A stretch of DNA of 40,909 nucleotides from Tessaracoccus bendigoensis DSM 12906 (GTDB taxonomy: Bacteria > Actinomycetota > Actinomycetes > Propionibacteriales > Propionibacteriaceae): the NCBI RefSeq assembly GCF_900141915.1, contig NZ_FQZG01000033.1:1-40909 (forward strand). Direction: 5' to 3'. The position numbers were made by a program, and so were the translations under genes. The number at the start of each line of letters is the position of its first letter. The first letter of the stretch is position 1. The notes under the pieces are model-generated. The model had not been told where the DNA came from, did not search any database, and saw only the letters and a program-made list of their open reading frames with translations. Positions 1-40,909 of this stretch are shown here, one piece after another.

Positions 1-60
1 GATGGTCACGATGGTTTCGTCACGCGCACGAGCTTGTGGTCGGGTCCGCGGGAGACTCAC

Positions 61-111
61 GGTGGTTTCGTCACGGTCCCCGGCGCTCCGCGCGGAGGGA
101 CCGGCTCAACC
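61..111 (+). repeat. Dispersed hairpin repeat element, copy 1
   Basis: The element begins with GGTGGTTTCGTCACGG (61-76) and ends with CCGGCTCAACC (101-111), enclosing a GC-rich foldback with GGTCCC at the left and GGGACC at the right. The same two ends occur in opposite orientation at 22679-22725, and a more diverged copy lies at 22785-22831. A partial copy of the left end (GGTTTCGTCACG) precedes this one at 13-24. The form resembles small intergenic palindromic repeats common in actinobacterial genomes. It has no coding capacity. Confidence 0.75.
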
Positions 112-327
112 GACGCGCGGAGCGGTCTCAGTCACCTGTCCATCCGCCCTGAGTACCGGGACGGACAGAAGCGCGACGGACAGAACGTACAGAGATGCGA
201 CGGACACAGAAGGGAACGCCGCATTGAGGTCGCCGCATCAACTCCGCCTCCACCGACACGCCACTCAGAACATGAACACGCCAGATCGAGCATCGTGTGT
301 TCTCTCCAAAGACCTCCGCGTTCCCCC
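112..327. other. Non-coding stretch with short direct repeats
   Basis: I see no credible gene here; open frames are arginine/serine-rich and antisense-like. The 10-mer ACGGACAGAA occurs at 161-170 and 176-185, and a related ACGGACACAGAA at 200-211. The 9-mer TACAGAGAT at 188-196 recurs in two other intergenic regions of the window (24048 and 35289). This stretch lies downstream of the glycosidase gene on the minus strand, so its 3' untranslated end falls here, but I see no clear U-tract terminator. Confidence 0.5.
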
Positions 328-1698
328 TCAGACCTCGAACACAAATGTGCTCAGCGAATCCGCGGGCAGCACCGGGGTGAACACTTTGTCCCCGAGTAGG
401 AGCGTGACCGGCTGCTCCTCCGACAGGTCGTTCTGAATCACGATCGCGACCGACCCGTCCGGGTTCCGGAATGCCAACTGGTTCTCGAATCCGGTGAAAC
501 TCTTCGCCTGGACTAGCCTTGCGCCGGGTTCCACGAAGTGGCTCACATGCTTGAGCACGTGGTACTCGTGGGTGTACTCGAACGTTGCAGTCTCGGGATC
601 GACGACGACCAGCGAGTTCTGCGACCACCCCCACCTGCTCACTCCCCCGCGTTCCAGCGAGAGGTTCCAATACAGGTAGGCCTCGGCACCGTCCAGGAAG
701 AAGTCCCGCATCAGCGCCCAGGAGTAGCGCGCGTAGCGCCAGTCATTCCTGCCGTCGCCGCATTCTTGCTCGGTCTGGTAGATCCGGAGCTCAGGATGTT
801 CACGGTGAATGACCCTGACCGCGCCCTTCCCATGCCACTGCGCGCCGACGCCGGTGACGACAGCGGCCGCTTCGGGATCGGCGAGGACGGCGTTGAGCAG
901 GTCCGGGTTTCCCCGTTCAAGCGTGCCGAAGAAGATCTCGACGCCACGCTGACCCATGACCGGACCGAGGTGACGCAGGAAGGCGGCCAGGCCGTCGGGC
1001 GTCCAGGTGCAACTCGGGAACACCTGAGCCGAGTTGAATTCGTTCTGGGGCATCACCATGCCGATGTCGATGCCCAGTTCCGCGTAGGCATCGATGAACT
1101 TACCGAAGTAATTGGCGTAGGCCCGCAGATAGGGTTCCTCGAGGATGAACATGTCGGTCCCCTCGCGGCCGACCTGATGCGGCTCCAGCCCGTTCTCGGA
1201 CTGGCCCATCACCTTCACAGGCAGCGCGGCGGCGTAGTGGCCGTTGGTCTTCATCCAGGTCGGAGGGCTCCACGGAGAAGCCCACAACGCCAACCCCGGC
1301 TGCTGCTCGCGGGCCGCACGGATGAACGGGATGAGGGTTTCGTGGTCATTCTCGATGCTGAAGTGCTCAAGCTCGAAGTCGCCTGGAACCTCGTCGTAGG
1401 AGTACCAGTCGCGCGAGAAATCGTTCGCACCCACGGGCATGCGACCCACGGTGAAGTTCGCTCCCGCTCCTGGGGCGAACATTTCATGGAGGATCTCGCG
1501 GCGCTGCTCATCGGTGAGGGCGCCGAGCGAAGTCCAACCCATCTCATTGAAGGCGGGTCCGAAGCCTTCGATGCGTTGCAGTTGGGCGTCGAGGTCGACC
1601 ATGACGTCTGGCATCCCGCTGAGCGCGCCCGCCGCCGTCGGCTCATGTTTCCTCCACGCCTCACTCCTCGTGGTGACGATCCATTCAGTGTTTCGCAT
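328..1698 (-). CDS. Glycoside hydrolase family 30 (beta-glycosidase)
   Basis: This is a retaining beta-glycosidase of the GH30 (glucosylceramidase-like) family, expected to cut beta-linked sugars. The (beta/alpha)8 fold is indicated by FGPAFNEMGW near the N-terminus, the general acid/base Glu in MPQNEF (about residue 220) and the nucleophile Glu in YQTEQECGDG (about residue 310). A short beta domain closes the C-terminus. I see no signal peptide, so it is probably cytoplasmic and acts on imported oligosaccharides. The start at 1698 (MRNTEW) is chosen because AGGAG lies 7 nt upstream. Upstream in-frame ATGs exist at 1746 and 1758, the latter overlapping the transporter stop. It follows the MFS gene and is probably cotranscribed with it. 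The exact sugar linkage cannot be read from the sequence. Confidence 0.88.
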   Translation of the reverse strand: MRNTEWIVTTRSEAWRKHEPTAAGALSGMPDVMVDLDAQLQRIEGFGPAFNEMGWTSLGALTDEQRREILHEMFAPGAGANFTVGRMPVGANDFSRDWYSYDEVPGDFELEHFSIENDHETLIPFIRAAREQQPGLALWASPWSPPTWMKTNGHYAAALPVKVMGQSENGLEPHQVGREGTDMFILEEPYLRAYANYFGKFIDAYAELGIDIGMVMPQNEFNSAQVFPSCTWTPDGLAAFLRHLGPVMGQRGVEIFFGTLERGNPDLLNAVLADPEAAAVVTGVGAQWHGKGAVRVIHREHPELRIYQTEQECGDGRNDWRYARYSWALMRDFFLDGAEAYLYWNLSLERGGVSRWGWSQNSLVVVDPETATFEYTHEYHVLKHVSHFVEPGARLVQAKSFTGFENQLAFRNPDGSVAIVIQNDLSEEQPVTLLLGDKVFTPVLPADSLSTFVFEV

Positions 1699-1754
1699 CT
1701 GGCTGCTCCTCATCTCGGTTTCTTGGCTGTAGGTGTCCTGCTTCATGGCCTTCC

Positions 1755-3064
1755 TCATCGCACGCTCTTGATCCAGGCGATGGTCAGCGCCCCGAGCAAG
1801 GCAGCGCAGATCGAGATCATGAAGACGATCGAATAGCTGCCCGTGGCCACGACAACCGCTGAGGTGATGAGCGGGCCGATGGTCTGACCGGCCGTTGTCG
1901 ACAGGTTGAGGATTCCGAGGTCCTTGCCCGCCTCCTTCTCACTCGGAAGCACATCGACGTTGAGCGCTTGGTCGACCGAGGTGTAGACGCCGTAACCGAG
2001 CCCGGCGATTGCGGCCATCAGGAACATCCCCGTCGTGGAGGGCATGAGCCACGGCATCGCCATGCCGATCGCGAACAGGACGCTGGAGACGACCACCGGG
2101 AGCTTGCGCCGACCGATCAGGTCAGACAGCGGCCCGGATACGACCGAGCCGATCAGTCCGACCACGAGCAGGATGATCGACATCGTCGCGATCGTCGCGG
2201 CCGACTCCAACACGTCTGACCGACGTGGTCCTGGATGATGTAAAGCTGGTAGGCCATGACCATCTGGTAGCTGATCAGCATGAATAGGCGCCCGACGAAG
2301 GCCTTGTAGAAATCGGGGGCGTGACGCGGGGGTCGGAACGACAGCAGGATGTCCTTGAGGCTCGACGCCACGGGCGGCAGGCCAGTCGACGACTTCTCCC
2401 TCGGCCACACCGCGAGCGCGATGACGCCGGAGACCGCCATGAGGGCGCCAGCCAGAAGGAACCCTGCCAGCGGGTTGGCGATGAACCGGGAACCGATGAG
2501 GGTTCCGATGGGCGCCCCGGCCGTGAGTCCGACGCCGAAGAAGGCGGAGATGGTGCCTCGTCTGCCTATCGGCACGCGGTCGGCGAGCACGGCAACACCC
2601 GGTGCCAGCATCATGTTGAGCCCGACCATGCACAACGTGTACACGATGATGATGAGGATGGGACTGGTCAGGAAACCGACCGCCGCGAGGCTGGCCCCAC
2701 CCAGAACCGCGCCGCTCACAACCCATGGCGAGCGGCGGCCGAACCGGCTGCGGGTCCTGTCGGACAGGTTGCCGAACACGAGGTTCGAGACGAGGGAGAC
2801 GATCGCAGTAACCGCGCTGATGGTGCCGAGCAGCGCCTCGGGGCTCTCGACCCCGATGTCACGCAGCCGCTGCGGCAGCAACACGGCCGCAACGACCATG
2901 AGCCCGACGATCCACAGGAGGCTGAAGAAGAAGCCGACTCCGAAGCGGAGCACATGCTTGGAGGTGAACGGTCGTCCTGTGTCGGGTGCGACCTCCGCCG
3001 GGGGGCGGGAGGCTCCTCCGACGGATGGCGTCCCCAGCTCCGGATTCGATTCGAATGAGTCCAT
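1755..3064 (-). pseudogene. MFS sugar transporter, frameshifted
   Basis: This is a 12-TM major facilitator permease split over two frames. The N-terminal part (3064 down to about 2220) carries the loop motif GNLSDRTRSRFGRR and reads to YIIQDHVGQ. The C-terminal part continues one frame over from SDVLESAATIATM, with a second motif GPLSDLIGRRK, to IKSVR at 1755. The frames join between about 2211 and 2230, and the total length (1310 bp) is one base short of a whole number of codons, so a single-base deletion or a sequencing error explains it. The ATG at 3064 has AAGG upstream; a GTG lies just before it. The coding quality of both halves is intact, which argues for a recent event. By context it imports the substrate of the GH30 enzyme. 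Confidence 0.85.
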
Positions 3065-3175
3065 CACTAACCTTCGTTGGTCATGGAGCGCCTGCGCTCC
3101 GCACGAGTGGCCGGGGCCGGATCGGCTCCGCCGAAACCTGTGGAAGATGGTGGGTCGGTCGCCTGCGTCCGACGC

Positions 3176-3197
3176 TTATCGAGTACCCACTAGATAA
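3176..3197. promoter_or_regulatory. Operator-like dyad, probably for the TetR protein
   Basis: A 22-bp imperfect palindrome with outer arms TTATC and GATAA; 16 of 22 positions are symmetric. It sits at roughly +1 to +22 of the predicted transporter transcript, a position where a bound repressor would block initiation. Its pairing with the divergent TetR gene is inferred from location. Confidence 0.5.
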
Positions 3198-3204
3198 CAC
3201 TCCG

Positions 3205-3233
3205 AATGTAAATCCCCACCGTCGCGATGTCAA
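3205..3233 (-). promoter_or_regulatory. Sigma-70-type promoter for the MFS-GH30 operon
   Basis: On the minus strand TTGACA (3233-3228) is followed after exactly 17 nt by TACATT (3210-3205). This is the best canonical -35/-10 pair in the window and points into the transporter gene. Transcription would start near 3198, at the edge of the dyad at 3176-3197. Confidence 0.75.
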
Positions 3234-3304
3234 TACCTACCACGTATAAAGTTTTTGCGGCGTGAACCCCACGGGGTGACGGCACAGTCGGCTACGGTAT
3301 CGAC

Positions 3305-3940
3305 GTGCCATCCTCTCCACGCCCCGCCCGGGTTCGCCTCACGCCGGAAGTGCGAGTCTCCCAGATCATCGCGGCGGCGAGCAGGATCATCGGCCAGCAC
3401 GGTTACAACGCGATGACGCTGCAGGAGGTCGCCGACGAGGTGGGGATGTCCCTGCCCGGGATGCTGCACTACGTACACAACAAAGAGGGCCTGCTGAGGC
3501 TCATCATCGAGCAGGGCTACGACCGGCGCTTTGATCCCGAGGACTACATCGCGAGCGGCGATCCGGGGGCGACCCACCCCGATGGGGCTTCCCTGCCCGG
3601 CTACTTCCGGTTCCTGATCGCCAACAACGCCAAAGACCCCCACCTGATCAGGCTCTTCATGCAGCTGGGGGTCGAAGCCTCCGCCCTGGAACACCCCATG
3701 CACGCGTACTTCTCGATGCGCCCCGACAACGCATGGGGCCTCTACATGCAGACGAAGTGGCGCGTGCCGCCGTCCACAGGCGGGTTCCACCAGCTGCGAC
3801 CGCTCGTCGAGATGACGCTCGCGGCTATGGACGGCCTACAGATCCGCAGCTTCCGGGAACCACCGATCGACCTGGTGACCGAGTGGGCACGATTTGAAGC
3901 CGTGTTGTTTCCTTCACCGCTCTGGGACGACTACCGCTGA
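3305..3940 (+). CDS. TetR-family transcriptional regulator
   Basis: This is a 211-residue one-component regulator. The N-terminal helix-turn-helix (about residues 16-62) reads IIAAASRIIGQHGYNAMTL, then QEVADEVGMSLPGMLHYV, as in TetR DNA-binding domains. The remainder is the ligand-binding and dimerisation domain and has no recognisable ligand motif. The GTG start at 3305 has no Shine-Dalgarno, but TACGGT lies 6 nt upstream, which fits a leaderless transcript. The gene is divergent from the MFS-GH30 operon and probably represses it, with a sugar or sugar derivative as inducer. The inducer is not deducible. It is convergent with the Tad cluster, 42 bp away. Confidence 0.88.
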   Translation: MPSSPRPARVRLTPEVRVSQIIAAASRIIGQHGYNAMTLQEVADEVGMSLPGMLHYVHNKEGLLRLIIEQGYDRRFDPEDYIASGDPGATHPDGASLPGYFRFLIANNAKDPHLIRLFMQLGVEASALEHPMHAYFSMRPDNAWGLYMQTKWRVPPSTGGFHQLRPLVEMTLAAMDGLQIRSFREPPIDLVTEWARFEAVLFPSPLWDDYR

Positions 3941-3982
3941 GCCACCGAGCATCGATCTGGCCAGCGGCGTTCCAGGCCGCAT

Positions 3983-4354
3983 TCAAGAGCTGGCCGCGGT
4001 CGCCTTGCGCACCACCTCCCCCGGCGCTCCGAGCACAGGCTGCTCGATACGTGCCCGCACAGACACCTCGACCACAATTGCCCGCCCCGAACCACGCACC
4101 TCACAGCCCGCGACCAGCACCTCGTTTCGCACCGCCGCCTGTCGGGCAGCCTCACACGGGTCGCCCCCTGCCACCGCTGCGCTCACCGCTGCCAAAGCCG
4201 ACAACTCGGCCGACTGCTCAGCCTGCCGGGCAACCGCGAACCAGTGGATCAGCAGAGTCGCGACACAGAAGACGGCAAACGTCGCCAGAGCGATCCCGAC
4301 CGTCAGCACGGCACCCGCGCTGCCTCGCTCATCGCGGCGGGCACGACGTTTCAC
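3983..4354 (-). CDS. TadE-like protein of the helicase/secretion neighborhood
   Basis: This small protein (123 aa) has a basic N-terminus (MKRRARRDERGSAGAV), one hydrophobic helix (about residues 15-42) and an alanine-rich C-terminal domain with two cysteines. It matches the actinobacterial TadE-like family found beside Tad genes and the DEAH helicase (Rv3654c in M. tuberculosis). The RDERGSAG segment before the helix resembles a prepilin-type cleavage region, so it may be a minor pseudopilin. The GTG start overlaps the stop of the preceding TadE gene (GTGA), implying translational coupling. It is the last gene of the minus-strand Tad operon. Confidence 0.72.
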   Translation of the reverse strand: MKRRARRDERGSAGAVLTVGIALATFAVFCVATLLIHWFAVARQAEQSAELSALAAVSAAVAGGDPCEAARQAAVRNEVLVAGCEVRGSGRAIVVEVSVRARIEQPVLGAPGEVVRKATAASS

Positions 4355-4734
4355 GGCCCCTGTCCAGGTTCGTACGCGGCCCAGGCCTGCGCCCCGACGT
4401 CAACGACGCCAAACCCCAGAACCGAGACACCAACTCTCACCGAAGCGACCACCCCCGCGTCCTCACGCCGCACCTCGACCCTGGCATCCCGTGGGACCCG
4501 CCCCCTCGCCACGGCCAGCGCTTCCCCATCTCCCCTGGCGCTCTGCCTCGCGATCTGCGCACTGGACTCCGCGCAGGCGCTCTGCGCCACCCCGAGCATG
4601 GAAAGCGAGACCAGGCAGGCGGTCAACAGCACGGCCGTGATCGAACCGACGGCCAGCTCGACCGTCACCATGCCCCGCTCCCCCCGCCGGGGCGTCGGGC
4701 GGATGCCACCGCCGCCCGACCCCCGGGGGTACAT
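4351..4734 (-). CDS. TadE family pilus assembly/minor pilin protein
   Basis: This 127-residue protein carries the TadE signature GERGMVTVELAVGSITAVLL: a charged stretch, a Glu at +5-like position after the glycine, and then a single hydrophobic helix. TadE proteins are prepilin-peptidase-processed minor pilins needed for Flp/Tad pilus assembly. The ATG at 4734 shares one base with the pilin stop (TGATG), and its own stop overlaps the next start, so the three small genes are translationally coupled. It corresponds in order to Rv3655c. Confidence 0.75.
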   Translation of the reverse strand: MYPRGSGGGGIRPTPRRGERGMVTVELAVGSITAVLLTACLVSLSMLGVAQSACAESSAQIARQSARGDGEALAVARGRVPRDARVEVRREDAGVVASVRVGVSVLGFGVVDVGAQAWAAYEPGQGP

Positions 4735-4937
4735 CAGAGGCCCCCAGCAACCTGGCCGAAGATGTCGACGACCCAGTTGAACAGGGTCTGGAAGAAGGAG
4801 TTGTCGTTGAAGATTCGCAGCAGCACCAACGCCACGGCCGCTGCGGCGAGGAGACCGATCGCGTATTCGACGGTGGTCAGCCCGCGCTCGGCGAGCCGCC
4901 GCGGGCCACGATTCGGGCTGGGAACGAGATTGGACAT
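4734..4937 (-). CDS. Flp/Tad-type pilin (DUF4244-like)
   Basis: This 67-residue prepilin is the probable major subunit of the Tad apparatus. The leader MSNLVPSPNRGPRRLAERG ends in a glycine followed by LTTVEYAIGLLAAAAVALVLL, where Glu at +5 and the hydrophobic helix are diagnostic of type IV prepilins. The C-terminus (FNWVVDIFGQVAGGL) is short, as in this actinobacterial family (compare Rv3656c). The start at 4937 is chosen because AAAGGA lies upstream and longer readings add an arginine-rich leader. The gene is separated from the helicase by about 140 bp, which could hold its own promoter. Confidence 0.8.
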   Translation of the reverse strand: MSNLVPSPNRGPRRLAERGLTTVEYAIGLLAAAAVALVLLRIFNDNSFFQTLFNWVVDIFGQVAGGL

Positions 4938-5075
4938 TTCACAGATCCTTTCGCTGCGCCGACTGCGGTTCAGCCGGTCACCCCATCTATCCGCCGGTAC
5001 TGCACCAATTCGTCGCCACGCGCACAACCTGTGGACAGCCAAGATGGACAACACCTGTTCCTGTGGACATCCGTT

Positions 5076-7325
5076 TCAGTCGAGCAGCAGGGCCAGCAGC
5101 TCAGCCGCATCCGGCTTGCTGAGCACCTGATTGGCGTTGCCGCACTTGGGCGAGACGACGCAAGATGGGCACCCATCGGCGCAACTGCAGCGCACCAGCC
5201 GTTCAAGGGTGGCGCGCAGCCAACCATCGGCGACCTCGAACCCCCTGGCCGCAAAGCCGGCCCCGCCTTCCAACCCGTCGTGCACGAAAACCGTCGGTAG
5301 GCCCGTGTCGGGATGAAGAGCCGTGCTCACCCCGCCGATGTCCCAGCGGTCGCACGGCGCGAACGCGGGCAGCAACCCGATGGCGGTGTGCTCCATCGCA
5401 TGCAGCGCCGCGCCGGTTCTCGCATCGGGCCACCCGAGCCGACGCACCAGGTGCGCGGGCACCGTCCACCACACGGCCTGCGTGCCCATGCGGCGGGCAG
5501 ACATCTCCATCGGGGTCGAGTCCCACACGTCATGCGTGACCTCGTCGCGTCGGAGGTAGCCCAGCACCTGCGTGTCGAGCCGCACTTGGCCGTGGCATAT
5601 CTTCGTGCCACCCAGCGGCTTGCGACCGGCCTCGGCGAGGATCTGGATGTCGAAGATCGATTGCGCTTGCGTGTAGTAGTGGGGCCGTGAGGCCACCACC
5701 AACGCCTGGTTCTCCTCAGCATCCAGCGCCTCGACCAGGAAGGACTCGCCCTGATGGAGATAGACCGCCCCCGGATGCACCGTCCGATCGGCCGCCACCG
5801 CGTCGACGACGCCCAGCACCCTGCCTGTTTCATGTTCGATGATGTCGAGCGGGCGTTGACCCATCGACCGCAGGTTGATGAAGTCGACGGCCCGGTCGGG
5901 GCGGGTCCAGTAGTACCTGCCCCGGCGGTCACGCAACACCCCTTGTTCGACGAGGGCACAGGCTGTGGCCGTGGTGGCGGGCCCGAACCAGCATTCGTCG
6001 GCCGAAGTCAGCGGCGATTCCTGCGCTGCGGCAGCCAGGTGCAGGCCCAGAACGCGTGCATTCTCTGGATGCAGGATGGCCCGTTCGATTGACGATTCGC
6101 CCAGCAACTCAGGGTGTTCGAGCAGGTAGGCATCCAGCGGATTCTCGCTGGCAAGCAGCACGACCAGCGCATCCTGCCCCCGTCGTCCGGCGCGCCCGGC
6201 CTGCTGCCAGAAGGACGCGATCCGCCCGGGAAAACCGGAGACGAGGACGGCGTCCATCCCCGCGATATCGACGCCCAGTTCCAGCGCGTTGGTACTGGCG
6301 AGACCGCAAAGGTCGCCCGAGTGGAGGGCCGCTTCGAGGGCCCTCCTGTCAGCGGCGAGATAGCCGCCCCGGTAGGAGGCGATCCTTCGCGGCTCGACGG
6401 CCCGTTCCTGCGCCGCGACGGAGACGAGCTCGGCTCCCTGCCTGGACGCGACGAACGCGATCGTCTGGACTCCTGTGTCGGAAAGCCCGGCCAGCAGGCG
6501 CGCAGTATCGGTGCGCAGGGACACCGACGGCCGCCACAGCGCAACGGTGCGTCGCCCGGCCGGCGAGCCGTCCTGCGACACGACCCGCACCGCATCCTCA
6601 CCGATCAGCGCACCGGCGAACTCGTCGGCGTTCGGCATCGTCGCAGAAGACAGCGCGACCACCGGGTCCGCACCGTGCAACGACGCGACCCGGCGCAACC
6701 GCCGGATGACCTGCGCGACATGGGCACCAAAGACGCCCTGGTAACGGTGTGCCTCGTCGACGACGATGTAGCGCAGCGACCCGAGGAAAGAGGCCCAGCG
6801 CTCATGGTTGGGCAGCACCGAGAAATGAAGCATGTCGGGGTTCGTCAGGATGAACGAGGCGTGCTCACGCGCGAAACGCCGTTCGGCCGCATCGGAGTCA
6901 CCGTCGAGGGTGGCGACACGCCAACCGGTTGGTCCAAGGGCCGCCGCGGCGCGCGCCTGGTCGTGCGCCAGCGCCTTGGTCGGCGCGAGGTAGAGCGCAG
7001 TGTGCCGGGGCGCCGTCACGCGAGATCGAACCGAATCGACGGTGACCCCGACGGTCTGGTCGACCGTGGCGGCGATGATCGGGAGGAGATAGCCGAGGCT
7101 CTTGCCCGAGCCGGTTGGCGTGCTGATGATGGCGTGCTTCCCACCGAACAGGAGTTCGGCGAACTCGCCCTGATGCGACCATGGGGCCGTGATTCCGGCG
7201 GCCGCGATCCTCTGAACCGACTCGGCGGCCAACCATTCAGGCCAGCCGGCGGCAACACCCGCCCGCGCGTCACGCACCGTGGTGGCCACCACCTCGTCGC
7301 AGCCCAACACCCACTCGAAACTCAC
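5076..7325 (-). CDS. DEAH-box helicase with C-terminal cysteine cluster
   Basis: A superfamily-2 helicase of 749 residues. Motif I is TPTGSGKS (69-76), motif II is DEAH (190-193), and motif III-like SSAT and motif VI-like QQAGRAGRRG follow. The C-terminus carries five cysteines (about 713-728, CSCADGCPSC...C) typical of the DUF1998/MrfA-YprA-like branch, probably binding zinc or an Fe-S cluster. The family is the 'helicase/secretion neighborhood' DEAH helicase, conserved beside Tad genes in actinobacteria. Relatives act in DNA repair, so its link to the pilus genes may be only positional. The start is GTG at 7325. It lies 31 bp downstream of tadC and before the pilin gene. Confidence 0.85.
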   Translation of the reverse strand: MSFEWVLGCDEVVATTVRDARAGVAAGWPEWLAAESVQRIAAAGITAPWSHQGEFAELLFGGKHAIISTPTGSGKSLGYLLPIIAATVDQTVGVTVDSVRSRVTAPRHTALYLAPTKALAHDQARAAAALGPTGWRVATLDGDSDAAERRFAREHASFILTNPDMLHFSVLPNHERWASFLGSLRYIVVDEAHRYQGVFGAHVAQVIRRLRRVASLHGADPVVALSSATMPNADEFAGALIGEDAVRVVSQDGSPAGRRTVALWRPSVSLRTDTARLLAGLSDTGVQTIAFVASRQGAELVSVAAQERAVEPRRIASYRGGYLAADRRALEAALHSGDLCGLASTNALELGVDIAGMDAVLVSGFPGRIASFWQQAGRAGRRGQDALVVLLASENPLDAYLLEHPELLGESSIERAILHPENARVLGLHLAAAAQESPLTSADECWFGPATTATACALVEQGVLRDRRGRYYWTRPDRAVDFINLRSMGQRPLDIIEHETGRVLGVVDAVAADRTVHPGAVYLHQGESFLVEALDAEENQALVVASRPHYYTQAQSIFDIQILAEAGRKPLGGTKICHGQVRLDTQVLGYLRRDEVTHDVWDSTPMEMSARRMGTQAVWWTVPAHLVRRLGWPDARTGAALHAMEHTAIGLLPAFAPCDRWDIGGVSTALHPDTGLPTVFVHDGLEGGAGFAARGFEVADGWLRATLERLVRCSCADGCPSCVVSPKCGNANQVLSKPDAAELLALLLD

Positions 7326-7356
7326 GGGTCCAACTGTGCCAGCCTCATCCGACAGT

Positions 7357-8076
7357 TCAGCCGAAGAACCCCTCGAGCAGGCCCGCGATTATCGGGACGA
7401 CGCCGACCAGGATGAAGGCGGGTAGGAAGCAGAGCATCAACGGGATGACGGACTTGACCCCAACCTTCCGGGCGGCCTTGAGCGCCTCGTCGTCTCTCTC
7501 CCGTCTCGCGTCGTCCGCGTGAATCCGCAGAAGGTCAGCCAATGCCGTTCCGGATCTTTCGGCCCGTGCGACGTCGGCCGCCACCCGCCCCCAAACCGGG
7601 TCGCCGCGCAGCTGAGCCCATGCATCCTGGGGGGTCTGCCCGAGCGCCAGCCGCGCCGCAACCTCAGCCAAGACGGTCCCGGTCGGGGCCCGGGACACGG
7701 CCGCGACCGCCTCCACGGCCCGCACCATCGGCTGGCCTGCATCCAATGCCACCGCCAGAAACTCCAACGCGCCCGGTAGTTGTTCGACTGCGTCACGCAC
7801 GTCCACCCGACGGCGCACGAAACCTGAACCGACCCAGGCGGCAGGGCCGAGCACGGCTCCGGCCACCAGCCCTGAGACACCGGGCACGAGCAGCAGTGCG
7901 GCGGTCGCGGCGGCGATACCAGCCAAGGCCCGCAGCAGCGGCGGGAGTGTGCCGGGCACTTTGACGCGCCACGGAGGGCGCCGACCCTGAGCCCGAGCCA
8001 GCGCCGCGGCCGGGTGCGGGACAAGAAGGAGCGCGGCTGACGCGGCCACGAGCGCGGCGAGCACCGTGAGGTTCAC
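7357..8076 (-). CDS. tadC: TadC-like inner-membrane platform protein (T2SSF domain)
   Basis: This type II secretion system F-domain protein, about 239 aa, forms the membrane platform of the Tad machine together with TadB. Hydrophobic segments lie at the N-terminus and in the middle, followed by the T2SSF cytoplasmic helical region (AVEQLPGALEFLAVALDAGQ...) and a C-terminal hydrophobic pair ending LPAFILVGVVPIIAGLL. The GTG at 8076 overlaps the TadB stop (GTGA), so I prefer it over the in-frame GTG at 8085. It equals Rv3657c in order. Confidence 0.78.
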   Translation of the reverse strand: MNLTVLAALVAASAALLLVPHPAAALARAQGRRPPWRVKVPGTLPPLLRALAGIAAATAALLLVPGVSGLVAGAVLGPAAWVGSGFVRRRVDVRDAVEQLPGALEFLAVALDAGQPMVRAVEAVAAVSRAPTGTVLAEVAARLALGQTPQDAWAQLRGDPVWGRVAADVARAERSGTALADLLRIHADDARRERDDEALKAARKVGVKSVIPLMLCFLPAFILVGVVPIIAGLLEGFFG

Positions 8077-8864
8077 CGTGAACACCCCTGCGTCCGAGAC
8101 AGCGCATCTATCCAGAGCACTCCCGCTGCGGTCAGGGCGACCCCCACGACCGCGAGGATCTGCCCCAACGGCTCCCCCGTGAGGAAGGCAATCGGGTTCA
8201 CCCCGACGGTGAAGCCGAGCCCCACCGCGAGAAATGGCAGTGCCGCCATGATGTGGCCGCTGGCGCGTGCGGCGGCGAGTTCAGCCTCGACCACCGCCCC
8301 CACCTGCTGCTCGCGCCGCAGGGTGTCGGCCACCCCGGCGAGGATCTCTGCGATCGGGGCCCCGGTTCGTTCGCTCAACCTCCAGGCCGCGGAGATGGCC
8401 ATCAGGGGTTCCCTCCCTGGTCGCCCGGCACAACGCTCAAGCTCACCGCCGACGTCGCCACCAAGTCTTGCGGCGGCGGCAGTGGATGCGAGCACCGGGC
8501 AGTCCGTGGCGGCGTCGGCCAGCGCCACAGAAGGGATCTGACCTGCCTGCAGCAGCGACGACAGCACCCGGGCGGCCCGGGCGCATTCCCGCACCGCTTC
8601 CCGGTCACGACGACGTCGGGCGTGCCCACGGATGAGAAACCAGACGGTGGCCGAAGCGATCGCTGCAGCCAACGCCAGCATGCCTATCGGAGGGTGCAGC
8701 GCAGCACCCGCTAGCGCTGCGACCGCAGGAACCAACACGGGCATGGGAACCCGAAGGGCCGCGTACGCACGCCTCGACCCGGACCGCACAACGAGTCGGT
8801 CTCGGGGCGGGCCACCTATCAGCAGCGCCCCACCGAGCGCGGCGAACAAGACGGCCGTGATCAT
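8073..8864 (-). CDS. tadB: TadB-like inner-membrane platform protein (T2SSF domain)
   Basis: A 263-residue T2SSF-family membrane protein, the partner of TadC in the Tad platform that couples the TadA ATPase to pilin extraction. The N-terminal hydrophobic helix (MITAVLFAALGGALLIGG) is followed by paired hydrophobic segments, a basic loop (RGHARRRRDREAVR) and the helical T2SSF domain. Two more membrane segments close the C-terminus. The ATG at 8864 overlaps the TadA stop by 4 bp (ATGA). It corresponds to Rv3658c. Confidence 0.78.
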   Translation of the reverse strand: MITAVLFAALGGALLIGGPPRDRLVVRSGSRRAYAALRVPMPVLVPAVAALAGAALHPPIGMLALAAAIASATVWFLIRGHARRRRDREAVRECARAARVLSSLLQAGQIPSVALADAATDCPVLASTAAAARLGGDVGGELERCAGRPGREPLMAISAAWRLSERTGAPIAEILAGVADTLRREQQVGAVVEAELAAARASGHIMAALPFLAVGLGFTVGVNPIAFLTGEPLGQILAVVGVALTAAGVLWIDALSRTQGCSR

Positions 8865-9997
8865 GCGGAGCCCCGGAGATGCGCCCCCGCGGGGGTGTAG
8901 ATGACGCCGTCCACGCTCAGGGTGGCCGCCGGCTCCACCGTCACCCACCCGTCGACCCCACGCACGAAGGAGCCAATCTCAGCAACTCTCCGGCGACCGT
9001 CCGCTCCCCGTGTGACGTGGATCACAAGCCGTAAGGCTGAAGCCACCTGGGCGTGGCAGGCGTCGCGTGACATGCCTCCCAGCGCGGCGAGGGCCTCCAG
9101 CCGCGCCATCACGTCGCCGGTGGAGTTGGCGTGTACGGTGCCGCATCCGCCTTCGTGACCAGTGTTGAGCGCGGTGAGGAGGTCTGCGATCTCAGGGCCT
9201 CGGACCTCGCCGAGCACGACCCGGTCGGGCCTCATCCGGAGAGCCTGACGGACAAGCGTGGTCAGCGTGATCGCGCCTGTACCCTCCGCATTTGCTGGTC
9301 GACCCTCGAGACGTACGCAGTGTGGGTGCTCGGGCACCAGTTCGCGGGCGTCTTCCACCAGCACGATGCGTTCCCCCGGTGGCACCAGCGCCAGCAGCGC
9401 CGCAAGCAGCGTGGTCTTGCCGCTACCGGTGCCGCCGGTGATCAGAAACGGCTCCTTCCTTGCGACGATACCTGCCAGAAGCGCGGCTCCCTCTGCCGAG
9501 AGCGACCCCGCTTCGATGAGGTCGCCGAGTGCGAAGCTTCGTCTGGCTGGCACCCGCAGCGAGAGGCACGTGCCGGGCTCCGCCACCGGTGCCAGGACCG
9601 CGTGCAGCCGGGCACCTCCTGGGAGGCGACCGTCCACGAAGGGGGATGCGTCGTCCAGCCGTCGACCGGCCGCTGCGGCCAGCCTGATCGCGAGCCTACG
9701 CACCTGTTCATCATCGACGAAGGTGAGCGGGGCCCGCTCCAACCCGCTGCCACGGTCGACGAATACCTGCCCGGGCCCGTTGACAACCACATCGGACACG
9801 TCGGGTTCGTTCAGCAACTCCTCCAACGGCCCGGCGCCGGTGCTGCCGCGCCGCAATTCCGCGAGGGTCTCACGGATGAGCGCGTCGGTGAGCACAACAC
9901 CCTGAGCCCGCAGTGCGGCGGCGACATCCAGCGGGCTGAAGGGTCTCCCCAGTGACGCCAGGTCGGTGCGGAGCTCATCGAGGACGACCTCAGGCAT
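8861..9997 (-). CDS. tadA: TadA/CpaF-family secretion ATPase
   Basis: This hexameric type II/IV secretion ATPase of 378 residues powers pilus assembly from the cytoplasm. Walker A is GGTGSGKTT (about 188-196). The Asp box and Walker B follow (RIVLVEDARELVPEHPH, then RPDRVVLGEVRGPEIADLL), and a His box (GHEGGCGTVHAN) is present. The N-terminal domain contains VVNGPGQVFVDRGSG, typical of CpaF. The start at 9997 (MPEVVLDEL) is chosen because longer readings add a cysteine/arginine-rich non-homologous leader. It overlaps the CpaE-like gene by 8 bp. It is the Rv3659c equivalent. Confidence 0.9.
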   Translation of the reverse strand: MPEVVLDELRTDLASLGRPFSPLDVAAALRAQGVVLTDALIRETLAELRRGSTGAGPLEELLNEPDVSDVVVNGPGQVFVDRGSGLERAPLTFVDDEQVRRLAIRLAAAAGRRLDDASPFVDGRLPGGARLHAVLAPVAEPGTCLSLRVPARRSFALGDLIEAGSLSAEGAALLAGIVARKEPFLITGGTGSGKTTLLAALLALVPPGERIVLVEDARELVPEHPHCVRLEGRPANAEGTGAITLTTLVRQALRMRPDRVVLGEVRGPEIADLLTALNTGHEGGCGTVHANSTGDVMARLEALAALGGMSRDACHAQVASALRLVIHVTRGADGRRRVAEIGSFVRGVDGWVTVEPAATLSVDGVIYTPAGAHLRGSA

Positions 9998-10982
9998 CGC
10001 GCAGGCACCTCCACAACGACGAGGCGTCCCGCTTGAGCCGCCTGGCCGGCCCTGGCACCGGAGGCATCCCCAACTCGGCCAGCCGGGGCACCGCCTTGTC
10101 GTGACCGACCGCACCCATCAGCTCGAGGCCGAGGGTGCGGGCCACCACCTCAGGCGGGATCCGACGGCCCGGGCCGGACCGCACCACCATGCCGGTCACT
10201 TTCGGCCCCGCCATCTGCGCCGCCGCGACAGAACGCACGTCGGCCCCGACCACCAGCACCGAAAGGTCGGCCATGACCGGTACCGGCCCTCTACCCGCGT
10301 CGATCAGGGTGAGCGCCGCCGATCGTGCCAGGGCCGCGAGCACAACCCGGGTGGCCTCGTCTGTAGGCGGTGGGTCGTCGCCTCGGCCGTGGGAGAGGAA
10401 GGCGGCTCCCCCGACCTGGGGCAGCTCGGACGTGAGGTCGCCCAGCTCCCCCCGGGACCGCGCCAGATCGGGCCAGCGGACACCGTCGGACGTCTCGGCC
10501 CCGACCACCAGATCGATTCCGCCGCTGGCCGGAGCAAGATCCACAGCCACGACATCTTCGCCGGCCTTCGCCCCGATCAGCGCAACCGCTGACACCAGGG
10601 TGCTCACCCCCAGGCCACCGGAGGCGCCCAGCAGCGCGACGATGCGGCCCATCTGAGGTGTTGTCTGCCCCGCCCGCGAGATGACCGTGGCCAGGTGCCC
10701 GGCGCCGTCCGGCAGCGGGATCACCGGGATGCCCAGCTCTGCAGAACAGCGCGTCAACTCCTCCGAGGAGGTGCCGACGACGAACGCCTCGCCTGGACGG
10801 ACAGGCCCCCAACGCGTCGCGCTGTCCGCCCCGAGCAGGCGCACTGCGGCCCCTGCCCACCCGGAGTCGAGCCCAGCGGCATCAGAGACGATGCGTAGGT
10901 CGACCTGCAACGCGGCGGCGCAGACCTGAACGGCCTCGATCACAAACGGATCCCGGGTACAGAGGAGAGCGTGTGGTGTCAT
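9990..10982 (-). CDS. CpaE-like (Ssd-type) MinD/ParA-fold protein
   Basis: A 330-residue MinD/ParA-superfamily protein that heads the Tad operon and probably positions or regulates the apparatus at the membrane. The nucleotide loop is GASGGLGVST (about 119-128). The usual lysines of the deviant Walker A (KGGxGKT) are replaced, a feature known in this actinobacterial CpaE homologue group (Rv3660c, ssd). A receiver-like domain without an obvious phosphoacceptor set occupies the first 110 residues. The start codon is ATG at 10982. The 104-bp gap to the divergent methyltransferase-like gene must hold both promoters. Confidence 0.8.
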   Translation of the reverse strand: MTPHALLCTRDPFVIEAVQVCAAALQVDLRIVSDAAGLDSGWAGAAVRLLGADSATRWGPVRPGEAFVVGTSSEELTRCSAELGIPVIPLPDGAGHLATVISRAGQTTPQMGRIVALLGASGGLGVSTLVSAVALIGAKAGEDVVAVDLAPASGGIDLVVGAETSDGVRWPDLARSRGELGDLTSELPQVGGAAFLSHGRGDDPPPTDEATRVVLAALARSAALTLIDAGRGPVPVMADLSVLVVGADVRSVAAAQMAGPKVTGMVVRSGPGRRIPPEVVARTLGLELMGAVGHDKAVPRLAELGMPPVPGPARRLKRDASSLWRCLRDA

Positions 10983-11074
10983 GCCCTATCTATCCGACGC
11001 TGCGGCCGCAATATCACATCCTCGTTGGAACCTGTGCACAACTCGACGCACTCCGAGACCCCTCAGGAGTTGGT

Positions 11075-11080
11075 TAGGCT
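11075..11080 (+). promoter_or_regulatory. -10 box for the methyltransferase-like gene
   Basis: TAGGCT fits the actinobacterial TANNNT consensus and lies 6 nt upstream of the GTG at 11087, placing the transcription start at or next to that codon. I see no convincing -35. Confidence 0.4.
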
Positions 11081-11086
11081 AGGTGG

Positions 11087-11854
11087 GTGAACCCGACCGG
11101 GAAGGAACCCATGACGCGCGCCACCATCCCATCCGACGCTATCGAGTGGCTGTCGGCGTGGAGAGGCGTTCGGGCTCTGGTGTTGGCCGAGGACGCCGCC
11201 TGGCCGCGGCGTCTGGATCGCGCTGGGCACCACATCTTCGTGATGAGTGACGACCCCGACCTTGCCGCACAGCTGAACCCGCTGCCCCGGATCAACGCGT
11301 TCGTCGCACGCCCCGAGGCAATCCCCACCGACCCCTTCCAGTTCGAGGTCGTCTTCGTCCACCAGCGGCTGCACCGTTTCGATCTTTCCCAGGCACTTCC
11401 GCAGATCGCACGTGTGCTGCGGCCGGGAGGCTGCCTCAGCGCCTCATACCTGATCCGCGATGACTCAGTTCCCTGGGTCCGTCGGCTCGCCGCTCTGCTC
11501 CGCCGCTTCGACCCGATGGCGATGAAGGGCAACTACGGCAATGACAGCCTCGCGGCGCTGAAGGAGAGCCGCTACTTCCCGGAGACCGAGGAACGTGCCT
11601 TCCGGGTCTGGCAGAGCGTGAGTCATGAGGATCTCCTGAACCTGGTGCGAAGGCAGCCCCTTGCCGCGAACCTGGACGAAACGCAGCTCAGCGCGCTGCT
11701 GCGGCAGGTCAGCGAACTTTTCGACAGCGCCGTCCGGCCGGGCGAGAGCCTGCGGCTGCCTTTCCAGCTCATCTGCTGCCGCGCGTGGGTCAACCATGAG
11801 GGGCTGACGGCCACTGTGGCGCTCCCGGAGAGTGCACTGTCCATCCCCCTTTGA
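11087..11854 (+). CDS. Putative class I SAM-dependent methyltransferase-like protein
   Basis: This is a 255-residue cytoplasmic protein. The middle reads FEVVFVHQRLHRFD, then IARVLRPGGCLSASYLIRDDSVPW, which matches the strand 4 to strand 5 region of class I methyltransferases (LRPGG post-motif III). The glycine-rich motif I is not recognisable: the expected place reads RALVLAEDAAWPRRLDRAG. SAM binding is therefore uncertain. Two starts are possible. The GTG at 11087 has TAGGCT 6 nt upstream (leaderless), and the ATG at 11111 follows GGGAAGGAA at short spacing. It is divergent from the CpaE-like gene. No substrate can be proposed. Confidence 0.6.
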   Translation: MNPTGKEPMTRATIPSDAIEWLSAWRGVRALVLAEDAAWPRRLDRAGHHIFVMSDDPDLAAQLNPLPRINAFVARPEAIPTDPFQFEVVFVHQRLHRFDLSQALPQIARVLRPGGCLSASYLIRDDSVPWVRRLAALLRRFDPMAMKGNYGNDSLAALKESRYFPETEERAFRVWQSVSHEDLLNLVRRQPLAANLDETQLSALLRQVSELFDSAVRPGESLRLPFQLICCRAWVNHEGLTATVALPESALSIPL

Positions 11855-11939
11855 CCCGACGGCCCCGGTGGCAGTGGCCCAACCGTGCTCGGCGCCTGCC
11901 GATACATTGCGGCTAAGCTGACTCTGCGGAAGGAGAGCC

Positions 11940-12425
11940 ATGCCAATCGAGCAACGCCACCCCCTGGTGGAGATCAAGGACACCGTCGCCGAGTTCGTCT
12001 CCAAGGAGACAGAGCTTGCGGCCGCCGAGCTGAAGCCCAGCGCGAAGGCCGCAGGTATCGGTGCAGGCTTCTTCGCGGGCGCCGCGGTGTTCGTGTTTCA
12101 TGCCCTCTGGATGCTCGTCATCCTGATCGCCTTGTCCATCGGGCTCCTGCTGTATGCCGTCACCCCGATGGGGCCGTGGGGTTCGTTCACGCTAGGTTTC
12201 CTGGCGTCGGTGCTTATCTCATTGCTGATCGCCGGGGTCCTGTTCACTCTCGGTCGAGGCAAGTTCTCGCAGGTGAAGAAGCCCGAGGCGACCATCACCG
12301 AAGCGAAGGCGACCCTCGACGCCGTCGTCGATGCGATCACTTCGAGGGGCAAGGGGTCTGCGGTGGAAACCAAGCCGTCCCACCGGCCCAGCTTCCGCGC
12401 CCCGGACGATGGCCAGGTCGCCTGA
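11940..12425 (+). CDS. Actinobacterial holin-like membrane protein (phage holin 3_6 superfamily)
   Basis: This 161-residue protein starts with an amphipathic helix (LVEIKDTVAEFVSKETELAAAELKP-like), has hydrophobic segments at about 39-73 and 82-104, and ends in a charged cytoplasmic tail. It matches the actinobacterial putative holin family (PF07332-like). Members occur widely on chromosomes away from prophages and their function is not settled, so the holin name should not be read as phage origin. GGAAGGAG precedes the ATG, and TAAGCT about 25 nt upstream is a plausible -10. Confidence 0.7.
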   Translation: MPIEQRHPLVEIKDTVAEFVSKETELAAAELKPSAKAAGIGAGFFAGAAVFVFHALWMLVILIALSIGLLLYAVTPMGPWGSFTLGFLASVLISLLIAGVLFTLGRGKFSQVKKPEATITEAKATLDAVVDAITSRGKGSAVETKPSHRPSFRAPDDGQVA

Positions 12426-12494
12426 CCGCATCACCGGCGCGTCGGCGTCTGGATCGGGTGGCCGGGACGCCGCTCCAACTGGCAGGCTAGGGCC

Positions 12495-12653
12495 ATGACC
12501 AAATGGGAATACTTCGTCGCCCCGATCCTGTCCCACGTTGCGCAGCAGTTGCTCAACAACTTCGGTTCGGAGGGCTGGGAGCTGATCCAACTCGCCCCCG
12601 GCCCGAACCCCGACACGCTCGTCGGCTACTTCAAGCGTCCGTCCGCATCCTGA
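12495..12653 (+). CDS. DUF4177-like small protein
   Basis: This 52-residue protein begins MTKWEYFVAPI and contains NNFGSEGWELIQLAPG, the characteristic WEY...GxEGWELV pattern of DUF4177. The function is unknown. Its stop shares a base with the RidA start (TGATG), and the same DUF4177-RidA pairing exists in M. tuberculosis (Rv3678A-Rv3678c), which supports the small gene being real. Only a short AGGG precedes the ATG. Confidence 0.75.
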   Translation: MTKWEYFVAPILSHVAQQLLNNFGSEGWELIQLAPGPNPDTLVGYFKRPSAS

Positions 12654-13108
12654 TGACGGCCTCGCAGCGGCTCGCCGAGCTCGGAATCGAGCTACCTCCG
12701 GTGGCCGCCCCGGTCGCCGCCTACGTGCCTGCCACCCGCGTCGGCGACCAGATCTGGACCTCCGGCCAGCTGCCTTTCGCCGACGGCGTCCTCACCGCGA
12801 CCGGCAAGGTGGGCGACGCCGTCGCCCAGGATCTGGGGACGGAGGCGGCGCGGGTTGCCGCCCTGAACGCGGTGGCGGCTGCGGCAGCCGTCGCAGGAGG
12901 GGTCGACCGGATCCGACGCGTCGTCAAGGTGGTGGTATTCGTGGCGAGCGCCCCGGGGTTCACGGGTCAACCCGCCGTCGCCAACGGCGCATCGCTGCTT
13001 CTCGGAGAGATTTTCGGTGAGCAGGGCACGCACGTGCGAAGCGCCGTCGGGGTCGCCGTGCTCCCCCTCGATGCACCCGTCGAGGTTGAGCTGATCGTCG
13101 AGGCCTGA
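12653..13108 (+). CDS. RidA (YjgF/YER057c/UK114) family protein
   Basis: This 151-residue RidA-fold protein belongs to a trimeric family that hydrolyses reactive enamines/imines made by PLP enzymes. It shows the family pattern GDQIWTSGQLPFADG near residue 30 and RSAVGVAVLPLDAPVEVELIVEA at the C-terminus. The canonical catalytic Arg of the archetypal RidA sits in a RxxVGVxxLP-like motif, and the Arg of RSAVGV occupies the corresponding place. The gene overlaps DUF4177 upstream and nth downstream (TGATG at both junctions), giving a tightly coupled three-gene unit. Subfamily assignment (true RidA versus Rid4-7) needs a tree. Confidence 0.85.
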   Translation: MTASQRLAELGIELPPVAAPVAAYVPATRVGDQIWTSGQLPFADGVLTATGKVGDAVAQDLGTEAARVAALNAVAAAAAVAGGVDRIRRVVKVVVFVASAPGFTGQPAVANGASLLLGEIFGEQGTHVRSAVGVAVLPLDAPVEVELIVEA

Positions 13109-13779
13109 TGGGCCAACCCGAGGCGATCAATGAGGCGCTGGCCGGTCAGTATCCACAGGCCCGCGCCGAGCTGGACTTCCGCTCGCCGTTCGAGCTGTTG
13201 ATCGCCACGGTGTTGTCGGCCCAGTCGACCGACCGGCGTGTCAACTCGGTCACGCCTGAGCTCTTCCGGCGCTACCCGACCCCGCTCGACCTGGCCGGGG
13301 CCGAGGCGTCCGACGTCGAGGCGATCATCCAGCCGGTCGGTTTCTACCGCAACAAGACCACGGCCATCATCGGGCTGTCGCGCAGGCTCGTGGACCAGTT
13401 CGACGGGGCCGTGCCTGCAACCCTCGATGAATTGGTGACGCTCCCTGGTGTCGGCCGAAAGACGGCCAACGTCGTCCTCGGCAACGCGTTCGGCGTACCA
13501 GGCATCACCCCGGACACCCACCTGATCCGGCTGGCCAACCGGTTCGGCTGGGTTGACAACACCAAGCCGGACACGGTTGAGAGGGCGGTAGGAGCTCTGT
13601 TCCCGCCATCGGAGTGGGTGATGGTGTGCCATCGCGTCATCTGGCACGGCCGCCGCTGTTGCCACGCACGACGTCCAGCATGTGGCGCCTGCGTCATCTA
13701 CGATCTCTGCCCGAGCAGGGACATCGGAGAGCAGGACCGGGTAAAGGCCGCGGCGCTCATCCGGGAGCCCCGCGCCTGA
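13108..13779 (+). CDS. nth: Endonuclease III (DNA glycosylase/AP lyase)
   Basis: This base-excision repair enzyme removes oxidised pyrimidines and nicks AP sites. At 223 residues it has the expected length. The helix-hairpin-helix LPGVGRKTANVVL carries catalytic Lys118, and TPDTHLIRLANR carries catalytic Asp136. The [4Fe-4S] motif is C-x6-C-x2-C-x5-C near the C-terminus (CHARRPACGACVIYDLC). The N-terminal ATVLSAQSTDRRVN is the family signature. Its ATG overlaps the RidA stop. Compared with the M. tuberculosis order, the MBL-fold and CRP-like genes between ridA and nth are absent here. Confidence 0.95.
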   Translation: MGQPEAINEALAGQYPQARAELDFRSPFELLIATVLSAQSTDRRVNSVTPELFRRYPTPLDLAGAEASDVEAIIQPVGFYRNKTTAIIGLSRRLVDQFDGAVPATLDELVTLPGVGRKTANVVLGNAFGVPGITPDTHLIRLANRFGWVDNTKPDTVERAVGALFPPSEWVMVCHRVIWHGRRCCHARRPACGACVIYDLCPSRDIGEQDRVKAAALIREPRA

Positions 13780-13797
13780 CGGGTATGCTCGTTCGCG

Positions 13798-14406
13798 ATG
13801 AGAATCAGAAGGATGACAGGAGTCGCGGCGGCCCTCATGCTGCTGGCCGCCTGTTCCACCTCCACTTCTGGTGTGAGTGCACCGGCTCCCACCGCCTCGT
13901 CCACCTCACCTGCCGATCTTGAGGCCCTACGAATCAAGTTCGGGCTGCCGGACTGCCCCGTCACCGACCCTGAAGCAGCCCAGATCGAAGACGGGCTGCC
14001 GCAGACTGCATTGCCCTGCCTCGGCAGCGACAAGGTCGTCAATCTGGCCGGGTTGCCACGCACGCCCACGATCATCAACTTCTGGGCGCAGTGGTGCGCC
14101 CCGTGTCGCGCCGAGTCGCCGTTCCTGCGAGGGGCCCTGTCGAAACTCGACGGCGTGAGTTTCATCGGCGTCAACTACAACGACCCGTTGCCGGACTGGG
14201 CGTTGGAGTTCGCCAGCGTGGCCGGTTGGGACTATCCGCACGTCATGGACCAGGACAAGCAGCTCAGGGCCCCCATGCAGGTACCGGGCATCCCGACCAC
14301 CTATTTCGTCGCCGCCGACGGCACTATCGCAGGCGTCCATGCCGGCGAGCTCACGTCGGAGCAGCAACTGCTCGACCTGGCCGAACAGTATCTCGGGAGC
14401 AACTGA
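13798..14406 (+). CDS. TlpA-like thioredoxin-fold lipoprotein
   Basis: This is an exported, membrane-anchored thiol-disulfide oxidoreductase. A lipobox LLAAC places the lipidated cysteine at residue 19. A Ser/Thr/Pro-rich linker leads to a thioredoxin domain with the CxxC active site CAPC (100-103) in INFWAQWCAPCRAESPF. The cis-proline loop is VPGIPTTYF. TATGCT 8 nt before the ATG and no Shine-Dalgarno suggest a leaderless or near-leaderless start. It sits after nth and before a Nudix gene, as in M. tuberculosis (Rv3673c). Confidence 0.88.
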   Translation: MRIRRMTGVAAALMLLAACSTSTSGVSAPAPTASSTSPADLEALRIKFGLPDCPVTDPEAAQIEDGLPQTALPCLGSDKVVNLAGLPRTPTIINFWAQWCAPCRAESPFLRGALSKLDGVSFIGVNYNDPLPDWALEFASVAGWDYPHVMDQDKQLRAPMQVPGIPTTYFVAADGTIAGVHAGELTSEQQLLDLAEQYLGSN

Positions 14407-14444
14407 TCATTCATGGCTTGGCTACGACGTACCGCGGGGGTGTC

Positions 14445-15080
14445 ATGACCCCCGGCCCGGTTTTCGACCCACTCATCGAGGCACTCTCGGCTCGACCTAC
14501 CCGGCGTATCGCCGACGAGGAGCGCACGCCACGCGGTGAACGAGCCGCCGCCGTGCTGATGCTCTTCACCGACACCCCCGACCCCGCCCTCACGTTCGTC
14601 ACCCGCGCCGAGACCCTCCGCAGGCACGCCGGTCAGATCGCGCTTCCCGGCGGAAGGGTGGATCCCGGAGACCTGGGGCGGGCCGACACCGCCCTGCGGG
14701 AGGCAAACGAGGAAATCGGCCTCCTGAGGAGCGGCGTCGCGATCTTCGGCGAGTTGCCTCCCCTGTGGGTCCCGGCGTCAGGCTACGACGTGACGACGGT
14801 GTTAGCTGCCTGGGACGGCCACCAGCGGCTGCACCCCGTCGACCCGGCAGAGACCGGGGCCGTACACCAGTACCCGGTCTCGCAGCTGGCCTCAAACGAG
14901 GTGCGGGTCACCGGGAGACATCCGAGCGGCTTCCGCGGGCCCGCCTTCGCGCTCGGCGACCAGTTCATCTGGGGTCTCACGGCGCTTCTCGTGGACTGGG
15001 TGCTTGAGTTGGCAGGCTGGCGTCAGCCGTGGGACGAAGACCGCATCGTCGACGTCCCGAAACGCTTCATGCGTGACTGA
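14445..15080 (+). CDS. CoA-pyrophosphatase-type Nudix hydrolase
   Basis: This 211-residue Nudix enzyme likely hydrolyses CoA or related diphosphates. The UPF0035/CoA signature LRRHAGQIALPGGRVD (58-73) directly precedes the Nudix box core ALREANEEIGL (about 83-93), whose glutamates bind the metal. The ATG at 14445 is the first plausible start; the upstream open frame merely continues antisense-like sequence. It is 38 bp downstream of the TlpA-like gene and convergent with whiB, 11 bp away. The pair nth-TlpA-Nudix is conserved with Rv3674c-Rv3672c. Confidence 0.88.
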   Translation: MTPGPVFDPLIEALSARPTRRIADEERTPRGERAAAVLMLFTDTPDPALTFVTRAETLRRHAGQIALPGGRVDPGDLGRADTALREANEEIGLLRSGVAIFGELPPLWVPASGYDVTTVLAAWDGHQRLHPVDPAETGAVHQYPVSQLASNEVRVTGRHPSGFRGPAFALGDQFIWGLTALLVDWVLELAGWRQPWDEDRIVDVPKRFMRD

Positions 15081-15091
15081 CCCGGACGACC

Positions 15092-15406
15092 TCAGCGGAT
15101 CCGGTTGGCGGGAAACATCGTGATCGGGGCACCCGCAGTGTCGGTGAAGGTCACCAGGACGTCATGCCACGATTCGATGTCCGGCCTGGAGCGCAGCAAG
15201 GCCCGGCGTTCCCGCTCGGTCATGCCTCCCCAGACACCCCATTCGATCTGGTTGTCGAGGGCCTCAGCCAGGCACTCCGAGCGTACCGGGCACCCGACAC
15301 AGACCGATCGGGCACGTTTCTGGTCTTTTCCTTCAGGGAAGAGCTCGTCGGCCAATTCTCGACACTTGGCCCGCAGCGTCCATTCGCTGGCTTCTGCAAG
15401 AGACAT
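15092..15406 (-). CDS. WhiB-family Fe-S regulator (WhiB4-like by position)
   Basis: This 104-residue protein has the four WhiB cysteines (C15, C36, C39, C45; C-x20-C-x2-C-x5-C), which bind a [4Fe-4S] cluster. The GVWGGMTERERR turn follows (57-68), and a C-terminal basic stretch (RRALLRSRPD) could contact DNA. WhiB proteins sense redox/NO and regulate transcription with the primary sigma factor. Being divergent from ponA2, as Rv3681c (whiB4) is from Rv3682, it is probably the WhiB4 orthologue. GGAGGG precedes the ATG. The C-terminal tail (ESWHDVLVTFTDTAGAP...) is longer than in minimal WhiB proteins. Confidence 0.9.
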   Translation of the reverse strand: MSLAEASEWTLRAKCRELADELFPEGKDQKRARSVCVGCPVRSECLAEALDNQIEWGVWGGMTERERRALLRSRPDIESWHDVLVTFTDTAGAPITMFPANRIR

Positions 15407-15538
15407 GTGCTGCCCTCCTTCGCGCAGATCCGTCAGTAACTAGACGCTAGCGCATCGGGCGCTCACAGCAACAGGGGTAATCCGACCCCAGATTCTCCGC
15501 GCAGGTTTGCCGAATGGGGCTTCTTGGGCCTAGTCACG

Positions 15539-15544
15539 TAAGCT
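15539..15544 (+). promoter_or_regulatory. -10 box of ponA2-like gene
   Basis: TAAGCT ends 7 nt before the ATG at 15552 and no Shine-Dalgarno is visible, indicating a leaderless transcript. Confidence 0.45.
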
Positions 15545-15551
15545 GAGCGTC

Positions 15552-17930
15552 ATGAAGTCTGCCTCCCTCAGCCAGAAGGCGTACTCATTCCTCATGTTCC
15601 TCGCCGTCAGCGTCCTCGCCGGGCTGCTGATTTCCGGTTTGGCGGTACCTTTTGCCGCCCTGCTGGGCGGAGGGGGGAAGATGGCGGTGAGCGCGCTGGA
15701 CGACATCCCCGCCGATCTCGAAACCCCAGCCCAGCACCAGCGTTCCGAAGTGTTCATGGCCGACGGCTCGCTGCTGGCCACGTTCTACGACGAGAACCGC
15801 GTCTACGTGCCGCTGAGCGAGATCTCCGAGAACATGCAGACGGCCCAGATCGCGATCGAGGACCACCGGTTCTTCGAGCATGGCGCTATTGACTTCCAAG
15901 GCTTCGGCCGGGCGGCACTGAAGACCCTCACGGGCGACACCCAGGGTGCGTCGACGCTGACGCAGCAGTACGTGAAAATGGTCCGGATCGAGATGGCGGT
16001 GGCGGCCAACGATGAGGAGGCGCTGCGCAAGGCCGATGAGGTCACCATTGAGCGCAAGATCATCGAGGCGCGCTACGCGATGGCGCTCGAGGAGCGGCTC
16101 ACGAAGGACGAGATCCTCGAGCGTTACCTGAACATCGCCTACTACGGCGACGGCGCCTACGGTGTGCAGGCCGCGGCCAAACACTTCTTCAACGTCGACG
16201 CCAAGGACCTCACGCTCGGGCAGTCCGCAATGCTCGCGGGCCTGGTGCAGAACCCCGTCGCCCTGAACCCGGTCAGGAACACCGACAAGGCGATGGATCG
16301 GCGCGACGTCGTGCTCAACCAGATGGTCAAGTGGGGAATGACCACGGAGGAAACTGCGGAGGAAACGAAGGCCGAGCAGACCTTCGACCCCAGCAAGGTG
16401 CAGCGCACCGCGCGGGGTTGCGTCTCCTCGCCTTACCCGTTCCTGTGCGACTACGTGAAGCGCACCTTGGTCTCCGACGCGATGCCGAGCATGGGCAAGG
16501 ACGAGCAGGAGCGCACCAACTACCTGAACCGGGGCGGTCTGCAGATCCACACTCTGATCGATCCTGTCGCGCAGGCCTCGGCCGAGGCGGCCGTCGCCGC
16601 TCAGGTGTCCCCCACCGATCCGGTGCTCGCCAACACCACGCTGATCCAGCCCAGCACCGGGCTGATCACGGCGATGGCGCAATCGCGCCCGGTGATGGGC
16701 ACGGACGCGGCCGCCGGGGAGACGTTCTACAACTACAACGTCTCCAGCGACATGGGCGGCGCAGAGGGTTACCAGGCTGGTTCCACATTCAAGCCGTTCA
16801 CGCTGGCATCGGCACTCAACCAGGGGATGACGCCACAGAAGGAGTACAACGCCCCCGCGACCATGCAGTTCCGAGGCCAGACTTTCCGCGATTGCACCGG
16901 CACCTTCAAGTTCAACCAGGACTACGAGCCGCAGAACCAAGGGCGCAACCCCTACGGCAACATCAGCATGATGGTGGCGGCCCAGAAGTCGGTCAACACC
17001 TACTTCGTGCAGTTGATCCGAGACACCGGCATCTGCGCGTCGATCGACATGGCGAAGGCGGCCGGCGTCAAGCTGTCAGACGGGAAAGATCTGCGCACCA
17101 TGCAGCGCTACCCGTCGTTCGTGCTCGGCACGGCGGATGTGACGCCCCTCTCGATGGCTGAGGCGTATGCCACCTTCGCGAACCGCGGCATCCACTGCGA
17201 CCCGATCATCCTGAAGTCGGTCGAGACCAAGGACGGCACCGAGGTGCAGGTCCCCTCAGCCAACTGCAAGCAGGCGATCCCTGAAGCCGTCGCCGACGGC
17301 GTCAACTACATCCTCAGGTCGGTTGCGCTTCAAGGAACTGGCCGCCCGGCGGCGCTTCGCGACGGTCGCGACGAGGCGGGCAAGACCGGCACGACCAACA
17401 ACGCCGTCGCCGTCTGGTACGCGGGCTACACGCCGGAGATGGCGGGCGTCGCGATGATCACGATCGACAAGGTGAACCCCTACTTCAAGAACCACTCAAA
17501 GAGCCTGACCGGGATCCGCGTCAAGGGCGGTCGGCTGGACGGCTCCGGTGGTGGCGATGCGGGCAAGATCTGGAAGGCGGCGATGAAATCGGCCCTCGCA
17601 GACAAGCCGAAGACCAAGTTCACCGCACCGACCAAGACGATCCTCGAGGGTGTGAAGGTCAACGTGCCCAGCGTCCGTGGCATGAGCTTGAGCGAAGCCA
17701 AGGCCACCCTGGAGGCCGCGGGATTCTCGACCGCCAAGCGCTACGTCTTCTCCGAGCGGGCACGTGAAGGCGCGTTCCTCGGCATCGAGCCCAGCAAGAC
17801 AGCCGCCAAGTTCTCCACGATCTACCTGCGCATTTCCAAGGGTAAGGAGCCGGAGCCAGAGCCTGTGGGGACGCCTTCCGCGTCAGCAGCTCCCGCGACG
17901 ACGCCTAGCGCGCAGCCGACGGGTCGTTGA
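15552..17930 (+). CDS. ponA2: Bifunctional class A penicillin-binding protein with PASTA domain (PonA2-like)
   Basis: This peptidoglycan synthase (792 aa) is anchored by an N-terminal membrane helix (about residues 11-38). The GT51 glycosyltransferase domain carries IAIEDHRFFEHGAIDFQG with catalytic Glu103, plus the STLTQQYVKM motif. The transpeptidase domain has S-x-x-K as STFK (411-414), SVN (480-482) and KTGT (611-614). One PASTA domain (about 700-770) and a Pro/Thr tail follow. The PASTA domain and the neighbouring whiB and phosphoesterase genes match M. tuberculosis ponA2. The stop overlaps the phosphoesterase start by 4 bp. Confidence 0.95.
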   Translation: MKSASLSQKAYSFLMFLAVSVLAGLLISGLAVPFAALLGGGGKMAVSALDDIPADLETPAQHQRSEVFMADGSLLATFYDENRVYVPLSEISENMQTAQIAIEDHRFFEHGAIDFQGFGRAALKTLTGDTQGASTLTQQYVKMVRIEMAVAANDEEALRKADEVTIERKIIEARYAMALEERLTKDEILERYLNIAYYGDGAYGVQAAAKHFFNVDAKDLTLGQSAMLAGLVQNPVALNPVRNTDKAMDRRDVVLNQMVKWGMTTEETAEETKAEQTFDPSKVQRTARGCVSSPYPFLCDYVKRTLVSDAMPSMGKDEQERTNYLNRGGLQIHTLIDPVAQASAEAAVAAQVSPTDPVLANTTLIQPSTGLITAMAQSRPVMGTDAAAGETFYNYNVSSDMGGAEGYQAGSTFKPFTLASALNQGMTPQKEYNAPATMQFRGQTFRDCTGTFKFNQDYEPQNQGRNPYGNISMMVAAQKSVNTYFVQLIRDTGICASIDMAKAAGVKLSDGKDLRTMQRYPSFVLGTADVTPLSMAEAYATFANRGIHCDPIILKSVETKDGTEVQVPSANCKQAIPEAVADGVNYILRSVALQGTGRPAALRDGRDEAGKTGTTNNAVAVWYAGYTPEMAGVAMITIDKVNPYFKNHSKSLTGIRVKGGRLDGSGGGDAGKIWKAAMKSALADKPKTKFTAPTKTILEGVKVNVPSVRGMSLSEAKATLEAAGFSTAKRYVFSERAREGAFLGIEPSKTAAKFSTIYLRISKGKEPEPEPVGTPSASAAPATTPSAQPTGR

Positions 17931-18838
17931 CGCTCCGCTCCGCCGCGCGGGCCTTGGGCGCAGTCGCGGCAGTCGGCGGGGCCTGCTTCGGCTGGGGCCT
18001 GCTGGAGGCCCACCTCTACACGCTCCGGCGCGTTGAGGTGGCCCTTCTGCCGCCGGGCGGGGCCGCGATCCGCGTGCTGCACATCTCGGACCTACACCTT
18101 GGCCCTGACCAGGAACGGAAGCTGGCGTTCGTGCGGGGGCTGCGCGCCCTCGAACCTGATCTGGTGGTCAACACCGGAGACAACATCACGCACCCCGGCG
18201 CGGTCGCCCCGCTGCTTGAGGCGTTCGCCGCGTTTGCAGACGTTCCAGGGGTCTTCGTCTTCGGCTCCAACGACTACTACGCCCCGCAACTCAAGAACCC
18301 GATGCGCTACCTCACCGAAGGCCCATCCCGCCTGGCCCGAGAGTTGCCACCCGAACTCCCCTGGCGACGGCTCCGCGAGGGCTTTGAGGGCCTCGGTTGG
18401 GTCGACCTCACCGAGCACCGGGCGACGCTGCGCGTGGCCGGACGCGACGTCGTCTTCCGTGGCACCGATGACGGCCACCTGCGGCGCGACCGCTACGACG
18501 AGGTCGCCGGGGCAGCCGACCCGTCCGCGGCGCTGAACATCGGCGTGACCCACGCGCCGTATCTACGACTCCTGGATGCCATGACGGCCGACGGGATGGA
18601 TCTGATCCTGGCGGGGCACACGCACGGGGGCCAGGTGTGCATCCCGGGCTACGGGGCGCTGATCACCAACTGTGACCTGGACACCCACCGGGTCAAGGGG
18701 CTGTCGTCGCACGAGGCGGGGGGCAATTGCTCGGCCCTGCATGTCTCGGGCGGTCTGGGCACGTCGCCCTTCGCGCCTTACCGGTTCGCGAACCGGCCGG
18801 AGGCCACGCTGCTGACCGTCCTCCCCCGGTCGGCCTGA
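17927..18838 (+). CDS. Membrane-anchored calcineurin-like metallophosphoesterase
   Basis: This 303-residue phosphoesterase has an N-terminal hydrophobic helix (about 7-27). The metal-binding motifs appear in order: HISDLHL (D55, H57), GDN (84-86), GSND (113-116), GVTHAP and AGHTHGGQ. The set is complete, so it should be active, probably YkuE/CpdA-like on the cell envelope side; the substrate is unknown. The TTG start at 17927 overlaps the ponA2 stop (TTGA), so the two are translationally coupled. The same pair exists as Rv3682-Rv3683, suggesting a shared envelope role. Confidence 0.88.
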   Translation: MTLRSAARALGAVAAVGGACFGWGLLEAHLYTLRRVEVALLPPGGAAIRVLHISDLHLGPDQERKLAFVRGLRALEPDLVVNTGDNITHPGAVAPLLEAFAAFADVPGVFVFGSNDYYAPQLKNPMRYLTEGPSRLARELPPELPWRRLREGFEGLGWVDLTEHRATLRVAGRDVVFRGTDDGHLRRDRYDEVAGAADPSAALNIGVTHAPYLRLLDAMTADGMDLILAGHTHGGQVCIPGYGALITNCDLDTHRVKGLSSHEAGGNCSALHVSGGLGTSPFAPYRFANRPEATLLTVLPRSA

Positions 18839-18868
18839 CCCCGGTTCGCCAAACCTCGCCCGGTGGGC

Positions 18869-18874
18869 TAGTAT
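18869..18874 (+). promoter_or_regulatory. -10 box of tRNA-Pro
   Basis: TAGTAT lies 22 nt upstream of the mature tRNA 5' end. The TTCGCC 18 nt further upstream is only a weak -35. Confidence 0.5.
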
Positions 18875-18896
18875 TTCGGATGGCTCAAGGGCCAAT

Positions 18897-18976
<80 letters not shown>

Positions 18977-18988
18977 TCGCAACGTTGA

Positions 18989-19016
18989 CCCCCGTCCTCA
19001 GGACGGGGGTTTCTTT
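18989..19016 (+). terminator. Rho-independent terminator of tRNA-Pro
   Basis: A 9-bp perfect stem CCCCCGTCC/GGACGGGGG with a 3-nt loop is followed by TTTCTTT. Confidence 0.85.
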
Positions 19017-19176
19017 GCGCCATCGTCCGGGCATTGGCCGATACTCGACGTCAGACAGACCAAAATCGACCAATGGTCGATTCTCGACACGGGCCCACCG
19101 CCCCCCGCCCTTACCGTCAGGCCGGGACGGGGCGCAGCGCACATTCAGCAGCCGACCGAGGCCGAGCGCCCTCAGG
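19017..19176. other. Convergent intergenic region with a palindrome
   Basis: I find no gene here. AATCGACCAATGGTCGATT (19064-19082) is an 8-bp-arm palindrome. The words GGCCGATACTCGAC and GGTCGATTCTCGAC form an imperfect direct repeat around it. It may terminate the lipoprotein transcript arriving from the minus strand or be a protein site; the sequence does not decide. Confidence 0.45.
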
Positions 19177-19893
19177 TCACCAGATCTTCGAGGTGCCACC
19201 TTCATCGCACTGCAGCCCGACCCCGGTTGGTACCCCGGCCGATGACAGTTCCGAGCATAAGGGTTCGGCCTGCAGGACGACCGCCTCTTCCCACACCCCT
19301 GCACGGTTCGCCCAGATCGCCTGACCACCACCGCAGTCCCCGCCGACGCTGCCCAGCACGAACCCGGCCGGATGGACGCTCATCACACCGATGTAGAGAG
19401 TCGAGCAGCCGTCGGCGTCGGGGCCGCTGAAAAGGCCCGCGGCGTAGGTTCGGAAGCTCTCCGGCACCCCTACGAGCGAACCCACGGAATCCGCCGACGT
19501 CGCCTCAGACTCGACGTCCTTCCAGACTTCCGGTGACGCGACCGTCTGGGTGCGCTGCGGCGCTGGGGTGGACGCGGGGACGGCGACCGGTGCCGTGGTC
19601 GAAGCGGCCCGTGGGCTGCGACTCGGGGTGGCCGATGGGCTGCGGCTCGGGGTGGCCGATGGGCTGCGGCTCGGGGCCGGAGTCGCCTTCGCGGACCTGG
19701 CGGCCGATGGCAGGACAGGCGACGTCGGGGTCGGCGACACGGTCGGCTGGTTGGGTGGAGCAGTCACGCTCGGGGTCGCCGTCGGTTCCGGGGTGGCAGA
19801 CCAGATGGGGGGCGAGGGTTCTGCGCTGCCGCCGGGTGTGCAGCCAGCCAGTCCGATCAGGAGCAGTGGCGTGAGGGGGAGGCGACCCCGCAT
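19177..19893 (-). CDS. Lipoprotein with Ser/Pro/Thr repeat linker (paralogue 2)
   Basis: This 238-residue predicted lipoprotein has the leader [18 protein letters not shown], with Cys18 in a lipobox. A long Pro/Ser/Thr/Ala linker includes the tandem SPSATPSR units. The folded C-terminal domain contains GCSTLYIGVMSVHPAGF, then GDCGGGQAIW and VPTGVGLQC. This domain is clearly paralogous to that of the upstream gene (GF..G....CGG.Q..W, PTGV.L.C), and four conserved cysteines could form disulfides. I do not recognise the family. The ATG shares a base with the upstream stop (TGATG), so the pair is coupled. Confidence 0.7.
   Translation of the reverse strand: MRGRLPLTPLLLIGLAGCTPGGSAEPSPPIWSATPEPTATPSVTAPPNQPTVSPTPTSPVLPSAARSAKATPAPSRSPSATPSRSPSATPSRSPRAASTTAPVAVPASTPAPQRTQTVASPEVWKDVESEATSADSVGSLVGVPESFRTYAAGLFSGPDADGCSTLYIGVMSVHPAGFVLGSVGGDCGGGQAIWANRAGVWEEAVVLQAEPLCSELSSAGVPTGVGLQCDEGGTSKIW
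19611..19676 (-). repeat. 24-bp in-frame tandem repeat in the lipoprotein linker
   Basis: About 2.7 copies of a 24-bp unit beginning GATGGGCTGCGGCTCGGGG, with units starting at about 19611, 19634 and 19658. The unit encodes eight residues (SPSATPSR) per copy, so copy-number change would lengthen the linker without shifting frame. Confidence 0.85.
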
Positions 19894-20510
19894 CAGTAGT
19901 CCGCCGCCGTTCCTTCGGCATCGAGACAACGCAGCCCTGGCACGCCTGTCGGCACGTCGTTCAGCGTGAACTCCCGGCACGGGATGGCGTCCTCGAACGC
20001 GACGATGTAGTGCCATTGCGACTCGGTGATTCCCCAGACCACCTGGCTCCCGCCGCAGTTCGATTCCTCAGTGCCGAACGCGAACCCGTCGGCGTGGACG
20101 GCATCGACGGAGATCTCGGAGGCGGTGCACCCCGCATCGTCCTCGATCCCGATCCGCGATGCGAGGAAGGCCCTCAGGGTCTCGGGGAGGGACGCGGCGG
20201 CCATGACCTGCGACGCGCTGGTCGCGGTGACGTCGACCGTCGTCCACGGGCCACCGTTCCTCGGAGGCTGCGCAACGGGTGGCAGGCTGCTGGCCGGGGC
20301 CTCGGCTGACGGCACGACCTCGGGTGCCTGCGACTGCTGCTCGGCGGATCCGACGGTCGCCTCGGCTGTCGCCAGTTCGGCCTCACCGGTGGGCGGCGCC
20401 TGGGTCGGGTCGGGCGTCCACATGCTGGGTGTAGCGGCGGGGGTCGATCCGCAACCGCTGAGTGCGGCTACGAGCAGGCAGGCTCCTGCGAGCATCAAAG
20501 GTGTGCGCAC
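19893..20510 (-). CDS. Lipoprotein (paralogue 1)
   Basis: This 205-residue predicted lipoprotein has the leader [20 protein letters not shown], placing the lipid-modified Cys at residue 20. A Pro/Ala/Ser-rich linker follows, then a C-terminal domain of about 100 residues with [18 protein letters not shown] and [10 protein letters not shown]. It shares this domain with the next gene. The GTG at 20510 is preferred: TAAGGT lies 7 nt upstream, fitting a leaderless transcript. An internal ATG at 20495 would still keep the lipobox. It is divergent from pckG. The function is unknown, and both proteins would sit on the outer face of the membrane. Confidence 0.7.
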
Positions 20511-20529
20511 ATGCGCGACCTTACCTGAC

Positions 20530-20573
20530 CTGAGTCGGTTTCCGACCTCACCGGGGCAGGCGTTGGCTACCCT
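20530..20573. promoter_or_regulatory. Divergent promoter region lipoproteins/pckG
   Basis: A hairpin-forming inverted repeat centred on GTCGGTTTCCGAC (20534-20546) lies between the two genes. TACCCT at 20568-20573 is a plausible -10 for pckG, giving a leader of about 43 nt. The inverted repeat could be a regulator site; no regulator is identified. Confidence 0.4.
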
Positions 20574-20622
20574 GGGTGGCAGGAGGCGGTCAACGAGGAC
20601 CCGCCCCCGAATGAGGAGACCG

Positions 20623-22515
20623 ATGTTCAACGAATCAGAATCCCGACGACCCCTGCGGAGCAGCCTGCCCAGCACCGGTTCCGCACCGACCCACCCACGG
20701 CTGCTCGCCTGGCTCGACGAGGTGGTTGCCCTCTGCAGACCGGATGCGATCCACTACTGCGACGGTTCCGCCGAGGAGGCCGACCGCTTGGCCAGGCAAC
20801 TGATCGAGTCAGGCACCCTGATCCGGCTCAACGACGAACTGGTGCCCAACTCCGTCTACGCCAGAACCGACCCCGACGACGTGGCACGGGTCGAGGACCA
20901 GACCTTCATCTGTTCCGAGGATGAGCGCAACGCAGGCCCGACCAACAACTGGATGGATCCGGCGCAGATGAAGCGGATCATGTCCGATCTGTACGACGGC
21001 TGCATGGTCGGCCGGACGCTGTACGTGATGCCTTTCTGCATGGGACACCTCGACGCAGCCGATCCGAAGTTCGGTGTCGAGGTGTCGGACTCCGCCTACG
21101 TCGTTCTCTCCATGCGGATCATGACCCGTATGGGTCGCGAGGTCCTGGAGACCATGGAAGAGACGGAGGCCGATTTCGTGCCATGCCTGCATTCGGTGGG
21201 CATGCCACTCGAACCCGGACAGGCCGACGTCCCCTGGCCCTGCAACGAAACCAAGTACATCGTGCACTTCACCGACGAGAAGATGGTGTGGTCGTACGGG
21301 TCGGGATACGGCGGCAACTCGCTGCTGGGTAAGAAGTGCTATGCCCTGCGGATCGCATCGGTCATGGCGCGCGACGAGGGCTGGCTGGCCGAGCACATGC
21401 TGATCCTGAAACTGATCTCGCCAGAGGGACGCGCATTCCACATCGCGGCGGCTTTCCCGTCGGCCTGCGGTAAGACGAACCTCGCCATGCTGGACCCGAC
21501 GATCGAGGGGTGGCGCGTCGAGACCCTCGGCGACGACATCGCCTGGATGCGGTTCGGCCAGGACGGACGCCTATACGCCACGAATCCCGAGACCGGGTTC
21601 TTCGGAGTGGCTCCCGGCACCAGCTTCGAGACGAATCCGAACGCCATGACGGCGATCCGGAAGGGCAACTCGATCTTCACCAATGTCGCGATGACCCCGG
21701 AAGGCGACATCTGGTGGGAGGGCATGACCAAGGACAAGCCCGAGACGCTGTCGGATTGGAAGGGTCGCGCCTGGCACGGGAAGAGCGGCCCGGAAGGAGG
21801 TCGGCCCGAGGAGAAGGCTGCGCACCCGAACAGCCGCTTCTGCACCCCGATCGAGCAGTGCACCATCCTGGCCGACGAATACCACGATCCGGCAGGGGTA
21901 CCGATCGACGCCATCATCTTCGGCGGTCGCCGCGAGAACACCGTCCCGCTGGTGACCCAGTCCCGTGACTGGAGGCACGGGGTGTTCATGGGCGCGACCT
22001 GCTCGTCCGAGTCGACGGCTGCGGCCAAGGGCGCCGTCGGCGTGCTGCGCCGTGACCCCATGGCCATGCTGCCGTTCATCGGCTACCACGTCGCCGACTA
22101 CGTGCAGCACTGGATCGACATCGGCAAGGGCGCCGAACAGTCGAAGCTCCCGAAGATCTTCTACGTCAACTGGTTCCGCCGCGACGAGGACGGCCGGTTC
22201 ATGTGGCCGGGATTCGGGGAGAACTCTCGTGTCCTCAAGTGGATCGCGCAGCGCATCGCAGGTGAGGTCGACGCCATGGAGACGCCCATCGGCCTCCTTC
22301 CCGCAGAGGGGGGCATCGACGTCGACGGGCTCGAGATCTCTGACGAGGACCTGGCAGGCGTGCTGGGCTACCAGGAGCACGAGTGGCGCGATGAGGTGCC
22401 GAGGATCGGACGCTGGTTCGACAGCTTCGGTTGGAGGCTGCCCCGCGAGATGGTCGACGAGTTGCTCCAGTTGGAGACGGCACTGGGAAGGGAGATGAGC
22501 AACTTCGGCCACTGA
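20623..22515 (+). CDS. pckG: Phosphoenolpyruvate carboxykinase (GTP)
   Basis: This enzyme interconverts oxaloacetate plus GTP and PEP plus CO2 plus GDP, linking the TCA cycle with gluconeogenesis or anaplerosis. At 630 residues it fits the GTP-dependent class. The P-loop lies in [15 protein letters not shown] with the reactive Cys282 typical of this class. The substrate-binding [12 protein letters not shown] and the nucleotide-binding region follow, along with [14 protein letters not shown]. The ATG at 20623 is preceded by GAGGAG. A longer open frame upstream is antisense to the lipoprotein gene and is not credible. Confidence 0.97.
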
Positions 22516-22527
22516 GAACCGCACGCT

Positions 22528-22690
22528 GTTGAGCCGAGCTGGGCTGGTTGAGCCGGGCTGGGCTGGTTGAGCCGGGCTGGGCTGGTTGAGCCGGGCTGGG
22601 CTGGTTGAGCCGGGCTGGGCTGGTTGAGCCGGGCTGGGCCGGTTGAGCCGGGCCGCGCTGGTTGAGCCGGGCCGCGCCGGTTGAGCCGGG
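22528..22690 (+). repeat. 19-bp tandem repeat array (about nine copies)
   Basis: TTGAG recurs at 22529, 22548, 22567, 22586, 22605, 22624, 22643, 22662 and 22681, exactly every 19 bp. The unit is TTGAGCCGGGCTGGGCTGG; the first copy has one change, and the last few drift towards GGGCCGCGC. The last unit is the GGTTGAGCCGG end of the hairpin element at 22679-22725, so the array looks like an expansion of that element's tip. It starts 13 bp after the pckG stop. Confidence 0.93.
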
Positions 22691-22725
22691 CCGCGAGCTT
22701 GCGAGCCGCCCGTGACGAAACCACC
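22679..22725 (-). repeat. Dispersed hairpin repeat element, copy 2
   Basis: On the minus strand this reads GGTGGTTTCGTCACGG (22725-22710) to CCGGCTCAACC (22689-22679), identical at both ends to the copy at 61-111. The interior is a different GC-rich foldback (GGCTCGCAAGCTCGCGG). Confidence 0.75.
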
Positions 22726-22784
22726 CTCGACCTGACCGCTGGCTCTCCCAAGAACCAGCGGTCAGGATCCCGCACCGTGTGCCA

Positions 22785-22831
22785 GGTGGTAGCGCCCACG
22801 CCTCGTTCGTCCCTCACGAGGCGGCTCAACC
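22785..22831 (+). repeat. Dispersed hairpin repeat element, diverged copy 3
   Basis: It begins GGTGGT and ends CGGCTCAACC, enclosing the hairpin CCTCGT...ACGAGG. It is 47 bp long like copy 2 and inverted relative to it, so 22679-22831 carries two elements facing away from each other. It lies just upstream of the oxidoreductase promoter. Confidence 0.6.
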
Positions 22832-22875
22832 GACCGCCGGACACAGACTCCTTTGCTCCCTGCTCTAATGGACCC

Positions 22876-23916
22876 ATGAGCCTACCCACGCCACGCACCC
22901 CGGACCCGATGAGCGCCCCTCCTCTCCGTTGGGGCCTGATCGGCCCCGGGTGGATAGCCGAGGCTTTCGTCGAGGCCATCCACAACCACACGCGCAGCCG
23001 GATCGTCGCCGTCGGGTCCCGTAGCGCCGAGCGGGCCGGGGCATTCGCGCAACGCATCGGGGCCGCAAGGTCGTACGGCAGCTACGCGCAACTGGTCGCC
23101 GACCGCGAGGTCGACGCGGTCTACGTCGCCACTCCCCACAGCGAACACCTTTCGGGTGCCATGCTCGCGATCCATGCAGGCAAGCCGGTGCTCGTGGAGA
23201 AGGCGTTCACCCGCAATGCAGGCGAGGCCCGGCAGGTCCTCGACGCCGCACGAGCGGCAGGGGTCGCCGTCATGGAGGCGATGTGGACCCGATTCCTGCC
23301 TTCCACAGACATCGTGCGTCAACTCCTGGCAGCCGGAGCGCTCGGAGAAATCGAGGCTTTGTTCGCCGACCACGGCCAGTGGTTCGCCGAGGATCCCCAC
23401 TTCCGGCTCTTCGACCCTTCGCAGGCGGGCGGCGCGATGCTCGATCTCGGCGTCTATCCGGTCTCGTTCAGCCACCTGGCGCTGGGGGCCCCTGCGAAGA
23501 TCCAGGCGGCAGGCACCAGCGCGTTCACCGGAGTCGACCGTCAGATCTCGGGGCTGCTCAGCGGATATGCGGCGCACCCCGGAGCCCACAGCCTGGTCAA
23601 CACGACGCTGGCCGCCAGGACCCCGACGGTCGCGTTGATCTCCGGCGTCGAGGCCCGCATCGAGATCCCCGGCGCCTTCTACGCTCCTCAGCAGATCCGG
23701 GTGATCTCCAGAGACGGCTCGGTCGAAGAGTCGGCCCCACCCGTCATCGCCGGCCATCTCGGGCTCTGCCACGAGGCGGCCCACTTTTCCAGGATGATCG
23801 CCGACGGCCGCACCGAGTCGGAGCTGCTGCCCTGGTCGGAGACACTGGCGGTGATGGAGACGATGGACGAGTTGCGTCGACAGGTCGGGGCACTGCTTCC
23901 GGGCGAGACGCTCTGA
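22876..23916 (+). CDS. Gfo/Idh/MocA family oxidoreductase
   Basis: This 346-residue NAD(P)-dependent dehydrogenase is expected to act on a sugar or a sugar-like hydroxyl. The Rossmann motif is WGLIGPGWIAEAF (about residue 19 onward), the second-strand region is VAVGSRSAERA, and the catalytic-lysine motif is VEKAFTRNAGEA, an EKA variant of the usual EKP seen in dihydrodiol-dehydrogenase-like members. The C-terminal domain contains GGAMLDLGVYPVS, the family's substrate-side signature. The ATG at 22876 has TCTAAT 6 nt upstream and no Shine-Dalgarno, so it is probably leaderless. The substrate is not determinable. Confidence 0.88.
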   Translation: MSLPTPRTPDPMSAPPLRWGLIGPGWIAEAFVEAIHNHTRSRIVAVGSRSAERAGAFAQRIGAARSYGSYAQLVADREVDAVYVATPHSEHLSGAMLAIHAGKPVLVEKAFTRNAGEARQVLDAARAAGVAVMEAMWTRFLPSTDIVRQLLAAGALGEIEALFADHGQWFAEDPHFRLFDPSQAGGAMLDLGVYPVSFSHLALGAPAKIQAAGTSAFTGVDRQISGLLSGYAAHPGAHSLVNTTLAARTPTVALISGVEARIEIPGAFYAPQQIRVISRDGSVEESAPPVIAGHLGLCHEAAHFSRMIADGRTESELLPWSETLAVMETMDELRRQVGALLPGETL

Positions 23917-23991
23917 CCAGACCCGCGTCGACCAAGGGCGAGCTCCCCCCTGCCTCAGACCCGGCCCAGTCCCAGAATCCGTCCCAGACCC

Positions 23992-24064
23992 GTGCACAAA
24001 TCTCTCTATACGTCGAGGCCGCCCCATATACCGACCGCCTCCACACATACAGAGATCTATGCAC
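23992..24064. repeat. 28-bp-arm inverted repeat
   Basis: The left arm (23992-24019, starting GTGCACAAATCTCTCTATAC) and the reverse complement of the right arm (24037-24064) match at 22 of 28 positions across a 17-nt spacer. An outer GTCGAGGC/GCCTCGAC pair (24012-24019 and 24066-24073) extends the symmetry. The region lies between two convergent genes. The right arm contains the TACAGAGAT word seen at 188 and 35289. Confidence 0.8.
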
Positions 24065-24130
24065 AGCCTCGACGGCCAGACGGCCAGACCGAGCACCCGC
24101 GGCCCGGCAGCGAGCCTTTGAACTGCCTTC

Positions 24131-24299
24131 CCCGTCACCAGGGATATCCCTCGTCACCAGCGATCTTCACCCGATACCAGCGCAGTGTCTCGTCACCAGC
24201 AGTATTTCGCTGGTGACGAGCGTTATCGCAGGTGACGGCGTCAGAACGCAGGTAAGCGCGACACATCACTGGTAAGCGCGCGATTCCACTGGTAGCGCG
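24131..24299. repeat. Head-to-head array of nine spaced 12-bp boxes
   Basis: Four boxes point left and five point right, with consensus GCTGGTGACGAG. The box core (CTGGTGAC or its complement GTCACCAG) starts at 24134, 24153, 24173, 24192, then 24210, 24229, 24249, 24269 and 24289. The steps are 19-20 bp, two helical turns. The 7-8 bp between boxes are unrelated in sequence. The two central boxes form a perfect 12-bp-arm hairpin around AGTATTTC (24201-24208). Boxes decay towards the right end (GGTAAGCGCG). No open frame is credible here. Confidence 0.9.
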
Positions 24300-24312
24300 C
24301 CAACGGTCGGGG

Positions 24313-24696
24313 TCAGGGACTCTCGGTGCCGAGCGCCGCGCCGAGTTCGTCTGCGATCATCGTGACGCGCATCATCGTCTCGACGACCTCGTTTCCTCCG
24401 AGGCTCGACAAGGGCAACGCGTTGGTCACCACGACGTACTCATCCTCGACGATGAGCCCGCCGACCACCTTCTGGGCCAGCTTCTCACCGGCAGTCCAGA
24501 GGTCGATCTCGGTCAACTCCCCGATCGGCGACTTGAATTTGACCCAATCCGTCTCATCGTTTGACGCATGTTCTATCAGCACCGTTTGCGCGCGCCGGCT
24601 CGGCAGCTCGAACACCAACTGCAGATGCCGCTCGTCGAGGTCGCGCACACTCCAGTTGCTGTGCATGAACTCCCTGAGTTCCTCCCAGCTGGCCAT
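24313..24696 (-). CDS. Conserved hypothetical protein, possibly YbjN/secretion-chaperone fold
   Basis: This 127-residue soluble acidic protein begins MASWEELREFMHSNW. The alternating strand-like segments (HLQLVFELPSRRAQTVLI, DWVKFKSPIGE) and the central EYVVVTNALPLSSL resemble small YbjN or type III chaperone-like folds, but the match is only by pattern. The start at 24696 has a strong GGAGGGGGAGG upstream. It lies downstream of the P-type ATPase on the same strand with a 68-bp gap, so it may be cotranscribed. No function is claimed. Confidence 0.6.
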   Translation of the reverse strand: MASWEELREFMHSNWSVRDLDERHLQLVFELPSRRAQTVLIEHASNDETDWVKFKSPIGELTEIDLWTAGEKLAQKVVGGLIVEDEYVVVTNALPLSSLGGNEVVETMMRVTMIADELGAALGTESP

Positions 24697-24764
24697 GTGC
24701 CTCCCCCTCCTCGGACACCCCAATGGTCTCAGGAGCCCAGCCGCCCCGTCCACCGATCGACGTG

Positions 24765-27599
24765 TCAGCGCGACGCCGCCCGTGCCCGACGGACCGCCTT
24801 CGCGACCTCCTCGACCCCGAGCACCACCAGACCAGCCAAGACCGCCATGCCCCAGTGGATGGGGTCAAGGGAAGTCGTACCGAAGGCGGATTGCAGGAAC
24901 GGCACCTCGACGACCAGGACCTGCCCGAGGGTGACCACGGCGAAGGAGCCCCAGAGCCACTTGTTGGTGAACAGATGGTCGAAAGCGCTTCCCATGTCGG
25001 AGCGACTATTGAGCGCGTTGAACAGCTGCATGAACACCAGGGCCGTGAACACCGTGGTGCGCGCGACGTCGAACTCCAGCCCTGCGGGGGCCAGGTACTC
25101 AAGGCCTCCGAGCAGCCCCCCTGGCAGGCACAGGTCATAGAGGACCAGGCTGATGACGCCCATCACCACGCCGATGAAGATGATCCGCGACCACATGTGG
25201 GCATCGATGATGCGTTCGTCATAGCCGCGCGGCTTGCGCGCCATCACGTCGTCGATCTGCGGATCGACGCCCATGGCCAGCGCCGGGCCGGAGTCCGTCA
25301 CGAGGTTGATCCACAGGATCTGCGTAGCCAGCAGCGGGACGACGGTCGCGCCCGGGTTGCCGGGGTCGGCCAGCCCGATCACGCCGCCCAACACGACGCC
25401 GAGGAACACCGTCGCAACCTCACCCATGTTCGAGCTGAGGAGGTAGCGGATGAACTTCTTGATGTTGTCGTAGATCACCCGACCTTGGCGGACGGCCTCC
25501 ACGATCGTGGAGTAGTTGTCGTCGCCGAGGATCATCTCCCCGGCCTCCTTGGTCACCTCGGTGCCGGTGATGCCCATCGCGATGCCGATGTCGGCCGACT
25601 TCAGCGCCGGGGCGTCGTTGACGCCATCGCCGGTCATCGCGACAATCAGGCGCTGCTCCTGCAGCGCGTCCACGATCCGGAGCTTGTGCTCCGGCGACAC
25701 CCTTGCGTAGACCGACGTCGTCAGCACGACCTCACGCCAACCGTCGTCGTCCAGTTCGTCGAGCTCCCGCCCGGTGACGGCGCGCGGGGCCTCGTCACCC
25801 TCCACGATTCCAAGGTCGGCCGCGATCCGTGACGCCGTGACCGGATGATCACCCGTGATCATCACGGTTCGGATCCCGGCTCGGTGCGCTTCACTGATCG
25901 CTTGGGCCGCCTCTTCACGAGGCGGGTCGATGATGCCCACGAAGCCTGCCCACACCAGGTCACGCTCTGAGCCCTCGTCGAACCCACCCTCGGCGTCGGA
26001 CGGCGTAGCGTCGCGCCAGGCGACCCCGAGGGTACGGTTACCACGCTCATTCAGCTCCTCGACCGTGGCGAGGATGTCGGCACGTCGTTGCTCGGAAAGC
26101 GGGCGGGTCGCGCCTCCGACCTGCTCCGCGACGCAACGCTCAAGAAGGACGTCGGGCGCCCCCTTGGCGAGGACTCGTGAGACGCCGAGAGAGTGGCTGT
26201 GCCCCAGAACCGACATGAGTTTGCGATCCGAGTCGAACGGGGCCTCCCCTTGTCGTTGGAATCCCTCGACCCTCTCACTGATTCCCTCAAGCTTGCGCCC
26301 GCCGACGAGGAACGCAGCCTCGGTCGGATCGCCCTGGATCTGCCAGTGCCCATCGACCTGTTCCAGTTGGGCGTTGTTGGCGACCGATCCGGTGGCGAGC
26401 ACGCGCTGCACCTCAGCCAGAACGTCGTCCTCGTTTCTGCCCGTCAACCTCACTTCTCCGACGGGCTCGTAGCCCGTACCAGATAGCGACACGCGACCAG
26501 ACGCCGTCACCACCTCACACAGCATCATCTCGTTCCGAGTGAGGGTGCCCGTCTTATCGGAGCAGATCACGCTGACCGAGCCGAGCGTCTCAACCGAATG
26601 CAGGTCTTTCATGACGGCGTTCCGCTTCGCGAGCAGTTGCACTCCGATCGCCAGCACCAGCGAGAGGATGGCGGGCAGGCCTTCCGGCACCGCCGCCACC
26701 GCGAGCGAGACCCCCATCAGGAGGATGTCGACCAGTTCCGAGGCCGAGTCGACGCCGTTGATCAGCGCCAGGGCAGCCATGACTACCACGGCGATGACGA
26801 TGACCAGCAGGCCCAGCATCTTGGAGACCTTGGCGATCTCCTTCTGCAGTGGCGACTGCTCGTCCTCGGTCTCATCCAGCAGTGTCGCGATGCGGCCCAT
26901 CTCGGTCTGCATCCCGGTGCCGGTGACCACCGCACGTCCGACCCCGCGGGCCACCGCGGTCCCCTTGTAGACCATGTTCAGCCTGTCGCCGAGCGACACC
27001 GGCCCCGGCAATACAGCAGCGTGCTTGGTGACCGCCTCGGATTCCCCGGTCAGTGAGGCTTCCTGGATCTTGAGCGACGACGAACTCAGCAGGCGCGCGT
27101 CCGCACCCACCGCATCACCCTCCGCGAGGACGAGGATGTCCCCTGGCACGATCTCGGACGACTCGACGTCGGTGAGTTTGCCGCCACGCAGCACCGTCGA
27201 GTGCGCCGCCGTCATGTCAGAGAGTGCCGCGACGGCGTCCTGCGCCTTGTTCTCCTGCACGAACCCGATCACCGCGTTCGCGATCACTATCGCCGCGATG
27301 ACGATGGCGTCGACCGGGACTCCTCCGGCCCCCTCCGCGAACCAGGCAACCATCGAGATCACGATCGCCACCAGCAGCAGATACACCAACGGGTCGCCGA
27401 ACTGCCTCAGGAACCGCTTCCATGCGGGGTCACGCCCGGTCGACACCAGTTCGTTTGGACCGTACCGCCCAAGCCGGTTGGACGCCTCCTCGGGGCTGAG
27501 GCCCGCCTCGACGTCGACCTCTAGTCGCTCGGCGACCTGACCGGCCTCCACAAGCGTGGGGTCGGAATGAGTTGCTGCCTTCGAAGACGGCTCAGCCAT
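24765..27599 (-). CDS. P-type cation-transporting ATPase (P2, Ca2+-type)
   Basis: This 944-residue membrane pump has the N-terminal cation ATPase domain (VAERLEVDVEAGLSPEEA) and actuator loop TGES (184-187). The phosphorylation motif is DKTGTLT with Asp348, followed by the nucleotide-domain KGAPD and the hinge TGDGVNDAPA. M4 reads AAVPEGLPA (302-310) and M6 contains NLVTDSGPALAMG, the pattern of Ca2+-type P2 ATPases, so Ca2+ (or Mn2+) export is likely. The start at 27599 follows AAGGGG; a longer reading adds a leader without homology. It is divergent from a MarR regulator. Confidence 0.9.
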   Translation of the reverse strand: MAEPSSKAATHSDPTLVEAGQVAERLEVDVEAGLSPEEASNRLGRYGPNELVSTGRDPAWKRFLRQFGDPLVYLLLVAIVISMVAWFAEGAGGVPVDAIVIAAIVIANAVIGFVQENKAQDAVAALSDMTAAHSTVLRGGKLTDVESSEIVPGDILVLAEGDAVGADARLLSSSSLKIQEASLTGESEAVTKHAAVLPGPVSLGDRLNMVYKGTAVARGVGRAVVTGTGMQTEMGRIATLLDETEDEQSPLQKEIAKVSKMLGLLVIVIAVVVMAALALINGVDSASELVDILLMGVSLAVAAVPEGLPAILSLVLAIGVQLLAKRNAVMKDLHSVETLGSVSVICSDKTGTLTRNEMMLCEVVTASGRVSLSGTGYEPVGEVRLTGRNEDDVLAEVQRVLATGSVANNAQLEQVDGHWQIQGDPTEAAFLVGGRKLEGISERVEGFQRQGEAPFDSDRKLMSVLGHSHSLGVSRVLAKGAPDVLLERCVAEQVGGATRPLSEQRRADILATVEELNERGNRTLGVAWRDATPSDAEGGFDEGSERDLVWAGFVGIIDPPREEAAQAISEAHRAGIRTVMITGDHPVTASRIAADLGIVEGDEAPRAVTGRELDELDDDGWREVVLTTSVYARVSPEHKLRIVDALQEQRLIVAMTGDGVNDAPALKSADIGIAMGITGTEVTKEAGEMILGDDNYSTIVEAVRQGRVIYDNIKKFIRYLLSSNMGEVATVFLGVVLGGVIGLADPGNPGATVVPLLATQILWINLVTDSGPALAMGVDPQIDDVMARKPRGYDERIIDAHMWSRIIFIGVVMGVISLVLYDLCLPGGLLGGLEYLAPAGLEFDVARTTVFTALVFMQLFNALNSRSDMGSAFDHLFTNKWLWGSFAVVTLGQVLVVEVPFLQSAFGTTSLDPIHWGMAVLAGLVVLGVEEVAKAVRRARAASR

Positions 27600-27662
27600 G
27601 TCGGCACCCCTTGTCTCGCGCATCCCGGTGAAACAGGGCCGGAGCGGCCCAGGCTCAGGATA

Positions 27663-27682
27663 TGGTTTGATTCTACCAACCA
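27663..27682. promoter_or_regulatory. Palindrome over the ATPase -10, candidate MarR site
   Basis: TGGTTTGATTCTACCAACCA has 5-bp outer arms (TGGTT/AACCA). Its centre contains TAGAAT on the minus strand (27675-27670), a good -10 for the ATPase gene. On the plus strand TATGGT (27661-27666) could serve the MarR gene. A dimer bound here would cover both. Assignment to the adjacent MarR is by position. Confidence 0.5.
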
Positions 27683-27707
27683 GTCGGCTCCTGGAAAGGG
27701 GGACTTG

Positions 27708-28187
27708 ATGAGCGAGGACGCCATCCCGGCCGTGGATCGATTGCGAGCCGTGCTCGTCGACATCAGCCGGTTGACGACCCGCAACCAGTTTCTCCGCAGC
27801 CTCCACGGCTACGGCCAGAGGCTGACACCCACTGACAGCTGGCTCCTGCGGCACCTGATCGTTGAGGGCCCCGCCCGGATCTCGCACCTAGCGCAGTGGC
27901 AGGCGGTCGACAAGTCCACCATGACGTCCCAGGTCCGAAGGCTCGAAGAGATCGGCCTCGTGTCCCGCAACGCCGACCCGAACGACGGTCGGGTCGCCAT
28001 CATCAGCGTCACACCGGCAGGACGCAAGGCCCACACCGACGCCGTCGAACATGCCAGGCGACTCTTCTCGGAGATCATCTCCGACTGGCCGGAGGAGGAG
28101 CAGAACGTCCTGGTGACCTCGCTCGAAAGACTGGCCGGGTCGATCGAAGCTCACCTGTCAGATTCAGGGCACGAGTCCCCTATCTGA
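27708..28187 (+). CDS. MarR-family transcriptional regulator
   Basis: This 159-residue winged-helix regulator has LTPTDSWLLRHLIVEGPARISHLA as the first helices, QAVDKSTMTSQVRRLEEIGLV as the recognition helix, and the wing SRNADPNDGRVAIISVT with the conserved DxR pattern (Asp/Arg of the MarR wing). The ATG at 27708 follows GGAAAGGGGG. It is divergent from the cation ATPase and convergent with the ABC permease, whose stop it overlaps by 8 bp. It likely represses its own promoter and the ATPase. The ligand is unknown. Confidence 0.88.
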   Translation: MSEDAIPAVDRLRAVLVDISRLTTRNQFLRSLHGYGQRLTPTDSWLLRHLIVEGPARISHLAQWQAVDKSTMTSQVRRLEEIGLVSRNADPNDGRVAIISVTPAGRKAHTDAVEHARRLFSEIISDWPEEEQNVLVTSLERLAGSIEAHLSDSGHESPI

Positions 28188-29001
28188 GGAAGAGCGCCCT
28201 GAGCCGCCGGGTCGCCAGGGTCACGCCCAGCAGGATCATCACCGCGAAGTACGTGACGTGCCCGAACAGGCCGGGTGTGACGAAGCCCGTGGTGAGTTGA
28301 CGGATCAGGTCGACGGCGTGCCAGAGCGGCAGCGCCTTGATCACCCACTGCACCACCTCTGGGTAGACCTCGATTGGAAAGAACGTCGCCGACAGCAGGA
28401 ACATCGGCAGCATCACGAAGAAAACCACGTCGAGGTGTTGAAAGCTCTTCATGTAGCTGGTGGCGGCGAGACCCACCGAGGCGAACCCGAAAGCGATCAG
28501 GAGCGCGGCGGGAACCGCAAGTAGCGCCGTCCATGACAGGTTCAGCCCTAGCAGCGTCGTCACCGCCATGAACCCGCCGGCATACAACAGCCCCCGGAAG
28601 AGGGCGAGGAGGATCTCGCCGAGGGCGACGTCCAGGGGGCCGAGCGACGTCGACAGCATCTGGTCGTAGATCTTCCCGTAGCGCATCCGGAAGAAGACGT
28701 TGGTCGTCGAGTCGTACAGCGCGCCGTTCATGGCCGACACGGCCATCAGGGCGGGGGCGATGTAGGCCGCGTAGGCGATGTCGTGCCCGTTGAACTGGAC
28801 GGTGCCGATGAGTGCCCCGAGCCCCAGCCCCATGGACAGCAGGTAGAAGACCGGCTCGAAGAAGCCGGACAGCACCACCAGATAGTTGTTTCGGGCCACG
28901 ACCTTCAGCCCCCGTGCCAGTACCGCACGGGTGTTGCCTGCATAGATGCCTCGAAGCGGGCCGCGGATGCGCGGCGGCGGGGCTTGGATTCCGGTGCTCA
29001 A
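28180..29001 (-). CDS. ABC-2 type transporter permease (second)
   Basis: This 273-residue membrane subunit has six predicted helices, including VVLSGFFEPVFYLLSMGLGL and the C-terminal YFAVMILLGVTLATRRLR. The MLPMFLLSATFFPIE segment is the signature of NodJ/DrrB-like ABC-2 permeases. The TTG start at 29001 overlaps the stop of the first permease (TTGA). Two different permeases with a single ATPase suggest a heterodimeric membrane domain. The 3' end overlaps the convergent marR gene by 8 bp. Confidence 0.82.
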   Translation of the reverse strand: MSTGIQAPPPRIRGPLRGIYAGNTRAVLARGLKVVARNNYLVVLSGFFEPVFYLLSMGLGLGALIGTVQFNGHDIAYAAYIAPALMAVSAMNGALYDSTTNVFFRMRYGKIYDQMLSTSLGPLDVALGEILLALFRGLLYAGGFMAVTTLLGLNLSWTALLAVPAALLIAFGFASVGLAATSYMKSFQHLDVVFFVMLPMFLLSATFFPIEVYPEVVQWVIKALPLWHAVDLIRQLTTGFVTPGLFGHVTYFAVMILLGVTLATRRLRALFLR

Positions 29002-29825
29002 TCGTCAAGCCTCGCCCGGAAGGTGCGCATTGACAGCATTGCGGTCGCCAGGGCAAGCACCGAGAGGAAACCGATGTGCAGCACGCCCTCCCAGGCCCCC
29101 ATGGGCGCCCCGTAGAGGGCGGTACGGCCCAGTTCGGCCGCGTGCCACAGCGGTGAGAACCAACCGATGGGTTGCAGGTAACCCGGCAGGGTGTCGAGCG
29201 GGAAGTAGGTGCCGGAGAACAGTGTGAGGGGGACGATGACGAACCGTTCCACGAATGACAACTGGCCGCGTTCGTCCCTCTGGGTCGCCACCCAGGCCAT
29301 GACGGCGAACCCGACGGCCAGGGAGAGCAGCGTTCCGAGCGGAAGGAGCAGCAGCACCCGCAGCGGTTCCCCGATCCGGAAGGTCCAGAGCGCGGCCATG
29401 TAGAAAAACACCATCGGCAGTACACGAAGCAGGACGGAGACCTGGAATCCGACCGCCATCTGGGCCGGGCTCATGGGCGTGAGCCGCATCGCGGTGAACG
29501 TGTTGGCCCACTTGAACCCGCCAAACACACCGTAGGTGTTCTCCTGCGCGGCCACCTGCATCGCGGTGGCCATCACGAGCGCGGGGGCGAGGAAGGTCAG
29601 GTAAGGCACGCCCTCGATGCCCTGGCCCCCGTCCACCAGGACCCCCAGCCCGACGCCCATCCCGAGCAGGTAGATGAACGGCGACCCGATCCCGGTGAGG
29701 AGCATGGTGGTCCAGTAGCTGCGAAGCAGCAGGGCGCGATGCTCGACGACCCCCCACCACCCCCACCGGCGCACCTTCCCGATGTCGGTGTGGGTGGAGG
29801 TGTCGAAGCGGATGTCGGCGCTCAT
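28998..29825 (-). CDS. ABC-2 type transporter permease (first)
   Basis: This 275-residue paralogue of the following permease has the tract YWTTMLLTGIGSPFIYLLGM near the N-terminus and FVIVPLTLFSGTYFPLDTLP in the fifth segment, the ABC-2 signature. Its ATG overlaps the ATPase stop by 4 bp (ATGA) and its stop overlaps the next start, so ATPase-permease-permease is one translationally coupled operon. NodI/DrrA-type systems export lipids, polyketides, sugars or drugs; the substrate here is not deducible. Confidence 0.82.
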   Translation of the reverse strand: MSADIRFDTSTHTDIGKVRRWGWWGVVEHRALLLRSYWTTMLLTGIGSPFIYLLGMGVGLGVLVDGGQGIEGVPYLTFLAPALVMATAMQVAAQENTYGVFGGFKWANTFTAMRLTPMSPAQMAVGFQVSVLLRVLPMVFFYMAALWTFRIGEPLRVLLLLPLGTLLSLAVGFAVMAWVATQRDERGQLSFVERFVIVPLTLFSGTYFPLDTLPGYLQPIGWFSPLWHAAELGRTALYGAPMGAWEGVLHIGFLSVLALATAMLSMRTFRARLDD

Positions 29826-30748
29826 TCGATGAGGCTCCGGCCCGTGAGACGCAGAAACACGTCCTCAAGGGATGAGCGCCGCACCAGCGACGCAACCGGG
29901 TCGAGGCCGAGATCCAGCACTCGCTGCAACGCCTGTTCGCCGTCGGCGGCGTAGATCAGGACCCGGTCTGCGAGCGCCTCCAGCCGCTCCCCGACACCTT
30001 GGAGGCTGGAGGCGACCGCCTCGTTGCGCCCAGCGCCGAAGCGCACCTCCAGCACCTCGCGGGTCGAGTAGGCCCGGATCAGGCTGGACGGGGACCCCTC
30101 GGCGACGATCCTGCCGTTGTCCACGACGACGAGCCTGTCACACAGTTGCTCGGCCTCATCCATGAAGTGCGTGGTGACAACCAGCGTCGTGCCCTGTTCC
30201 TTGAGCCTGAACAGGCGGTCCCAGAGGATGTGCCTGGCCTGCGGGTCGAGGCCGGTGGTCGGCTCGTCGAGCAGCATCACCTTGGGGTTGTTGATGAGCC
30301 CCCTTGCGATGGTCAGCCTGCGTTTCATGCCTCCCGAGAGCCCGTCGACACGGGCCGTCCGCTTCTCCCTCAGTTGGGCGAAGTCGAGGAGTTGCTCGGC
30401 ACGCTCCTTGACGTAGGCACGCGGCAGCGCGAAGTATCTGCCGTAGACGACGAGGTTGTCGATGACCCGCAACTCCTCATCGAGCAGGTCACCCTGAGGC
30501 ACAATGCCGAGTTGCGCCCGGATTTCGGGGCCGTGGCTGTTGGTGTCCATCCCGAGGACGGTGAGGGTGCCGGAGGTGCGGGTGGAGGTGGCAGCGATCA
30601 TCCGCATGGTCGTCGACTTTCCCGCCCCGTTGGGACCGAGGAAACCGAACGACTCGCCTGCCTCGATGTCGAAGTCGATGCCATCGACCGCCACGAGGTC
30701 GCCGTAGCGTTTCGTGAGGCTGCGCGCAGAGATTACCGGGGCCACCAT
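29822..30748 (-). CDS. ABC transporter ATP-binding protein (NodI/DrrA-like)
   Basis: This 308-residue ATPase is the energy subunit of the export system. Walker A is GPNGAGKST (39-46), the signature LSGGMKRR (137-144) has the NodI/DrrA-specific MKRR, Walker B is VMLLDEP (157-163) and the switch His is in TTHFMDEAE. A C-terminal domain of about 90 residues, typical of drug-export ATPases, follows. The start at 30748 is chosen because TAGGGT lies 7 nt upstream (leaderless); the longer frame has no support. Confidence 0.9.
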   Translation of the reverse strand: MVAPVISARSLTKRYGDLVAVDGIDFDIEAGESFGFLGPNGAGKSTTMRMIAATSTRTSGTLTVLGMDTNSHGPEIRAQLGIVPQGDLLDEELRVIDNLVVYGRYFALPRAYVKERAEQLLDFAQLREKRTARVDGLSGGMKRRLTIARGLINNPKVMLLDEPTTGLDPQARHILWDRLFRLKEQGTTLVVTTHFMDEAEQLCDRLVVVDNGRIVAEGSPSSLIRAYSTREVLEVRFGAGRNEAVASSLQGVGERLEALADRVLIYAADGEQALQRVLDLGLDPVASLVRRSSLEDVFLRLTGRSLIE

Positions 30749-30855
30749 TCTGGTCACCCTACCGGGAGCATCCGACACTTCGACCACCCTCAGTTCCACC
30801 GACCTCCCGGCGCACCTCGTCAAGGGCAGACGGCGCCCGAGGACCTATCCCGGGG

Positions 30856-31767
30856 TCAGTCAGGCCCATCCGCGAAGGCCTTCGCCAGCGCGATCATGCG
30901 GCCTGCAAAGTCGCCGGAGGCCGGTGCGTAGTCGGCGGCCCATACGGCATTGAGGACGAGCCTGACGAACGTCCATGCATACACCCGGTCACGATCCAGC
31001 CCCGCCACGTCCGCGACGATGTCGGCACGCAGCTGGACGTGGCGTCGCAGCGACGTCGCCCGCGCCGCCGCGCCCGGCCGGTTCCAGACGATGGGGGCAA
31101 CGGCGTAGGCCCACTCCCCTCCGACCGGCTTCGGGTCGATCGCCAGCCAGTCGGCGCGGTCAGCGGCTAGGACGTTGCCGTCGTGGAGGTCCTCATGGAC
31201 CAGACGCGGTGACGGCGCCCCTGCCAGCAGGTCGTCGAGGGTCGCTCGGGCCTGCCCGGTGAGCCTCCTGGGGAGGAAGGCCGATGTGGCCGAGAGTTGC
31301 TCACGCCAGCGGGGAGCCTTCGAGGATACGGGGGCGACCGGGGCTGGGCATGGCCGGTCGAGTTCACCGAACAGTCCGCCGACGATCTCACAGGCCTCGA
31401 GGATCGGGACCTCCCTGAGGGTCCGATCACCGTCGAGGCGTTCAAGGAGCAGCACGAATTCGGCGGGATGCGCCGCGAGCAACGTGACTGCGCCCCGGCC
31501 GCCCCAGGCTCGGAGCGCGATGTGTTCGAGGCCCGCCTCGGCATGGGGCCAGGTCAGCTTCAGGGCCGCGCGCGAGCCATCTGTCGCCGTCACGGGCAGC
31601 ACCATGGCGCACTCCCCATGCCAGGCCGCGCCATCGGGGTGCAACTCCCACCTGTCGAGGTGCTCGGTGATCAGTTGCGGAAGCCTGGCCACCCAATGCT
31701 CACCGGCTTCTCCCCCGGGCTCGTCGGGGAGTCGTCCGCCGAGCAACGCGTGGAACGAGGCCGGCAC
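30856..31767 (-). CDS. Aminoglycoside/hydroxyurea phosphotransferase-like kinase
   Basis: This 303-residue kinase-fold protein is of the APH(6)/hydroxyurea resistance type (PF04655-like). The Brenner-like catalytic motif is VHEDLHDGNVL (His191, Asp193, Asn198) and the metal-binding Asp211 lies in AIDPKPVGGEWAY, which is the family's hallmark. It would phosphorylate a small molecule such as streptomycin, but most chromosomal members have no shown resistance role. The start is GTG at 31767 with a weak ribosome site. It lies 8 bp after recR, at the end of the recR operon. Confidence 0.75.
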   Translation of the reverse strand: MPASFHALLGGRLPDEPGGEAGEHWVARLPQLITEHLDRWELHPDGAAWHGECAMVLPVTATDGSRAALKLTWPHAEAGLEHIALRAWGGRGAVTLLAAHPAEFVLLLERLDGDRTLREVPILEACEIVGGLFGELDRPCPAPVAPVSSKAPRWREQLSATSAFLPRRLTGQARATLDDLLAGAPSPRLVHEDLHDGNVLAADRADWLAIDPKPVGGEWAYAVAPIVWNRPGAAARATSLRRHVQLRADIVADVAGLDRDRVYAWTFVRLVLNAVWAADYAPASGDFAGRMIALAKAFADGPD

Positions 31768-31775
31768 GAGGCTGG

Positions 31776-32390
31776 TCAGATGACCCGCTCCGGCTCGAAC
31801 ATCGCACGACGGCCTTCGAAGGCTCGGCCCAGGGTGACCTGGTCGGCATACTCGATATCGCCACCGACCGGGAGCCCGCTGGCTGGCCGCGTGACCCTCA
31901 CCCCGAAGTCACGCAACATCCGGCTGAGGTACGCTGCGGTCGCCTCGCCCTGCGTGTCGGGGTCCGTGGCGAGGATCACCTCCTGCACCTCACCGTCGGC
32001 CAGGCGCTGGAAGAGCTCACGGGAGTGCAGATCGGCAGGGCCGCGCCCGTCGATCGGCGAGATCGACCCGCCCAGCACGTGGTAGAGCCCCCGGAACTCG
32101 TTGGTCCGTTCGATCGCGACGACGTCCTTGGACTCCTCGACGACACACAGCAGGCTGCGGTCGCGGCGAGGGTCGCGGCAGACCCGGCACCGTTCCTCGG
32201 ATGAGATGTTGAAGCAGACCTCGCAGAATCTGCAGGACTCCTTGACGCGTCGAAGCGTATCGGCGAGCGCGAAAACGTCCTCCTCGGGTGCGTCGAGGAG
32301 ATGGAACGCGATCCGCGAAGCGCCGCGCGGCCCGATCCCGGGGAGGCGGCTGAGTTCGTCGATCAGGTCCTGGATGGGGCCTTCATACAC
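31776..32390 (-). CDS. recR: Recombination mediator RecR
   Basis: RecR loads RecA at gaps with RecF/RecO. The 204-residue protein begins [20 protein letters not shown] (GTG start), with the helix-hairpin-helix [17 protein letters not shown] four-cysteine zinc finger (CRFCEVC...CRVC) and a Toprim domain ([14 protein letters not shown]) follow. The start at 32390 matches the family N-terminus exactly; the longer frame covers the ybaB end. The order dnaX-ybaB-recR is conserved in bacteria. Confidence 0.96.
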
Positions 32391-32403
32391 GGCTGGTTCA
32401 GCC

Positions 32404-32721
32404 TCACATCCCCGGCATGCCGGGGAGCTGTGGGAGATCGGGCATGGCGGCGGCCATGGCGCCGTCCGCTTCCGACTTGGCCGCACGGAATGCGGCGATG
32501 ATCAGGGCCGACAGCGTGTCGGGGTCTTCCGGATCCCAGGCCTCGGGCGAGATGCCGACGTGCTGCAGCTCGCCGCGACCGTTGATCCGCACGCTGACCA
32601 GGTCGCCACCTGCCGACGCTTCGAACTCCTTGCTCTCAAGCTCCCGTTGGGCGCGTTCGACGTCCTCCTGCAGCTTCTGCGCCTGCTGCATGAGCGAGTT
32701 CAGATCGAAATCACCAAACAT
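32404..32721 (-). CDS. YbaB/EbfC nucleoid-associated protein
   Basis: This 105-residue DNA-binding protein forms tweezer-like dimers. It starts [20 protein letters not shown] and carries [26 protein letters not shown], the family pattern. The C-terminus is a Met/Pro-rich tail ([11 protein letters not shown]). AGGAG precedes the ATG at 32721. It lies between dnaX (37 bp) and recR (13 bp), the usual place, and probably shares their transcript. Confidence 0.93.
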
Positions 32722-32758
32722 CTCTTCTCCTGTTTCGTCTGGGTACAAGCATATGAGC

Positions 32759-34999
32759 TCAGCGTTCCTCCGCCTCACGCACCGAGATGAGCTCGGCGGC
32801 GAAGGTGTTGCTGAGTAGCTCCTCAGCGTTATGGGTGGCGTCCAGCACCTCGTCGTCGGCCGACACTTCGGGCTCGGTCGGTGGTGGTACCGGCGGAGCA
32901 GGTTCGGGGCGCGGTTCGGGTCTTTCCACCGTGGCTGCCGGGGTGCCGGATGGTCGCTGCGCCCGAGGGGCAGGCTCGTCGGGGGTGTCGCCTGAGACGA
33001 CGGGGTTGATCCGCAACTCGACACCGATCACCTCGATGAGCGAGTCGGCCAGAATATCGACGCTGCCACCCTGCCCGAAGTTCTCACGAGGGCCCGGGCC
33101 CGAGAACCCGAGCGTGAGGGCGCCGTCGGCGACATCGACAACCTGGGCGTGCTGGCTGAGCAGCATGTGGGTGAACCGGCGGCGGCGTTTCACCTCGTCA
33201 AGGACGTTGGGCCAGACGCGCCGCAACTCGGCCGCGGTGAGTTGGCCTGAAGGCGCTGAGGGCCGCGTGCCGTGTTGAGCCGACGGTGCGACGGCAGGCT
33301 CGGGCATCTCCTGCCCCCTCCCAACAGGTGGTGCCCCCGCGGGGCGCTGCCGTGGTGCCTGACCTGGGGCGCGCTGTTCCTGGACGGCCTCCCGGGGCGC
33401 CTCAGGAGCCGGAGGTTGCTGGCGCGATTCAGGCGCGGCAGGTTCCCGCCTCGGTGCGGCCGCCGTGGGTGGCGGGGGGCTTGAGTGCTCGGCCTTTCCG
33501 GCGGGCTTGGCTTGCGTGGGTGCTGCCGCAATGTCGGGCCACTGGGACGCGGGGGCCGGTTGGCCGTCACCCATCATCCCGACCCGTCGCTCGAGCCGAT
33601 CCATTCGGGCATGCAGGCCGCGCTCGTCGGTATCCGCTCCAGGCAGCAGGACCCTCGAACACATCAACTCGAGATGGAGTCGGGGTGCGGTTGTGCCGCG
33701 CATCTCCGTCAGCCCGGTCGCGATGACCTCGGCGGCGCGGGTCAGTTCCCCGGCACCCATGCCCGCAACCTGGGTCTGGAGGCGCTGTGCCTGGTCGGCG
33801 GCGATGTCCAGGATGCCGTTGGTGGCAGCCTCGGGGACCGCGGCGAGGATCACCAGGTCTCGGAGTCGACGAAGCAGGTCCTCGGCGAACCGACGCGGAT
33901 CCTGACCGACCTCGATCACCTTGTCGACCGAGCGGAACACGCCGGCGGCATCCCCTGCGGCGAACGCATCCATGATCTCGTCCAGCAGTGCGTCTGGGGT
34001 GTATCCGAGCAGGGCGGCCGCCTGTCCGTGGCTGACCCCGTCTTCTCCGGCGCCGCCGAGGAGTTGGTCGAGCACCGAGAGCGAGTCGCGCACCGAACCG
34101 GCCCCTGCCCTCACCACGAGCGGAATCGCGGAGTGTTCGACGACGACGCCCTCCACCTCACAGAGGTGCTCAAGATAGTCGCCGAGCACCTTCGGCGGCA
34201 CCAGCCTGAACGGGTAGTGGTGCGTGCGGGACCGGATGGTGCCGATCACCTTCTCCGGCTCGGTGGTGGCGAAGATGAACTTGGTGTGCGGCGGCGGCTC
34301 TTCCACCAGCTTCAGCAGGGCGTTGAAGCCCTGCGGGGTGACCATGTGGGCCTCATCGATGATGTAGATCTTGTAGCGGCTGGCGACCGGTGCGAAGTAT
34401 GCACGCTCGCGCAGGTCGCGGGCGTCGTCGACACCACCGTGTGACGCTGCGTCGATCTCGATCACATCGATCGAGCCCGGCCCCCCACGGGCGAGGTCGA
34501 GGCAGGACTGGCACACGCCGCACGGCTTCGGGGTGGGGCCCTGTTCACAGTTCAGGCAGCGGGCCAGGATGCGGGCGGACGTCGTCTTGCCGCACCCCCT
34601 AGGGCCGGAGAACAGGTAGGCGTGGTTGACCCGGTTGTTGGTCAGCGCGCGCTGCAAGGGCACCGTCACATGGTCTTGCCCGATGACCTCGGCGAAGGTG
34701 TCTGGCCGGTACCTGCGATATAGCGCCAGGGGGGCCTCCGGGGCCCGCGCCGGGGCCGCAGCCGCACTTCGGGCGCTTGGCGCCGTCACGGGTTCGGGCT
34801 CTGTCGGCTCATCATCTGCAAACAGCCCTGGGCCTGTCTGTTCGGGGGCGTAGAGCCCTGGCCCCGTCTGCTCGGGGGCGACGGGCTCAGGCTCGTCGAA
34901 GAGCCCCGGCCCTTCCATGGGCTGAAAGTCGGGGAGTTCGGCCGAACCGTAGCCCTCATCGAGCGCGCCGTACTCGTCCTCGTCGTAGTCTTCGTCCAC
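32759..34999 (-). CDS. dnaX: DNA polymerase III gamma/tau subunit with an acidic N-terminal extension
   Basis: This is the clamp-loader ATPase subunit. The canonical core starts only at residue 91 (LALYRRYRPDTFAEVIGQ). Walker A is GPRGCGKTTS (132-141), the zinc module is C151-x8-C160-x2-C163-x2-C166, the DEAH-type Walker B is IIDEAHM, and the sensor region is FATTEPEKV. A Pro/Ala-rich linker and a tau-like C-terminal domain follow. Residues 1-90 are strongly acidic, with a ten-residue duplication (APEQTGPGLY/F at 41-60), and are absent from typical DnaX. The GTG at 34999 has TAGGAT 6 nt upstream, which could be either a -10 (leaderless) or part of a ribosome site. Total length is 746. Confidence 0.93.
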   Translation of the reverse strand: MDEDYDEDEYGALDEGYGSAELPDFQPMEGPGLFDEPEPVAPEQTGPGLYAPEQTGPGLFADDEPTEPEPVTAPSARSAAAAPARAPEAPLALYRRYRPDTFAEVIGQDHVTVPLQRALTNNRVNHAYLFSGPRGCGKTTSARILARCLNCEQGPTPKPCGVCQSCLDLARGGPGSIDVIEIDAASHGGVDDARDLRERAYFAPVASRYKIYIIDEAHMVTPQGFNALLKLVEEPPPHTKFIFATTEPEKVIGTIRSRTHHYPFRLVPPKVLGDYLEHLCEVEGVVVEHSAIPLVVRAGAGSVRDSLSVLDQLLGGAGEDGVSHGQAAALLGYTPDALLDEIMDAFAAGDAAGVFRSVDKVIEVGQDPRRFAEDLLRRLRDLVILAAVPEAATNGILDIAADQAQRLQTQVAGMGAGELTRAAEVIATGLTEMRGTTAPRLHLELMCSRVLLPGADTDERGLHARMDRLERRVGMMGDGQPAPASQWPDIAAAPTQAKPAGKAEHSSPPPPTAAAPRREPAAPESRQQPPAPEAPREAVQEQRAPGQAPRQRPAGAPPVGRGQEMPEPAVAPSAQHGTRPSAPSGQLTAAELRRVWPNVLDEVKRRRRFTHMLLSQHAQVVDVADGALTLGFSGPGPRENFGQGGSVDILADSLIEVIGVELRINPVVSGDTPDEPAPRAQRPSGTPAATVERPEPRPEPAPPVPPPTEPEVSADDEVLDATHNAEELLSNTFAAELISVREAEER

Positions 35000-35047
35000 C
35001 CGTTGATCCTATTTCAGCTCGCAGACAATTCACGAGGAGAAGATAAA

Positions 35048-35137
35048 GGGCCCCTCGCGCACCCGGAAGAGCTCACTTACCCTTGCTGCCTTCCGACCCT
35101 GGGGGAGTTGGGCGAGATACCGCCGCGCGAGGAACCT
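35048..35137 (-). ncRNA. ffs: Signal recognition particle RNA (small, 4.5S-type)
   Basis: On the minus strand it runs from GGTTCCTCGCGCGGCGG to GGGTGCGCGAGGGGCCC, the two ends pairing as the long helix. The apical domain contains GGTCGGAAGGCAGCAAGGG, the universally conserved Ffh-binding loop, at about 35080-35098. Ends are approximate to a few bases. It sits upstream of dnaX on the same strand, a common actinobacterial arrangement. Confidence 0.93.
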
Positions 35138-35143
35138 GTGGAG

Positions 35144-35149
35144 AGTCTA
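35144..35149 (-). promoter_or_regulatory. -10 box of SRP RNA
   Basis: TAGACT on the minus strand ends 7 nt before the predicted RNA 5' end (35137-35136). The -35 is not clear. Confidence 0.5.
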
Positions 35150-35380
35150 GCCCATGATGAAAGCAACTGCAGATCCGCCATCGGCACGGCGCATCGGCGC
35201 CGACCTGCGCCGGTTGGACCGCACGGTTTGACGCTCGGGCCGCACCTCGGGGCAACCGGATGCAACCGTAGAGCCTTGAAGGGACGTATACAGAGATGAA
35301 GGGCCCCAGTTGCCGGGGATTAGTTCCGAGCCGATCCGCGGCTTACGATGGCCACGCACATTCAGGGAGGATTCACCACC
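35150..35380. other. Intergenic region between SRP RNA and L,D-transpeptidase
   Basis: There is no gene of its own. TACAGAGAT at 35289-35297 belongs to a motif seen in two other intergenic regions. TACGAT at 35344-35349 is a possible -10 for the transpeptidase gene, and GGGAGG at about 35365 is its ribosome site. Confidence 0.45.
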
Positions 35381-36538
35381 ATGCGCAAGAAGGTTATTGC
35401 CGTTGTCGCAGCGGCCCTGGCCATGACACTGGGCGCCCCGCTCGCACAGGCGGACACCCCGTCACCGTCACCTACGACAACACCGACCGTCAACTCGTCA
35501 CCGTCCGCGACCGCTCCGGCCCCTAGCACCGCCGCTCCGGCCCCCAGCGTCGCGGCCACCCGGCCCGCGACGCCGACCCCGAGCGCGACGGCCACCCGGA
35601 CCGCGGCGAAGCCGATCGTCGCTCAGCCCGCAGCCCCGCTCCCGCCGTCGGAGGCTCTGTACGTGACCCCCGGGTACCACCTCGTCAACGGCCGGTACTG
35701 GTTCACGCAGTGCGAGATGTACTCTTCGACGACGGTGCGCTGCCGCACCAGCATCTACGCGTCGAGGGTCTTCCTCTCGAATGGGCAGTGGTACACGCAG
35801 AACGCCTGGGTACACAACAACCTCACCTATCTGCCGTCTCCCAGGTCCGTGTGGACCACCAACCCGCTGGCCACGCCCAACCACACGTGGACCGCCGCCG
35901 ACGGCCGCAAATGGCGCACCGAGTGCGACACCCAGGCCACGGGTAAGGGCGCGTGCCGCAACTACAACGTCGCGACCGTCGCTTCGCTGAACAACGGCAA
36001 GGTCACCCAGGTGACGAAGGAGATCTTCAACGGGATCGTCCGCTTCGAGACGGCTTCGGTGCCGTGGGTGAAGAAGATCCCCGCAACCGCTCCGATGCCC
36101 GCTGGCGTCCCTTCCGCGACCACCCCCAAGCCGATCATCACCAACCCGTCCACCCAGAGCGGCTTCCGGCTCGATGCGCGCTGCATGACGGGCCGCGCGT
36201 TCTGCATCTCGAAGAACCAGCGCAAGATGGCATGGGTCGTCAACGGCAAGATCGACACGGTGCTGGACGTGCGCTTCGGCTCTGAGCTGACGCCCACCCG
36301 CAACGGCTCGTTCCAGGTCAACTGGAAGTCCCGCAACCACGTCTCCAGCCTGTACCACACGGCCATGCCGTACGCGATGTTCTTCAGCGGCGGCCAGGCC
36401 ATCCACTACTCGGCCGACTTCGCCGCCCGCGGCTACAACGGTGCGTCGCACGGCTGCGTCAACGTCCGCAACAAGGCGGCGCTGGCCCGCCTGTTCGACC
36501 TGGCCCGCGTCGGCGACAAGGTGATCGTCTACAACTGA
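35381..36538 (+). CDS. Secreted L,D-transpeptidase (YkuD domain)
   Basis: This exported cell-wall enzyme of 385 residues forms 3-3 peptidoglycan crosslinks or attaches proteins. The signal peptide MRKKVIAVVAAALAMTLG ends at about AQA (22-24). A Pro/Thr/Ala-rich linker (25-90) precedes two similar modules (GYHLVNGRYWFTQC and TWTAADGRKWRTEC regions). The C-terminal YkuD domain has catalytic Cys359 in SHGCVNVRNKAAL, with upstream HYSADF. GGGAGG precedes the ATG at 35381. It complements the D,D-transpeptidase PonA2 in the same window. Confidence 0.92.
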   Translation: MRKKVIAVVAAALAMTLGAPLAQADTPSPSPTTTPTVNSSPSATAPAPSTAAPAPSVAATRPATPTPSATATRTAAKPIVAQPAAPLPPSEALYVTPGYHLVNGRYWFTQCEMYSSTTVRCRTSIYASRVFLSNGQWYTQNAWVHNNLTYLPSPRSVWTTNPLATPNHTWTAADGRKWRTECDTQATGKGACRNYNVATVASLNNGKVTQVTKEIFNGIVRFETASVPWVKKIPATAPMPAGVPSATTPKPIITNPSTQSGFRLDARCMTGRAFCISKNQRKMAWVVNGKIDTVLDVRFGSELTPTRNGSFQVNWKSRNHVSSLYHTAMPYAMFFSGGQAIHYSADFAARGYNGASHGCVNVRNKAALARLFDLARVGDKVIVYN

Positions 36539-36562
36539 CCGACCCGGCTTCACCCGAACCGG

Positions 36563-36592
36563 AAGGGGCGCGTCCGTGAGGGCGCGCCCCTT
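36563..36592 (+). terminator. Rho-independent terminator after the L,D-transpeptidase
   Basis: A 10-bp perfect stem AAGGGGCGCG/CGCGCCCCTT with a 10-nt loop, followed by a weak T-rich tail (TTCTGCG, then GATTTT). Confidence 0.7.
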
Positions 36593-36642
36593 CTGCGTCT
36601 GCGATTTTGGGTCGACGCCCGCACTCCGGTAAGGTTCCCGAC

Positions 36643-36730
36643 GGAGGATTCGCCTAGAGGCCTATGGCGCTCGCTTGGAAAGCGGGTTGGGTTTACGCCC
36701 TCACGAGTTCGAATCTCGTATCCTCCGCCA
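36643..36730 (+). tRNA. tRNA-Ser(GGA)
   Basis: An 88-nt class II tRNA. The acceptor GGAGGAT pairs with ATCCTCC, and the anticodon loop CTTGGAAAG gives anticodon GGA reading TCC. A long variable arm is present, the T-loop is GAGTTCGAATCTC, and CCA is encoded at 36728-36730. The mobile-type genes downstream suggest that its 3' end served as an attachment site. Confidence 0.95.
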
Positions 36731-36920
36731 CCACGATTCCCGCTCTGACTAGGGCGGGAATCCTCGTTTTCGGGACTGTTGGCGCCCTGGAGCACGATTC
36801 GTGCCCCGAGTGTGCCCCGAGTTTTCGTGGCATGTTCTCCCCGCGCGCTTGAGGGCGCCTTGGCAGGGCTGCCCTGGATCCGGGTGACGTGGGGTCACAC
36901 CGCTCCGCCGCCGCCGGCAC
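36693..36920 (-). pseudogene. Possible tyrosine integrase C-terminal remnant
   Basis: An open minus-strand frame contains GENMPRKLGAHSGHES and ends inside the tRNA-Ser 3' half. This tail resembles the extreme C-terminus of actinophage tyrosine integrases that insert at tRNA genes. The catalytic domain is absent: only about 230 bp lie between the tRNA and the excisionase gene, too little for an integrase. If the reading is right, the integrase was deleted and left its tail at the attachment junction. The assignment rests on pattern recognition only. Confidence 0.35.
36735..36762 (+). terminator. Terminator of tRNA-Ser
   Basis: The stem GATTCCCGC/GCGGGAATC (9 bp) with a 10-nt loop is followed by CTCGTTTT. 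Confidence 0.8.
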
Positions 36921-36922
36921 GA

Positions 36923-36950
36923 GCGCCGCGCACCATGAGGTGCGCGGCGC
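36923..36950. repeat. Perfect 12-bp hairpin
   Basis: GCGCCGCGCACC and its exact complement flank the loop ATGA. No T-tract follows on either strand, so it is not a classical terminator. It lies between the integrase remnant and the excisionase gene. Confidence 0.8.
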
Positions 36951-36974
36951 CGAAGAGGACGATCAGTGGGCTTC

Positions 36975-37232
36975 CTACCAGGTGCGTTGATTGCGCGCAC
37001 GGGCCCGTCGGTCAGTGAGGTCATCGCCCGTGGGGATGGGCCGGAACAGCCTGTCGAGATCCTCGACGCGAACTCGGATGAGCCTCACGCCGAACCTTGA
37101 CGCCCGGAGCTTCCCTGAGGCGATGCGTCGCCGCAGCGTGTCGACACTCACGCCGTACACGGCGGCCGCTTGCTGCAATGACAGCCATTCGGGCACGGGT
37201 TGACCCCAGGTGGGCGAGATGGGGAGCGACAT
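36975..37232 (-). CDS. Excisionase-like helix-turn-helix protein
   Basis: This 85-residue protein carries the MerR/excisionase-type winged helix WLSLQQAAAVYGVSVDTLRR (about 16-35), followed by IASGKLRASRFGVRLIRVRVEDLDRLF. Proteins of this type direct excision of integrated elements or act as small regulators. It is 66 bp downstream of the ArdC-like gene on the same strand and next to tRNA-Ser, the standard place for xis beside int, which supports an integrated element. Confidence 0.82.
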   Translation of the reverse strand: MSLPISPTWGQPVPEWLSLQQAAAVYGVSVDTLRRRIASGKLRASRFGVRLIRVRVEDLDRLFRPIPTGDDLTDRRARARNQRTW

Positions 37233-37298
37233 GGCGAGTTTCCTCTCGGTGTCGGGATGGAAGGTCGGGTTGGTGCGTGACCGTCGGATGGCGACTCG

Positions 37299-38366
37299 TC
37301 AGAGAGACAAGGCGGGCGCTGGGACGGCGCGACTTGGAGGTGACACCTGCGGGGGTGACTCGGCGACGGCAGGCGCGACTTCCCATCTGGTCGGGTCGAC
37401 TTGGGTTCGAACCTCCGACTCCAGGGCGTCGAGCGCTCCGTCGGTGATGGTGGGCGCCGGCTGCGTGGCTTGGAGGATGAGGTCGGCCGCGCCAATGACT
37501 CGCTGGCCTGTGCTGCGGAGGATCTCGGCGAGGTCGCGCTGCTCGGTCACCGCGTTGAGGGCCCAGCCGGCGACGTAGTTGAAGGTGTACTGGCTGGAGT
37601 CGAGGCCGTGGGCGTTGGTCACCATATATGCGACGGATTCGGCTTCCACTTCGAGGATTCCACGGCAGTCGCGGCTGCCTTGGCCCTGGTGAAGGAGCAC
37701 GTGACCGGCCTCGTGGACGAGGGTCTTGACGGCCTGAGCGTCGTCGACGTCATCGCGGACCATGACGAGCCCCCGGCCGAGGTCGGTGTAGCCGTTCGGC
37801 CCACCGAGGTCCGCGCCGCGACGTACCTCGAATCCCCGTTCTCCGAGGAGACCTTGGAGGCGATCCCATAGTCCGCTAGGAGCTTGGCCGGTCAGGAGGG
37901 TCGCCTCACCGATCTTGGGGTCAGGTAGAGGAGGACCGTCCGTCTGGCGGATGTCGAACACCGTGACGGGCTTGGTCGCGACCACGTGGGTCCGGTGCAG
38001 GACGTGGTCCTGGTCGTCGCGCACCGGTTGGCCGGCGTCGTCGAGGCGGGGTTCACGGCGCGTGATCGGGGCGAGGACCTTGATGCCGGTCTCGCCGCGG
38101 CGCACCTGGCGCCCCATGGCTTTGAACGCCTGGTAGCCGGCCACGTGGGTGGCCTGGGGGTCCTGAAGCATGATCAGAAGGGAGTTCCCGAAGGAGTAGC
38201 GGTGGAACTGGCTGGAGAACTTTAGCCACGCCTGCCACGCCTGCGGGTCGTTGAGCGCCAGGATGCCGTCGCAGAGCTGGGAATGGAGCTTGTCCAGCGT
38301 CGCCTGCCGGGCTTCCGCAGCCGCGGCTCGATCTGCATCGCTGACAGGCCTGCGATAGCCGGTCAT
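37299..38366 (-). CDS. ArdC-like antirestriction protein with ImmA/IrrE metallopeptidase domain
   Basis: A 355-residue protein with two parts. Residues about 20-130 match the ArdC N-terminal ssDNA-binding domain (LKFSSQFHRYSFGNSLLIMLQ, GYQAFKAMGRQVRRGETGIKVLAPI). Residues about 165-260 are a zincin domain with HEAGH (218-222) and the third-ligand region EVEAESVAYMV. ArdC proteins protect incoming plasmid or element DNA from host restriction, and ImmA/IrrE peptidases cleave repressors. The tail is Pro/Ser-rich. The ATG at 38366 overlaps the preceding small gene (ATGA), ending a three-gene operon. Confidence 0.82.
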   Translation of the reverse strand: MTGYRRPVSDADRAAAAEARQATLDKLHSQLCDGILALNDPQAWQAWLKFSSQFHRYSFGNSLLIMLQDPQATHVAGYQAFKAMGRQVRRGETGIKVLAPITRREPRLDDAGQPVRDDQDHVLHRTHVVATKPVTVFDIRQTDGPPLPDPKIGEATLLTGQAPSGLWDRLQGLLGERGFEVRRGADLGGPNGYTDLGRGLVMVRDDVDDAQAVKTLVHEAGHVLLHQGQGSRDCRGILEVEAESVAYMVTNAHGLDSSQYTFNYVAGWALNAVTEQRDLAEILRSTGQRVIGAADLILQATQPAPTITDGALDALESEVRTQVDPTRWEVAPAVAESPPQVSPPSRAVPAPALSL

Positions 38367-38518
38367 GAGTCGAGGCCGTCCCGGAGGGCGGCGACCTGGT
38401 CGAGAATCTCCTCGATCGCTTCGCGGCGTGCACCGGCGTCGGCCAACTGCTTGGCCCGGACGAGGAGATCTTCGATGATGAGCGGGACGTCGGGGAGTGA
38501 GAGCACGGGTTCGGTCAC
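38363..38518 (-). CDS. Small acidic hypothetical protein
   Basis: This 51-residue protein (MTEPVLSLPDVPLIIEDLL...) is mostly helical and charged, ending AALRDGLDS. It is supported by context: the GTG start overlaps the upstream stop (GTGA) and its own stop overlaps the ArdC start (ATGA). I do not recognise a family. A partner or antitoxin-like role is possible but not shown. Confidence 0.65.
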   Translation of the reverse strand: MTEPVLSLPDVPLIIEDLLVRAKQLADAGARREAIEEILDQVAALRDGLDS

Positions 38519-38958
38519 GGCCGGTACCCCCTGTCAGTGGTCCGTGCGTCGTGCTGCTGCGCAGGTTCCTCGGGGGCCGCGAACGGGACCAGCGCCACGC
38601 CCTCCCACTCCCCCATCGCCTTGGGCCTCTCCTGTGGCGGCACGATCCGTCCGTTCGGGTCGCGGACCTGGACGGGGTCGACGTAGAGGTCGAGGTCACC
38701 GCCCCGTCCTTCGATGGCGGCCTCGACGAGCAGTGCCCGCGCGCACGCGGTGTTCACCGCCGCCTGATGCGTCGCGCTGAGGCCATCCACTCGCAGTGCG
38801 GGAGTCAGGAGCTCGCGGTAGGCCTCGCCTGTCTGGTAGTAGTCGCGGGCCTCGTCGTCGAACGACTCGCCAGAGTCGTCGTAGTGGACGCCGTGGGCGT
38901 CGGCCCATTGAAGCCACAACCCGATTCGGATGGCGAGGCGATGGGCGTCGTCGTTCAT
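38515..38958 (-). CDS. Hypothetical protein of the ArdC operon
   Basis: This 147-residue acidic protein begins MNDDAHRLAIRIGLWLQWAD. The DDSGESFDDEARDYYQTGEAYREL segment and ALLVEAAIEGRGGDLDLYVDP suggest a small alpha/beta soluble protein. The family is not recognised. AAGGAG precedes the ATG at 38958; the longer frame upstream is not supported. It is the first gene of the operon with the 51-aa and ArdC-like genes, typical of accessory genes of integrative elements. Confidence 0.65.
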   Translation of the reverse strand: MNDDAHRLAIRIGLWLQWADAHGVHYDDSGESFDDEARDYYQTGEAYRELLTPALRVDGLSATHQAAVNTACARALLVEAAIEGRGGDLDLYVDPVQVRDPNGRIVPPQERPKAMGEWEGVALVPFAAPEEPAQQHDARTTDRGYRP

Positions 38959-39878
38959 GTCGGTCTCCTTCGCCGGGCTCGCGAACCTCCCATCCCGCAT
39001 AACGGGACGCCGCCTCTCTCGGTGGACACAACCCACTTGGTCGCGGTCGATTTGGACGTCCTGTCTCCCCATGGCTGGTCCGCCCGAGAGCGCCGACGGC
39101 CTATATGGCTCCGCCACGGGCGGCCGGAACAGGAACTCAGGGTCTCGGACGGGGTCGATGAACAGACACCGGGGCGTGGATGGAAGTACTGGATCGGCAG
39201 CCACGGACACTTTACGAGTCGAGGACGCCAGCGGCGTACGATCCTCCACGCAAGGGCCGGGTCGCTACCGTCATCTTCTTGGGGGTGGGCAAGACCGGCA
39301 CCCCGGCCCTTCATCCTGCTCTACGCCAAGTGTGTCCGGCACCAGGCCCCCGCCCAGAGGAAGCCGACCAAGCCGTTCACCACCACGGTGCCTGCGCATC
39401 CGGCGGTCGCGTCCTCACGCACCTACCCCTGACCTGAGCCCGTCTGGCGGGGCCCAGCGCGGCCTCGAGACGCGCTTCACACATGGTCATGCAAGCGCAC
39501 TCATAATGCCCAGGTGCGGAAGTCGACGTGGTGGGCGAACTCGGTCAACAACTGCCGATCTGCGGACAGTCCCCAAAGTTGACGGGCAGCATGCTCCTGC
39601 CACACGATGAGCGGTCCCCTAACCGGGCTGCAGGTGGTGAAGGCTTGCCTCTGATGCTCAGCGTGCTGGTGCACTGCGCCGGGCACGAAGAGTGGCCACG
39701 TCACCGGTAGCCGCGAGCTGCTCGGCCATGGGACGACGTTTGGTGTTGGTGTCTTAGCCCGTCGGCGATGCAGTGCTGGATGGCCGCTTCCGCGACGCAT
39801 GACCCCGCAGCGTCCCTCCCCCGGCCAGCGACGGACGTGAAGCGGCCCCCTATGGGTGCCTGAGCGGGAACGTCTTGA
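38959..39878. other. Gene-poor stretch of the island
   Basis: I find no convincing gene over about 900 bp. The frames on both strands are short or rich in Arg/Pro/Ser. A minus-strand frame ending at 39501 (...LLTEFAHHVDFRTWAL) has a protein-like tail but no recognisable domain and an implausible upstream part, so it may be the remnant of a decayed gene. The promoter of the ArdC operon should lie just right of 38958, but I cannot point to it. Confidence 0.4.
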
Positions 39879-40336
39879 GCGCCCGTAGCGGTCGCCGACG
39901 TGGCCGGCACCGCTCAAGACGAGGCGGCGGCAGTCGTCGATGAGGCGAAGCACCAGACCCACCACCTGTTCGACGAGAGGAGCACCGAGCTGCGTTCGCA
40001 GGCAGCGGTCGCGCATGCCGGGCTGGCCGAAACCATCCAGGCGCTGTCGGAGCCCCCACACGACCGCTGCGGTGCCGGCGCTCACCATCCGTCGTGCGTT
40101 TGCCGACAGCCGGTACGCGATGGAACCAGACACCACACGCGACCCGCCCATCGGAGTTGCGCGATGGCGGCCTCCCAGCGAACCCAACGGCCCTCTGACC
40201 AATCTGGGCGAGCGCGCTGCGGCGTGGCTCCGCGATAACCAGCCCGACCATGCGCGCGGGGAAAGCCGCCGGTGCGCGCGCCGAAGCCCGCGTATTTTCT
40301 TGGAGCCGGCCGGTAGGGTAGGCGCGTTGGCCGGAT
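39879..40336 (+). pseudogene. Decayed actinobacterial membrane-associated protein gene
   Basis: Two frames together give the pattern of a common actinobacterial protein with a long coiled-coil and a C-terminal GALAG membrane motif. The first frame reads VAGTAQDEAAAVVDEAKHQT, then HHLFDERSTELRSQ. The second frame (about 40170 onward) reads LGERAAAWLRDNQPD, then ARRSPRIFLEPAGRVGALAG. The usual form of the end is RRFARRRPGTFLAGAAxxGxLAGRL. The 5' part is missing (stop at 39876-39878), a frameshift lies in between, and the 3' end is cut at 40336 by an IS end. This gene is dead. Confidence 0.6.
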
Positions 40337-40583
40337 TGAACCGCAATGGGTTTGATAGAGACTCGCCCTATTTGATTCCTACCAGCTGTTGATGGTCGGT
40401 TTGTGCAGCATAGAACGTGTTCTCGAACTCGGCGGGTGGGATGTCGCCGAGGTATCCGTGAAGGCGTGTGGTGTTGTGCCAATGCACCCATCCGAGGGTC
40501 GCGAGCTCGAGGTCCTCGACGCTCTTCCAGGGACCGGATCGGGCGGGACCGCGGACCAGTTCGGTCTTGTAGTAGCCGTTGAT
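40337..40583 (-). mobile_element. IS3-family insertion sequence, right-end fragment
   Basis: The end sequence starts TGAACCGCAATGGGTTTGAT (40337-40356) and continues to about 40365, a TG-starting terminal repeat of IS3 type. The transposase C-terminus lies inside. The fragment is inserted in the pseudogene at its left and is cut at 40583-40587 by the next element, so only the last 247 bp or so remain. Confidence 0.75.
40368..40583 (-). pseudogene. IS3-family transposase, C-terminal 71 residues
   Basis: It reads INGYYKTELVRGPARSG, then PWKSVEDLELATLGWVHWHN and TTRLHGYLGDIPPAEFEN, matching the end of the rve (DDE) integrase domain of IS3-family OrfB. Only the C-terminus, after the last catalytic Glu region, remains. 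The upstream part is missing because another element begins at about 40587. It ends in TAG at 40368. Confidence 0.85.
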
Positions 40584-40586
40584 GGC

Positions 40587-40668
40587 TTATGCCGACGTGT
40601 GGATTATGCCGACCGTGACCACGTCTGCCCTTGTCGGAACTGGTTGGGTCGGGGGGTTGTCGGCATAA
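40587..40668 (+). mobile_element. Left end of a recombinase-carrying mobile element
   Basis: TTATGCCGAC occurs at 40587-40596 and 40604-40613 (17 bp apart) and as its complement GTCGGCATAA at 40659-40668. This repeat set directly abuts the cut IS3 fragment and precedes a tyrosine recombinase start, so it is probably the recombinase-binding end of the element. The form recalls recombinase-in-trio (RIT) elements, but only one gene start is visible. Confidence 0.65.
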
Positions 40669-40713
40669 TCGCGGCGTGAGAGCCTGCCCTTTTCCGGACG
40701 GGAGGGGTGGGTC

Positions 40714-40909
40714 ATGGGTTCTCCGATTCAGCTTGAGGGTTGTTCTGCTGGCCCTCCGGCGGGTGGTTGGCATGCGAGGATCTGGCCGCGTCGGCCTGCC
40801 GGTCCTCTTGCAGCCGTGATGGTGGATCTGATCGATTGGCTTGTCGAGCAGGGTTACGCCTCGACCACGCAGCGTAACCATGTCCGCGCGGCGGCACGGC
40901 TCGGCTCGT
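40714..40909 (+). CDS. Tyrosine recombinase/integrase, N-terminal part (runs off the window)
   Basis: The 65 visible residues end with VDLIDWLVEQGYASTTQRNH, then VRAAARLGS, the helical SAM-like (core-binding) domain typical of tyrosine recombinases of RIT-type elements. GGGAGGGG precedes the ATG at 40714. The catalytic domain lies outside the window, so activity cannot be judged. It is transcribed away from the TTATGCCGAC repeats. Confidence 0.7.
   Translation, partial: MGSPIQLEGCSAGPPAGGWHARIWPRRPAGPLAAVMVDLIDWLVEQGYASTTQRNHVRAAARLGS

Follow-up and report, generated by a model that had tools for sequence, protein, structure and literature searches.

A nine-box intergenic array of Tessaracoccus bendigoensis is one copy of a dispersed repeat family with a four-box core

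Most repeats dispersed between bacterial genes are either short RAYT-tied palindromes or classical MITEs. For the GTAG and CGTC families of REP/BIME, many intergenic copies are described in which head-to-head pairing is common, and the CGTC REPs are given a stem of 8-9 bp, a loop of 4-5 nt, and no dedicated transposase (PMC3733652). The repeat of Tessaracoccus bendigoensis DSM 12906 reported here resembles REP/BIME of that description in being intergenic, present in many copies, and arranged head-to-head. However, a REP unit is itself a small palindrome of 20-40 bp with a GTAG or CGTC tag, whereas a single Tessaracoccus box is not palindromic, the unit comprises four boxes over 76 bp, and the boxes lie at a near-fixed spacing in arrays that grow in 19-20-bp steps. 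Unlike RAYT-mobilized REP/BIME, the repeat resides in a genome with 0 matches to Y1_Tnp (PF01797, RAYT), a family present in 5 of 14 control genomes.

Transposons such as Tn7, Mu, Tn5053, and IS21 carry several transposase-bound boxes at each end. Like MITEs and such multi-site ends, the Tessaracoccus elements have several direct boxes per arm and inverted arms, and they spread without coding capacity, but their box number varies and they come without recognized ends, target duplication, or partner transposase (Y1_Tnp being the class searched). Plasmid iterons and partition sites (parC, tubC) consist of phased short boxes that are bound by a multimeric DNA-binding protein, and a multimeric reader would likewise be expected for the phased short boxes described here. 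Iterons are, however, initiator-adjacent and occur once or a few times per replicon, whereas this repeat is chromosomal and dispersed over about 40 places of the same genome, so that an earlier description of the array as iteron-like, made from the sequence alone, is not supported in the origin sense. In the CENP-B box satellites of eukaryotes, a short protein-binding box is kept inside diverging repeat arrays. The Tessaracoccus box is similarly kept in diverging arrays, but the repeat is bacterial and intergenic, its binding protein is putative, and the likeness is drawn for the boxes, not for a centromere role. Two further likenesses were considered and set aside. The Chi sequence of E. coli (GCTGGTGG) resembles the GCTGGT core of the box, a likeness that gives no reason for a 19-bp pitch, and the boxes are unlike parS (the ParB site), the parS sites on the parAB contig of the same genome being of the usual kind. 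This 5.4-kb contig (C66, L021) carries parA, parB, three perfect parS sites, about 2 kb without a Pfam-recognized gene upstream of parA, and arrays at both ends. No description of the repeat was found in the literature searched, and an Rfam scan of the whole window returned two tRNAs and a small SRP RNA only, with the array unmatched at the gathering score; the earlier statement that no named element has this form stands as far as these searches go.

The window, i.e., the whole stretch of DNA that was analyzed, comprises 40,909 nucleotides. An oxidoreductase gene and a small gene converge on the array (24131..24299), which lies between their 3' ends together with the following features.

22909..23916, plus strand: left neighbour, GFO/IDH/MocA-type oxidoreductase (Pfam; start from an ad hoc gene caller)
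23917..24312, no strand: gap of 396 bp between convergent genes (comparison with the relatives G008 and G048, by eye)
23979..24253, no strand: segment 95% identical to a second genomic place (C106, L009:2801-3074; sequence comparison)
23992..24064, no strand: different palindromic repeat (GTGCACAAATCTCT...AGAGATCTATGCAC) adjoining the array and copied with it (inverted-repeat pair I2)
24130..24166, minus strand: two additional left boxes (24134, 24153) in phase with the core (sequence reading)
24167..24242, no strand: four-box core of 76 bp, boxes 24173 and 24192 facing 24210 and 24229 (match of the covariance model R2 introduced below; gapless alignment to elements of other species)
24189..24220, no strand: inner boxes as a perfect inverted repeat, 12-bp arms separated by 8 nt (sequence reading; folding z-scores)
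24243..24300, plus strand: three additional right boxes (24249, 24269, 24289), in phase and degenerate (sequence reading)
24313..24696, minus strand: right neighbour, small protein without a Pfam match (Pfam search, gene caller)

Direct reading of the sequence bears out the nine head-to-head boxes of the sequence-only reading with their positions and steps. Four GTCACCAG-type boxes of one orientation start at 24134, 24153, 24173, and 24192, and five CTGGTGAC-type boxes of the opposite orientation at 24210, 24229, 24249, 24269, and 24289, giving steps of 19, 20, and 19 bp, 18 bp over the centre, and 19, 20, 20, and 20 bp. The inner pair (CTCGTCACCAGC-AGTATTTC-GCTGGTGACGAG) forms an inverted repeat whose 12-bp arms match perfectly on either side of 8 nt, just as had been claimed, and the noted outward decay of the right boxes is likewise present (CAGGT in right boxes 2 and 3; GGTAAG or GGTAGC in the three outermost, which are degenerate). 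The array also withstands the shuffle check: nine boxes at 19/20-bp steps are chained in the 396-bp gap, against a maximum of three in 5000 dinucleotide-preserving shuffles. Scores of at least 6 occur within the 41-kb window only in the array gap and in a second 19-bp array near 22528-22691. What fails is the claim of a two-helical-turn spacing with all boxes on one DNA face, as the steps average 19.5 bp and two helical turns take 21 bp. Steps are mostly 19 or 20 bp, and the two-step distance is sharply 39 bp (141 pairs, with 40 pairs at 40 bp and under 25 at 38 bp). With 10.5 bp per turn, 39 bp make 3.7 turns, and each box is thus rotated by about 50 degrees relative to the one before, so that no common face is shared.

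The second tandem array (window 22528-22691) lies upstream of the oxidoreductase gene and has 8.6 copies of the unit GTTGAGCCGGGCTGGGCTG in a single orientation; its period is that of the nine-box array, its box (GCTGGTTGAGC) is a different one. A 51-bp stretch at 22675-22725, ending in ACCACC, is 100% identical in L031 (601-651), and it recurs with 98% identity over 46 bp at L031:928-973 and with 89% over 160 bp at L035:2272-2431. The GTGCACAAATCTCT...AGAGATCTATGCAC palindromic repeat is also found at L009:2551-2676, within L009:2801-3074, and at L031:754-848.

The window array is one copy of a dispersed repeat family and no unique site. When the array was compared by BLAST with its own 4.13-Mb genome, 171 matches at E <= 1 were obtained, and a hand count among the matches listed gave 40 distinct places; the 39 places besides the window array were fetched as 37 stretches. 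Tandem box pairs of the pattern GCTGGTNNC number 93+118 = 211 in this genome, vs 0+1 for a reversed-pattern control and 0-6 in each of 197 other genomes of the family, and a looser box pattern (three mismatches) gave 353 vs 61 in the control. Most own loci follow a common plan, with left boxes in one orientation and right boxes in the other facing over a constant centre. Arms with unequal box numbers occur, many loci hold several units in a row, and up to 37 boxes are in phase under a loose rule. When up to two mismatches are allowed, the own loci contain 46 dyads, although at least one (L041:3256) lies in a gene and seems to be there by chance. Tandem-repeat periods of 19, 20, and 39 dominate (29, 35, and 33 rows), and the arrays appear locally homogenized by eye.

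Copies in the own genome lie in convergent (10), tandem (9), and divergent (9) gaps, a distribution on which a function as terminator was rejected; a further 13 sit at contig edges. In a separate count by cluster, no gene separates 13 of 42 from a contig end. Convergent gaps are over-represented, with 10 of 28 host gaps vs 11 of 96 other gaps. In none of the 41 own and 32 congener gaps does a core share 20 bp or more with a gene predicted by our own simple caller; with looser array limits, an overlap is seen in 5 of 42 clusters.

Related elements in congeners were revealed by R1, a sequence-only model from 30 own dyads. The covariance model of the 76-bp core, R2, was built from 20 clear four-box elements of ten genomes, hand-chosen from 53 laid-out loci, and its short calibration makes its E-values rough. 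The window core, itself among these 20 elements, scores 69.7 bits (+) and 69.1 bits (-). Within the genus, R2 has matches in 26 of the 39 genomes (E <= 0.01), and nine of the 26 had contributed to the model; 17 of the 30 genomes that gave it no sequence match. The other 13 of the 39 have no R2 match, and the element therefore has no essential function; its expansion is seen in some species only. In an order-wide sample scored with stricter filters, 24 of 293 genomes match at E <= 0.001 (21 of Tessaracoccus and 3 of other genera of the family), G125, a matching genome of another genus, having given sequence to R2. R1 reaches E 4.6e-4 to 0.0095 in 16 genomes of other genera; of the four of these that were fetched, G125 was taken as real by eye and used in R2, whereas G081, G094, and G127 were judged to be chance matches, even though R2 gives G094 (L129) an E-value of 8e-4. 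In the relatives' loci, R2 matches 36 of 46 and found nothing at L089-L091, L113, L114, L127, L128, L130, L136, and L137.

BLAST matches in G011 and G023 are not arrays by eye, have no R2 match, and were discarded, and a plasmid or phage origin was rejected as no match occurred in the plasmid or phage collection; the box pair is present in 3 viral contigs. A wider contig search for the box pair returned 18 stretches, one of them from Tessaracoccus sp. OS52; the remaining 17 carry one pair each, except for Nocardia flavorosea with two. Six matches to the GCTGGTNNC pair pattern, with GCTGGTCGC boxes and five of them in a row 20 bp apart, lie at C1:488773-488961 in G138, which belongs to a different genus of the family, and L120 (G014) holds a weak core match flanked by 20-bp tandem repeats (GTTGGCGCGGAGGGGCTGAGC).

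Across the repeat family, the spacing is nearly indel-free while the box sequence differs between species. The core is exactly 76 bp long in 128 of 130 R2 match rows of the own loci (both strands counted; the other two are cut by a contig end) and in 100 of 110 rows of the relatives' loci (again counting both strands). In the order-wide sample, 86-bp matches occur in G020, G052, and G019, and one of 87 bp in G052. At least one core occurs in all 38 own sources, as expected for sources fetched by similarity. The 20 elements of the ten genomes align without internal gaps, a result that partly reflects their choice by hand, except for the G020 type, which has 10 more columns in the centre. This 10-bp difference between the two forms of the core centre, near one turn, hints at phasing across the dyad but is probably a single event.

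The box of about 12-14 bp has the consensus TAnCGCTGGTRWCGAG in the own genome, mostly GCTGGTRWC, and it differs elsewhere: G059 has GCTGGTSAAC together with GCTGGTGCC or GCTGGTGGC, and most of the elements sampled from G007 and G022 have GCTGGCGWC, while the box is GCAGGTGTC in G054, GCGGGCGTC in G012, and GCAGGCAAC in G125. Differences also occur within species, namely in G051 (L118 vs L119), in G020 (L115 vs L116), and in G007, where one element (L126) has GCAGGTGTC and most read GCTGGCG; boxes that are not uniform within a species count against the protein reading preferred below. In L126 and L102 (G054), an orthologous core occupies the same position, flanked by two neighbouring genes of one strand for a putative ABC solute-binding protein and a putative permease, and this core is kept although most sampled G007 boxes differ. 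In a comparison of 38 loci (one random box per locus, conditioned on CTGGT and an in-phase partner), the information content is 0.44-1.58 bits in columns -2 to +11 outside CTGGT and 0.06-0.19 bits in the spacer (columns 12-16), values to be read with the box conservation as partly ascertained because detection relies on boxes. The earlier view that boxes and phasing are selected is upheld in so far as boxes and spacing are kept more than the spacers; its companion claim of unrelated spacers goes too far, with 0.43-0.78 bits in the ATA columns that precede the box.

The relatives G008 and G048 have these genes in unchanged order, but there the two stop codons overlap or are separated by three bases, and the site is empty by eye. 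The 396 bp are thus either an addition in the lineage of the window or a loss in both relatives. The nearest copy (275 bp at 95%) lies between other genes, and from this and the empty site in two relatives we conclude that copies have spread. The empty-site comparison worked at the window locus alone, with nothing at L042 and one flank only at L016. No target-site duplication or shared terminal sequence was recognized in the one empty site compared, where the ends are not resolvable, and a search for related loci with the small right-neighbour protein as query found none. The 63 flanking genes of the 37 stretches match 90 Pfam families; among the 25 of these listed there is no transposase, and NUDIX is the only family matched by two flanking genes.

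Whether the symmetry of the element belongs to an RNA or to the DNA can be approached through its arms, which are able to form long hairpins (24120-24305 folds with a z-score of -5.0 on one strand and -4.5 on the other). These long stems, and wobbles of a single polarity in some copies of G059, point to a hairpin, which nevertheless ranks lower because the arms match no better within elements than with shuffled partners. The arm test covered 115 elements, all exactly 76 bp long (65 own, 50 of relatives), leaving out the matches of L112, L115, L116, L126, and L129 and two cut rows of L021; copies at least 85% alike were dropped, and the four genomes with at least seven remaining elements were tested. 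Arm identity at positions 1-34 is 0.629 within elements vs 0.681 for shuffled partners in the own genome (26 distinct of 65), 0.739 vs 0.775 in G059 (9 distinct of 26), 0.731 vs 0.746 in G022 (7 of 8), and 0.668 vs 0.681 in G007 (7 of 8). All but one of 16 arm comparisons are at or below the shuffled mean, the exception being the outer box of G007 (reached by 384 of 2000 shuffles). No compensatory changes within elements beyond the species consensus were found in the four species, in elements found with a pairing-rewarding model whose bias runs toward the hairpin. The 400 pair cells of alignment A3 comprise 354 Watson-Crick, 10 GU, 3 AC, and 33 other, i.e., 10 GU among 364 standard pairs, and box mismatches in the own genome are GU 45, AC 58, and other 143. 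As the arms show no within-element fit and G-U pairs are few, the symmetry would come mainly from boxes following a genome-wide consensus, as a binding motif does.

Other comparisons favour a hairpin or do not separate the two readings, and they leave the hairpin open. Inner boxes are closer to each other than to outer boxes (0.86 and 0.79 vs 0.66-0.75 at variable positions), and in a comparison of species, both partners have changed in 14 of 20 consensus pairs. With a single element from each of ten genomes, arm pairing in spacer 1 is 0.567 vs 0.381 when shuffled (3 of 3000 reach it), the inner and the outer box are each reached by 0 of 3000 shuffles, and the second spacer is not above them (1199 of 3000). 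The pairing of spacer 1 can be explained by a spacer consensus per genome and by a hairpin as well. This comparison drew on 28 of the 53 loci (stem score of at least 10.8; L103, L108, L110, and L112 dropped by hand; L120 left out as lacking the motif), and in its within-species part the inner box was slightly above the shuffles (184 of 3000 in the own genome, 481 of 3000 in G059).

A transcribed imperfect hairpin that serves as mRNA stabilizer, attenuator, or terminator, like the operon-internal REP hairpins, would fit the stable folds, the both-side changes, the above-chance pairing of spacer 1, and the orthologous core between adjacent same-strand genes in G054 and G007. It would also fit the one-polarity wobbles of several G059 copies, though copies of one element in both orientations would give the same picture. 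We nevertheless consider it quite improbable, given the lack of within-element covariation in four species despite a detection model that rewards pairing, the rarity of GU pairs, the spread of own-genome box mismatches over GU, AC, and other kinds, the unequal arms, the divergent orientation of 9 of the 28 own gaps that have both flanks, and the missing Rfam match. A neutral satellite, spread by tandem slippage and recombination with nothing bound to it, would account for the dominance of the periods 19, 20, and 39, for the local homogenization seen by eye, and for another 19-bp tandem array of other sequence in the same window. Slippage alone does not predict that boxes are kept while spacers diverge (38 loci), nor that the core length is kept between genomes, and such a satellite has a small chance at best.

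The spread of the copies could also be that of a MITE-like transposon remnant, in which the half-arrays are the left and right ends, a transposase binds several boxes per end, and the cargo is gone. Dispersed copies, the empty site in G008 and G048, the expansion limited to some species, the unequal box numbers of the arms, and the 95% identical copy between other genes are all in line with this proposal. The absence of a recognized target-site duplication or common terminal sequence, the variable box number, the lack of a transposase among the 25 of 90 flanking-gene families listed, and an own genome devoid of Y1_Tnp (the class that the search covered) speak against it, and we hold it to be rather unlikely. 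It is the protein reading preferred here with a transposase as the binding protein; mobilization by the putative box-binding protein would, we infer, be a special case of that reading.

The preferred reading, which we give slightly less than an even chance, is that the array is an expanded copy of a dispersed non-coding Tessaracoccus DNA element whose boxes would be read by a trans-acting protein. It is built on copy number, intergenic placing, core length, a box sequence that differs between species, the conservation of boxes over spacers, and the lack of arm covariation in four species. Arms without covariation within elements speak against the maintenance of an RNA hairpin and favour double-stranded boxes with a protein that reads them in trans, and conservation suggests, at somewhat under an even chance, that the repeat is bound as DNA by a protein. 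The sequence-only reading had left the choice between cooperative protein binding and RNA structure; the within-species data of the arm test fit the protein better, though not with boxes on a shared DNA face.

In the mechanism that we propose, the unit would be the 76-bp core with four boxes of about 12-14 bp, two facing two, to which extra boxes may be added outward in 19-20 or 39-bp steps by tandem duplication. Each box would be a double-stranded site, bound within a given species by a single protein or by a small set of related ones, and the putative protein would occupy the four boxes as a symmetric multimer, its specificity changing together with the boxes. Copies would spread as elements via a box-recognizing enzyme or a host pathway.

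What sets the element apart is a geometry that is kept while the sequence has changed between species, with arms that show no hairpin-like covariation within elements. By analogy, this might represent a genus-wide bacterial 'box satellite', a counterpart of the CENP-B type with dozens of sites per genome, a fixed four-box geometry, and a box co-evolving with a fast-changing protein whose multimers on a 19.5-bp pitch would organize or mobilize the chromosome; we regard this extension as speculative and improbable. If a protein does read the repeat, it would be a new mobilizing enzyme or a new chromosome-binding factor, and the box changes over up to 26 genomes would be a natural record of protein-DNA co-evolution.
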